NCBI GenBank assembly: GCA_012521345.1
Contig: JAAYMN010000021.1
Span: 1 to 40,680, forward strand
DNA length: 40,680 nucleotides
DNA from: Bacillota bacterium
Lineage (GTDB): Bacteria; Bacillota; Dethiobacteria; Dethiobacterales; Dethiobacteraceae
Reading direction: 5' to 3'
Part shown: piece after piece, positions 1 through 40,680 of the stretch
Position numbering within the stretch: the first letter of the stretch is position 1
Layout of the letters: each line of letters opens with the position of its first letter
Notes under the pieces: generated by a model
Told to the model about the DNA's origin: nothing
The model's database searches: none
Seen by the model: only the letters and a program-made list of their open reading frames with translations
Made by a program: the position numbers and the translations under genes

Positions 1-2186
1 CGCAGGGGCAGAGGCAGCCCTGCCAGCATGGCCAGCAACATGGTCAGAATCTCTCCGGTATTGCAGGCCAAGAGAAAACGAATAAACTTGCGGATATTGT
101 CATAGATGCCGCGCCCTTCCTCCACTGCATTGACAATGGTGGCAAAATTGTCATCTGCCAGCACCATGGCGGCCGCCTCCCTGGTCACATCTGTGCCGCT
201 CTCCCCCATGGCAATACCGATATCGGCCTCCTTGACCGCCGGCGCATCGTTGACTCCGTCTCCCGTCATGGCCACGATATGGTCCCGACGTTTCAGCGCC
301 CGGACAATCCGCAGCTTATGTTCCGGCGTAACCCTGGCATAAACATAAATCTGTTCCACTGCCTGCTCCAGCTCTTTATCCGTCATGGCATCCATTTCAC
401 GCCCTGTCAGCACTTTGCCGTGCCGCGGCAAAAGCTGCAGGGAACGGGCAACTGCTACGGCCGTTGTTTTATGGTCTCCCGTAATCATTACCGTTTTAAT
501 GCCCGCCCTGTGGCATTTGCGGATGGCCGGCTGCACTTCAGGCCGCGGCGGGTCCATCATTCCTAGAAGACCAAGAAAAATCAGGTTTTCTTCCCGGATT
601 TGCCCAGGACCGCCGGTTTGCGGCCTGTAGGCCACCGCCAGGGTGCGCAGCGCCAGTGCCGCCATCTTTTCAAGCTGCTGCAGCACCTCCGCCCGCAGAG
701 TACGGGACAGTTCCACTACCTGCCCTTCATAATAAATCTGCGTGCAGCTCGCCAGGACTATTTCCGGTGCTCCTTTCACATACAGAACCTGCCCGTTTCT
801 GCCCTCATACAAAACGGACATTTTTTTGCGGGTACCGTCAAAAGGCTCTTCCGCAACCCGCCGCAGCTTCTGCTCCAGGTCTTCACGCCAGAGCCCGGCT
901 TTTGCCCCTGCCGCCAGAAGCGCACCTTCCGTCGGATCACCCTGTATTTCCCATGTCGCTTTTTTCTGCCGCCACAGCGGCGCCACCGGCATGCCGCTGC
1001 GGAAAAGCCTGGCGTTATTGCAGAGCACAGCTGCCGTCAGAGCCAGCAGCAAGACCGGTTCGTCCTGCGGCTTGATCTTTTTTCCTTCCCGCATGAAAGT
1101 CCCGTGGGGGACATATCCTTCCCCCTCCACTGTGTAATGCCGCCCGCCGGCCCAGATTTCCCTGACATTCATTTTATTCTGGGTCAGCGTGCCTGTTTTG
1201 TCGGAACAGATGACAGTGGCGCAGCCCAATGTCTCCACCGCCGGCAGGCGCCTGACAATGGCATTCTTTTTCGCCATCCGCTGGACGCCCAGAGCCAGGG
1301 CAATGGTGACAACGGCAGGCAGTCCTTCCGGGATGGCGGCCACAGCCAGGGAAATACCCGCCAGAAACATCCTGTAGAGTTCAAGACCCCGCAAAAGCCC
1401 CAGCAGGATCACCAGGCTGCAGATTGCCAGGCAGCCCGCCACCAGCAGGCGACCCAGCTGCTCCAGGCGCTTCTGCAGCGGCGTCTCCTCTTCTTCCGCT
1501 TCCTGGATTAAGTGGGCTATCCGCCCCATTTGCGTTGCCATGCCGGTTGCCACAACCACACCGCTGCCGTAGCCGCCCACACTCATCGTGCCCATGAAAA
1601 CCATGTTCACGCAATCACCCAGGGCGGGGGACTCTTCCGCCAGCGGTACCGAAGTCTTCATTGCAGGTACTGACTCTCCTGTCAGCGCAGCTTCATTTAC
1701 CAACAGGCCGTGAACCTCCCCCAGGCGGATATCCGCCGGAATACGGTCGCCCGACTCGATCAGCACCATATCGCCGGGAACGACTTCTTCCGCCGGGATT
1801 TCATAACGCATGCCGCCCCGGTATACCTTGGCCGTGGGCGCCGTCAGCTCCCGCAGTGCCTCCAGCGATTTTTCCGCCCGATATTCCTGCAAAAAGCCCA
1901 GCAGGGCATTGAGGATGACAATGCAAATAATGACAATGGCATCGGTGTATTCCCCGAACAGTGCGGAAAGCAGAGTCGCCGCAAGCAATACCAGAACCAT
2001 AAAATCCTGGAACTGCGCAAAAAACAGCAGCACGGGCGAAACCCGCCTTTTCTTTTCCAGTATATTGCGGCCGCTTTGCTTCAGCCTTTGTCTTGCTTCT
2101 TCCGGAGAAAGGCCTGTCTTGCAGTCCGTCTGAAGCTGCCGGCAGACATCCGTAAAAGCCAGTCTGGTCCAGGGCAACTGTTGCAT
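1..2186 (-). CDS. Calcium-transporting P-type ATPase (P2A-like), 3' end outside window
   Basis: Cation pump that hydrolyses ATP through an aspartyl-phosphate intermediate to export cations, most likely Ca2+, across the membrane. About 728 residues are in the window; the family is usually about 890-920, so the last transmembrane helices lie beyond base 1. Visible in order: N-terminal cation-ATPase domain, first membrane helices around residues 50-100, actuator-domain TGES loop, PEGLP in helix 4 (typical of SERCA-like Ca2+ pumps), phosphorylation motif DKTGTLT with Asp329, and hinge motif TGDGVNDAP near residue 640. The ATG at 2184-2186 follows GAGGTGAT. It is divergent from rqcH. Family is firm; the ion is inferred from PEGLP and could be Mn2+ or another divalent cation. 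Confidence 0.93.
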
Positions 2187-2277
2187 CCGATCACCTCATG
2201 CCGTTATTCTCTTCACGCCATTTATATGGTGCGGCACGGCAAAAAAGCACCGCCCGGGACAAGTTTTCCTGCTTTTC

Positions 2278-2307
2278 TTGCCTTTCCGCCCCGCCTGCTG
2301 GTATACT
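2278..2307 (+). promoter_or_regulatory. Sigma-A-type promoter for rqcH
   Basis: TTGCCT (2278-2283) and TATACT (2302-2307) are separated by 18 bases. A TG one base upstream of the -10 gives an extended -10 element. It lies 29 bases before the rqcH ATG. Only seen in sequence; strength is not known. Confidence 0.6.
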
Positions 2308-2335
2308 GAAGATGCATAAAAAGGGGGCAGCAAAA

Positions 2336-4072
2336 ATGGCTTTTGACGGCGCCACGATGTATCTTGTCCGCCGTGAACTCCAGGAATTGTTGACAGAGGC
2401 CAGAGTGGAAAAAATAATGCAGCCTGACAAACTGACAATCATCCTGCAGCTGCGCAAAAATTATACTTCCCACCAGTTGCTCCTGTCAGCCGATCCGCGC
2501 CTGGCACGCATTCACCTTCACCAGGGAAAAACAGAAAACCCGCCTGTACCGCCTGCTTTTTGCATGCTGCTGCGCAAGCATCTCGCGGGAGCACGGCTGC
2601 TCTCCGTTGAACAGGAAGGTCTGGAGCGGGTCATGACCTTTGTCTTTCAGGCATATGACGAATTTGGCATCCCGGCAGAAAAAAAGCTGATTTGCGAAAT
2701 TATGGGCAAGCACTCAAACCTGATTTTGGCCAAAGCCGGCCCAAAACAGCAGGCTACGGTTCTGGGCAGCATTAAAGCCGTAAATGAAGAGATGAGCCGC
2801 TACCGTGTAGTTCTGCCCGGTGCGCCGTACTACCCGCCGCCGGCCCAGCATAAACTTGACCTTTTCACCGTGGATGAAGAGCAGCTCGCGGAGGCTTTTG
2901 CCGGCATGGAAAACGTTTCGCCCGGCCAGGCGCTCGTCCGGGCAGTCCTGGGTATCGGCAAGGACTTAGCTGCAGAAATCGTCTCCCGCTGCTGTCCGCA
3001 GGGGGCGGAACACCCGCTGGAGATTGTCCGGCCGCTTGCCATAACCCTGCGGGAGGTGGCCGCCCGTCTTGCATCCGGCCGGATAACACCTTCCGTTACC
3101 TGCCGGCCCGGAGAAAAGCCGCAGCTTTATCTATTGTCACCCGCTACTGCTGACGATCCGGCCGCCGCCGGCTTTTCCTCCATCAATGCGGCTCTTGCCG
3201 CCTATTACGATTTACTTGCCATGCAAGAGGAAGAAACTGCTCTGAGGCGGCAGCTGCTGCAGCTTGTTCGCAGCGAAATAAGCTGTACGGAAAAAAAGCT
3301 TAAACTGCAGGAAGCAGAATTGCAGGAGATGGAAAATGCCGATCGTTACCGCATCTTCGGCGAACTGCTGACCGCCGGCCTGCATTTGCTAAAAACCGGC
3401 ATGGACAAGGCGGAAGTACCCAACTATTATGATGAAGCTGCGAGCAGCATTGTTATCCCGCTGGAGCCGTCACTTTCCCCGCAGGAAAACGCCCAGCGCT
3501 ATTTTAAAAAATACAGGAAACTGCGCGACGGAAGGCAGATCCTGGAGCGCCGGGTGCATGAGACCAGGGAGGATTTGGCTTACCTGGAATCGCTCCTTGT
3601 TGCCGCCACCCATGCCGACCTGCCGGGGCTCTTGGAAATCCGGGAGGAAATGGAGCAGGCGGGGCTCATACAAAAAAAAGATAGAAAAAAAGCGCCCGCC
3701 AATTTGGTTTCGCAGCCGCTCCATTTCCGCTCTCCCGACGGTATTGACATTTTTGTCGGCAGAAACAACAGGCAAAATGACCGGCTTACCCTGCGGACGG
3801 CGCAGAAAGAATATATCTGGCTGCATGTGAAGGGTCTGCCCGGCTCCCATGTAATTGTCTGCCACACGGACCCGCCTGCCGCCACCCTTGCCGCAGCAGC
3901 ATCGCTGGCGGCAGGGTACAGCAAGGCGGCGGCTTCCGCCAATGTACCTGTTGACTATACAAAAGTAAAATACGTGAAAAAGCCTAAGGGCGCCAAACCG
4001 GGCATGGTCATCTACACCAACCAGAAGACAGTTTACGTAACACCGAAACAGACTTTGGCGGCAGAAGCTTAA
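2336..4072 (+). CDS. rqcH: RqcH/NFACT family ribosome quality control protein (Rqc2 homologue, formerly FbpA)
   Basis: A 578-residue protein of the NFACT family, which binds obstructed 50S subunits carrying peptidyl-tRNA and recruits tRNA-Ala to add C-terminal alanine tails that mark stalled peptides for degradation. The N-terminus MAFDG matches the family start, followed by the NFACT-N region, a central helical/coiled-coil part (roughly residues 300-430, rich in Glu/Lys) and the C-terminal NFACT-R domain (about 450-560) with the FRSPDG..I.VGRNNRQND and WLHVKGLPGSHV signatures. ATG 2336 was chosen over upstream in-frame starts because AAGGGGG ends 8 bases before it and because of homology. 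Older annotations call this a fibronectin-binding protein. Its end overlaps the convergent small gene by four bases. Confidence 0.93.
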   Translation: MAFDGATMYLVRRELQELLTEARVEKIMQPDKLTIILQLRKNYTSHQLLLSADPRLARIHLHQGKTENPPVPPAFCMLLRKHLAGARLLSVEQEGLERVMTFVFQAYDEFGIPAEKKLICEIMGKHSNLILAKAGPKQQATVLGSIKAVNEEMSRYRVVLPGAPYYPPPAQHKLDLFTVDEEQLAEAFAGMENVSPGQALVRAVLGIGKDLAAEIVSRCCPQGAEHPLEIVRPLAITLREVAARLASGRITPSVTCRPGEKPQLYLLSPATADDPAAAGFSSINAALAAYYDLLAMQEEETALRRQLLQLVRSEISCTEKKLKLQEAELQEMENADRYRIFGELLTAGLHLLKTGMDKAEVPNYYDEAASSIVIPLEPSLSPQENAQRYFKKYRKLRDGRQILERRVHETREDLAYLESLLVAATHADLPGLLEIREEMEQAGLIQKKDRKKAPANLVSQPLHFRSPDGIDIFVGRNNRQNDRLTLRTAQKEYIWLHVKGLPGSHVIVCHTDPPAATLAAAASLAAGYSKAAASANVPVDYTKVKYVKKPKGAKPGMVIYTNQKTVYVTPKQTLAAEA

Positions 4073-4374
4073 CTTTTGCAGGAGGGGCGCTCCAGTTGGC
4101 TAATCCGGTAACGGATGGCTGCGTCCAGGATGACAGTCCCCTCTTTTTCAACGATGCGCACCATGCCGACAACACCGTTTTTTTCCCCGCACCAGGCAAG
4201 GTACTTTTCAACAAACTGCTGTGCACCAGCCTCGCTGAAAGGCTGTTCGTGCCCGGCCAAAACCTCCAGGTAGGTTTCCCTGGGTACCTGCAGAATCCGG
4301 TGCGTTACCTGGAATATTTCCCCGCTCACCTTATGTTCCTGGACATTGGCAAAGGGGGAAGAATTTCTTTCCAC
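4069..4374 (-). CDS. Hypothetical protein, 101 residues, convergent with rqcH
   Basis: I do not recognise a family. The product is soluble and mixed alpha/beta, with no signal peptide or membrane segment. The C-terminal half (GVVGMVRIVEKEGTVILDAAIRYRI) looks like two beta strands, and there are two Cys. The GTG at 4372-4374 is preferred over the GTG at 4383 because GGGGTG then sits six bases upstream. The stop overlaps the rqcH stop region on the other strand. The coding-like composition and ribosome site support a real gene; function is unknown. Confidence 0.6.
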   Translation of the reverse strand: MERNSSPFANVQEHKVSGEIFQVTHRILQVPRETYLEVLAGHEQPFSEAGAQQFVEKYLAWCGEKNGVVGMVRIVEKEGTVILDAAIRYRISQLERPSCKS

Positions 4375-4554
4375 AATATTCACCCCGCTATTGATTTCTC
4401 TTGGCTTATTTTGCCCTGCTTTTAGGAAGCAATAACATCTTCCCCGGCATCCACAGTTTTCAATAAGTAAAGCAGCTTTTTACCTGCTCCGGCAGCACCG
4501 CATATTTCACCCGTAAAATGTACAGATTAGGGAAAAAAGGAGGTGCTGCTTGCC

Positions 4555-4737
4555 ATGACAACTTTCCACTGGATTCACATTATTGTCGGCGCGTGGCTGG
4601 CCTTTGTCAACTTTATTCCCGTTCTGGATGAGAGGATGCTTATGATCAATAATGCGGTCATCGGCATTATCGTCGCCATCTATAATGCCTATTTCCTCTT
4701 CGCCAAGGACAATACGGATGTAAAAAACAAAAACTGA
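4555..4737 (+). CDS. Small membrane protein, 60 residues, resembling half of an SPW-repeat protein
   Basis: Two predicted hydrophobic helices (about residues 5-23 and 34-51) separated by a short polar loop with DER. The aromatic/Gly pattern (HWIHIIVGAWLAF) resembles one unit of SPW-repeat membrane proteins, though I am not certain of this. ATG 4555 follows a strong AAGGAGG at 4538-4544; an in-frame GTG at 4543 lies inside that site and is rejected. The tail is polar (KDNTDVKNKN). A clear terminator follows 10 bases after the stop, so this is likely a single-gene unit. Function unknown. Confidence 0.7.
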   Translation: MTTFHWIHIIVGAWLAFVNFIPVLDERMLMINNAVIGIIVAIYNAYFLFAKDNTDVKNKN

Positions 4738-4747
4738 TTTCTTGCAA

Positions 4748-4777
4748 AAGCGTGTTCCGGCAGGGGCACGCTTTTTT
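4748..4777 (+). terminator. Rho-independent terminator after the 60-residue membrane protein
   Basis: AAGCGTG (4748-4754) pairs with CACGCTT (4767-4773), 12-base loop, then a run of T. Confidence 0.8.
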
Positions 4778-4832
4778 CCTGCCGCATAAACAATTTTGTA
4801 CTTAAGCATACTACCTCTAAAGAGGTGAGACA

Positions 4833-4967
4833 ATGAACGAAATAAAAAACCGGGAAAATGACCTGGCTGCGGCAGCTGTCAAATACGGCGCCTGGCTGCT
4901 CGGCCTGATTATTGTTCTTTATTTTTTAGCCCGCAATGTATTCCCTTTTATCCGGAGCCTGTTCTGA
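4833..4967 (+). CDS. Small single-pass membrane protein, 44 residues
   Basis: The ORF begins ATG at 4833, eight bases after GAGGTGA, and ends TGA at 4965-4967. The product has a charged N-terminus (MNEIKNREND), one hydrophobic helix (about residues 19-34, YGAWLLGLIIVLYFLA) and a short basic/aromatic tail (RNVFPFIRSLF). No family recognised. The ribosome site lies in a short inverted repeat (ACCTC-TAAA-GAGGT, 4813-4826). Small single-helix proteins of this type often associate with larger membrane complexes, but nothing nearby shows a partner. Confidence 0.65.
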   Translation: MNEIKNRENDLAAAAVKYGAWLLGLIIVLYFLARNVFPFIRSLF

Positions 4968-5017
4968 GAGGTGACGCTTCCCGCCGCAAAAAAGCCGCTT
5001 TTGTCTTGGCCTTCCCC

Positions 5018-5194
5018 TTAGGGGCAGTGCGGCTGGCAGCGCCGGATAATCTCCACTTTTTCCACTGTACAACCTTCTACCTGCAGTTTTTGCAGCAGTG
5101 TATCCAGTTCTTCCTTTTGCATGCTTTTATAAATCCCCGCCCTCTTTCCCGCAGGGGTGACATAGGTAATAATGTATTCAAAACTGTGTTTCAT
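5018..5194 (-). CDS. Hypothetical protein, 58 residues
   Basis: Unrecognised small soluble protein. Start ATG at 5194 follows AGGTGGGG on the minus strand; an in-frame GTG three codons upstream lies inside that site. The product is beta-strand-rich at the start (FEYIITYVTPAGKRAGIY), then an amphipathic helix (QKEELDTLLQKLQ), and ends in CQPHCP, with Cys and His that might bind metal. It lies convergent to the 44-residue membrane ORF. Codon usage and ribosome site support a real gene; the role is unknown. Confidence 0.55.
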   Translation of the reverse strand: MKHSFEYIITYVTPAGKRAGIYKSMQKEELDTLLQKLQVEGCTVEKVEIIRRCQPHCP

Positions 5195-5324
5195 GAACCC
5201 CACCTGTCGTCATTTGTTGCATGGTACCAGTTATACTTTATGACAGGCAGGCGGCCTTGTTCTTGCAAAACTATTAAAAAGCTTCAGCCATTGGAATCCC
5301 GCCTGCCGGCGGGGGTGCGAGGAC

Positions 5325-5364
5325 AAAAAGGCTGCAGCGAAAGATGTTTCGCTGCAGCCTTTTT
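5325..5364 (-). terminator. Bidirectional terminator downstream of the aldehyde oxidoreductase
   Basis: A near-perfect long stem (GGCTGCAGCGAAA against TTTCGCTGCAGCC) with loop GATG, flanked by A5 on the left and T5 on the right. It works in principle on both strands. It lies 28 bases past the stop of the minus-strand oxidoreductase. Confidence 0.88.
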
Positions 5365-5392
5365 CCGTATGCGGAGCAAATCCGGGGAAGGA

Positions 5393-6946
5393 TTAAATCG
5401 GATTTCTCTTGATTTCTTCCAGTTCCTCTTCAAAATCGGAACCGAGATAGTATTTTTCAGGCTTCAATTCTTCACCGCGCTGCTTGGCCTCCCAGGCAGC
5501 CTTGACCTTGTCGGGCGTTGCCGGCAGCTCGTAGATGCGGACGCCGCAGGCATTGTTGATGGCGTTGATGACAGCCATATGGCCGGAGCATTGGAAGCAC
5601 TCGGAGCAGCCGCAGGAGCCGTGCGGTCCGTTCTTGCGCGGATTGTCTTCCACCAGGATGACGTTGAAATCATCGGGAATGTCGAGAATGGTGGGAATGC
5701 CGCAGCCGGCCATGTTGCCGTGTTTCTTCTGCGCTTCATATTCCTCGGTGAGAGCGAAGCCGATGCTGTGGGACAGGCCGCCGTAACCCTGGCCTTCTAC
5801 GGCAAGGCGGTTGCCGACAGTACCTACGTCAGCGATAGTGGTGTATCTCAACACCTGGGTCTTGCCGGTGTTGACATCCACTTCCACCAGCGCCACGTTT
5901 ACACAATACATATAGGTCGGGTTCTTTTCGCCTTCGCCGGTGTTGGGATCCAGCCCGGGCGGCAGGCCTATGTTGAACTGGTCATAATGGCCGACATACT
6001 TGGTGGGGATGCCTTCTGCGACCATTTCCTCATAAGTACGGTAGGTGCCGTCCGGCTTGCGCATGGCGGCAATCAGCTTATTGGCGGCGTCAATGGTGGC
6101 GTTGCCCGCCATGTAGTGGGAGCGGCTGGCGGCGGCAAGGCCGGTATCGGGGCAGGTCTTGCTGTCGTTCATCACCAGCTTAATTTGTTCCGGCTTGACT
6201 CCCAGCGGTTCCAGGGCTTTTACGGCATGAGTCAGGGCGCCGATATCGCCGCCTTGTCCCATGTCTTCCCAGGTGCTGTAATGGGTGAATGTTCCGTCGG
6301 GATTCAGCTCAAGGGCAACCTCGGCCCAGTCAAACATGCCGATGGTTATAATGAATCCGCCCATGCTGATGCCCACACCCACATGCCTGCCTTGAGCCTT
6401 GGCAGCTTCCGCCTCTGCCTTGTACTGGTCATAGACGGGTTTGATTTTCTCCAGCAGGGCGGGATAGACATAGTCATGGTAGGGACGGCTGTTGATCGCC
6501 AGATCGCCGGGCCGGGCCGCATTGATATAACGGAACTCCCACGGGTCAATGCCCGCTTTTTCCGCCAGCATATCAATCAGTGCTTCCGTGGTGGTGTAGA
6601 TCTGCGGAGCACCGAAGCCACGGTAGGCAATGTTGAAGGCATGGTTGGTGGCACCGCCGCGGGCAAGCGCCCTGATCTTGGGAATGTTGTAGCCGTGGAA
6701 ACCGACGGAAACCAGGTTGTTGAAGATCTTGGAAGCTACAACGCCATAGGCGCCGTGGTCCAAAGCCACATCATACTCGGCGGCAATGATCTTACCGTTT
6801 TCATCGCAGGCAATTCGGCCGTTGGCAAAGGTGGCCGACCGCTTGCCGCTTATATGGTTGAATTCCTCATAGCTCAAGGTGAGGGTAACGGGCATGTTCA
6901 GGTTCTGGACGGCAGTAACTGCCAGCGCATAAGTCTGCGCACCGAC
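5393..6946 (-). pseudogene. Aldehyde oxidoreductase (MOP-type molybdoenzyme), C-terminal part after an in-frame TAA
   Basis: This is the molybdenum half of the enzyme begun at 8227, in the same reading frame but behind a TAA at 6947-6949. It holds the large Mo-pterin-binding domains of the xanthine oxidase family. The segment starting VGAQTYALAV continues directly from the GGSFGY motif before the stop, where Desulfovibrio gigas MOP has GGTFGYK. The catalytic Glu aligned with D. gigas Glu869 is codon 876 of the joined frame. It lies in an unusual Cys-rich loop, CGCSECFQC. No ribosome site precedes the first ATG (6895), so separate translation is unlikely. Apart from the stop the frame is intact for 518 codons, which suggests a recent nonsense change, readthrough or a sequencing error. 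Confidence 0.8.
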
Positions 6947-8227
6947 TTAATAGCCGAAGGAGCCGCCCACGGTGTTCAGGATCATGCGGATGTTTTCCTT
7001 GGGAATGCCGCAGGCGTTGGAAACGGCCTCGATGCCCTCTGTTATGGCCTGTGATTTGCAGAGGATGGTCATCATGCCGTCTTCGCCGATATAAGCCTGG
7101 ACGACATCCGGTTCAAGGGGCAGGTGGGGCTCATGCTGCGAATGGAAGCTGCCTTCCACCACATATGCCGCATTGTCGAAGTCTTCATCGCTGACTTCGC
7201 CCTTGAAAAGGGGCTGCTTCAAATAATAGTTGGGCAGGTTTTCATGGAGCTGGATGGCATTCGGCATAACTGCTTCGGGGAAGGTCATGTATGCCGGCAA
7301 TATTTCAAGATGCTGCTTGACTTTCTTGGCCGCCTCGCGGGCATGCTCTTCCGTATCGGCAGCAACCAGGGCGACCACATCGCCGCGGCGGTTGATTTTC
7401 TTGCCGGCGATAACCGGGAATTCGGTAATGCCGCTGCCCATCCGGCGTGGGGTAACGGCCGGCGCATCAAGGTTGTTGGTACCCTTAACGTCCTTGGCGG
7501 TCATTACTTTATAAACGCCAGGCATTTTCTCCGCTTCTGACACGTCAATCTCGATAATCCTGGCGTGAGGTACTTCAGAAATAACCACCGCCAGGTGCGC
7601 CACGCCTTCGGGCAGTTTGTGCTTGACATCATCGCCGTAGTCGGCAAGACCGCACACCTTGGCCAGGGCGCTCGGCCGCGGGTAGCGGGAACCGTAAATG
7701 CCCTTTTCTTCCTCAAACTTATAGGTAATGTCTTCCATGGTTGCTTCACCGCGCATTACTTTGGCGGCGGCCATTACGGCATCGACAATAGGCTTGTACC
7801 CGGTGCAGCGGCAGATATTCCTGTGCTTGGCAAACCACTCGCGCACTTCCTCGCGGGTGGGGTTCGGGTTTTCAGACAGTAGCCCGTATGCAGAAATAAT
7901 AAAGCCCGGAGAACAGAAGCCGCACTGGACAGCACCGTATGTAATCCAAGCCTGCTGCAGGGGATGCAGGTGCTGAGGCGTGCCAATGCCCTCAATGGTG
8001 AGGACCTTGCTGTATTCCGGGACATCCTTCATTCTTTTCGTGCAGGAGCGGACTACTTTGCCGTCAAGCAGGACAGAGCAGGCCCCGCAGACACCGGTAC
8101 CGCAGCCGACCTTGACGCCCGTCAGGCCCATCCTGCGCAGGACTTTTGCCAGCGAGTCCTTTTCCGGGTTGTAAACGACAGCCCTGTCAACGCCGTTGAT
8201 GTTTAAAACCTTCCTGTCCAGTCTCAA
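6947..8227 (-). CDS. Aldehyde oxidoreductase (MOP-type), N-terminal iron-sulfur part, ends at in-frame TAA
   Basis: The first 426 residues of a xanthine-oxidase-family aldehyde oxidoreductase like D. gigas MOP, which oxidises aldehydes to acids with a Mo-pterin cytosine dinucleotide cofactor. Residues 1-75 are a plant-ferredoxin-type [2Fe-2S] domain with Cys42, 47, 50 and 62. Residues 80-155 carry the second [2Fe-2S] site (Cys102, 105, 139, 141). Residues from about 180 start the Mo domains (YPRPSALAKV...). The TTG start at 8225-8227 follows AAGGGTGG. A good promoter lies 59 bases upstream, so the gene has its own transcript. The full joined frame would be about 944 codons, close to the family (907 in D. 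gigas). As written the product stops just after GGSFGY and would lack most of the Mo site. Confidence 0.88.
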   Translation of the reverse strand: MRLDRKVLNINGVDRAVVYNPEKDSLAKVLRRMGLTGVKVGCGTGVCGACSVLLDGKVVRSCTKRMKDVPEYSKVLTIEGIGTPQHLHPLQQAWITYGAVQCGFCSPGFIISAYGLLSENPNPTREEVREWFAKHRNICRCTGYKPIVDAVMAAAKVMRGEATMEDITYKFEEEKGIYGSRYPRPSALAKVCGLADYGDDVKHKLPEGVAHLAVVISEVPHARIIEIDVSEAEKMPGVYKVMTAKDVKGTNNLDAPAVTPRRMGSGITEFPVIAGKKINRRGDVVALVAADTEEHAREAAKKVKQHLEILPAYMTFPEAVMPNAIQLHENLPNYYLKQPLFKGEVSDEDFDNAAYVVEGSFHSQHEPHLPLEPDVVQAYIGEDGMMTILCKSQAITEGIEAVSNACGIPKENIRMILNTVGGSFGY

Positions 8228-8285
8228 CTATACCACCCTTTCTCTTTTACGTTCTCCTGAATAGCAAGTATTGTCAGTCAAGTCA

Positions 8286-8315
8286 ATTATAAGGATAAAA
8301 CTACTTGTATGTCAA
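8286..8315 (-). promoter_or_regulatory. Consensus sigma-A promoter for the aldehyde oxidoreductase
   Basis: On the minus strand a perfect TTGACA (8310-8315) and a perfect TATAAT (8286-8291) are separated by 18 bases. It is one of the best promoters in the window, so the interrupted gene should still be transcribed strongly. A GC-rich inverted repeat without a T-run (8338-8345 with 8371-8378) lies just upstream. Confidence 0.8.
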
Positions 8316-8396
8316 TACAAGCAGGATGCTGGATCGTCCGCAGCCACCCGTCGTCAAATTGCCCGCAGGCGGCTGCGGTAAAGTAAGCAGTTTAAA

Positions 8397-8594
8397 TTAT
8401 TTGTCTTCAAGCTCTTCTTCCAGTTCGGCAATCCTTCCTTCAGCCAGTTCCTTGCTGATATAAACCTGTCCGCACTCCGGGCAGGAAGGCACATCATGAG
8501 AGAAGGTATGGCCGAGGTAAGTGAATATCACCTTTTGCGGCACCAGTTCTTTTTGGCATTTCCCGCATTTCCATTTTCTTTCCTTGTCGGTCAC
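8397..8594 (-). CDS. Small zinc-ribbon-like redox-associated protein, 65 residues
   Basis: Two CxxC pairs (KCGKCQ near residue 10 and SCPECG near residue 40) make a zinc-ribbon or rubredoxin-like metal site, followed by an acidic helix (LAEGRIAELEEELEDK). The GTG at 8592-8594 is chosen because GGAGGAGG lies about ten bases upstream; the longer frame upstream is inside the neighbouring gene. The 749-residue flavin/Fe-S protein stops 5 bases before it, so the two are co-transcribed. From memory, small two-CxxC proteins of this kind occur beside MOP-type aldehyde oxidoreductases in Desulfovibrio and clostridia (DVU_1557-like). That link is recollection, not tested here. Confidence 0.75.
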   Translation of the reverse strand: MTDKERKWKCGKCQKELVPQKVIFTYLGHTFSHDVPSCPECGQVYISKELAEGRIAELEEELEDK

Positions 8595-8599
8595 GGCAA

Positions 8600-10849
8600 T
8601 TATTCCTCCTCCCTGATGCGGATGCGGTGATAGTAAGCGCTGTGAACCTGATACGTCTTGGGTTTCACTTCCCGGTACTGCACCCAGTATGTGATAACAG
8701 GTTTTGCCATGCTGGCCAGGCACATGCCGTCGTTTTCATCAACAAATTTCCTCCCGCTCGTTTCCGCCAGCCAGATGGCTTCTTTCAGGTCTCCTGCTGA
8801 GATAAGCTTTTGCTCCATTTCCTTTTGCGTCTCATCATCAATCAGCAGAACAAGATCGTCCCAGGCATGTTTTTCAGGCGCAAAATCCTTGCCCTCTATA
8901 CCGGCCATCAGTTTCTTTTTCACCTCCAGGCTGTTGTCCCGCTTTTCTGCCAAAGTGGGCAGCTTGTCGCTATTCCCTGTGGCAAAAGCCATATCCAGAA
9001 TATGGACAGCTTCTTTCCCCCGGAGCGAGAAAACCTCCCGGCAGTTGACACAATAGACGATATACGGTTTCTCGCTTGCCGCTGTCCGGTTGTGCGCGAT
9101 TTCTTCAAACAGCGAGGGATTGGCTACGCGTATATGCCCGCCGTGACCGCAGCAGCGGTTTTTTTCTTTTAATTCTTCCACGGCAACGCCGGCTTTCTCC
9201 GCCAGCTTGCGGACGCCTTGCATCATTTTTGCATCGCCCCTGGCGTTGCAGGGATCAAAGACAGCCGCTTCCGCAAAAGGCCGGGCAGGTATTATGCTTT
9301 CATCCTCAGCCAGCAGTTCATACAGGGAAATCCTCCTGATTTCAGGCAGAAACTGCGCAAACAGGCTTTCACAGGTAGCGCAGGCAAAGATAAAAACAGG
9401 CTTGCCCAGCTTTTCCCATCCCTGCCTTATTCTTTGCAGGTTGTCCGCCATGCGCTTGTCATCACCCGCCCAGTAGGCAGGTGCGCCGCAGCAGGCAAGC
9501 ATCACACCGCAGGAGTACTTTTGCTCCAGGTAGGCATAAGTTTTCAGCACATATTCCGGATTTGACGCACCCAGCTGGCAGCCGGGGAAAAAGACGTATT
9601 CACAGCTATCTTTCCCTCTGGGAGCGGCAGTATAAGAGGCTTCGGAGGTGGCAAAATCCATTTCCCGCAGCCAAAAATCATGCAGGGCGGCCGGGTGAAC
9701 CCCGTCATTCATCCGCACGCGCCGCGACAATTGTAAAAGCGAGCCAATGTCCACATTTTCCGGGCAGATTGATTTGCAGTAGCCGCAAATATTGCAGGAA
9801 TAGGCCTGCCTTGTCAGCGACCGGGTGGAAAAGGGCGGGTTGTTCTGGGTGTCGGCAAAGACTTCCACGGCAATCATTTTGGGAGTTTTCTTGAAGCGTT
9901 TCAGCATTTCGCAGGCCGCCATGCACTTGTCGCAGTCACATTGAAGGCAGCGCGCCGCTTCCTGTTTTGCTTCCTCTTCAGTATAGCCGTCCGGGGAAGA
10001 GGCAACCACCAGCGGCTTGGATACAGCGCCTTCATGGTCCAGATAGCGCCCGCAGCATTCTTTGCCGTAATACATGTCAGGCGTAAGGGCGGCCTTGCCC
10101 GTCTGGAGGTAACCTTCAATAATTTTGGATGCAGCAATGCCCTGGGCAATGCTTTCCATTAGCGAAGCCCCGGTCAGCATACCGCCCAAAAACACCTTGT
10201 TTTCTGCGGTACTAAACAGTTCGGCATTCCAGCTGTCCAGAAGGCCGAACGCTTCCCCGTCCGCACCCGTGGCAACATACACTGCATCATACTCGGCAAG
10301 TTCTTCCAGGGAAGTTATCTCGGCATTAAAGCGGAAATCGACCTTTACAGCGGAGAACTGCAGTTTAATCTCCTCGTCAAATTCGGCAAAACGGGCATGG
10401 CTGCGCAGCACGCCCCCCCAGGTGTCTTCTTTTTCAAAGACAGTTACATTAAATTTCTTTTGGGCCAGGTTCAGGGCGCAGGAGAGGCCGGCTATACCGG
10501 CGCCAACGACAGCAATGCGTTCCTTTTTCGGCGGAATGGCGTAGGACTGGGGTTTTTTGTTTTTAACATAACGTACGCAGGCTGCTTCCACATCACGCAT
10601 TGCTATTGCCTCGTCACCAAGTAGCGTGCGCTGGCAGCGCGTCCGGCAAGGCTGCTCGCAAAGCACGCTGACAATATAAGGAAAGACGGTTGCTTCACGC
10701 AGCTGCTTGTATGCCCGGGACCATTTGCCTTCAGCCGCTCTTGCCATAAAAGAACGAATATCCAGGTGGAAAGGACAGACATAAGAGCAGGAAGCAGGCT
10801 CCCCGTGGAAGCATTTTTCCGTATATGCCGTTGCTTCTTCAAGCTTCAC
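8600..10849 (-). CDS. Pyridine-nucleotide-disulfide oxidoreductase fused to ferredoxin and two CCG (HdrD-like) domains
   Basis: A 749-residue electron-transfer fusion. Residues 1-100 resemble the Fe-S helical domain of GltD/NfnB (Cys13, 21, 25, 64, 68, 72). Residues 110-260 contain an FAD Rossmann motif (VVGAGIAGLS), and ATGADGEAFG follows the NAD-type layout. Residues 301-313 and 352-362 carry Cys clusters, the latter a CNICGYCKSICP ferredoxin motif. Two CCG domains follow: FPGCQLG with ACCGAP (Cys424, 453, 454, 490, 493), then FDPCNARG with CCGHGG (Cys534, 566, 567, 600, 603), as in heterodisulfide reductase HdrB/HdrD. GTG start 10847-10849 is preceded by AAAGGAA. Likely role (inference): passing electrons between the aldehyde oxidoreductase and NAD(P), ferredoxin or a thiol acceptor in the cytoplasm. 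Confidence 0.88.
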   Translation of the reverse strand: MKLEEATAYTEKCFHGEPASCSYVCPFHLDIRSFMARAAEGKWSRAYKQLREATVFPYIVSVLCEQPCRTRCQRTLLGDEAIAMRDVEAACVRYVKNKKPQSYAIPPKKERIAVVGAGIAGLSCALNLAQKKFNVTVFEKEDTWGGVLRSHARFAEFDEEIKLQFSAVKVDFRFNAEITSLEELAEYDAVYVATGADGEAFGLLDSWNAELFSTAENKVFLGGMLTGASLMESIAQGIAASKIIEGYLQTGKAALTPDMYYGKECCGRYLDHEGAVSKPLVVASSPDGYTEEEAKQEAARCLQCDCDKCMAACEMLKRFKKTPKMIAVEVFADTQNNPPFSTRSLTRQAYSCNICGYCKSICPENVDIGSLLQLSRRVRMNDGVHPAALHDFWLREMDFATSEASYTAAPRGKDSCEYVFFPGCQLGASNPEYVLKTYAYLEQKYSCGVMLACCGAPAYWAGDDKRMADNLQRIRQGWEKLGKPVFIFACATCESLFAQFLPEIRRISLYELLAEDESIIPARPFAEAAVFDPCNARGDAKMMQGVRKLAEKAGVAVEELKEKNRCCGHGGHIRVANPSLFEEIAHNRTAASEKPYIVYCVNCREVFSLRGKEAVHILDMAFATGNSDKLPTLAEKRDNSLEVKKKLMAGIEGKDFAPEKHAWDDLVLLIDDETQKEMEQKLISAGDLKEAIWLAETSGRKFVDENDGMCLASMAKPVITYWVQYREVKPKTYQVHSAYYHRIRIREEE

Positions 10850-11005
10850 TTTTTATCATTCCTTTCCGCTTTTGTTGGACAGGAGCTATTTTCGTAAATA
10901 CTTTTATCTTTATTTTCATTATACATGAGAATCGGCTGTAAAGACAGAGCAAAATCTTTACTCCCTGCCTTTCCTCCGCCGGCAGCGGAATTAGTATTTG
11001 AAATG

Positions 11006-11031
11006 AAAAACTGCGGGTTCAACCGCAGCTT
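11006..11031 (-). terminator. Rho-independent terminator after apbE
   Basis: On the minus strand, CTGCGG pairs with CCGCAG around a six-base loop and is followed by TTTTT. It lies 23 bases past the apbE stop. Confidence 0.75.
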
Positions 11032-11053
11032 TGAGGCGTCACAACCGCACTGT

Positions 11054-12130
11054 TCAGGAATTGGTCGCGCCCGCGCTCTTTAAAATTTTTTTCATTCCTG
11101 AAGTTGTCTTTACTGTACCGTCAAGCATAACCCAGAGGGCTTCCACACCGGGCAGACTTTCGGCCAAAGCCAGTGCTTCCTCGTAAGGCATCAAAAAGAG
11201 CGCCGTTGAAAGAAAGTCGGCCACTCCCGAATCTTCCGTCACCACTGTCACTGCATGATAGTAGGTGCCGGGCATCAGTGTCTCCGGGTCAATTAAATGG
11301 TGGTATTTTTCCCCGTCAACAACATAATAGCGCTGGTAGTCGCCGCTGCTGACGACAGATGCATCCTCCACATATACGACATCAAGCACGCCTTGGTCGG
11401 AGACAAGAGAACTGCCGGGGTCCTGGATACCGATATTCCAGCGTTTCCTTTTGCCGTCCAGCGGCCTGCCGATGGTCCGGATATTGCCGCCGGCGCTGAT
11501 CACGCCGGATGTCAGGCCTTTTGCCTGTAGTTCCCGGGCCACAAGTTCAGTTGCATAGCCTTTGGCCACCGCCCCCACATCCAGGCTCATTTCCGGGTCG
11601 GCAAGATAAACTGTATTTTGTTCGTCATCAATGATAAGCTGGGAAATATCGGTATGCGCCGCTGCTTTTTCCAGCAATTCCCGGGGTGGGAGCTTGGCGT
11701 TTTCCGGGAAATCTATTCCTTCCGTCCTGTAGTCATGCCAGATTTTAAGCACGGAGCCCATGGCGATATTTGTCTGTTTTACAGTTTGCTGCCACTCCTT
11801 GGCAAAAAGAAGCAAATCAATAATTTCCCGGTCCACTTTCACCGGCTCTTTGCCGGCATTGTCATTAATGGTTTTGATATTGTTAATGCCGTCATAATTG
11901 TTATATATGTCATAAAGCCTGTGCAATTCCAGAAAACGCTGCGAGGCATAGTCAAAATAGCGTTCAAACTCTTCCTCCGACTCCGTGTAAGCCACTATCT
12001 GAATCATGGTGTCGAAGGCATTAAAGAATGTATCCGTGTACTTGTTGTACTTGTTTTTTTGCATGCAGCCGCCTAAAAGCGGCAGGCAGAAGGCAATACA
12101 TAAAAATATTGCTGTTATTTTTCTTCTCAC
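11054..12130 (-). CDS. apbE: FAD:protein FMN transferase, lipoprotein (ApbE family)
   Basis: Transfers FMN from FAD to Ser/Thr of target proteins, typically on the outer face of the membrane in Gram-positive bacteria. The product is 358 residues. Residues 1-22 are a lipoprotein signal with lipobox LLGGC (Cys22), followed by the ApbE domain: SLDVGAVAKGYATE, SAGGNIRTIG, VVSSGDYQRYY and HHLIDPETLMP are recognisable family segments. Start: the GTG at 12128-12130 sits six bases after AAGGTG; the ATG three codons upstream overlaps that site. Its neighbour upstream is a lipoprotein with two repeated domains that could be its substrate. Each gene is followed by its own terminator, so they are probably separate transcripts. 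Confidence 0.92.
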   Translation of the reverse strand: MRRKITAIFLCIAFCLPLLGGCMQKNKYNKYTDTFFNAFDTMIQIVAYTESEEEFERYFDYASQRFLELHRLYDIYNNYDGINNIKTINDNAGKEPVKVDREIIDLLLFAKEWQQTVKQTNIAMGSVLKIWHDYRTEGIDFPENAKLPPRELLEKAAAHTDISQLIIDDEQNTVYLADPEMSLDVGAVAKGYATELVARELQAKGLTSGVISAGGNIRTIGRPLDGKRKRWNIGIQDPGSSLVSDQGVLDVVYVEDASVVSSGDYQRYYVVDGEKYHHLIDPETLMPGTYYHAVTVVTEDSGVADFLSTALFLMPYEEALALAESLPGVEALWVMLDGTVKTTSGMKKILKSAGATNS

Positions 12131-12200
12131 AGGCATCACCTTTTCTATTATAGCAAATACTTATTGTCAATAATATTAGTTATTTCTAGAAAACAGCCCC

Positions 12201-12230
12201 AAAAAGCACTCCCCCGCCATGCGGGGGAGT
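12201..12230 (-). terminator. Rho-independent terminator after the duplicated lipoprotein
   Basis: A perfect 10-bp stem (ACTCCCCCGC / GCGGGGGAGT) with a 3-base loop, followed on the minus strand by GCTTTTT. Confidence 0.88.
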
Positions 12231-12264
12231 CAGCCTTGCTCATTTTGATATATAACCATTATAC

Positions 12265-13404
12265 TTATTTTGCTTTTTGCGAGGCTTCGGCTACAACAGC
12301 CAGGTATTCGCTGACATTAATGGTGACGCTTGATGTCAGTTCCGGCACATCGGGAACTGCGGGATGAGATTCGTCGCGCTCTTTGGTTTTCATGCCGGTG
12401 ATTTCTGATACTGTTTTGCCGACCATCCATTTTTGCAGTTCGGCAATTTGCTCATACCACTCTTTGCCGATGGTGGAAACTTTCTTCATGCCATACTCGT
12501 CGCCTTTTTCCACCTTGGTCTTCAGGGGAGCAGTTTTATCGGAAGTGACTTTACCGTCTTTGTCAAAGTTCACAACTATTTGTGCGGTGTCAATAATGAC
12601 GCCGGCCACTTTGCCGTCCGCAGTAAAAGCAGTGGCGGCGATTGTGGTGTCAACCTGGGCTGCGGGCAGCACTTCCGGGTTGTCTCCTTCGGCAGGAGCA
12701 TAGTCTTTCGATTTGGCAATGGAGATTTCCTGGCCAAGACCCAGCTTGTCAGCATTTTCAACGTCAACCGCGTTGTTCCAGGCTTTTTCTACCGCTGCAA
12801 TGTAATCTTCCACACTGATGGTGACCAGTGAGGTCAGCTCTGGTACGTCGGGAACCGCCGGATGCGATTCGTCGCGTTCTTTCGTTTTTAAAGCCTTGAC
12901 TTCCGCAACAGTTTTGCCGACCATCCATTTTTCCAGTTCATCAATCTGTTCATACCATTCTTTGCCGATAGAGGAGGCCTTCTTCATGCCATACTCTTCG
13001 CCTTTTTCCACCTTTGTCTTCAGGACTTCGTCCCTGTTTGTAACTTTCATCTCAGCATCGAATTTAACTACTGTCTGGGCGTTGTCAATATCAACCTTGA
13101 GAATTTTACCGTCAGCATCAAAAAGCACAGCCGCCATTGCTGTGTCAACCTGGCCGGCAGCCAGCACTTCAGGTTGATCTCCTTCTGCCGGGACATAATC
13201 TTTCGATTTGGCGATAGAGTTGACTATACCAAGCCCCAGCTTCCCTGCAGCTGTAGCAGGCGGTGCAGCATCATTATTGTTGTTCCCGGAATTATTGGCA
13301 TTGCCGGGATTTTTTGTGTCTGTTTTGGTGCCGCCGCAACCAACAAACAACACGGCCGCCAGTGACAGCGCCAAAACTACTGCCAATAATTTTTTACTTT
13401 TCAT
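12265..13404 (-). CDS. Lipoprotein with two tandem near-identical domains, FMN-binding-domain-like
   Basis: 379 residues. Lipoprotein signal with Cys23 (lipobox LFVGC), an Asn/Gly/Pro-rich linker to about residue 54, then two copies of a ~158-residue domain (about 55-212 and 220-378). Each copy begins KLGLG....IAKSKDY.PAEGD.PEV, contains EYGMKK.S.IGKEWYEQ, and ends DVPELTS.VTI.V followed by an Ala-rich helix. The last segment resembles the position of the D..SGAT flavinylation motif of FMN-binding domains (NqrC, PplA). A Ser-x-Val-Thr core is kept (Ser192-Thr195; Ser358-Thr361), but the Gly-Ala is missing. With apbE next door, covalent FMN carriage at the cell surface is a plausible inference, not shown. 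ATG is preceded by AGGAGGGG. Confidence 0.8.
   Translation of the reverse strand: MKSKKLLAVVLALSLAAVLFVGCGGTKTDTKNPGNANNSGNNNNDAAPPATAAGKLGLGIVNSIAKSKDYVPAEGDQPEVLAAGQVDTAMAAVLFDADGKILKVDIDNAQTVVKFDAEMKVTNRDEVLKTKVEKGEEYGMKKASSIGKEWYEQIDELEKWMVGKTVAEVKALKTKERDESHPAVPDVPELTSLVTISVEDYIAAVEKAWNNAVDVENADKLGLGQEISIAKSKDYAPAEGDNPEVLPAAQVDTTIAATAFTADGKVAGVIIDTAQIVVNFDKDGKVTSDKTAPLKTKVEKGDEYGMKKVSTIGKEWYEQIAELQKWMVGKTVSEITGMKTKERDESHPAVPDVPELTSSVTINVSEYLAVVAEASQKAK
12271..13242 (-). repeat. Tandem intragenic duplication (two ~158-codon domains)
   Basis: Copy 1 is about 12769-13242 and copy 2 about 12271-12747. By eye, about two thirds or more of the residues are identical. One 20-residue block (residues 173-192 and 339-358) is identical. 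The two copies differ mostly in the linker and in surface positions. Confidence 0.85.
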
Positions 13405-13451
13405 TTTAACCCCTCCTGTTTCTGATTAAGGCAAGTTCTTCAGCCTTGTTC

Positions 13452-13481
13452 ATGATATCATATTCACTTATACCATGACAA
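13452..13481 (-). promoter_or_regulatory. Possible promoter for the duplicated lipoprotein
   Basis: Minus strand TTGTCA (13476-13481), 18-base spacer, TATCAT (13452-13457), about 50 bases upstream of the start codon. Confidence 0.4.
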
Positions 13482-13610
13482 TACCTATATCCTTACAGAA
13501 GGATTAAAATTGCCATACTGACTGCTTGTCCGAGACATTAACTGCCTATTGCTTGATATTTCATTTCCTTATATCAGGATGCGAAAATCTTCACGAGCCG
13601 TACAAAAAAA

Positions 13611-14459
13611 TCAAGTCAATTGCTGGGACAGCGACTGGATTTGACTGCCAATTACTTGAAATTCCTTAAGCTTTTTCCTGCACAGGAGCAGTTCCCTGTT
13701 GAGCAAAGCAAACTCTTTTTCCAGTTCACCCGGTGTTGTCAAATAAACAATATCGCCTTCCAGGAGCACGCCGTCAGCCAGATGGGGGTTCAGCAGCATT
13801 AATTCAGCCACTGTTAGCTTATATCTTTCTGCCACTGTCTGCAGCGTTTCACCTGCTGCGGCAAGATGTTTCCCGGTTTTTGCCGCCGGATCTTTTCCCA
13901 CCGTTCCTTTCCTCTGCAGGCCATACAGTTCAACAAAGCCCTGGACAGTCGCACTTGTCAACTCGTTCAAAAAACTCCCCTGCTTCAGCAGGCCGGCATC
14001 GCCGGGATTGGAAATAAAACCCTGCTCCACCAGAATTGCCGGCATGACCGTATCACGCAGTTCGGCAAAATCGGCGCGTTTCATGCCCCTGTCCCTGCTG
14101 CCCCACCTGACCCAGACCGCCGCCTGGCGCGGATGGAGAATATTCTGCGCGCGAATGCTTCCTGCCGAGGGAGAGGTATAGATATAACTCTCATAGCCAA
14201 AAGCCCTGCTGTCAGAAAAACCATTGACATGACTGGAGTAATAAAGGTCCGCACCCCAGCGGTTTGCTTCACTGATGCTTGCCGACAGGCTGACAGTGGC
14301 ATCTCCGGTGCGGGCCAGCTTCAGTTCCGCCTCGTATTCCGAGAGCGCGGCGGCCAGCGCCAGGACATGTTTCAATGTCTCCTGTTTCTCCACCAGGCCG
14401 TTGCCGGTTGTACCCGGCGACGTACCGCCGTGCCCCGCCCGCAAATAAATTTTAGGCAT
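13611..14459 (-). CDS. N-acetylmuramoyl-L-alanine amidase (Amidase_3) with LysM, no signal peptide
   Basis: Zn-dependent amidase that cleaves the MurNAc-L-Ala bond of peptidoglycan. The 282-residue product has the catalytic domain at about 1-182 with His10 (RAGHGG), Glu24, His77 (SSHVNG) and Glu145 (LVEQGFISN), so all zinc/catalytic positions are present. A LysM domain follows at about 195-241 (AAGETLQTVAERY.LTVAELMLLNP), then a C-terminal coiled-coil-like tail. There is no signal peptide or membrane anchor, so export by lysis, by mother-cell release or phage-style holin is possible. The ATG overlaps the stop of the upstream 47-residue zinc-ribbon ORF, which implies translational coupling. 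Confidence 0.88.
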   Translation of the reverse strand: MPKIYLRAGHGGTSPGTTGNGLVEKQETLKHVLALAAALSEYEAELKLARTGDATVSLSASISEANRWGADLYYSSHVNGFSDSRAFGYESYIYTSPSAGSIRAQNILHPRQAAVWVRWGSRDRGMKRADFAELRDTVMPAILVEQGFISNPGDAGLLKQGSFLNELTSATVQGFVELYGLQRKGTVGKDPAAKTGKHLAAAGETLQTVAERYKLTVAELMLLNPHLADGVLLEGDIVYLTTPGELEKEFALLNRELLLCRKKLKEFQVIGSQIQSLSQQLT

Positions 14460-14595
14460 CTTCCTTCATCCCCGCCTTGCAGTTTTTACATAAAAACTCA
14501 CCTTCGGAAAGCAGCAATTCCCTGAGGCGTTCTTCTTCCGAGGCAAAGATAACCCGCCGCAGGCAGCGGGCACATTCTTCGGATACCCTGCGCAT
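14452..14595 (-). CDS. Small zinc-ribbon ORF, 47 residues, overlapping the amidase start
   Basis: ATG at 14593-14595 sits eight bases after GGAGG. The product has two CxxC pairs (ECARCLRR and CKNCKAG) around a charged helix (ASEEERLRELLLSEGEF). It therefore looks like a minimal zinc ribbon. Its TAA (14452-14454) overlaps the amidase start, so the amidase is likely translated by re-initiation. No family recognised. It may be a regulator or simply a conserved partner of the amidase. Confidence 0.62.
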   Translation of the reverse strand: MRRVSEECARCLRRVIFASEEERLRELLLSEGEFLCKNCKAGMKEDA

Positions 14596-14676
14596 CTGTG
14601 CAGCCTCCCTTATAACATTAATGCTGCCATATCATATGCAAAAACAATCAGTTATGTTTTTGCCACGCACTAAAAT

Positions 14677-14703
14677 AAAAAAAGACAGCAGCAAAGTGCT
14701 GTC
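14677..14703 (-). terminator. Terminator after tRNA-Leu
   Basis: GACAGCA pairs with TGCTGTC around a 6-base loop, followed on the minus strand by seven T. It lies 16 bases past the tRNA 3' end. Confidence 0.85.
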
Positions 14704-14718
14704 CTGTAAGGCTTTGTA

Positions 14719-14801
14719 TGGTGTCGGAGACGGGACTTGAACCCGTACGGTTGCCCACACGCCCCTCAAACGTGCGCGTCTGCCAGTTCCGCCACTCCGA
14801 C
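14719..14801 (-). tRNA. tRNA-Leu, anticodon GAG, CCA encoded
   Basis: Minus strand. Acceptor stem GTCGGAG pairs with CTCCGAC, followed by discriminator A and an encoded CCA (14719-14721). Anticodon stem CACGT/GCGTG encloses loop TTGAGGG, giving anticodon GAG (reads CUC/CUU). A long variable arm is present, as expected for type II tRNA-Leu, and the T-loop GGTTCAAGTC is canonical. It stands alone with its own promoter and terminator. Confidence 0.95.
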
Positions 14802-14831
14802 ACGTTAAGTTTTATGGAGAGTCCGTATGTT

Positions 14832-14860
14832 ACTATAACACAGCCGGGCTAAAATTGCAA
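14832..14860 (-). promoter_or_regulatory. Promoter of tRNA-Leu
   Basis: Minus strand TTGCAA (14855-14860), 17-base spacer, TATAGT (14832-14837), with TG one base before the -10. The -35 is also the 3' arm of the hairpin at the end of the peptidase operon. Confidence 0.75.
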
Positions 14861-14888
14861 GTCAGTTTGTGACACGGTCAACTTGCAA
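14851..14888 (-). terminator. Weak terminator of the M42 peptidase operon
   Basis: Minus strand TTGCAAGT and ACTTGCAA (8-bp perfect inverted repeat, 18-base loop) are followed by TTTT. It lies 38 bases past the last M42 stop. Confidence 0.5.
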
Positions 14889-14925
14889 AAGAAGCTATTT
14901 TGAGGATAAGAGGAACGGCGCATGC

Positions 14926-15942
14926 TCAGCAGGCATTAAATGATGAAATTTTATCCGGCGCCACCGGGTTTAGGAGAAAGGCGCGCAACAGCCTGACGGC
15001 GCTGTCCATGTCGTTCAGGTCAACTGTTTCCACAGGCGTGTGCACATTACGGCACGGTACAGAGATTGCGCCGGAAGGTATTCCCTCGCGGGTCAGGTGG
15101 ATGGCACCCGCGTCTGTTCCGCCTCTTGTGAGGACTTCAAACTGATGAGGGATGTTTTCTTTTTCCGCCAGTTCCGTCAAGCGGTTTTTAATGAGCGGGT
15201 GGCAAATGATGGACGTGTCTTTGACCTTTATGGCTACGCCCTTCCCCAGGGCAACGTTGTTGGTGGCGGCCTCCGGCGTATCTCCGACCAGGGTTACGTC
15301 CACTGCCAGGCCGAGATCGGGGTTGAAACGGTAGCCAGAGACTTTTGCGCCGCGCAGGCCCACTTCCTCCTGGGCGGTAAAAACGGCATAGATCTCGTGC
15401 TCCGTAGTCGGCAGTTCACGCAGGGCGGCAATCAGTACAGCACAGCCTGCCCGGTTGTCCATGGCCTTGCCGGTCATGCGTGAGCCCATCAGGGCAGTCT
15501 TGCGGTCGTAAGTGGCGATATCGCCGATTTTCACCAGCTGCTCCGCTTCTTTTTTGCCGGTGGCGCCGATATCAATGTAGAGTTTGTCAAGGGTAAGTTT
15601 TTTGATATCGTCCAGTTTTTCCACACCGATTGTGCCGGTGATGCCGTTGGCAAAGACAACCCGCTGTCCCAACAGGATAAAAGGTGACACTCCGCCCACA
15701 TTGCTGAAACGGAGAAAGCCTTTATCATCAATGTAAGTAACTATCACGCCTATTTCATCCATGTGCGCCGCCACCATGATTTTTGTGCCCGACCCTTTTT
15801 TTACGGCACAAAGATTGCCCATTTTGTCCGTGAAAATGTCATCAACATGGCCCTCAAGCTCCTGCCTGATGACAGCGGCGATCTGTTCCTCCCTGCCTGA
15901 CGGTCCGTAGGTTTCACTCAGCTTTTTCAGCAGTTCTTTCAA
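14926..15942 (-). CDS. M42 family metallo-aminopeptidase, third of three tandem copies
   Basis: Cytoplasmic dinuclear-metal aminopeptidase of the TET/glutamyl-aminopeptidase type, trimming short peptides. 338 residues. All metal-site motifs are present: AAHMDEIG (His60, Asp62), KAMDNRAG (Asp162), AQEEVGLRGA (Glu192, Glu193), AVDVT (Asp215) and HTPVE (His301). The TTG start at 15940-15942 follows GGAGG by eight bases, and the start region lies inside the 3' end of the preceding paralogue, so the genes are translationally coupled. Peptides imported by the opp system further right would be natural substrates (inference). Confidence 0.9.
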   Translation of the reverse strand: MKELLKKLSETYGPSGREEQIAAVIRQELEGHVDDIFTDKMGNLCAVKKGSGTKIMVAAHMDEIGVIVTYIDDKGFLRFSNVGGVSPFILLGQRVVFANGITGTIGVEKLDDIKKLTLDKLYIDIGATGKKEAEQLVKIGDIATYDRKTALMGSRMTGKAMDNRAGCAVLIAALRELPTTEHEIYAVFTAQEEVGLRGAKVSGYRFNPDLGLAVDVTLVGDTPEAATNNVALGKGVAIKVKDTSIICHPLIKNRLTELAEKENIPHQFEVLTRGGTDAGAIHLTREGIPSGAISVPCRNVHTPVETVDLNDMDSAVRLLRAFLLNPVAPDKISSFNAC

Positions 15943-16960
15943 GAGGCAGTCCTCCTTCAGCTATGGCCCAAAGCAATCCTTTGGCCAGCTTTATTGTATG
16001 ATGAAAATCATCCAGATTCAAAACAGACACCGGGGAATGAATGTAACGGCAGGGCAGTGCCAGTACTGCGCTTGGAATACCGTCATGGGCCTGGGAAATG
16101 GCACCTGCATCCGTTCCGGCCGTTGTCAGGCGGCGGAACTGGTATGGGATGCCCAGGCTTTCTGCCGTTCTGACAATAAAGTCCACCATTTTTTGTGCAG
16201 CAATAAAGGAAGAATCCATCAGCGAGATGGCCGGTCCGCCCCCCAGCCTGGTTACAAAGCCTGTGTCCGTGATGCCGGCCACATCGTAAGCCGAGGTTCC
16301 TTCCAGGACGATGCCAACATCGGGATAAACATTATAAGCCGCCACGGTTGCCCCTCGCAGGCCGATTTCTTCCTGCACGGTAAAAACGGCAGTCAGCTCC
16401 AGGTCAAAATCTTCCTTGCAGAGTTCAGCCAGGACAGCGCAACCCGCCCGGTCATCAAACGCTTTCCCCAGCAGGCAGTTTGTTCCCAGTTCCCTTGTCT
16501 GTTGGGAAAAAGCCACATAGTCACCAATGCGCACCAGTTTCTCCGCTTCTTCCCTGCTGCACACACCAATATCTATATACAGGTTGTTAATTTCCAGCGT
16601 TTTTTTCCGCTCGGCAGGCTTCTGCAGGTGAACAGGCTTGGAACCGATCACACCGGGAATATGGTTCGGGCCGACCACAACAGTTTTTGCTACCAGGACA
16701 CGGTCATCAATGCCGCCCACTTTGGCCACCCGCAGCAGGCCGCTTTTTTCATAACCAACCACAATCAGGCCGATTTCATCCATATGGGCTGTCAGCATAA
16801 CGCGCGGCTTTTTGCCTTTGCCTTTTGTTATGTATAGATTGCCCAGGGCATCGGTCCTGATTTGTTCGACATATGGTTCCAGTTCCCGGCGCAGCAGTTC
16901 CCGGACATTGCCTTCATCGCCGGAAACACCGTAAGCTTCTGACAGTTTTTTCAGCAGCAT
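15914..16960 (-). CDS. M42 family metallo-aminopeptidase, second of three tandem copies
   Basis: 348-residue paralogue. TAHMDEIG (His59), KAFDDRAG, VQEEIGLRGA and a C-terminal IHSPV His are all present. At the position where the flanking copies have AVDVT, this one has VLEGT, so a Glu replaces the usual Asp metal ligand. This variant is known in parts of the family and may shift metal or substrate preference. ATG 16958-16960 follows GGAGG by seven bases and overlaps the 3' end of the first copy by 10 bases; its own end overlaps the next by 29. M42 enzymes form 12-subunit tetrahedra, so mixed oligomers among the three are possible. Confidence 0.9.
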   Translation of the reverse strand: MLLKKLSEAYGVSGDEGNVRELLRRELEPYVEQIRTDALGNLYITKGKGKKPRVMLTAHMDEIGLIVVGYEKSGLLRVAKVGGIDDRVLVAKTVVVGPNHIPGVIGSKPVHLQKPAERKKTLEINNLYIDIGVCSREEAEKLVRIGDYVAFSQQTRELGTNCLLGKAFDDRAGCAVLAELCKEDFDLELTAVFTVQEEIGLRGATVAAYNVYPDVGIVLEGTSAYDVAGITDTGFVTRLGGGPAISLMDSSFIAAQKMVDFIVRTAESLGIPYQFRRLTTAGTDAGAISQAHDGIPSAVLALPCRYIHSPVSVLNLDDFHHTIKLAKGLLWAIAEGGLPLERTAEKAE

Positions 16961-18003
16961 GACAAATCCTCCACAAATTTCATCTGCAGGCCGGCAATAA
17001 AATAAGCAAGCAGTCGGCCTGCCATCTTTATATCCTCCGTGTCCAGAAGCTCCACGGATGTATGCATGTAACGCAGGGGCACAGATACCAGCCCTGTAGG
17101 GATTCCCCCACGGCTGATCTGGATGGCGCGGGCATCCGTTCCCGTTGGCCCGGCAGCCACTTCCAGCTGGTAAGGAATTTTGCGATCTTTGGCCACAGCC
17201 ACCAGTTCATTGCCAATTTTGGGGTGGATATTGGGACCAACAGTAATGGCAGGTCCTTTCCCCAGTTTGCAAGTCTCATGCTCCGGCACTCCCGGCATAT
17301 CCCCGTGCGTCACGTCCACGGCAATGCCAAGGTCGGGCACAATGCCGTAGGTTGAGGTGGCGGCGCCGCGGACGCCCACTTCCTCCTGGACGGTGGCCAC
17401 AGCATAAACATCGGCGGTATGATGCAGCCGCGCCAACTCTTCCAGGCAGACGGCCAAAACGGCAACCCCCGCCCTGTCATCCATGGCTTTTCCGGCAAGC
17501 ACTTCCCCTCGCAGTTGGACCAGTTCCCGGCGGATCATTGCCAGGTCGCCGATGGCAACCAGTCTCCTGACCCGTTCCTCCGGCAGAGCAAGATCGATAA
17601 ACAGGTCTTCCATGGAATAAGCTTTATTCCGTTCCTCTTCATCAGTCAGGTGGGGGGGCTTGGCCCCGACCACTGCATTAAGCCTTTCCTTGCCGAATAC
17701 AACGACCTCCTGGCCGACGATGGTCCGCGGGTCTATGCCCCCAACGGAAGTAAAGCGCAAAAAACCGCCCTCTTCTATTTTTGTTACCATCAGTCCAATT
17801 TCATCCATATGTGCTGCCAGCAGCACACGGGGCCGGTTATCTCCGGTGCCTTTCTTGAGAAAGACCACATTTCCCAGCCGGTCCTGCCGGACTTCATCAG
17901 CATAGGCACACAGTTCGGCTTTGATCAATTCTGCGGCGAGTGCTTCGTAGCCGGAAATACCCGGTGCTGCGGTTACAGCCTGCAAAAAGTTCTTTAAATC
18001 CAA
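16951..18003 (-). CDS. M42 family metallo-aminopeptidase, first of three tandem copies
   Basis: 350-residue first gene of the operon. AAHMDEIG, KAMDDRAG, VQEEVGVRGA, AVDVT and MHTSV carry the expected metal and catalytic residues. The TTG start (18001-18003) is preceded by GAGGGGGG. The C-terminus ends FVEDLSCC. The N-terminal wording (PGISGYEALAAELI) is closer to YsdC/FrvX-type members. The gene starts 76 bases after the cimA terminator stem, so the operon has its own, not clearly visible, promoter. Confidence 0.9.
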   Translation of the reverse strand: MDLKNFLQAVTAAPGISGYEALAAELIKAELCAYADEVRQDRLGNVVFLKKGTGDNRPRVLLAAHMDEIGLMVTKIEEGGFLRFTSVGGIDPRTIVGQEVVVFGKERLNAVVGAKPPHLTDEEERNKAYSMEDLFIDLALPEERVRRLVAIGDLAMIRRELVQLRGEVLAGKAMDDRAGVAVLAVCLEELARLHHTADVYAVATVQEEVGVRGAATSTYGIVPDLGIAVDVTHGDMPGVPEHETCKLGKGPAITVGPNIHPKIGNELVAVAKDRKIPYQLEVAAGPTGTDARAIQISRGGIPTGLVSVPLRYMHTSVELLDTEDIKMAGRLLAYFIAGLQMKFVEDLSCC

Positions 18004-18078
18004 TCACGACCCCCCTCAGTAACAAATACCAAAAAGTGATTCCACATCGGCCAGCTTTTTCCTCTAAAATAATGGCTT

Positions 18079-18105
18079 AAAAAAAGAATTCCCCTAAGAG
18101 GGGAA
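18079..18105 (-). terminator. Terminator after cimA
   Basis: TTCCCC pairs with GGGGAA around a 5-base loop and is followed on the minus strand by TTCTTTTTTT. It lies 10 bases past the stop. Confidence 0.85.
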
Positions 18106-18114
18106 GAGAATGTA

Positions 18115-19737
18115 CTACATTCTAAACTTGTTTACCGCATCGTGCAGATTTTTCATTTTAGCCTGGCTGGCAGTCAGCAGTCCGTATTCCAGGCTGTCCA
18201 CCAGAGCCTGCCAGCTGGCTTCGATAACGTTGTAAGATACGCCCACCGTGCCCCATGATTTTTGTCTGCGGTCATCCCTGGATTCAATCAAAACACGAAC
18301 CTTGGAACCGGTGCCTTCCTTTCCGTCCAGAACCCGGACTTTATAATCAACCAGGTGGATATGGCGGATTTCAGGATAGACGGCAACAAGCGCTTTGCGC
18401 AGAGCTTCGTCCAGGGCGTTCACCGGACCGTTTCCCTCGCCGGCAGTCAGGAATTCCTGCTCGCCCACACGGATCTTGACAGTTGCCTCGGAAACAAGCT
18501 GATCGTTGTCCCCGCGCTTTTCCGTAATGGCTCGGACACCCAGCGTCTCAAAAGGCTGCTTGTATTCCGTAAATGTTTTCCAGAGCAGAAGTTCAAAAGA
18601 TGCTTCGGCGCCTTCAAACTGGTACCCCTGGTATTCAAGCTCTTTCAGTTTATCCAGTAGAGCTTTTGTCTGCGGGTTTTCCTTGGACAGGTCAAAATTG
18701 TTCTCCCAAGCCTTCAGTAGCAGGTTGCTCTTGCCGGAAAGCTCGGAAAGCAGGAAGCGCCTTTTGTTGCCTACCAGCTCCGGTTGCACATGCTCATAGG
18801 TATGTGCATGCTTCATGACGGCATCCACATGGACGCCGGCTTTATGGGCAAAAGCACTGCTCCCTACGTACGGCTGCTGTTCCTGGGGAGCAAGATTGGC
18901 CAGCTCCGCCACATACCGGGAAAGCTGCGTCAGCTCTTTCAGCTGTTCCGGTTCGATTACCGGCATGTTCAGCTTCAATTGCAGGTTGGGAATTATTGTG
19001 CAAAGGTTGGCATTCCCGCAGCGCTCGCCATAACCGTTGATCGTCCCCTGGATTTGCCGGACGCCCAGTTTGGCCGCTATCACGGAATTGGCCACCGCCA
19101 TGCCGGCGTCATTATGAGCGTGAATGCCAAGCTTTGCTTTTGTCAGCGACTGGACATGCGCAATAATCTGCTGCAAGTCTAAGGGCATGACGCCGCCGTT
19201 GGTGTCGCACAGGACAATGAAATCCGCCCCCGCCCGCTCCGCCGCAAGAATAGTGGCAAGAGCATACTCGGGGTTGGCGCGGTAGCCGTCAAAAAAGTGT
19301 TCGGCGTCATAAATTACTTCCCGGCCCTTATCTTTGGCATAAGCAACTGTATCATGAATCATGTTCAGGTTTTCTTCCAGAGTGGTTCCCAGGGCTTCAG
19401 TCACATGGAAATCCCAGGACTTGCCGAAAATGGTCACCACGGGAGTTTCCGCCGCCAGCAGGGAGCGGATATTCAGGTCGTCCTGCACGCGGACACCGAC
19501 GCGGCGCGTACTGCTGAAAGCCGTGATCTTGGCATGTTTTAGCTCCAGCTGCCGGACTCTGCGGAAGTAATCAATATCTTTCGGATTGGAGCCGGGCCAG
19601 CCGCCCTCAATGTAATCAATGCCAAAGGCATCCAGGCGTTTGGTAATATTCAGCTTGTCGCTGACAGAAAAGGAAATTCCCTCCCGCTGGGCTCCGTCCC
19701 GCAGGGTTGTATCATAAAGAGTAATAATTTTGTCCAT
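18115..19737 (-). CDS. cimA: (R)-citramalate synthase
   Basis: Condenses acetyl-CoA with pyruvate to citramalate, giving a threonine-independent route to 2-oxobutyrate for isoleucine. The 540-residue length fits the clostridial/archaeal CimA type. The catalytic TIM barrel starts at [20 protein letters not shown], with HAHNDAG supplying the metal-binding His pair and [12 protein letters not shown] the family loop. The C-terminal regulatory domain (about 410-540) matches LeuA-type allosteric domains, so feedback control by isoleucine is likely (family knowledge). ATG 19737 follows GGAGG by eight bases; the frame is open 43 codons further upstream but has no homology or ribosome site there. A related homocitrate or isopropylmalate synthase is less likely given the start motif and length. 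Confidence 0.93.
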
Positions 19738-19783
19738 AATGTCAACCTCCACTGCACTACACCGGTTCGTGAATAATGGCAAT

Positions 19784-19813
19784 ATTATACTACATGCCCT
19801 GCGCTTATGTCCA
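19784..19813 (-). promoter_or_regulatory. Promoter of cimA
   Basis: Minus strand TGGACA (19808-19813), 18-base spacer, TATAAT (19784-19789). The leader is about 40 bases, too short for a T-box. Confidence 0.65.
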
Positions 19814-19863
19814 GCAGAAAAACAGGCGAAAGCCCTGCTGCGCTTCATGTTTCCCGCCGCGCG

Positions 19864-19897
19864 CAAAACAAGGAGGGAGCCTTTTGCTTAGGCTCCC
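19864..19897 (-). terminator. Stem-loop downstream of the 155-residue unknown protein
   Basis: GGGAGCC (19891-19897 read on minus) pairs with GGCTCCC (19875-19881) around a 9-base loop, followed on the minus strand by TCCTTGTTTT. The T-rich tail is imperfect. Confidence 0.5.
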
Positions 19898-19999
19898 CCA
19901 AAGTTGACACGAAAGACAAATCTGAAGGCAACAAGCCGCATTGCCGCCTGCGCCGCCAAAGGCGGCCGCCCCGTCGTGCGGAATAATAACCGCATTCTG

Positions 20000-20467
20000 C
20001 TATGGCTGCGGCGGGAAAACAATGGCATCCAGATGCCTGGCCCTTACATTTATATCTTCGATGTTGCCTTCGAAAATGCCTGTGCCGCGGCGGACTTGCA
20101 GGATATAGGTGTAGGTGCCCGGGGGCCCCGGAACATCCGTCCAAGTTAGATTTTGGAGGTTTCTAAAGACGGTGGTAATGCCTGGAGGTTTCGGAAAGTC
20201 GACCAGATGCCAATCGGCCTCCGTTAATGTGCCAAACCCGGACCGTACCAGCCTGAAGGTCAAGCGGCATGTATAAGTTGCAGGCTGGCTTTCTGTCGCA
20301 AAAGCAGCTTCCACCATGGCCCCCAGTCTTACTCTTTGGCCGGGCAAGGTTGTAGTCACATCAACCTGAAGGATGTCGAGAAAGGTAAATCCCGGGTTTT
20401 CAGGTATTTCCATAAACTCTGCAATCTGGTTAAAAAAATAAGGACAGCATACCGGTCTGTTACCCAT
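20000..20467 (-). CDS. Hypothetical protein, 155 residues, beta-rich
   Basis: No family recognised. The protein starts MGNRPVCCPYFF and is followed by alternating hydrophobic/polar strands (DILQVDVTTTLPGQRVRLGAMVEA, TYTCRLTFRLVRSGF, YTYILQVRRG), which suggests a beta-sandwich such as a surface, coat or adhesion-like domain. There is no signal peptide or membrane helix. The N-terminal CC pair is notable. ATG 20467 follows AAAGGTG by seven bases. A stem-loop follows about 100 bases downstream and a strong terminator closes the upstream operon, so this is a single-gene unit. Pro/Gly-rich turns and lack of catalytic motifs argue for a structural role; a spore-coat role is a guess. Confidence 0.65.
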   Translation of the reverse strand: MGNRPVCCPYFFNQIAEFMEIPENPGFTFLDILQVDVTTTLPGQRVRLGAMVEAAFATESQPATYTCRLTFRLVRSGFGTLTEADWHLVDFPKPPGITTVFRNLQNLTWTDVPGPPGTYTYILQVRRGTGIFEGNIEDINVRARHLDAIVFPPQP

Positions 20468-20547
20468 CTGCCAACACCTTTCATGCTTGTTTTTGTTTTA
20501 TCTTATGTTGCTCGGAGTCAATACGCCACATCCGCCGCCTCCCGCAC

Positions 20548-20578
20548 AAAAAAAAAGAGCAGGCGTGGATTCCTGCCC
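20548..20578 (-). terminator. Terminator of the speD-speE-ndk run
   Basis: GGGCAGG and CCTGCTC (one G-T pair) around an 8-base loop, followed on the minus strand by nine T. Confidence 0.85.
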
Positions 20579-20622
20579 TTGTGGTGCTTCTTTCCGCCGG
20601 CACCTGGTCTGTGCGGCGCGCC

Positions 20623-21075
20623 TTATTTGCCGCAAACCCAAAAGTCCACCGCCTTGTCATAAGACAGCAATTCATCCGGCGCAAAGAATAGATTGATTTC
20701 CCGCTCCGCACTCTCAGGCGAATCGGAGCCGTGAATGACATTGTTGCCCGTAAACAAGGCAAAGTCCCCGCGAATTGTCCCGGGAGCGGCTTCCGCCGGG
20801 TTGGTTTTGCCCATCATATTGCGGATAACGGATACAGCATTCAAGCCTTCCCAGACCATGGCGACAACGGGGCCCGAGGTGATGAAATCAATCAGTTCCC
20901 CATAAAAAGATTTGCCTTTATGTTCGGCATAATGCTTTGCCGCCAGTTCCTCGGAGATCTGCATCATTTTCAGACCGACTAGCTTAAAGCCTTTGCATTC
21001 AAAACGGCTGATGATTTCACCCACCAGGTTGCGCTGCACGCCATCCGGCTTTACCATCACAAATGTTCTTTCCAC
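20623..21075 (-). CDS. ndk: Nucleoside diphosphate kinase
   Basis: Transfers the gamma phosphate of ATP to nucleoside diphosphates through a phosphohistidine. 150 residues, the normal length. The catalytic His115 lies in NNVIHGSDS, and [10 protein letters not shown] and [14 protein letters not shown] are family signatures. Of four candidate GTG/GTA codons at the start, the GTG at 21073-21075 gives [12 protein letters not shown], which matches homologues, and lies eight bases after AAGGAG. It begins 21 bases after the speE stop and shares the terminator. Confidence 0.96.
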
Positions 21076-21096
21076 TACCACCACTCCTTATGCGGA

Positions 21097-22011
21097 CTAA
21101 TAGATCAAGAGCGGCTCGTCATCAGCAATGATCCGTTTATTCCGGCTGATGGCCTGCCTGATGTGCTTAGGAACGGAAAACATTGAAAGATGGGTTTCCC
21201 CGTCATAGAATTTCAGATCATTTATTTTTCTTTCCGCCAAACGCTTGTCTATCTCGGCAGAAGACAGTTGCAGGGCAGCGGGTGATTTTGCCGCTATAGC
21301 AAATCCCCACTCCGTATCATATGAGGGAATAAACACTGAATAGGAGCGGACAACAGGAAAAGCTGTGGCCAGCGTATGGCAAATGGCTGCATGGCATTCA
21401 ATCAGGCGGGGATTATAAGACCCGGCCTGCAGGGCAATGATGCCTTCCGCTTCCAGGCGGTTGGCTACGATTTGATAAAACTCCCGCGTAAAAAGCAGGT
21501 AGGCAGGACCGCCATCCACCGGCTCGGGCAAGTCTAAAAAAATGATATCAAACTTATCCCCATGATTCTCCAGGTAGGCACGTGCATCCTGATAAAGCAC
21601 GCTTACTTTCGGATTTTCGAAAGCACCCTGGCTCAATTCAGGGAGATGTTTCTTGCACAGTTCCACCACTTCACGGTCAATATCCACCATAAGAACATGC
21701 TCAACTGTAGGATGGCGCAGGATTTCACGCAAAACTGCCCCTTCGCCTCCACCGACCACCATTACTTTTCTGGGAGCGGGGTGGTATATCATGGCCGGCT
21801 GTATTAAAGCTTCATGATATATATATTCGTCAAACTCTGCCGACTGGATCTTGCCGTCCAGTATCAGGCAGCGGCCATAGAACTCCGTATCAAATATCTC
21901 GACAGTCTGATAGTCTGTTTTCCCGCTATATAATACCTTTTCCACCGCTTGCATATGTGCCTGGGTAGGATGGGTATATTCTATAAACCATTTCCAGGGC
22001 GGTGTTTTCAA
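21097..22011 (-). CDS. speE: Polyamine aminopropyltransferase (spermidine synthase family)
   Basis: Moves the aminopropyl group of decarboxylated S-adenosylmethionine onto a diamine. 304 residues. VVGGGEGAVLREIL binds the nucleoside part, and MVDIDREVVELCKKHLPE follows the expected layout. The catalytic loop reads DLPEPVDGGPAYLLFT.EFY, which is nearer to thermospermine-synthase/Thermus-type enzymes than to the classical D-[ST]-[ST]-DP-x-GPA loop of spermidine synthases. The acceptor could therefore be agmatine or a longer amine (inference). The TTG at 22009-22011 follows AAGGGGG by eight bases; the longer frame upstream overlaps speD's end and is rejected. Confidence 0.9.
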   Translation of the reverse strand: MKTPPWKWFIEYTHPTQAHMQAVEKVLYSGKTDYQTVEIFDTEFYGRCLILDGKIQSAEFDEYIYHEALIQPAMIYHPAPRKVMVVGGGEGAVLREILRHPTVEHVLMVDIDREVVELCKKHLPELSQGAFENPKVSVLYQDARAYLENHGDKFDIIFLDLPEPVDGGPAYLLFTREFYQIVANRLEAEGIIALQAGSYNPRLIECHAAICHTLATAFPVVRSYSVFIPSYDTEWGFAIAAKSPAALQLSSAEIDKRLAERKINDLKFYDGETHLSMFSVPKHIRQAISRNKRIIADDEPLLIY

Positions 22012-22030
22012 AGCAGCTTCCCCCTTCCGA

Positions 22031-22417
22031 TCAGAAGTTTGCTGCCCTCGCCTGGACGGAGGCTTCATGTTTAAAAATTCCGCGCTTGATTTCCCGTGCG
22101 TCCATGTTGCTGGCAGCAAAATTTTCTTTAAGATAGTTGCATGCCACCCACGGATCCACTCTGTCGCCGCAGGTGAATACATCTACGGCGGCATAGCCAT
22201 ATTCCGGCCAGGTATGGATAGCAAGGTGCGATTCTGAAATAACCACAACCCCGCTTACGCCTTGGGGGCTAAATTTATGGAATGCCACTTCCCGGATTTC
22301 AGCACCTGCTTCGAGGGCGGCGTCCACCATAGTTCGCTCTATCCCCTGAATATCATTGAGGATATCTGCAGGACAACCGTAAAATTCAGCCAGGACGTGA
22401 CGACCTAATGCGCTCAT
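22031..22417 (-). CDS. speD: S-adenosylmethionine decarboxylase proenzyme
   Basis: Pyruvoyl enzyme that makes decarboxylated SAM for the adjacent aminopropyltransferase. 128 residues, class 1B bacterial type. Self-cleavage occurs between Glu62 and Ser63 ([15 protein letters not shown]), and His68 and Cys83 match the processing/catalytic residues of the Thermotoga enzyme. Start ATG at 22415-22417 follows AAGGAGG. The speE start lies 19 bases after its stop, so the two are one transcriptional unit with ndk. Confidence 0.97.
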
Positions 22418-22628
22418 TTTCTAAAGCCTCCTTTTGTATATAATAATATTTGCCCGGGCGCAGGTTGCCCCCCCGAGCATCAAGTTACATTGTAACAAAT
22501 TCACGGGAAATGTCAATCTTCTTCGCATATTTTTTTTATTTCCAGCAAAAACCCGCCGCTACTTGCTTTTCCCGCGTTTTTGCTGCTGCCTGTTATTGCT
22601 GGCACCGCATTTTTTCAATTTTTCAGGC

Positions 22629-22653
22629 AAAAAATAAACAGGGAGAGTCCCTG
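22629..22653 (-). terminator. Terminator after the GGDEF/HD-GYP gene
   Basis: CAGGGA and TCCCTG around a 3-base loop, then TTTATTTTTT on the minus strand. Confidence 0.78.
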
Positions 22654-22699
22654 CTGCCTAAACATATTTAGCGTTTTTTACTTGCGTTTCAGTGTGGCT

Positions 22700-24388
22700 T
22701 TATATTTCCCGGGCAGGGGGGAATTTACTACCGCCGCCCTGCGCCATCTCCTGGTATTCGCCGTTTGTTACTAAATCAATAAAGATTTTTACCAGTTCCG
22801 GGTCAAATTGAATGCCGGCGGCATTCTTTAGTTCCGACAGGGCCTCTTCTTTTGATTTTGCTTTCCGGTAAGGCCTGTCGTTTGTCAGGGCGTCGTAGGC
22901 ATCGACGATGGCCAGGATGCGGCACTCCAAGGGTATATCGCTACCTTTGAGCCCCAGCGGGTATCCCCTCCCGTTCCACCATTCGTGATGTTTTAGAATC
23001 CAGTCGGCCAAATGAACAAGGTCGGGTGCGGAAAGGGCAATGCGATGGCCGATTTCCGGGTGCCTCCTGATGATTTCTATTTCCTTGCTGGTCAGGGGTT
23101 CTTTTTTAAAGAATATTTTTTCCGGCACGCCTACATAACCGATATCATGAAACTTGGCAAACAGGCGGATATCATTAAGATGTTCCCCGGTAATCCCGCT
23201 TTTCATGGCCAGGCCGGCAACCATTTCTTCCATCCGTTCGGCGCTTTGACCGTTCGTATACTGCCGCGCAGCCAGAGCCCGCAGCAGGATTTGTATTGTT
23301 GTCTCCCGCACCGCGCTGCTGCGCCTGGCTTTTTCGCGGTACATATTGTTGTCCGCTTCCCGGAAAAGATCGTCAACGTTGATTTTTTCTCCCGTGCTGA
23401 CGGCATACCCCACTGATACACTTAAATAATACTGTTCATGCTTTTTGTTATACTCTTGCAGGGCAAGGCGAATGCGTTCGCAGGCAGCTTCCATGGCCTG
23501 CCTGTCCGCATTGGGAAGCAGGACGGCAAACTCATCCCCGCCAATCCGGGCAACAACGTCGCTTTCCCGAAAACAGGATTTGATCACTTGCGCAGCCGCT
23601 TTCAGCAACTCGTCGCCCACGGCGTGCCCAAGGCTGTCATTATACAGTTTAAGCCCGTCGAGATCACAGATAATTATACCGAGGCTGTTCAGGCGGCTGT
23701 TAGCCAGACGTCGCATCTCATGTTCAAAATAAGCCCTGTTATAAATCCCGGTTAAGGCATCATACAGACTCATATACTGCAGCTGCTTTTCCCGGCGCTT
23801 CTGTTCGGTAATGTCTGAAATCAGGGCAACATAGCCGCTGATTTCCCCGCTGCTGTTCCGGGTCGGCGACAGGGACAGGCTAGCTGCCAAAATCGACCCG
23901 TCTTTTTTTTGCAATTCAGTTTCAATGGCTTTGTCCAGCTCGCCGTTCGCCGCTTTTTTCAGGTAGCTTCTGTATTCCAAAGCTTTGGCGTCAGGCACCG
24001 TAGGGTTAAGTAAGCCGAGAACCTCCTTTTCTTCCCAGCCGAACATTCTTTCCGCCGCCTTGTTCCAGCTTAAAACACGGTTTTCCGTATCCAGGGTCAG
24101 TATGGCCAGGGGGGAGGCCGAAATGATGGCTCGCAGCTTTTCGTTGGCATGTTTAAGCGTATTTTCCGAACGTGCTCTCACTTTTACCGCCGTTGAAAGC
24201 ATGAAATAAAACAATATCCCGGTAACAAACACAAATACCCAGCCCTTATAAGTCTGCCATTTCTGTATGCTAGCGGGATCACCTGCCACAGCGGCCCAAA
24301 AGCGGTCAGACAAAACAATATACAAAGAGGACAGAACAACATAAACAAGTGCGAGTAGCAGAGAAAACGAGCTTTTTAATCGTCGCAC
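22700..24388 (-). CDS. Membrane PAS-GGDEF-HD-GYP protein (c-di-GMP metabolism)
   Basis: 562 residues. Two N-terminal membrane helices (about 9-27 and 48-66) enclose a short outside loop. A PAS domain follows (about 80-195, ending ISDITEQKRREKQ), then a GGDEF diguanylate cyclase domain (about 205-360) with an intact RIGGDEF (283-287) and the product-inhibition RxxD (274-277, RESD) five residues before it, and an HD-GYP phosphodiesterase domain (about 365-545) with His414-Asp415, RHPEIG and HHEWWNGRGYP. The usual HDIGK is HDIGY, and the first His of the domain appears replaced by Ser382, so the phosphodiesterase may be weak or altered. GTG start follows AAGGGA. The gene stands alone. Confidence 0.9.
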   Translation of the reverse strand: MRRLKSSFSLLLALVYVVLSSLYIVLSDRFWAAVAGDPASIQKWQTYKGWVFVFVTGILFYFMLSTAVKVRARSENTLKHANEKLRAIISASPLAILTLDTENRVLSWNKAAERMFGWEEKEVLGLLNPTVPDAKALEYRSYLKKAANGELDKAIETELQKKDGSILAASLSLSPTRNSSGEISGYVALISDITEQKRREKQLQYMSLYDALTGIYNRAYFEHEMRRLANSRLNSLGIIICDLDGLKLYNDSLGHAVGDELLKAAAQVIKSCFRESDVVARIGGDEFAVLLPNADRQAMEAACERIRLALQEYNKKHEQYYLSVSVGYAVSTGEKINVDDLFREADNNMYREKARRSSAVRETTIQILLRALAARQYTNGQSAERMEEMVAGLAMKSGITGEHLNDIRLFAKFHDIGYVGVPEKIFFKKEPLTSKEIEIIRRHPEIGHRIALSAPDLVHLADWILKHHEWWNGRGYPLGLKGSDIPLECRILAIVDAYDALTNDRPYRKAKSKEEALSELKNAAGIQFDPELVKIFIDLVTNGEYQEMAQGGGSKFPPAREI

Positions 24389-24487
24389 GGCAACACATCC
24401 CTTATTTTGACCTAAAGCAAACTGGCATTATTTTTTTTCGCTGTTCGATGCAATATCCCTGCTCTCGGTACGGGAAATATATCCGGC

Positions 24488-25849
24488 CTAATTTCTCAGG
24501 CTCTGTATGGGGGCGGGAATCCGTCCCCCGCGGTGGATAAAGGAACCGGCGGAAAAAGTATTAACCGGCATTACCGGAGCGCGGCCCAGCAAACCGCCGA
24601 ACTCAACATAGTCGCCGATCTTTTTCCCCGGGGCGGGGATGATACGGACAGCGGTTGTTTTTTGGTTGACAACGCCGATTGCCGCCTCATCCGCAATAAT
24701 GGCGGCAATTGTTTCCGCAGATGTGTTGCCAGGAACGGCAATCATGTCCAGACCAACGGAACATACACATGTCAAGGCTTCGAGCTTTTCCAGCGTCAGT
24801 GCCCCTTTTTCCACAGCCCGAATCATGCCTGCATCTTCACTGACAGGTATAAAGGCGCCGGAAAGGCCTCCCACATAAGACGACGCCATGGCCCCCCCTT
24901 TTTTCACCGCATCATTCAGCAGCGCTAGCGCGGCGGTTGTACCGTGCGCCCCGCAGCGCTCAAGCCCCATGGCCTCAAGGATTTCGGCCACGCTGTCACC
25001 CACGGCAGGCGTCGGCGCCAAGGACAGATCAACAATGCCAAAGGGAACCTGCAGGCGGGAGGCCGCTTCCCGGCCGATCAGCTCCCCCATCCGCGTAATC
25101 TTGAAGGCTGTTTTTTTAATTATCTCAGCCAGTGTGCCCAGGTCGGCGGCCGGTCCCGCTTTTTCCACCGCTCTTTTCACCACTCCAGGTCCGCTGACGC
25201 CGGTGTTAATCACGCACTCCGGCTCGCCGACGCCGTGGAAAGCACCGGCCATAAAGGGGTTGTCCTCAGGCACATTGGCAAAGACCACCAGCTTGGCACA
25301 GCCCAGTCCGTCCCTGTCTGCAGTCAGTTCGGCCGTTTGCTTGATTATCTCACCCATGCGGCCGACAGCATCCATATTGATGCCCGCCTTGGTCGTTGCC
25401 ACATTGACCGAAGCACAAACTCTTTCCGTTTCCGCCAGGGCGCGGGGAATGGAAGCCAGGAGGCACGCATCACCCGGTGTCAAGCCTTTGTGGACAAGGG
25501 CGGAAAAACCGCCGATAAAATTGACGCCCACAGCGGCAGCCGCCCTGTCCAGGGTAAGGGCAAAATCAAAGTAATCCTCCGCCCGTGCCGCTTCCGCCAC
25601 CAGGGAAATGGGCGTGACGGAAATCCGCTTATTGACAATGGGCACCCCGTATTCCCGTTCCAGTTCTTCTCCCACTGTCACCAGGCGGTCTGCCAGGCGG
25701 GTAATTTTATCGTATATTTTCCGGCAGGCCGCTTTGGGATCTGCATCTGCACAGTCACGCAGGCTGATGCCCATGGTAATGGTACGGATATCCAGATGTT
25801 CCTCCTGGATCATGGTTACAGTTTCCATGATTTCCTGCAGGGTAAACAT
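24488..25849 (-). CDS. UPF0210 (DUF711) family protein
   Basis: 453 residues of the conserved UPF0210 family, whose members resemble glycyl-radical proteins in fold but have no proven reaction. The N-terminal [15 protein letters not shown] and the internal [13 protein letters not shown] and [19 protein letters not shown] segments are family signatures. ATG 25849 is chosen because homologues start near there; a GTG four codons upstream directly abuts AAGGGGG. It starts 18 bases after the UPF0237 stop. The two families are commonly paired, and the ACT partner suggests binding of an amino acid or other small ligand. Confidence 0.88.
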
Positions 25850-25867
25850 GATGGCCGGCACCCCCTT

Positions 25868-26158
25868 TTAAATCCTGTGCATAAAGCGAAAAACATCTTC
25901 ATGCTGCACAACAATTTTCAGACCCAGCGTCTTGCCCAATTCCTGCATTTTCTCCTGCAGTGTGTCCAGATTAATCCGACTTTGTTCCATGTCCGCAATC
26001 AGGATCATGGTGAAAATGCCCTGCATGGTTGTCTGGCTGATATCAAGAATATTAATGTTGTTCTCCGCCAGGATGCCGGAGACGCCGGCAATAATGCCGA
26101 CGCGGTCCTGGCCAAGTACACTGACGATTACCCGGTTGCCACGGGAAGCTGCCGACAT
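25868..26158 (-). CDS. UPF0237 family ACT-domain protein
   Basis: 96-residue protein made of an ACT domain (RVIVSVLGQDRVGIIAGVSGILAENNINILDISQ), which in the family binds amino-acid-like ligands and regulates a partner protein. Here that is most likely the UPF0210 protein downstream. ATG 26158 was preferred over the ATG at 26164 because its spacing to AAAAGGGG is eight bases rather than two. The first eight residues are polar and non-conserved. Confidence 0.88.
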   Translation of the reverse strand: MSAASRGNRVIVSVLGQDRVGIIAGVSGILAENNINILDISQTTMQGIFTMILIADMEQSRINLDTLQEKMQELGKTLGLKIVVQHEDVFRFMHRI

Positions 26159-26321
26159 GTGCATCGCCCCTTTTGTTGCAGGCCTGCTTCTTTGCCTGCT
26201 GGATTTTGTGTCAGTTGGGTCTTTTTCTGCGCACTCTATCATATCATAAAGACAGTGGGCATGCCAGAATTTCTTGCTTTTCCCGCGCCGTCGCGGGAGC
26301 GCCCCTTCCGGAACCGGCAAC

Positions 26322-26351
26322 AAAAAAAGGAGAGGCTTTGTGTGCCTCTCC
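26322..26351 (-). terminator. Terminator of the opp operon
   Basis: GGAGAGGC pairs with GCCTCTCC around a 7-base loop, followed on the minus strand by seven T, 17 bases past the oppA stop. A second, smaller GC palindrome (CCCGCG/CGCGGG) lies at 26282-26297. Confidence 0.9.
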
Positions 26352-26368
26352 TCGCTCCTTGCGGCTAA

Positions 26369-28024
26369 TTATTCGGCCAGGCTGGCATACATGAAGTATT
26401 TATAACCGAGCGGCGAAGAATAAACGTTCTGCAGTTTCTGATTGACAAGGTAAATATCTACATAGTAGTAGATAGGAGCCAGCATGGATTCTGCAAAGAT
26501 AATGTCTTCGGCCTTATGCATCAGGCGATAGCGCTCTTCCTGGTCACTGGATTGCTTCACCTGGGCAATAATTCTGTCGTATTCGGGATTGGACCATTGT
26601 GCGTCGTTGTTGCCGCTGCCGGTAATCCACATGTCGAGGAAAGTAATGGGGTCGTTGTAGTCTGCAAGCCAGCCGTTGCGGGCGATCTGGTAGTCGCCGT
26701 TCTTGCGGGTGTTGAGGAAGGCGTTCCATTCCTGGGACGCCAGTGACACTTCTACACCCAGTTCTTTCCACATTTGCTGCAGAGCCTCGGCAATCAGACG
26801 GTGGCCGTCGCCCTCAACATTATAAAGGTACTCCACGGCAGGGAAACCTTTGCCGTTTTCATAACCGGCTTGCTTCATGAGTTCTTTGGCCCGTGCTAGG
26901 TTGTCGGCATATGCTTCCTTGGACACATTGATATAATCGCCGCCTACTTCGCGGAATTCCTTGGTGGGGTCCGCATCGGAAAGACCTGTGGGAACAAAGG
27001 CGCCGGCGGGCTGCTGCCCCGCTTTGCCGATTTGCTCCACTATATAGTTGCGGTCAATGGCAAGGCTGAAGGCCTCACGGACAAGCTTGTTGTCAAAGGG
27101 CGGCTTCTTGGTGTTGAAGCTGATATAATAGGTGCCAAGCTGCCCTTGCAGGTTGAATTCAGGCTTGTCTCTCCAGGCATCGATTTCTTCCGTGGGAATA
27201 TCGTCGGAGAAAAGGATTTGTTCTGTCTTGAAGGCCGAGAAGGATGCATTTACGTCGGACATGAGGATGAATTTGATCTGATCAGGGCCTAAGGCATCGT
27301 AATTCCAGTAGTGCTCGTTCTTCTCATACAGGATATGGGAAGAATCCACCCATTCGATCATTTTATACGGCCCGTTGCAAATGTAGGTCTCCGGAGCCAG
27401 CGCCCACTGCTCGCCGTTTTCTTCAATGGTTTTCTTCTGCACCGGGCTGAAGGTGGGGAAGGCTGTCAACTCTAAGAAATAGGGTGTTCTGGCAACCAGT
27501 TTAACTTCCAGCGTTCTGTCGTCCAGGGCGGTTACCGCCAGTTTGCCCTCTTCATAGCCTTGAATTGATTCAAACATGTATTCATAGTCTGCTGCTGTTT
27601 CCGGATCGATTGCCCTGTTCCAGGCATACACAAAATCTTCCGCCGTCAGCGGCGTGCCGTCGCTCCATTTCAGGCCTTCCCTCAGCGTAAATGTATAAGT
27701 CAGTCCGTCTTCGCTGATTTCAACTTTTTCTGCCTGAGCGGGCTGGGGAACGCCGTCTTTATCCAGCGAATAAAGCCCTTCAAAAGCATGGATAATCAGG
27801 GTGGCACCATCAACGGCAGAGTTAAGTGCCGGATCAATGGTGTCCGGATTGGGCCCCACATGGACATTCAGGACAAAAGGTTCTTGGGTTTGACCGCCCG
27901 TTTGGTTGCCGCCTTGGTTGCCGGCGTTGTTGTTATTGTTGTCAACGGTGCCGTTGCCGCCGCCGCAACCGACCAAGACGCTTACCAGCAGCAAAAGTGC
28001 CAGTAAGATTGACAGTTTCTTCAT
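26369..28024 (-). CDS. oppA: Oligopeptide-binding lipoprotein of the Opp importer
   Basis: Extracellular substrate-binding protein (family 5) anchored by a lipid. 551 residues: signal with lipobox VLVGC (Cys20), Asn/Gly/Thr-rich linker to about residue 48, then the SBP_bac_5 domain with PNPDTIDPALNSA, LREGLKWSDGTPLTAEDFVYAW (family signature) and YISFNTKKPPFDNKLVREAFSLAIDR. It is the last gene of the operon, 62 bases after oppF, so it may be made in excess by mRNA processing. Ribosome site GGAGG is 12 bases upstream. Ligand is predicted oligopeptides (DppE/OppA-like). Confidence 0.93.
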   Translation of the reverse strand: MKKLSILLALLLLVSVLVGCGGGNGTVDNNNNNAGNQGGNQTGGQTQEPFVLNVHVGPNPDTIDPALNSAVDGATLIIHAFEGLYSLDKDGVPQPAQAEKVEISEDGLTYTFTLREGLKWSDGTPLTAEDFVYAWNRAIDPETAADYEYMFESIQGYEEGKLAVTALDDRTLEVKLVARTPYFLELTAFPTFSPVQKKTIEENGEQWALAPETYICNGPYKMIEWVDSSHILYEKNEHYWNYDALGPDQIKFILMSDVNASFSAFKTEQILFSDDIPTEEIDAWRDKPEFNLQGQLGTYYISFNTKKPPFDNKLVREAFSLAIDRNYIVEQIGKAGQQPAGAFVPTGLSDADPTKEFREVGGDYINVSKEAYADNLARAKELMKQAGYENGKGFPAVEYLYNVEGDGHRLIAEALQQMWKELGVEVSLASQEWNAFLNTRKNGDYQIARNGWLADYNDPITFLDMWITGSGNNDAQWSNPEYDRIIAQVKQSSDQEERYRLMHKAEDIIFAESMLAPIYYYVDIYLVNQKLQNVYSSPLGYKYFMYASLAE

Positions 28025-28086
28025 CTTGTCTTTTTTCCTCCTCTTTTTATTTTTATATATTTAGGCATTCCGCCCAAATAGCGATT

Positions 28087-29052
28087 TCATTGACAGCAAT
28101 GATGGCAGGCAACAAAGTGTCCGTCGGCCACTTCCCGGAATTCCGGCTCCTTTTCGGCACAAAGCTGTGTCGCATACCGGCACCGTGTGCGGAAGCGGCA
28201 GCCGGAAGGCGGATTCAGCGGACTAGGAACGTCGCCTTCCAGAATAATCCTTTTCCGTTCACGGCTGATTCTGGGATCGGGAATGGGAATGGCAGAGATC
28301 AGGGATTGAGTATAAGGATGGAGGCTGTGAAATGTAAGTTCATAGCTGTCTGCCAGTTCCACCAGCTTCCCCAGGTACATGACGCCGATGCGGTCGGAAA
28401 TATGCTTCACCACAGACAGGTCGTGGGCGATAAACAAGTAGGTGAGTCCCATGGCCTCCTGCAGCTCTTCGAACATGTTGATAATCTGGGCCTGGATGGA
28501 TACGTCCAGGGCAGAGACAGGCTCGTCGCAGACAATGAACTCAGGGTCAACGGCCAGGGCCCGGGCAATACCGATGCGCTGCCGCTGCCCGCCTGAAAAT
28601 TCATGGGGAAAGCGGTTGGCATGCTCTGAATTCAAGCCCACGCGTTCGAGCAGGTTATAGATCTTTTCCTTCCGCTCCGCCCTGGTTTTGTAAAGATTGT
28701 GGATATCCATGGCTTCCCCCACGATATCGCCCACGGTCATACGCGGGTTCAGCGAAGCGTAGGGGTCCTGGAAAACAATTTGCATTTTCCGCCTGTATGG
28801 CAGCATGTCCATATGGGTAATATCTCTGCCGTCGTAAAAGATCTGCCCGGAAGTTGGCTCATACAGGCGGATAATGGCTTTACCCGTTGTTGTCTTGCCG
28901 CAGCCCGACTCTCCCACAAGCCCCAGCGTTTCCCCTTTATGAATGTAGAAAGAAACGTCATCGACCGCTTTGACAAAGCGTTTTTTGAAAAGAGAACCGC
29001 CGGGCGCCGGAAAGTACTGTTTTAAGTTTTTAACTTCAATCAGCTTATTCAT
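28087..29052 (-). CDS. oppF: Oligopeptide ABC transporter ATP-binding protein OppF
   Basis: 321-residue ATPase energising oligopeptide import. Walker [10 protein letters not shown] (around residue 48), FSGGQRQR signature, Walker [13 protein letters not shown], and a C-terminal oligopeptide-type domain with Cys residues ([14 protein letters not shown]). Its ATG overlaps the oppD stop (ATGA), so expression is translationally coupled. It pairs with OppD as a heterodimer. Confidence 0.95.
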
Positions 29053-30056
29053 GGCGCAACCCCACTCTGCTGTTTCTCAAAAGCTTCTTTTTGCAACAGC
29101 CAACAAGCGCTGTAATGGTTGTCATTAAGATAGGTATATGGCGGCATCTCACGAAGGCAGATTTTCATGCAGTTTTTGCAGCGGGGCGCAAAGGGGCAGC
29201 CTTTGGGCGGCATTAGCAAATCCACAGGGGTGCCGTCGATGGGAACCAGTTTTTCATGTTCTTTGGCACTGAGTTTGGGGATGCTATTGAGCAGGCCTTT
29301 TGTGTATTCATGCTTCGGGTTGTAAAAGATGTCGTCGGCCGTACCGTATTCCACAATTTTTCCCGCGTACATTACGGCAATTTTTTCGCACATGCTGGCA
29401 ACCACGCCCAAATCATGCGTTATGAGGATGATAGACATGCCGATTTTTTGCTTCAGGTCCATCATCAGCTCCAGGATCTGGGCTTGAATGGTCACATCAA
29501 GGGCTGTAGTCGGTTCATCGGCAATCAGCAGTTTGGGTTCACAGGCAAGGGCCATGGCGATCATGACCCGCTGCCGCATGCCGCCGGACAATTCATGCGG
29601 GTATTGCCGCAGCCTTCTCTCCGGCTCATTGATGCCGACCAGCTGCAGCAGCTCCAGTGCCCTTTCCCGTGCTTCCCGCTTGTTTTTTCCCGTGTGCAAA
29701 AGGATTGCTTCTTCAATTTGGTTGCCGATGGTAAAAACAGGGTTTAAAGATGTCATGGGGTCCTGAAAAATCATGCTGATTTCATTGCCGCGTATGGCAC
29801 GCAGTTCTTTCTCGCTCAGATCATTAATGCGGCGGCCGTTAAAGTCAATGGTACCGCCAATGATCCGTCCGGGATAAGGAACAAGCCCCATCAGTGCGTA
29901 AGCGGTGACAGATTTGCCGCTGCCGGACTCGCCCACAATCCCCAGAACATCCCCTTCCTGCATCTTAAAGGAAACATCGTTGAGAGCCTTTACTTCCCCT
30001 GCCGGCGTGAAGAAAGAAAGCTTTAGGTTTTTTATCTCCACCAAATACTTGCTCAT
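29049..30056 (-). CDS. oppD: Oligopeptide ABC transporter ATP-binding protein OppD
   Basis: 335-residue ATPase with Walker [10 protein letters not shown]-loop [18 protein letters not shown] signature and Walker [13 protein letters not shown]. The C-terminal tail carries four closely spaced Cys ([14 protein letters not shown]) as in Opp/Dpp ATPases with a [4Fe-4S] site. ATG 30056 fits a GGAGA site seven bases upstream; longer in-frame starts extend back into the end of oppC and are rejected. Gap to the oppC stop is 10 bases. Confidence 0.95.
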
Positions 30057-30066
30057 GTGCATTCTC

Positions 30067-31146
30067 CTAATCTTTGAGTTTTGGGTCAAATGCATCCCGC
30101 AGGCCGTCTCCCAGCAGGTTAAAGGCTAAAATGATGATGCTGATGGTTATGGCAGGAGCAAAAAGGCGGTAAGGATACGAATACATGCCGTCCAAAGCTG
30201 TTGCCGCCATTGACCCCAGCGAAGGCATGGGCGCCATGACACCCAGGCCCAAAAAGCTGAGGAAGCTTTCCGTGAAAATGGAGGCCGGGATTTGCAGCGT
30301 GGTGGTCACAATTAGCGTACCGATACAATTTGTCAGCAGGTGCTTGCGGATGATGCGGGCATTCTTGGCTCCCAGCGCCTTGGCTGCCGACACATAATCC
30401 AGTTCCTTCAGGGCTAGCACCTGGCCGCGGACAATTCGTGCCATGCCTACCCAGTACAGGAGGGAAAAGACAATAAAAATGCTGATTAAACCCACGCCGA
30501 CCTTGTTAATCCACGCGAAGCCTGCCGTTTCCGCCAGCCTGGTCAGCGGGTGTTTCAGCGTTACCGAAAGCAGAATAATGATCAGAATATCAGGCACGGT
30601 ATAGATAATATCCACAATCCGCATCATGATCGTATCGACCCAGCCGCCGAAATAGCCGGCGATGGCGCCGTAGACGGAGCCAATGACCAGGATAATGGCG
30701 GAGGCAACTATGCCGACAAGCAGAGATATGCGGCTGCCCATCATAATTCGGGCCATGATATCGCGGCCCAGTGTATCGGTACCCAAAAGATGGGGGAAAA
30801 CCTTGCGGCCTTCTGCAATTTGTGCCTGCTCCGCTTTCGAATATTCAAAGGGAGCCAGCGACTCGGAACCCCGGAGCTGTTCATAGTAGTTATAAGGATA
30901 GAAACTGGGCAGAATGAAAGCAAAAAACATCATAAACAGGACCACGGCAAGGCTGGCCATCCCCAGCTTGTTTCTGCGAAACCGCCGGATGCCGTCACGC
31001 CAAAAGCTGACGCTTTCCCGCATTGTCACCAGTTCCTGTTTTTCCTCGGCGCTGGCGGGAAGAAAATCTTCGACTTTCAAGTGGAAGGTTAAGGGGACAG
31101 TACGGCTTTTCTCCTTTCCTTCCTGGCTCGCGTTGTTCTGATTCAT
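30067..31146 (-). CDS. oppC: Oligopeptide ABC transporter permease OppC
   Basis: 359-residue permease. A cytoplasmic N-terminus of about 60 residues precedes the first helix (ASLAVVLFMMFFAFILP). The BPD_transp_1 domain includes HLLGTDTLGRDIMARIMMG and the EAA-type coupling loop ALKELDYVSAAKALGAKNARII. The N-terminal extension is longer than in many homologues. The gene lies 15 bases after oppB. It forms the channel with OppB. Confidence 0.94.
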   Translation of the reverse strand: MNQNNASQEGKEKSRTVPLTFHLKVEDFLPASAEEKQELVTMRESVSFWRDGIRRFRRNKLGMASLAVVLFMMFFAFILPSFYPYNYYEQLRGSESLAPFEYSKAEQAQIAEGRKVFPHLLGTDTLGRDIMARIMMGSRISLLVGIVASAIILVIGSVYGAIAGYFGGWVDTIMMRIVDIIYTVPDILIIILLSVTLKHPLTRLAETAGFAWINKVGVGLISIFIVFSLLYWVGMARIVRGQVLALKELDYVSAAKALGAKNARIIRKHLLTNCIGTLIVTTTLQIPASIFTESFLSFLGLGVMAPMPSLGSMAATALDGMYSYPYRLFAPAITISIIILAFNLLGDGLRDAFDPKLKD

Positions 31147-31161
31147 GCAGATTCACACCGC

Positions 31162-32079
31162 CTATTGCAGATTGATCCTGGGATCTACCAATTTATAAAC
31201 AATATCGACTACAACATTCATGGTGACAAGTAAAAAGGCAAGAAAAATGGTTGTGCCCATAATCAGGGGATAATCCCGTGCAGTTATGGAGGTAACAAAA
31301 GAAGCGCCAAGCCCGGGAATGGTAAGAATGGTTTCAACAACAAAGCTGCCCGTCAGCGTGTAAGCAATCATGGGGCCCAGGTAAGTGACAACAGGCAAGA
31401 TGGCGTTGCGCAAAGCATGCTTAAATAAAGCCTTAGTCTGGGAAAGCCCCTTGGCCCTCGCAGTCCGCATATAATCCTGTCCCAGGACATCCAGCATGCA
31501 GGAGCGCATCAGCCGGGCAATGTAAGACATGGGATACAGGGCCAGGGCAATTACGGGCATTATATAGCTGCTCGGCGTGTTCAAACCAAAGGTGGGCAAA
31601 AGTCGCAGCTTTTCTCCCAGGATAAACATTAAAACTGTACAGACGACAAAACTGGGTATGGCAATACCGCAGGTTGAGAAAAACACAATGATATTGTCCA
31701 GGGCTTTGCCACGGTTCAGGGCGGCTATCGAACCAAGCACAACACCGCAGGCAAGCGCCACCACCACGGCCAGAGAACCGATTTTGACGGAAACGGGCAG
31801 CCTGGTAAAAATGATATCGCTAACCTCCTTGCCCCGCTGTTTGAGTGACGGGCCCATATCTCCCTGCAGCAGGCGAAGCATATAGTTTTTATACTGCACG
31901 GTTACCGGCTGGTCCAGGCCGTATTTTGCCTCCAGCGCTGCCAATGTGGCTGCGGAAGGCGCTTTTTCAGACAAAAAGGGGCCGCCGGGAACCAAATACA
32001 TCAGGAAAAAAGTCAGCGTGGCAACGATATAGATAGTAACTACGGCCAGAATGAGCCGTTTGACAATATACTTCAGCAT
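31162..32079 (-). CDS. oppB: Oligopeptide ABC transporter permease OppB
   Basis: 305-residue inner-membrane permease with six predicted helices, starting MLKYIVKRLILAVVTI. GDMGPSLKQRGKEVSDIIFTRLP and the EAA coupling loop QDYMRTARAKGLSQTKALFKHALRNAILP are present. First gene of oppBCDFA, ATG preceded by GAGGGGG. A leader of a few hundred bases with a terminator-like hairpin precedes it. Confidence 0.94.
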   Translation of the reverse strand: MLKYIVKRLILAVVTIYIVATLTFFLMYLVPGGPFLSEKAPSAATLAALEAKYGLDQPVTVQYKNYMLRLLQGDMGPSLKQRGKEVSDIIFTRLPVSVKIGSLAVVVALACGVVLGSIAALNRGKALDNIIVFFSTCGIAIPSFVVCTVLMFILGEKLRLLPTFGLNTPSSYIMPVIALALYPMSYIARLMRSCMLDVLGQDYMRTARAKGLSQTKALFKHALRNAILPVVTYLGPMIAYTLTGSFVVETILTIPGLGASFVTSITARDYPLIMGTTIFLAFLLVTMNVVVDIVYKLVDPRINLQ

Positions 32080-32145
32080 ACGATATCCCCCTCTGACAGG
32101 TTATGGGCGGATAAAAACATTTTTCGCAATCAAAATATACACATG

Positions 32146-32181
32146 AAAAAGCTTGCTTAAAAGCTCACAGAGCCTGCAAGC
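32146..32181 (-). promoter_or_regulatory. Terminator-like hairpin in the leader of oppB (possible attenuator)
   Basis: On the minus strand, GCTTGC...GCAAGC encloses a second stem GCTC/GAGC and is followed by TTTTT, 67 bases before the oppB start. Nothing on the minus strand upstream would need a terminator here, since the next gene to the right runs the other way. A CAAGCA sequence about 40 bases upstream could pair with the TGCTTG of the 5' arm as an antiterminator. No known riboswitch consensus (T-box, SAM, lysine, glycine) was recognised. The 428-base gap 32080-32507 otherwise holds AT-rich spacer. Confidence 0.45.
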
Positions 32182-32428
32182 AAACAACTCTTTTCTCTGC
32201 CGGTTCCGATGCTTGTTCCCTGCAGCAGCTTCCACTTTTTAGGTTCGACCTGTCAAAAACAGCAGGTCATTAATGTATTCGCCTAAGAAAATTTTATCCC
32301 TGCTGAAAATGTAAAGAAATATTTAACTTCCTGTCGTAATTTTGGGATTTAAGCGGAAAAAACATTAAGGCAAAATTCAAAATTTTTAATATTTTAAAAA
32401 GCAGGTAAAAAAACCGGTACGGGGAATG

Positions 32429-32434
32429 TATAAT
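32429..32434 (+). promoter_or_regulatory. Possible -10 element for the CBS-domain gene
   Basis: A perfect TATAAT overlapping the first in-frame ATG (32433). No good -35 is visible. If used, transcription starts near 32441 and that ATG cannot be the start codon. Confidence 0.35.
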
Positions 32435-32507
32435 GTATATAGGACTGAACCAGTATGCAGCCCCGGGTGCCGGTGGCAAGCTCCGCTCTCGGAAAGGGGT
32501 TATTACC

Positions 32508-32930
32508 ATTAACATTGCCTTTTTCCTGATACCCAAGAAAGAAGTTGTTTATCTCCCCTTGACCTGTACGATGCGTCAGGCAATAGAACGTATGGAATAT
32601 CACCGTTATTCCGCCGTTCCCCTCATTGACGGGGACGGCAAGTATGCAGGCACACTGACGGAAGGCGATTTGCTGTGGAAAATGAAAAACACACCGGGTT
32701 TGTCATTTGCCGATACCGATAAAATCCTGGTAGCCGATATTCCCAGGCGTGTGGAAAACGCCCCGGTGCGAATTGAAGCTACTATTGACAGCCTGCTGTC
32801 TCTGGCTGTCACCCAGAATTTTGTCCCTGTTGTTGATGATCACGGAGTTTTTATCGGCATTATTCGCCGGCGGGAAATAATTGAATACTTTGCAGCTCAG
32901 CTGGCGAAACTGAAAAGCGGCGGCAAATGA
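32508..32930 (+). CDS. CBS-pair domain protein, probable ATT start
   Basis: 140 residues if started at 32508. Two CBS motifs (about residues 15-70 and 85-135), which in other proteins bind adenosine nucleotides: MRQAIERMEYHRYSAVPLIDGDGKYAGTLTEGDLLW and a second ending FVPVVDDHGVFIGIIRRREIIEY. I recall clostridial homologues starting MNIAFFL.PKKEVVYL, which aligns with codon ATT at 32508-32510. Nothing else nearby is a start; AAAGGGG lies eight bases upstream. The only upstream ATG (32433) sits in a TATAAT. An ATT start is rare (infC-like) and may limit expression. The frame is certain, the start less so. Confidence 0.78.
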   Translation: MNIAFFLIPKKEVVYLPLTCTMRQAIERMEYHRYSAVPLIDGDGKYAGTLTEGDLLWKMKNTPGLSFADTDKILVADIPRRVENAPVRIEATIDSLLSLAVTQNFVPVVDDHGVFIGIIRRREIIEYFAAQLAKLKSGGK

Positions 32931-32998
32931 TACCGCCGTTCCGCTTGTTGCTCAAGAAAGACCGGAACGGCAGAGCAGAAGGAAAAAAGAGCGGCTTG

Positions 32999-33655
32999 TC
33001 ACGGTTCCAGTACCAGAGGGCTGTCATGCCGTGGATTATTGACCAACCGGCTGGCGGCAGCGACTGTCATCTTTTCCGCCGGGTACGGCACCAGCAACGT
33101 CTGCAGCGCCTGCAGTTCATCCTCGCCAGCCTCGAGCCAGAATTTTTCCTTCCCCTTGGGCAGAATAACCGGCATTCTGTCATGCAGTGCAGACACCAGG
33201 CTGTTGGCAACAGTGGTAATGATGGCAAAAGTATATAACTTTTGGCCTGACGCATCCTGCCACACATCCCAGAGGCCGGCCATGGCAAAGACTTCATTCG
33301 TCTTCAAGGTAAAGCGGTAAGGCTGCTTTTCCCCCTTGCCGCTTTTTTTCCATTCATAATACCCGTCGGCCGGAACAAGGCAGCGCCTCTGGCGGAAGCT
33401 GCGTGAAAAACTTTTTTTCTCACTGACTGTTTCGGCACGGGCGTTAATCAGCCTGCCGGCAATGCTTATATCCCTTGCCCAAAAAGGGACAAGCCCCCAG
33501 CGAAACATTTTCAGCACCGGCCTGTTGGCCTCCGCCACAATCACCGGCACATCCTGTGCGGGTGCAATGTTATAGCGCGGTTTCAGGCCTTCGGCCTCTA
33601 TACCGAAGTAGGCCAGCATTTCTTCCCATTTTATCAGCGTAAAACGACCGCACAC
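32999..33655 (-). CDS. SRAP/YedK family abasic-site crosslinking protein
   Basis: 218 residues of the SOS-response-associated peptidase family (HMCES/YedK), which forms a thiazolidine crosslink to abasic sites in single-stranded DNA through the N-terminal Cys. Start GTG at 33653-33655 is followed directly by Cys2 after Met removal (MCGRFTL), with AGGAGGT seven bases upstream. Other active-site residues are Asn71 (LINARAE), Glu101 (DGYYEW) and His158 (LHDRMPVIL). All four are intact. A longer frame upstream would bury Cys2 and is rejected. It stands alone; no SOS box was looked for systematically. Confidence 0.94.
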   Translation of the reverse strand: MCGRFTLIKWEEMLAYFGIEAEGLKPRYNIAPAQDVPVIVAEANRPVLKMFRWGLVPFWARDISIAGRLINARAETVSEKKSFSRSFRQRRCLVPADGYYEWKKSGKGEKQPYRFTLKTNEVFAMAGLWDVWQDASGQKLYTFAIITTVANSLVSALHDRMPVILPKGKEKFWLEAGEDELQALQTLLVPYPAEKMTVAAASRLVNNPRHDSPLVLEP

Positions 33656-33751
33656 CGTAACCACCTCCTGCAGCATATCTTCTACAGGCAGCGTTTTTAC
33701 CCTGCTTATCTTTTGGCTCCTCGTGAGTTCCACATGTACCAAAAGACAAGA

Positions 33752-33784
33752 ACAACCGGCAGCTTGCAGCAGTCTGCCGGTTGT
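33752..33784 (-). terminator. Stem-loop after the fabG-activase unit
   Basis: ACAACCGGCAG and CTGCCGGTTGT form an 11-bp perfect stem around an 11-base loop. The minus-strand tail TCTTGTCTTTT is T-rich but broken, so terminator strength is moderate. Confidence 0.55.
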
Positions 33785-33795
33785 TTATGCTTGCC

Positions 33796-33912
33796 TCAAA
33801 AACTTTCAACTATAGCCGGCCTTTCCGGAGCAATATTGAATACATGCCAGTCCTTAAAAGTTTCCGTCATTACCATCCTTGCCCGGGTATTAATCCGGAA
33901 AACTTGTGGCAT
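33796..33912 (-). CDS. Possible 38-residue ORF downstream of the activase
   Basis: ATG at 33910-33912 follows AAAGGTAGG, with TGA at 33796-33798. The peptide is MPQVFRINTRARMVM..., containing an FKDWHVFNIAPERPA segment, and has no recognised family. It starts 22 bases after the activase stop and ends 11 bases before the stem-loop, so the spacing fits an operon member. Short, so chance is not excluded. Confidence 0.42.
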   Translation of the reverse strand: MPQVFRINTRARMVMTETFKDWHVFNIAPERPAIVESF

Positions 33913-33934
33913 GCTTAACCTACCTTTGCTCCAA

Positions 33935-34888
33935 TTAATGAATTTTAACTTTTAGATTGAATCCTTCCAGGAATTCTTTTATTTCTTTCATCCGCCCCTC
34001 ATCGGGCGCCTTCACATTAACCAGCTTGTATGTTTTGCCAATGCGTTCATATTTCACTGCGCCCAGGCTGTGATACGGCAGAATCTGCACCAGTTGCACG
34101 GCAGCGCCCAGCTCACGGCAGAAAACGGCAGTTGCCCGCAGGTTTTCTTCTGTATCATTTAACCTGGGGATAACGGGGATTCTGATCTGCAGCTTTGCAC
34201 CGGCGGCAGCCAGCTTCCTGGCATTTTCCAAGATCAGTTCATTGGGAACTCCGGTCAGTTTTTGCGAGCGCTTTGTGTCCATATGCTTCAAATCATAAAG
34301 AAAAAGATCCACAAAAGGCATGACTTGCCAGTACAGTTCAAACTTGGCAAAGCCCGTCGTGTCCAGGCAGGTATGGAGTTCCGCCTCCTTGCATGCTTTC
34401 AGCAGCTCCAGGGTAAATTCATACTGTACCATTGGCTCGCCGCCGGAGATTGTTACTCCGCCGCCGGATTTTTCGTAATACGGCCTGTCCCTTTCAATAA
34501 TCTCCATTACCTCGGCAAGCGTGATTTCCTTTGTTGTCAGGCACAGTGCCTTGGCGGGACAAGCCTCAGCACAAAGCCCGCAGTCGTCGCACCGCTCGCG
34601 ATCGATCTGTACAAGCTGTATTTCCTTATTATCCACCGGAGAGGTTTTCCGTTTGCCCAAGGCAACCGCCTGCTGTGGGCAGGCTGTTATGCACTGTCCG
34701 CAGACTTCAGCGCCAATGCAGCGGATTTCAAACCAGGCAATTTTCGGCTCATAATGCTGTGATTCCGGGCTGTGGCACCACAGGCATGATAGAGGACAGC
34801 CGCTCAAAAAAATTTCTGTTCTGATCCCCGGCCCGTCATGGACTGAAAAACGCTGAATATCATAAATCCTTCCGGTTGGCTCTTTCAT
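33935..34888 (-). CDS. Glycyl-radical enzyme activating enzyme (radical SAM, two extra [4Fe-4S] sites)
   Basis: 317-residue radical SAM protein of the PflA-like family that installs the glycyl radical on a partner enzyme. Radical SAM cluster Cys31, Cys35, Cys38 (SGCPLSCLWCHSP). A ferredoxin-like insert carries Cys57, 63, 66, 70 and Cys100, 103, 106, 110, which is the layout of activases for non-PFL glycyl-radical enzymes (such as glycerol dehydratase or hydroxyphenylacetate decarboxylase types). SAM-binding SGGEPM follows. No glycyl-radical enzyme gene lies within this window, so the partner is elsewhere. Start ATG 34888 follows AAAAGGAG. The gene follows the short-chain reductase by 14 bases. 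Confidence 0.9.
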   Translation of the reverse strand: MKEPTGRIYDIQRFSVHDGPGIRTEIFLSGCPLSCLWCHSPESQHYEPKIAWFEIRCIGAEVCGQCITACPQQAVALGKRKTSPVDNKEIQLVQIDRERCDDCGLCAEACPAKALCLTTKEITLAEVMEIIERDRPYYEKSGGGVTISGGEPMVQYEFTLELLKACKEAELHTCLDTTGFAKFELYWQVMPFVDLFLYDLKHMDTKRSQKLTGVPNELILENARKLAAAGAKLQIRIPVIPRLNDTEENLRATAVFCRELGAAVQLVQILPYHSLGAVKYERIGKTYKLVNVKAPDEGRMKEIKEFLEGFNLKVKIH

Positions 34889-34902
34889 ATTTAACTCCTT
34901 TT

Positions 34903-35643
34903 CTAGACGTAAAGACCTCCGTTGACATTCAGGGTATGTCCGGTTATATAAGAAGACGCATCGGAAGCAAGGAACAGCACCGCCTCTGCCACTTCCTCCG
35001 GCTCTCCGGCGCGCCGCAAGGGAATGCGGGCCAAAAGCTGCTCCTTGATTTTTTCCGGGATTGTTTCGGTCATTTCCGTCCGCATAAAGCCAGGCGCCAC
35101 CGCATTAACAGTAATCCCTTTCCTGCCCAGCTCCTTGCTTAATGTTTTTGTCAGGCCGATAACCCCTGCCTTGGCAGCGGAGTAGTTTGCCTGGCCGAAA
35201 TTGCCTTCCAGGCCGGAAACCGACGTAATATTGATAATCCTTCCGTAATTGCGCGGAATCATATGTTTAATAACTTCCTGGGTGCAGATAAACATGGATT
35301 TCAGGTTGACATTCAAGACCTCATCCCACTGTTCGTCTGTCATTTTAATTATCTGGGCATCACGGGTAATGCCGGCGTTGTTGACAAGGATGTCAATCCG
35401 GCCAAACGCGTCCACAGTCTGCTGCACCAGGAAAGCCACCTCTTCCCTTTTGGCAACATCGCAGCGCACCGCCAGCGCCACGCCGCCGGCAGCCTCAATC
35501 TCTTCCTTGACGGCGGCACAGCCTTCATAATTGAGATCACAAACCACTACTTTGGCACCTTCGGCCGCCATTTTCAGAGCCATGGCTTTGCCCAGGCCGC
35601 GTGCCGAGCCTGTAATAATGGCTACTTTGTCCTTTAATCTCAT
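34903..35643 (-). CDS. 3-oxoacyl-ACP reductase-like short-chain dehydrogenase (FabG family)
   Basis: 246-residue NAD(P)-dependent reductase. Rossmann GSARGLG (residues 12-18), NNAG at 88-91 and the catalytic Ser141-Tyr154-Lys158 set (ITSVSG, NYSAAKAG) are intact. The C-terminal ASSYITGHTLNVNGG is typical of FabG/PhaB. ATG 35643 has GGGAGGTG upstream; the longer frame lies in intergenic DNA. It is grouped with a glycyl-radical activase rather than fatty acid genes, so a reductase acting on a ketone or acyl-CoA of a specialised pathway is equally possible. Confidence 0.9.
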   Translation of the reverse strand: MRLKDKVAIITGSARGLGKAMALKMAAEGAKVVVCDLNYEGCAAVKEEIEAAGGVALAVRCDVAKREEVAFLVQQTVDAFGRIDILVNNAGITRDAQIIKMTDEQWDEVLNVNLKSMFICTQEVIKHMIPRNYGRIINITSVSGLEGNFGQANYSAAKAGVIGLTKTLSKELGRKGITVNAVAPGFMRTEMTETIPEKIKEQLLARIPLRRAGEPEEVAEAVLFLASDASSYITGHTLNVNGGLYV

Positions 35644-35991
35644 AAACGACACCTCCCTGGTTTTATCCTCCTCCATGTCAGGCGGGGAAACGTTCTTTAT
35701 ACTAGAGTACACTGAAAACGGCATCGCTGCAATGCATATTTTGGTCATTAAAAAACCCCATATTGCCATGGGGGTTTAAACTGATTTTGTCTTTCATCTA
35801 AACCCGTATTCCGAGAGGCGGCAGCCGTCGCAAAATTGCCAACATGCGAAGGTTCAAACACGGCTCTTGCAGTTCGTAAAAAGGATTACTGACATATTTT
35901 GTTGAATTTTTTTATATCTTGTCTTTTCATGTGCCCAACAAGCCTGTGGGAACAACAAATATAAAATATGTCCAGGAAAGGTGATGCAGCA
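35644..35991. other. Intergenic region between fabG and the HD-domain gene
   Basis: A 348-base divergent gap. It holds the stem-loop at 35750-35777 and an AT-rich stretch before the HD gene including TATAAA near 35960. No ORF, tRNA or riboswitch consensus was recognised. Confidence 0.6.
35750..35777 (-). terminator. Terminator-like stem-loop upstream of fabG
   Basis: On the minus strand AACCCCCAT and ATGGGGTT form a stem followed by TTTTTAATG. No minus-strand gene lies upstream, so it may act as an attenuator in the fabG leader or be a remnant. Confidence 0.4.
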
Positions 35992-37302
35992 ATGAACAGC
36001 GTAAACCGCAGGTTAGTCAATATGTATGAACTTGTCAGTTCCGTAACCAATGCCTGCGATTTGGTCAGTCCCGAACTGGGGAACCACCACCAGCAGGTTG
36101 CTTATCTGTCCTACCAAATTGGCACGCAAATCGGACTGGCACAGGAACAGTTGAAAAACCTGATGCTTGCCGGTTTACTGCATGATGTAGGCGCCCTTTC
36201 TTACAATGAAAGGCACGAACTGGTGGAATCGGAGCCGCCCCATGCACATGATCACGCCTTCCGGGGAGCGGCGCTGCTGGAAAAATTCCCGCCGCTGGCC
36301 GAAGCCGCCGGCATTATCCGTTTCCACCACATCCCCTGGAATGACGGGGAAGGGAACCGCTTCCTCGGGATCAAAGTGCCGCTTTTGAGCCATCTGGTCC
36401 ATTTGGCAGACCGGACCGTGGTTCTGATTGACAAAAATAAAGATGTGCTGAGACAAGTCCGGGGAATTATTGAAACAATAGACAGCCAGCGCAAAACAAA
36501 ATTTGTGCCGGAGCTGGTGGACGCCCTGTTGGCAGTCAGCAGCAAAGAAAGTATCTGGCTTGATCTCGTTAACAGTTCTCTTTGCGAGATCATCCGGGAA
36601 ACAATGATTTTTGATACCATGGATTTAAATTTTGATGATACGATCAAACTGACGAAAATATTTGCCAGCATTATTGACTTTCGCAGTCCTTTTACCGCCT
36701 ACCACAGCGCCGGCGTGGCTAAAACAGCGGAAAAACTGGCCGAGCTGGCCGGTTTTTCCGAAGAAGAATGCAAGATGATGCTGGTGGCAGGCTATCTGCA
36801 TGATTTAGGCAAGCTGGCAGTAAAAAACGAGGTCCTGGAGAAACCGGGCAAGCTTGATGCGGAAGAATACAACATTATTCGCAGTCATTCCTATTACACC
36901 TACCGCCTGCTGCAGCCCATCAAGGCCTTTGAACAGTTAAATGTCTGGGCCGCCTTGCACCATGAAAGGCTGGACGGCACAGGCTACCCCTTCCAGCTGT
37001 CAGGCGACTCCCTCTCCCTGGGAGCGCGTATTCTGACAGTTGCCGATGTTTTTACAGCCATAACGGAAAACAGACCGTACCGCAAAGGTTTGGACCACAA
37101 AACAGCGCTGCAGATTTTACAGCAACAGGTTGCCGACCATGCTCTCTGCCCCTATGTGGTTTCCATTCTGGCTGAAAACATTGCCGAAGTAAACCGCGTG
37201 CGGGAAGAAGCCCAGCTTGAAGCCGGCAAAGAATACAACTATTATATCGGTTACTCGGACATTGCTGCAGGCAAAATCCCGCGCGATCTCGTCTGGTCCT
37301 GA
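35992..37302 (+). CDS. Two-domain HD/HD-GYP signalling protein
   Basis: 436 soluble residues. An N-terminal HD domain (about 20-145) has His33, His64-Asp65 (GLLHDVGAL, so no Lys after the HD) and His112-His113. A C-terminal HD-GYP domain (about 225-400) has His238, His270-Asp271 with Lys274 (YLHDLGKLAV), HSYYTYRLL and HHERLDGTGYP, so its catalytic set is complete and c-di-GMP hydrolysis is likely. ATG 35992 follows AAAGGTG; the ATG 24 bases upstream lies right after a TATAAA. There is no sensor, receiver or membrane domain, so the N-terminal HD may be the sensing part. Confidence 0.88.
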   Translation: MNSVNRRLVNMYELVSSVTNACDLVSPELGNHHQQVAYLSYQIGTQIGLAQEQLKNLMLAGLLHDVGALSYNERHELVESEPPHAHDHAFRGAALLEKFPPLAEAAGIIRFHHIPWNDGEGNRFLGIKVPLLSHLVHLADRTVVLIDKNKDVLRQVRGIIETIDSQRKTKFVPELVDALLAVSSKESIWLDLVNSSLCEIIRETMIFDTMDLNFDDTIKLTKIFASIIDFRSPFTAYHSAGVAKTAEKLAELAGFSEEECKMMLVAGYLHDLGKLAVKNEVLEKPGKLDAEEYNIIRSHSYYTYRLLQPIKAFEQLNVWAALHHERLDGTGYPFQLSGDSLSLGARILTVADVFTAITENRPYRKGLDHKTALQILQQQVADHALCPYVVSILAENIAEVNRVREEAQLEAGKEYNYYIGYSDIAAGKIPRDLVWS

Positions 37303-37314
37303 AAAACCTGCAGG

Positions 37315-38241
37315 TTAGCCGTCTTTGCCAAGAGTCAGCAAGTCGTAAGGTGTTTCCTGGTACACGTAGTAATTCAGCCAGTTGGAAAACAGCAGATTGG
37401 CATGGCTGCGCCAGCGGACGACGGGCTCCCGCCTTATGTCATCATCAGGAAAGTAATTCTGCGGCAGCGGAACCGGCAGGCCCTTTGCCAGATCCCGCTC
37501 ATATTCATATTTCAGAGTAAGTTGATCATATTCAGCATGACCGAGCATAAAGACTTGGCGGTCATCGCGCGAAATGACAATGGCTACGCCCGCTTCCGGG
37601 GATTCAGCCAGTATTTCCAGGTCTTCCACCTGCTCCAGGTCTTCCCTTCTGACTTCTGTATAACGCGAATGTGGAAGATAAAACTCATCGTCAAATCCCC
37701 GGAGCAATTTTACATACTGCTTGCAGACGGTATGCCGGTAAACGCCTGAAAGCTTCTGTGGCAGGTCGTATTTGGGCACACCGTAGTAATGGTAGAGGCC
37801 GGCCTGGGCTCCCCAGCAAATAAAAAGCGTGGAAAAAACATGTTTGCGTGCCCAGTCCATGATGGCGGTCAATTCTTCCCAGTAATCGACCTCCCGGAAA
37901 TCAAGCTGTTCCACGGGGGCGCCGGTAATAACCATGCCGTCATAATTGTTTTTCCGTATACAGTCAAAGGTTTTATAAAACTTTAAGAGGTGCTCCTGCG
38001 GCGTATTTTTCGCCTGGTGTGACTGGGGATGCATTAAAGTAATATTAATCTGCAGTGGGGTATTGCCCAGCAGGCGCAGAAGCTGTGTTTCGGTCACGAT
38101 TTTTGTAGGCATCAGGTTTAGTATCACAATTTCCAAGGGGCGGATATCCTGGTGCAACGCCCGCTCTTCCGTCATGACAAAAATGTTCTCCCTGGCAAGC
38201 ACTTCAGTGGTTGGCAGGTTCTCCGGAATCTTAATCGGCAT
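37315..38241 (-). CDS. metA: Homoserine O-acetyltransferase (MetA family)
   Basis: Activates homoserine in methionine synthesis. 308 residues, full MetA length, starting [10 protein letters not shown]. The catalytic set is intact: Cys142 (FICWGAQAG), His235 (MLGHAEYD) and Glu237. Residue 111 is Glu ([10 protein letters not shown]), which in this family selects acetyl-CoA rather than succinyl-CoA (Gly in the E. coli enzyme). So the name homoserine O-acetyltransferase is preferred over O-succinyltransferase. ATG 38241 follows GGAGG by seven bases; the upstream extension is non-coding. A strong promoter lies about 110 bases upstream with no S-box seen. Confidence 0.94.
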
Positions 38242-38349
38242 ACGAATCCCTCCTTGCAGTTTCCGAAAAAACAATCCCTTCTAAAGCAGAAACAGGCAAA
38301 GGATAATCTCTAATTACTACTTATCCCATCTGACAAATAGTTATTTACC

Positions 38350-38378
38350 AGTATAGCGAATGGAAAAGGATCCGTCAA
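38350..38378 (-). promoter_or_regulatory. Promoter of metA
   Basis: Minus strand TTGACG (38373-38378), 17-base spacer, TATACT (38350-38355). The leader of about 100 bases contains a small inverted repeat (GGATAA...TTATCC) but no recognised SAM riboswitch. Confidence 0.75.
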
Positions 38379-38425
38379 GCCGGAGAATCTGGCACTGTAC
38401 CGCCCGGCAGGTGCAAACGGCAAAC

Positions 38426-38474
38426 AAAAAGCAGCCGGAGCAATGCAAACATGCACCCCGGCTGCTATTTTTTT
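38426..38474 (-). terminator. Bidirectional terminator between the ferredoxin unit and metA
   Basis: AGCAGCCGG and CCGGCTGCT form a 9-bp stem around a 19-base loop, flanked by A5 on the left and ATTTTTTT on the right. On the minus strand it would end transcripts from the ferredoxin side. Confidence 0.75.
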
Positions 38475-38614
38475 GTGTGGTCCGGCAGGTGACTTGTCTT
38501 CTTCTTCCTGATTGACAGGCCCCGTATTTTCAGCATTTTTATTCTTCGGACTGCCTGCTCTTTACTTCCGCAGCATAGCAGCGCGGCAACAAACAAAAGC
38601 ATAATTATTAACAA
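38465..38614 (-). pseudogene. Possible small lipoprotein gene or remnant
   Basis: Minus-strand frame from TTG 38614 to TAG 38465 gives a 49-residue peptide with a signal-like helix and lipobox (MLLFVAALLCC), then SKEQ. Its ribosome site is poor. An ATG at 38627 with GGGGTG upstream (reading MRNK) would join it after removal of one T, and a further frame change gives a polar linker (KNKNAENTGPVNQEEEDK). This looks like a decayed lipoprotein, but the length is short. Confidence 0.28.
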
Positions 38615-38683
38615 ACTTGTTTCTCATTTAACACCCCAAGGGTTCATTTTGACAAAAACTTAAACATATTCTTGAAATTAATG

Positions 38684-38980
38684 CTATAATCTAAACACTT
38701 CCCCCGTTTTTTTGTCCCGCCAGTAGCCTCTCTGCTGCAGCGGCCAGTTAAACTTTACAGCTCCGGGGTGCGGGCAGTCGTTAACGCAGCAGCCGCAATA
38801 CCAGCACTCGTCCGGGTGCAGGATCAAGGGGGGTTTACCGGCCTGCGGATTAGGAATAAAAACATCAAGCGGGCATATGTCAACACAATTATTGCAGCCT
38901 TTGCATACATCCGGGTTGAAAACAACAGGCGTATTCGGTGCTACAACATTAGGGAGGGCATATTTATTATAAGTAGCCAT
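38684..38980 (-). CDS. Dicluster [4Fe-4S] ferredoxin, AprB-like
   Basis: 98-residue electron carrier with two [4Fe-4S] motifs: CKGCNNCVDICPLDVF and CWYCGCCVNDCPHPGAV. The order and the C-terminal NWPLQQRGYWRD recall the beta subunits that partner AprA- or fumarate-reductase-like flavoproteins. ATG 38980 follows GGAGG by seven bases, 13 bases after the flavoprotein stop, so the two are co-transcribed. With the partner gene broken, its remaining role here is unclear. Confidence 0.9.
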   Translation of the reverse strand: MATYNKYALPNVVAPNTPVVFNPDVCKGCNNCVDICPLDVFIPNPQAGKPPLILHPDECWYCGCCVNDCPHPGAVKFNWPLQQRGYWRDKKTGEVFRL

Positions 38981-38993
38981 GAAAATACCTCCT

Positions 38994-40562
38994 TCATTTT
39001 CTCCGGTAGACGCCTTGGTAGTCTTTGTTATAAGCTTCATAGTTTTTCACCGGGTCGCCACAATAATCAAGAGGCAGCTTTTTGGTTTTTACTTTTCCGT
39101 CTTCCAGTTTAATTGTGATAAACTGATTCCACTCTTGCGGGCCCCCTTCAGGATAATCGATTCTATTAAAGTTTAGTAATTCGTTTTTTGCCTTGCGCGC
39201 GAGGGAAGCATGCATGACAATCTGGCCGTAGGCAAGCAGGTGCAGGTCCTCTATGCTGCGCATCAACTTATGGGGATCAAGAGCAAACAGTTTGGGAACA
39301 TACTCTTCTTCAATCTCCCGCAGGGTTTGCAATCCCATATTGAGCAGGCGGTCCGTTATATACTGGCCACAAAAATATTGCATCGCCCTTGCTATACCGG
39401 CATGAAGTTCTTTCCACTCGATACCTGAGGTGCGCTTAATCGGTGCATAAATACGAGCCTTTTCCTGCTCAACCTGTTCTCTTGCAATAACCGGTTTCCT
39501 TGCCTTACGGACATACTGAGCCGCTTTCCGGCCGGCATATCTGCCTGTTGCCGCGCAAAAACTATGATCCCTAGCGGAAAAAAGTTGTTCTCCCGCGGCA
39601 TAAAGGCCTTCCAGTGTGGTTTTCAACTCCCAGTCGACAAGCAAACCACCCTTGCCGACATTGCGCCAGTGTAGAGGCAGCTGTCCCTCCAGAAGTTGAT
39701 AGCTGATTAACTGGTGTTTTGTCGGGTCAAAACCGGCTTCAGAATACGTATCTACAATGATTCGGGAGACCGATTCTTCACGTAGCATCATCTTCCAGGT
39801 CACCCTGGATTCAATTTCCGGCATGGCCGGGAAATCCCCATAAAACGGCAGTTCGTATTTGCCTTTCAGCACACCGTCACGAAGCACATCTCTTACCTTG
39901 CGCCAATCACCGGGCATACTGCCGTCTTTCCAACCTTGCGTGGGAATGGGGAGTTCTTTGTTATTGGCATCTACAAGCGGCACATTCTCATAACTCGCAT
40001 CGCCGGCTCCCGCATACCAGGTATGCAAGAAACCCGTGCCCAGGTTAATTGGAAAAGTACTTTCCATCATTGTAAGTTCTGCACCGGCTCTCCAAGCCAT
40101 AACAGTCCCGTCTCCCGTTGAATTTCGGGAGCGAAAAGTATTGTATCCTGCCAATTCAGTATTGAGAAGATACTGCGAGTAGTTTCCGGCTGTAGCCAAA
40201 ATGGTTGCTTTTGCCTTAAAAATCAGGAATTCCCCGGTGCGATTATTTAGCCCGGTGGCCCCCACAACTTTTGCCCCCTGCCTGCCGTCCTCTGTTAAAA
40301 GGTTGGTAACCATTACCCGGTCAAAAATTTTAACTCCCAGGCGCAGGCATTCTTTTTTGAGGGCAGGCTTAAAGGTTGAGCCCCAAACCCTCAGAACCGT
40401 ATTTGTACTATGGTCTTTATTCTGGCGGGGTGAGACCAGAAATTTTGAGGCATCGTCTCGTCCTTCCACTCCGATATACTCATCGTCCGTATCCCTGATT
40501 TTACCTCCCATTAGTTCATATTCCAATAGTGTATCGAAACCTTCGCGGCACTGAATGTAGGA
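38994..40562 (-). pseudogene. FAD-dependent fumarate-reductase/AprA-like flavoprotein, N-terminally truncated
   Basis: The open frame runs to a TAG at 40563-40565. Homology-like sequence begins CREGFDTLLEYELMGGKIRDTDDEYIG, which in the family lies well inside the protein, so the N-terminal FAD Rossmann motif (about 100 or more residues) is missing. The rest is normal: the flavoprotein middle, the C-terminal FAD segment (GLYAAGEQLFSARDHSFCAATGRYAGRKA) and a helical tail. An internal TTG at 40524-40526 could start a 510-residue product but would lack FAD binding. The sequence right of about 40562 is unrelated, so it seems split by an insertion or rearrangement. It pairs with the ferredoxin downstream. 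Confidence 0.75.
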
Positions 40563-40680
40563 CTACAATACATCTTGGACACTAGGCTTTAAAAAAAGAA
40601 TGCAAGATGAGGACAATTCGGTTATTGTTAAGTTACGACCACAAAACAGTACCGAAAGGAGTGCCTCATCCTGCATGAAC
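40563..40680 (+). mobile_element. Probable end of an insertion sequence (family not assigned)
   Basis: Unrelated AT-richer sequence abutting the broken flavoprotein. It contains a 13-base inverted repeat with one mismatch (40600-40612 and 40664-40676). A candidate start ATG at 40675 is preceded by GAAAGGAG, and the frame leaves the window after two codons. This is what the left end of a transposase gene would look like, but no transposase residues are available to prove it. Confidence 0.4.

Follow-up and report, generated by a model that had tools for sequence, protein, structure and literature searches.

Extracellular electron transfer in Listeria is encoded in a FLEET locus, and such loci comprise Ndh2, DmkA/B, EetA/B, FmnA/B and PplA (PMC9888254). 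PF07456 corresponds to EetB, which in Listeria is the subunit of FAD export that feeds FmnB (PMC9973259), and an Asp-Ser-His catalytic triad has been named for FmnB and Vc_ApbE (PMC12052999). A further flavinylated domain, FMN-bind2, was described by Huang et al. in 2024; the accessible part of that paper gives it a length of about 160 aa, two or four copies forming double-flavinylated units, insertions between b1/b2 and b3/a1, and an Erysipelotrichaceae example (PMC11334425). Here we compare with these systems a gene pair in a window of 40,680 nucleotides, the whole stretch of DNA, from an anaerobic member of the Bacillota, that was analysed.

As the original prediction stated, an apbE gene in this window adjoins a gene for a lipoprotein with two near-identical domains (Table 1). 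The ApbE reaches 227 bits against PF02424, for which the cut-off is 25.6, and it carries a lipobox of its own (LPLLGGC), so it is itself a lipoprotein. The domains of the neighbouring lipoprotein, each of ~160 aa, share 69% identity, and its lipobox cysteine, Cys23, is kept in at least 90% of 72 homologues. Nearly all members of this family, which we call SxVT, have two such domains, while one (L103) has four. The intergenic gap from the lipoprotein gene to apbE is 125 bp.

Table 1. Features of the lipoprotein-apbE pair, in window positions
Feature	Position	Strand	Basis
Two-domain lipoprotein (SxVT family), 379 aa	12265-13404	minus	open frame and lipobox LFVGC
Signal peptide, residues 1-22, ahead of lipid-modified Cys23	13339-13404	minus	sequence
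Lipoprotein domain 1, residues 52-216	12757-13251	minus	family profile
Lipoprotein domain 2, residues 217-379	12268-12756	minus	likeness to domain 1
E-L-T-S-L-V-T, predicted FMN site Thr195	12820-12840	minus	codons checked; aligned to D-x-x-S-G-A-T of bridging and solved FMN_bind domains
E-L-T-S-S-V-T, predicted FMN site Thr361	12322-12342	minus	codons checked; same alignments as Thr195 site
ApbE flavin transferase, type-2 subclade, 361 aa	11054-12139	minus	PF02424, E 4e-67
ApbE Ser265, forming the catalytic triad together with His281 and Asp308	11345-11347	minus	69/69 in subclade
ApbE catalytic His281	11297-11299	minus	68/69 in subclade
ApbE triad Asp308	11216-11218	minus	68/69 in subclade
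ApbE Leu288, in place of Gly of H-x-x-D-P-x-T-G-x-P	11276-11278	minus	subclade alignment
10-bp terminator-like hairpin in the intergenic gap, perhaps a partial terminator	12208-12230	minus	pattern scan only

The lipoprotein was said to lack a clear FMN-binding signature, and at the level of Pfam and NCBIfam this is true: neither domain matches any family in these scans, and PF04205 finds no match at E up to 1 in the window lipoprotein and several homologues, which places them below its gathering cut-off. All Pfam, NCBIfam and PHROGs matches of the lipoprotein (for example FTP 0.009 and glyoxylate carboligase 0.003) are sub-threshold and were dismissed as chance, and a phmmer search of PDB with the single lipoprotein sequence returned only designed tandem repeats and chance matches. 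The HMM comparison with PF04205 that had been proposed thus yielded no direct Pfam match, but a profile of the family matched 2KZX, a solved FMN_bind-type domain, ahead of all other PDB sequences (E 0.0018). This alignment spans positions 38-158 and sets SSVTI opposite SGATI. Profile-profile comparison by hhalign gave a probability of 97.4% between the SxVT family and 2KZX-type domains, against a maximum of 1.8% among 60 column-shuffled nulls.

Direct hhalign comparison with 44 canonical FMN_bind domains from related genomes was weak (21% over 26 columns), and the case was therefore rebuilt via bridging families; the weak alignment falls exactly on the motif and scores above all 60 shuffles. 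Distant relatives recovered with the family profile form two groups. The first, 2KZX-like (L208, L209, L210, L212 and L214), carries TGCT, AGVS or SGVS at the site and includes a protein, L208, that exceeds the PF04205 cut-off and matches 2KZX at 1e-20. The second, bridging group (L017, L021, L029 and L203-L207) has SGAT, TGAT, STAT, ATAT or AKAT at the site and aligns with the SxVT family at 99.4% over 158 columns, with Thr195 and Thr361 opposite the Thr of SGAT. Moreover, a PF04205-type FMN_bind domain (site D-V-I-A-G-A-T) is fused to four SxVT domains in L103 and to two in L083. Judged from these sequence comparisons, the lipoprotein domains are divergent relatives of the FMN-binding domain by common descent. 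We nevertheless kept the SxVT family out of PF04205, because its domains score below the PF04205 cut-off and lack the motif.

Structure models were also obtained with AlphaFold2, which predicts the full lipoprotein with a mean pLDDT of 91.6 (about 98 for both domains) and domain 1 alone with a pLDDT of 96.5. Three strands are followed by helices (b1 53-63, b2 83-95, b3 100-115, a1 131-138), and the site is placed in the loop immediately before the last helix, a secondary-structure order that fits FMN_bind. Foldseek, queried with the two-domain model and with that of a single domain, listed no solved FMN_bind structure in its top 50. The top matches were IscU-like; their TM-scores did not exceed 0.45, their rmsd was mostly >5.5 A, and we disregarded them as reflecting a common strand-strand-strand-helix topology. 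These weak matches, together with the lack of a Pfam or NCBIfam match, are what could be cited for a coincidental resemblance to SGAT in an unrelated lipoprotein. We give that reading practically no credence, as it is refuted in effect by the profile-profile and bridging-family homology, with nulls far weaker, and the co-occurrence with apbE also speaks against it.

The predicted attachment site shows which parts of the usual motif have been kept. D-V-P-E-L-T-S-x-V-T-I is present once in each domain, as had been noted; the codons confirm Thr195 and Thr361 within S-x-V-T, and the hhalign alignments place them where the Thr of SGAT stands; the equivalent of the motif Asp, however, is the Glu at -6 and not the Asp at -9. 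Of 159 homologous domains, 158 have Thr at the site and the remaining one has Ser, and position -6 is always acidic (Glu 93, Asp 66). Position -3 is Ser in 126, Thr in 17, Ala in 15 and Gly in one, position -2 is mainly Ser, Leu or Thr, and position -1 is Val in 154, Cys in four and Ala in one. The motif D-x-x-[S/T]-G-A-[S/T] is accordingly not present as such in these domains, and the claim that Gly-Ala is absent holds almost throughout the family, Gly and Ala being retained in 1/159 domains each. The SxVT site is this motif with acid, hydroxyl and spacing retained and Gly-Ala rewritten, and the conservation of the site Thr and of the -6 acid is well beyond chance. Because the usual attachment signature is rewritten, our results suggest that ApbE recognises its substrates less strictly than is commonly said. 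In another substrate, about 50% flavinylation remains after an Ala-to-Val change in the motif, and an Asp-to-Ala change has a minor effect (reviewed in PMC12052999). We found no in vitro test in the literature of Gly lost to Ser/Leu combined with Ala-to-Val.

The pair of lipoprotein and ApbE is widespread in Firmicutes. The SxVT lipoprotein is present in 17 of the 60 genomes related to that of the window (three of these matches being weak or partial) and, with strong scores, in 41 of 399 evenly sampled genomes of the phylum. In the named genome collection it occupies at least 79 loci (among the best 80 of 454 confirmed candidates), with carriers in Alkaliphilus, Paenibacillus, Brevibacillus, Clostridium, Sedimentibacter, Ruminiclostridium and many uncultured Bacillota. 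When the ApbEs of the 399 genomes were scored against the window ApbE, 45 genomes reached at least 308 bits and all others 200 or less. This type-2 ApbE is found in 39 of the 41 lipoprotein carriers, and in 36 of these 39, which span 17 taxonomic families, its gene lies directly downstream on the same strand (Fisher P 3e-45, with kinship among genomes ignored). The suggested co-occurrence of apbE with this family thus proves to be very strong. In the two carriers without it (G220 and G272), a contig edge lies where the gene would stand. apbE also follows directly in 59 of the 79 loci of the named collection (counted by hand, from the best 80 of 454 candidates), and carriers without an adjacent apbE, some at a contig end, have one elsewhere in the genome (13/13 checked). 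Unusual apbE distances at L077 and L080 were discarded, being artefacts of the way open frames were extended. At one locus (G002:C198; L006, L024), apbE has an SxVT lipoprotein gene on either side, and the contig end truncates one of these two.

The catalytic residues of the type-2 subclade are intact (Table 1), while an otherwise near-invariant position has changed. Position 288 is Leu in 65 of 69 subclade members, whereas it is Gly in all eight other ApbEs aligned and in the aligned PDB ApbEs. Leu288 lies only a few residues from the catalytic His281 and may be related to the altered substrate motif.

An alternative is that the domains, though derived from FMN-binding ones, no longer undergo covalent flavinylation, and that the lipoprotein binds flavin or quinone non-covalently or acts as a structural partner while ApbE serves other proteins, RnfG for example. 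The motif Gly is gone in nearly all of the 159 domains and Ala has given way to Val or Cys in 158, in keeping with this, and other substrates are at hand: PF04205 matches are present in 48/48 carrier genomes tested, above the cut-off in 47, and the window genome, with a single ApbE, includes an Rnf operon (named from sequence) that encodes a canonical RnfG. The window ApbE is not exclusive to the lipoprotein, because it is the genome's only ApbE and RnfG is also present; it probably modifies the canonical motif as well. We nonetheless consider a loss of flavinylation unlikely, since a hydroxyl residue and a -6 acid in 159/159 domains are unexpected for a lost site amid varying surroundings, and the dedicated adjacent ApbE in 36/39 genomes would be left without explanation. 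One carrier (G069) has an ApbE and no PF04205 match above the cut-off, but the argument that the lipoprotein is there the sole possible substrate is weak, because this incomplete MAG alone qualifies.

The genomic setting of a distant subclade, ~42% identical to the window protein, connects the pair with extracellular electron transfer. Here the pair adjoins a gene for a dihydroxynaphthoate polyprenyltransferase (DmkA type) in 11 loci, among which an NDH-2-type NADH dehydrogenase is present in 10, a polyprenyl synthase (DmkB type) in nine, a NusG_II protein in eight and PF07456 in seven. We take the NusG_II protein of these clusters to be EetA. The cluster order is ndh2-dmkB-dmkA-NusG_II-PF07456-SxVT-apbE, with the SxVT-apbE pair in the places of PplA and FmnB; gene names were checked with Pfam and NCBIfam on a representative (L128) and extended to the other loci by sequence clustering. 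One locus (L121) has no dehydrogenase within its short contig, another (L068) has a more scattered arrangement, and two (L121 and L136) carry a canonical FMN_bind lipoprotein further downstream. The analogy with PplA drawn in the original prediction is strengthened by these Ndh2/DmkA/DmkB clusters, most of which include EetA/EetB-type genes. Because the pair lies within that gene cluster, the electron donor in this subclade is evidently the Ndh2-demethylmenaquinone branch. In the window the flanking genes encode a LysM-containing amidase and a large Fe-S flavoprotein, and the rest of the FLEET cluster is absent at the locus; a search of the window genome and its relatives for the cluster-type Ndh2 at E 1e-25 gave no match at all.

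Such clusters could also arise if ApbE and lipoprotein merely belonged to the same electron-transfer module and had no enzyme-substrate relation, the lipoprotein for example delivering FAD to ApbE or binding a metal, and type-2 ApbE is indeed found without the lipoprotein in six of 45 genomes. This seems very improbable to us, given that the lipoprotein shares ancestry with an established class of ApbE substrates and retains the residue that is modified in them, and that SxVT domains are sometimes fused to PF04205 domains.

In ten Ndh2-like genes (L131, L137, L124, L128, L125, L115, L126, L136, L129 and L120; for example L128:976-3033) we noted an aligned D/E-A-[V/A]-[S/T/A]-[S/A/G]-A-T motif. 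It is a candidate ApbE-like site, usually Gly-less, located where a loop, probably outside, connects C-terminal membrane segments; the motif may be due to chance because the stretch is Ala-rich. We speculate, with slightly less than even confidence, that the ApbE subclade changed its recognition rule along with its substrates, having acquired Leu for the near-invariant active-site Gly and modifying Gly-less [D/E]-x-x-[S/T/A]-x-[A/V]-T sites, including those of SxVT lipoproteins and the D-A-V-[S/T]-[S/A/G]-A-T loop of the NADH dehydrogenase in Ndh2-type clusters. If true, the loop would tether a flavin to the enzyme through which electrons enter the extracellular transfer pathway.

Based on our findings, we consider it likely that the gene pair encodes a flavin transferase and its dedicated substrate, a two-flavin electron carrier with a relaxed motif. 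By analogy with FmnB and PplA, FAD would be exported, after which the ApbE, anchored in the membrane and facing outside, would take FAD and transfer FMN to Thr195 and Thr361 via a phosphoester bond. The enzyme would recognise a relaxed [D/E]-x-x-[S/T/A]-x-[V/A]-T where the usual motif is D-x-x-[S/T]-G-A-[S/T], and its substrate, a surface lipoprotein with two divergent FMN-binding-type domains, would pass electrons to outside acceptors in the manner of PplA. The lipoprotein is most likely a two-flavin lipoprotein of extracellular electron transfer, and the suggestion of a divergent electron-transfer flavoprotein is largely supported by homology, equivalence of the motifs, co-occurrence, gene clusters and the intact catalytic residues of ApbE, all read from sequence.

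Several related families and neighbouring genes were observed in passing. Another FMN_bind-like lipoprotein family with two or three domains (L209:4495-5775, with apbE at 5882-7024; L214, at G154:C4; L210; L212) has the site D-[D/A]-I-[A/S]-G-V-S, and apbE adjoins it in L209 and at G154:C4. L205:11324-12373 and L206:4027-5076 join a canonical FMN_bind domain (VSGAT) to a bridging domain with ATAT or AKAT and share a contig region with an SxVT-apbE pair. In L203:4299-5279, a LysM domain is joined to a bridging domain with D-V-T-T-G-A-T, possibly a cell-wall-bound flavoprotein. The bridging lipoproteins L017/L161:5779-6555 and L021/L162:5900-6679, with SGAT or STAT, have a conserved setting of a two-component system, a MarR-like regulator, an ABC transporter and an aldo/keto reductase (named from sequence starts only). 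Elsewhere in the window, 14926-18003 (minus) holds three consecutive related aminopeptidase-like genes, the first of which, the sole one scanned, matches Peptidase_M42, and 5393-8227 encodes a molybdenum hydroxylase (aldehyde oxidase/xanthine dehydrogenase type) that is split into two frames at about 6895-6947 and in which Fer2 domains are fused ahead of the large subunit.

Among described systems, PplA/FmnB of the Listeria locus shares with our pair the combination of a two-site lipoprotein and an ApbE and, in the distant subclade, flanking Ndh2, DmkB, DmkA and mostly EetA/EetB-type genes; the pair differs in domain subtype and motif, and the window locus lacks the remaining cluster. With FMN_bind of PF04205 (solved in 2KZX and 3O6U; RnfG, NqrC, PplA) the SxVT family shares profile homology, a modified Thr (predicted here) just ahead of the last helix and an ApbE neighbour, but it lies below Pfam detection, has S-x-V-T in place of SGAT and measures about 160 aa as against about 120. 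FMN-bind2 resembles the family in description: size, copy number, the b1/b2 and b3/a1 inserts and an Erysipelotrichaceae member (L134) agree, while its motif is given as [S/T]GA[S/T]-like in the accessible part of the paper and that of SxVT differs. Compared by description only, the SxVT family is probably FMN-bind2 or a sister group. The term 'new' substrate used at first must be qualified, because FMN-bind2, which equals the family in size and copy number, dates from 2024 (PMC11334425). As far as the accessible parts of the literature go, there appears to be no description of the rewritten motif, of the dedicated ApbE subclade with its Leu, of the linkage to Ndh2 clusters or of the lack of a Pfam model.

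If confirmed, our reading would loosen the accepted ApbE recognition rule and provide a natural enzyme-substrate pair for studies of flavin-tag specificity. Substrates of flavinylation are found by the [S/T]GA[S/T] motif or PF04205; the SxVT family, present in about 10% of the sampled species of the phylum, escapes both, and surveys of flavin-based electron transfer could therefore miss it. The DUF2271, DUF3570, Flavodoxin_4 and FMN_red substrates, as presented in the accessible parts of PMC8238504 and PMC11334425, were likewise found outside PF04205 via the apbE neighbourhood; they have other folds and a recognisable [S/T]GA[S/T]-like motif, whereas the SxVT family has kept no more of it than acid, hydroxyl residues and spacing.
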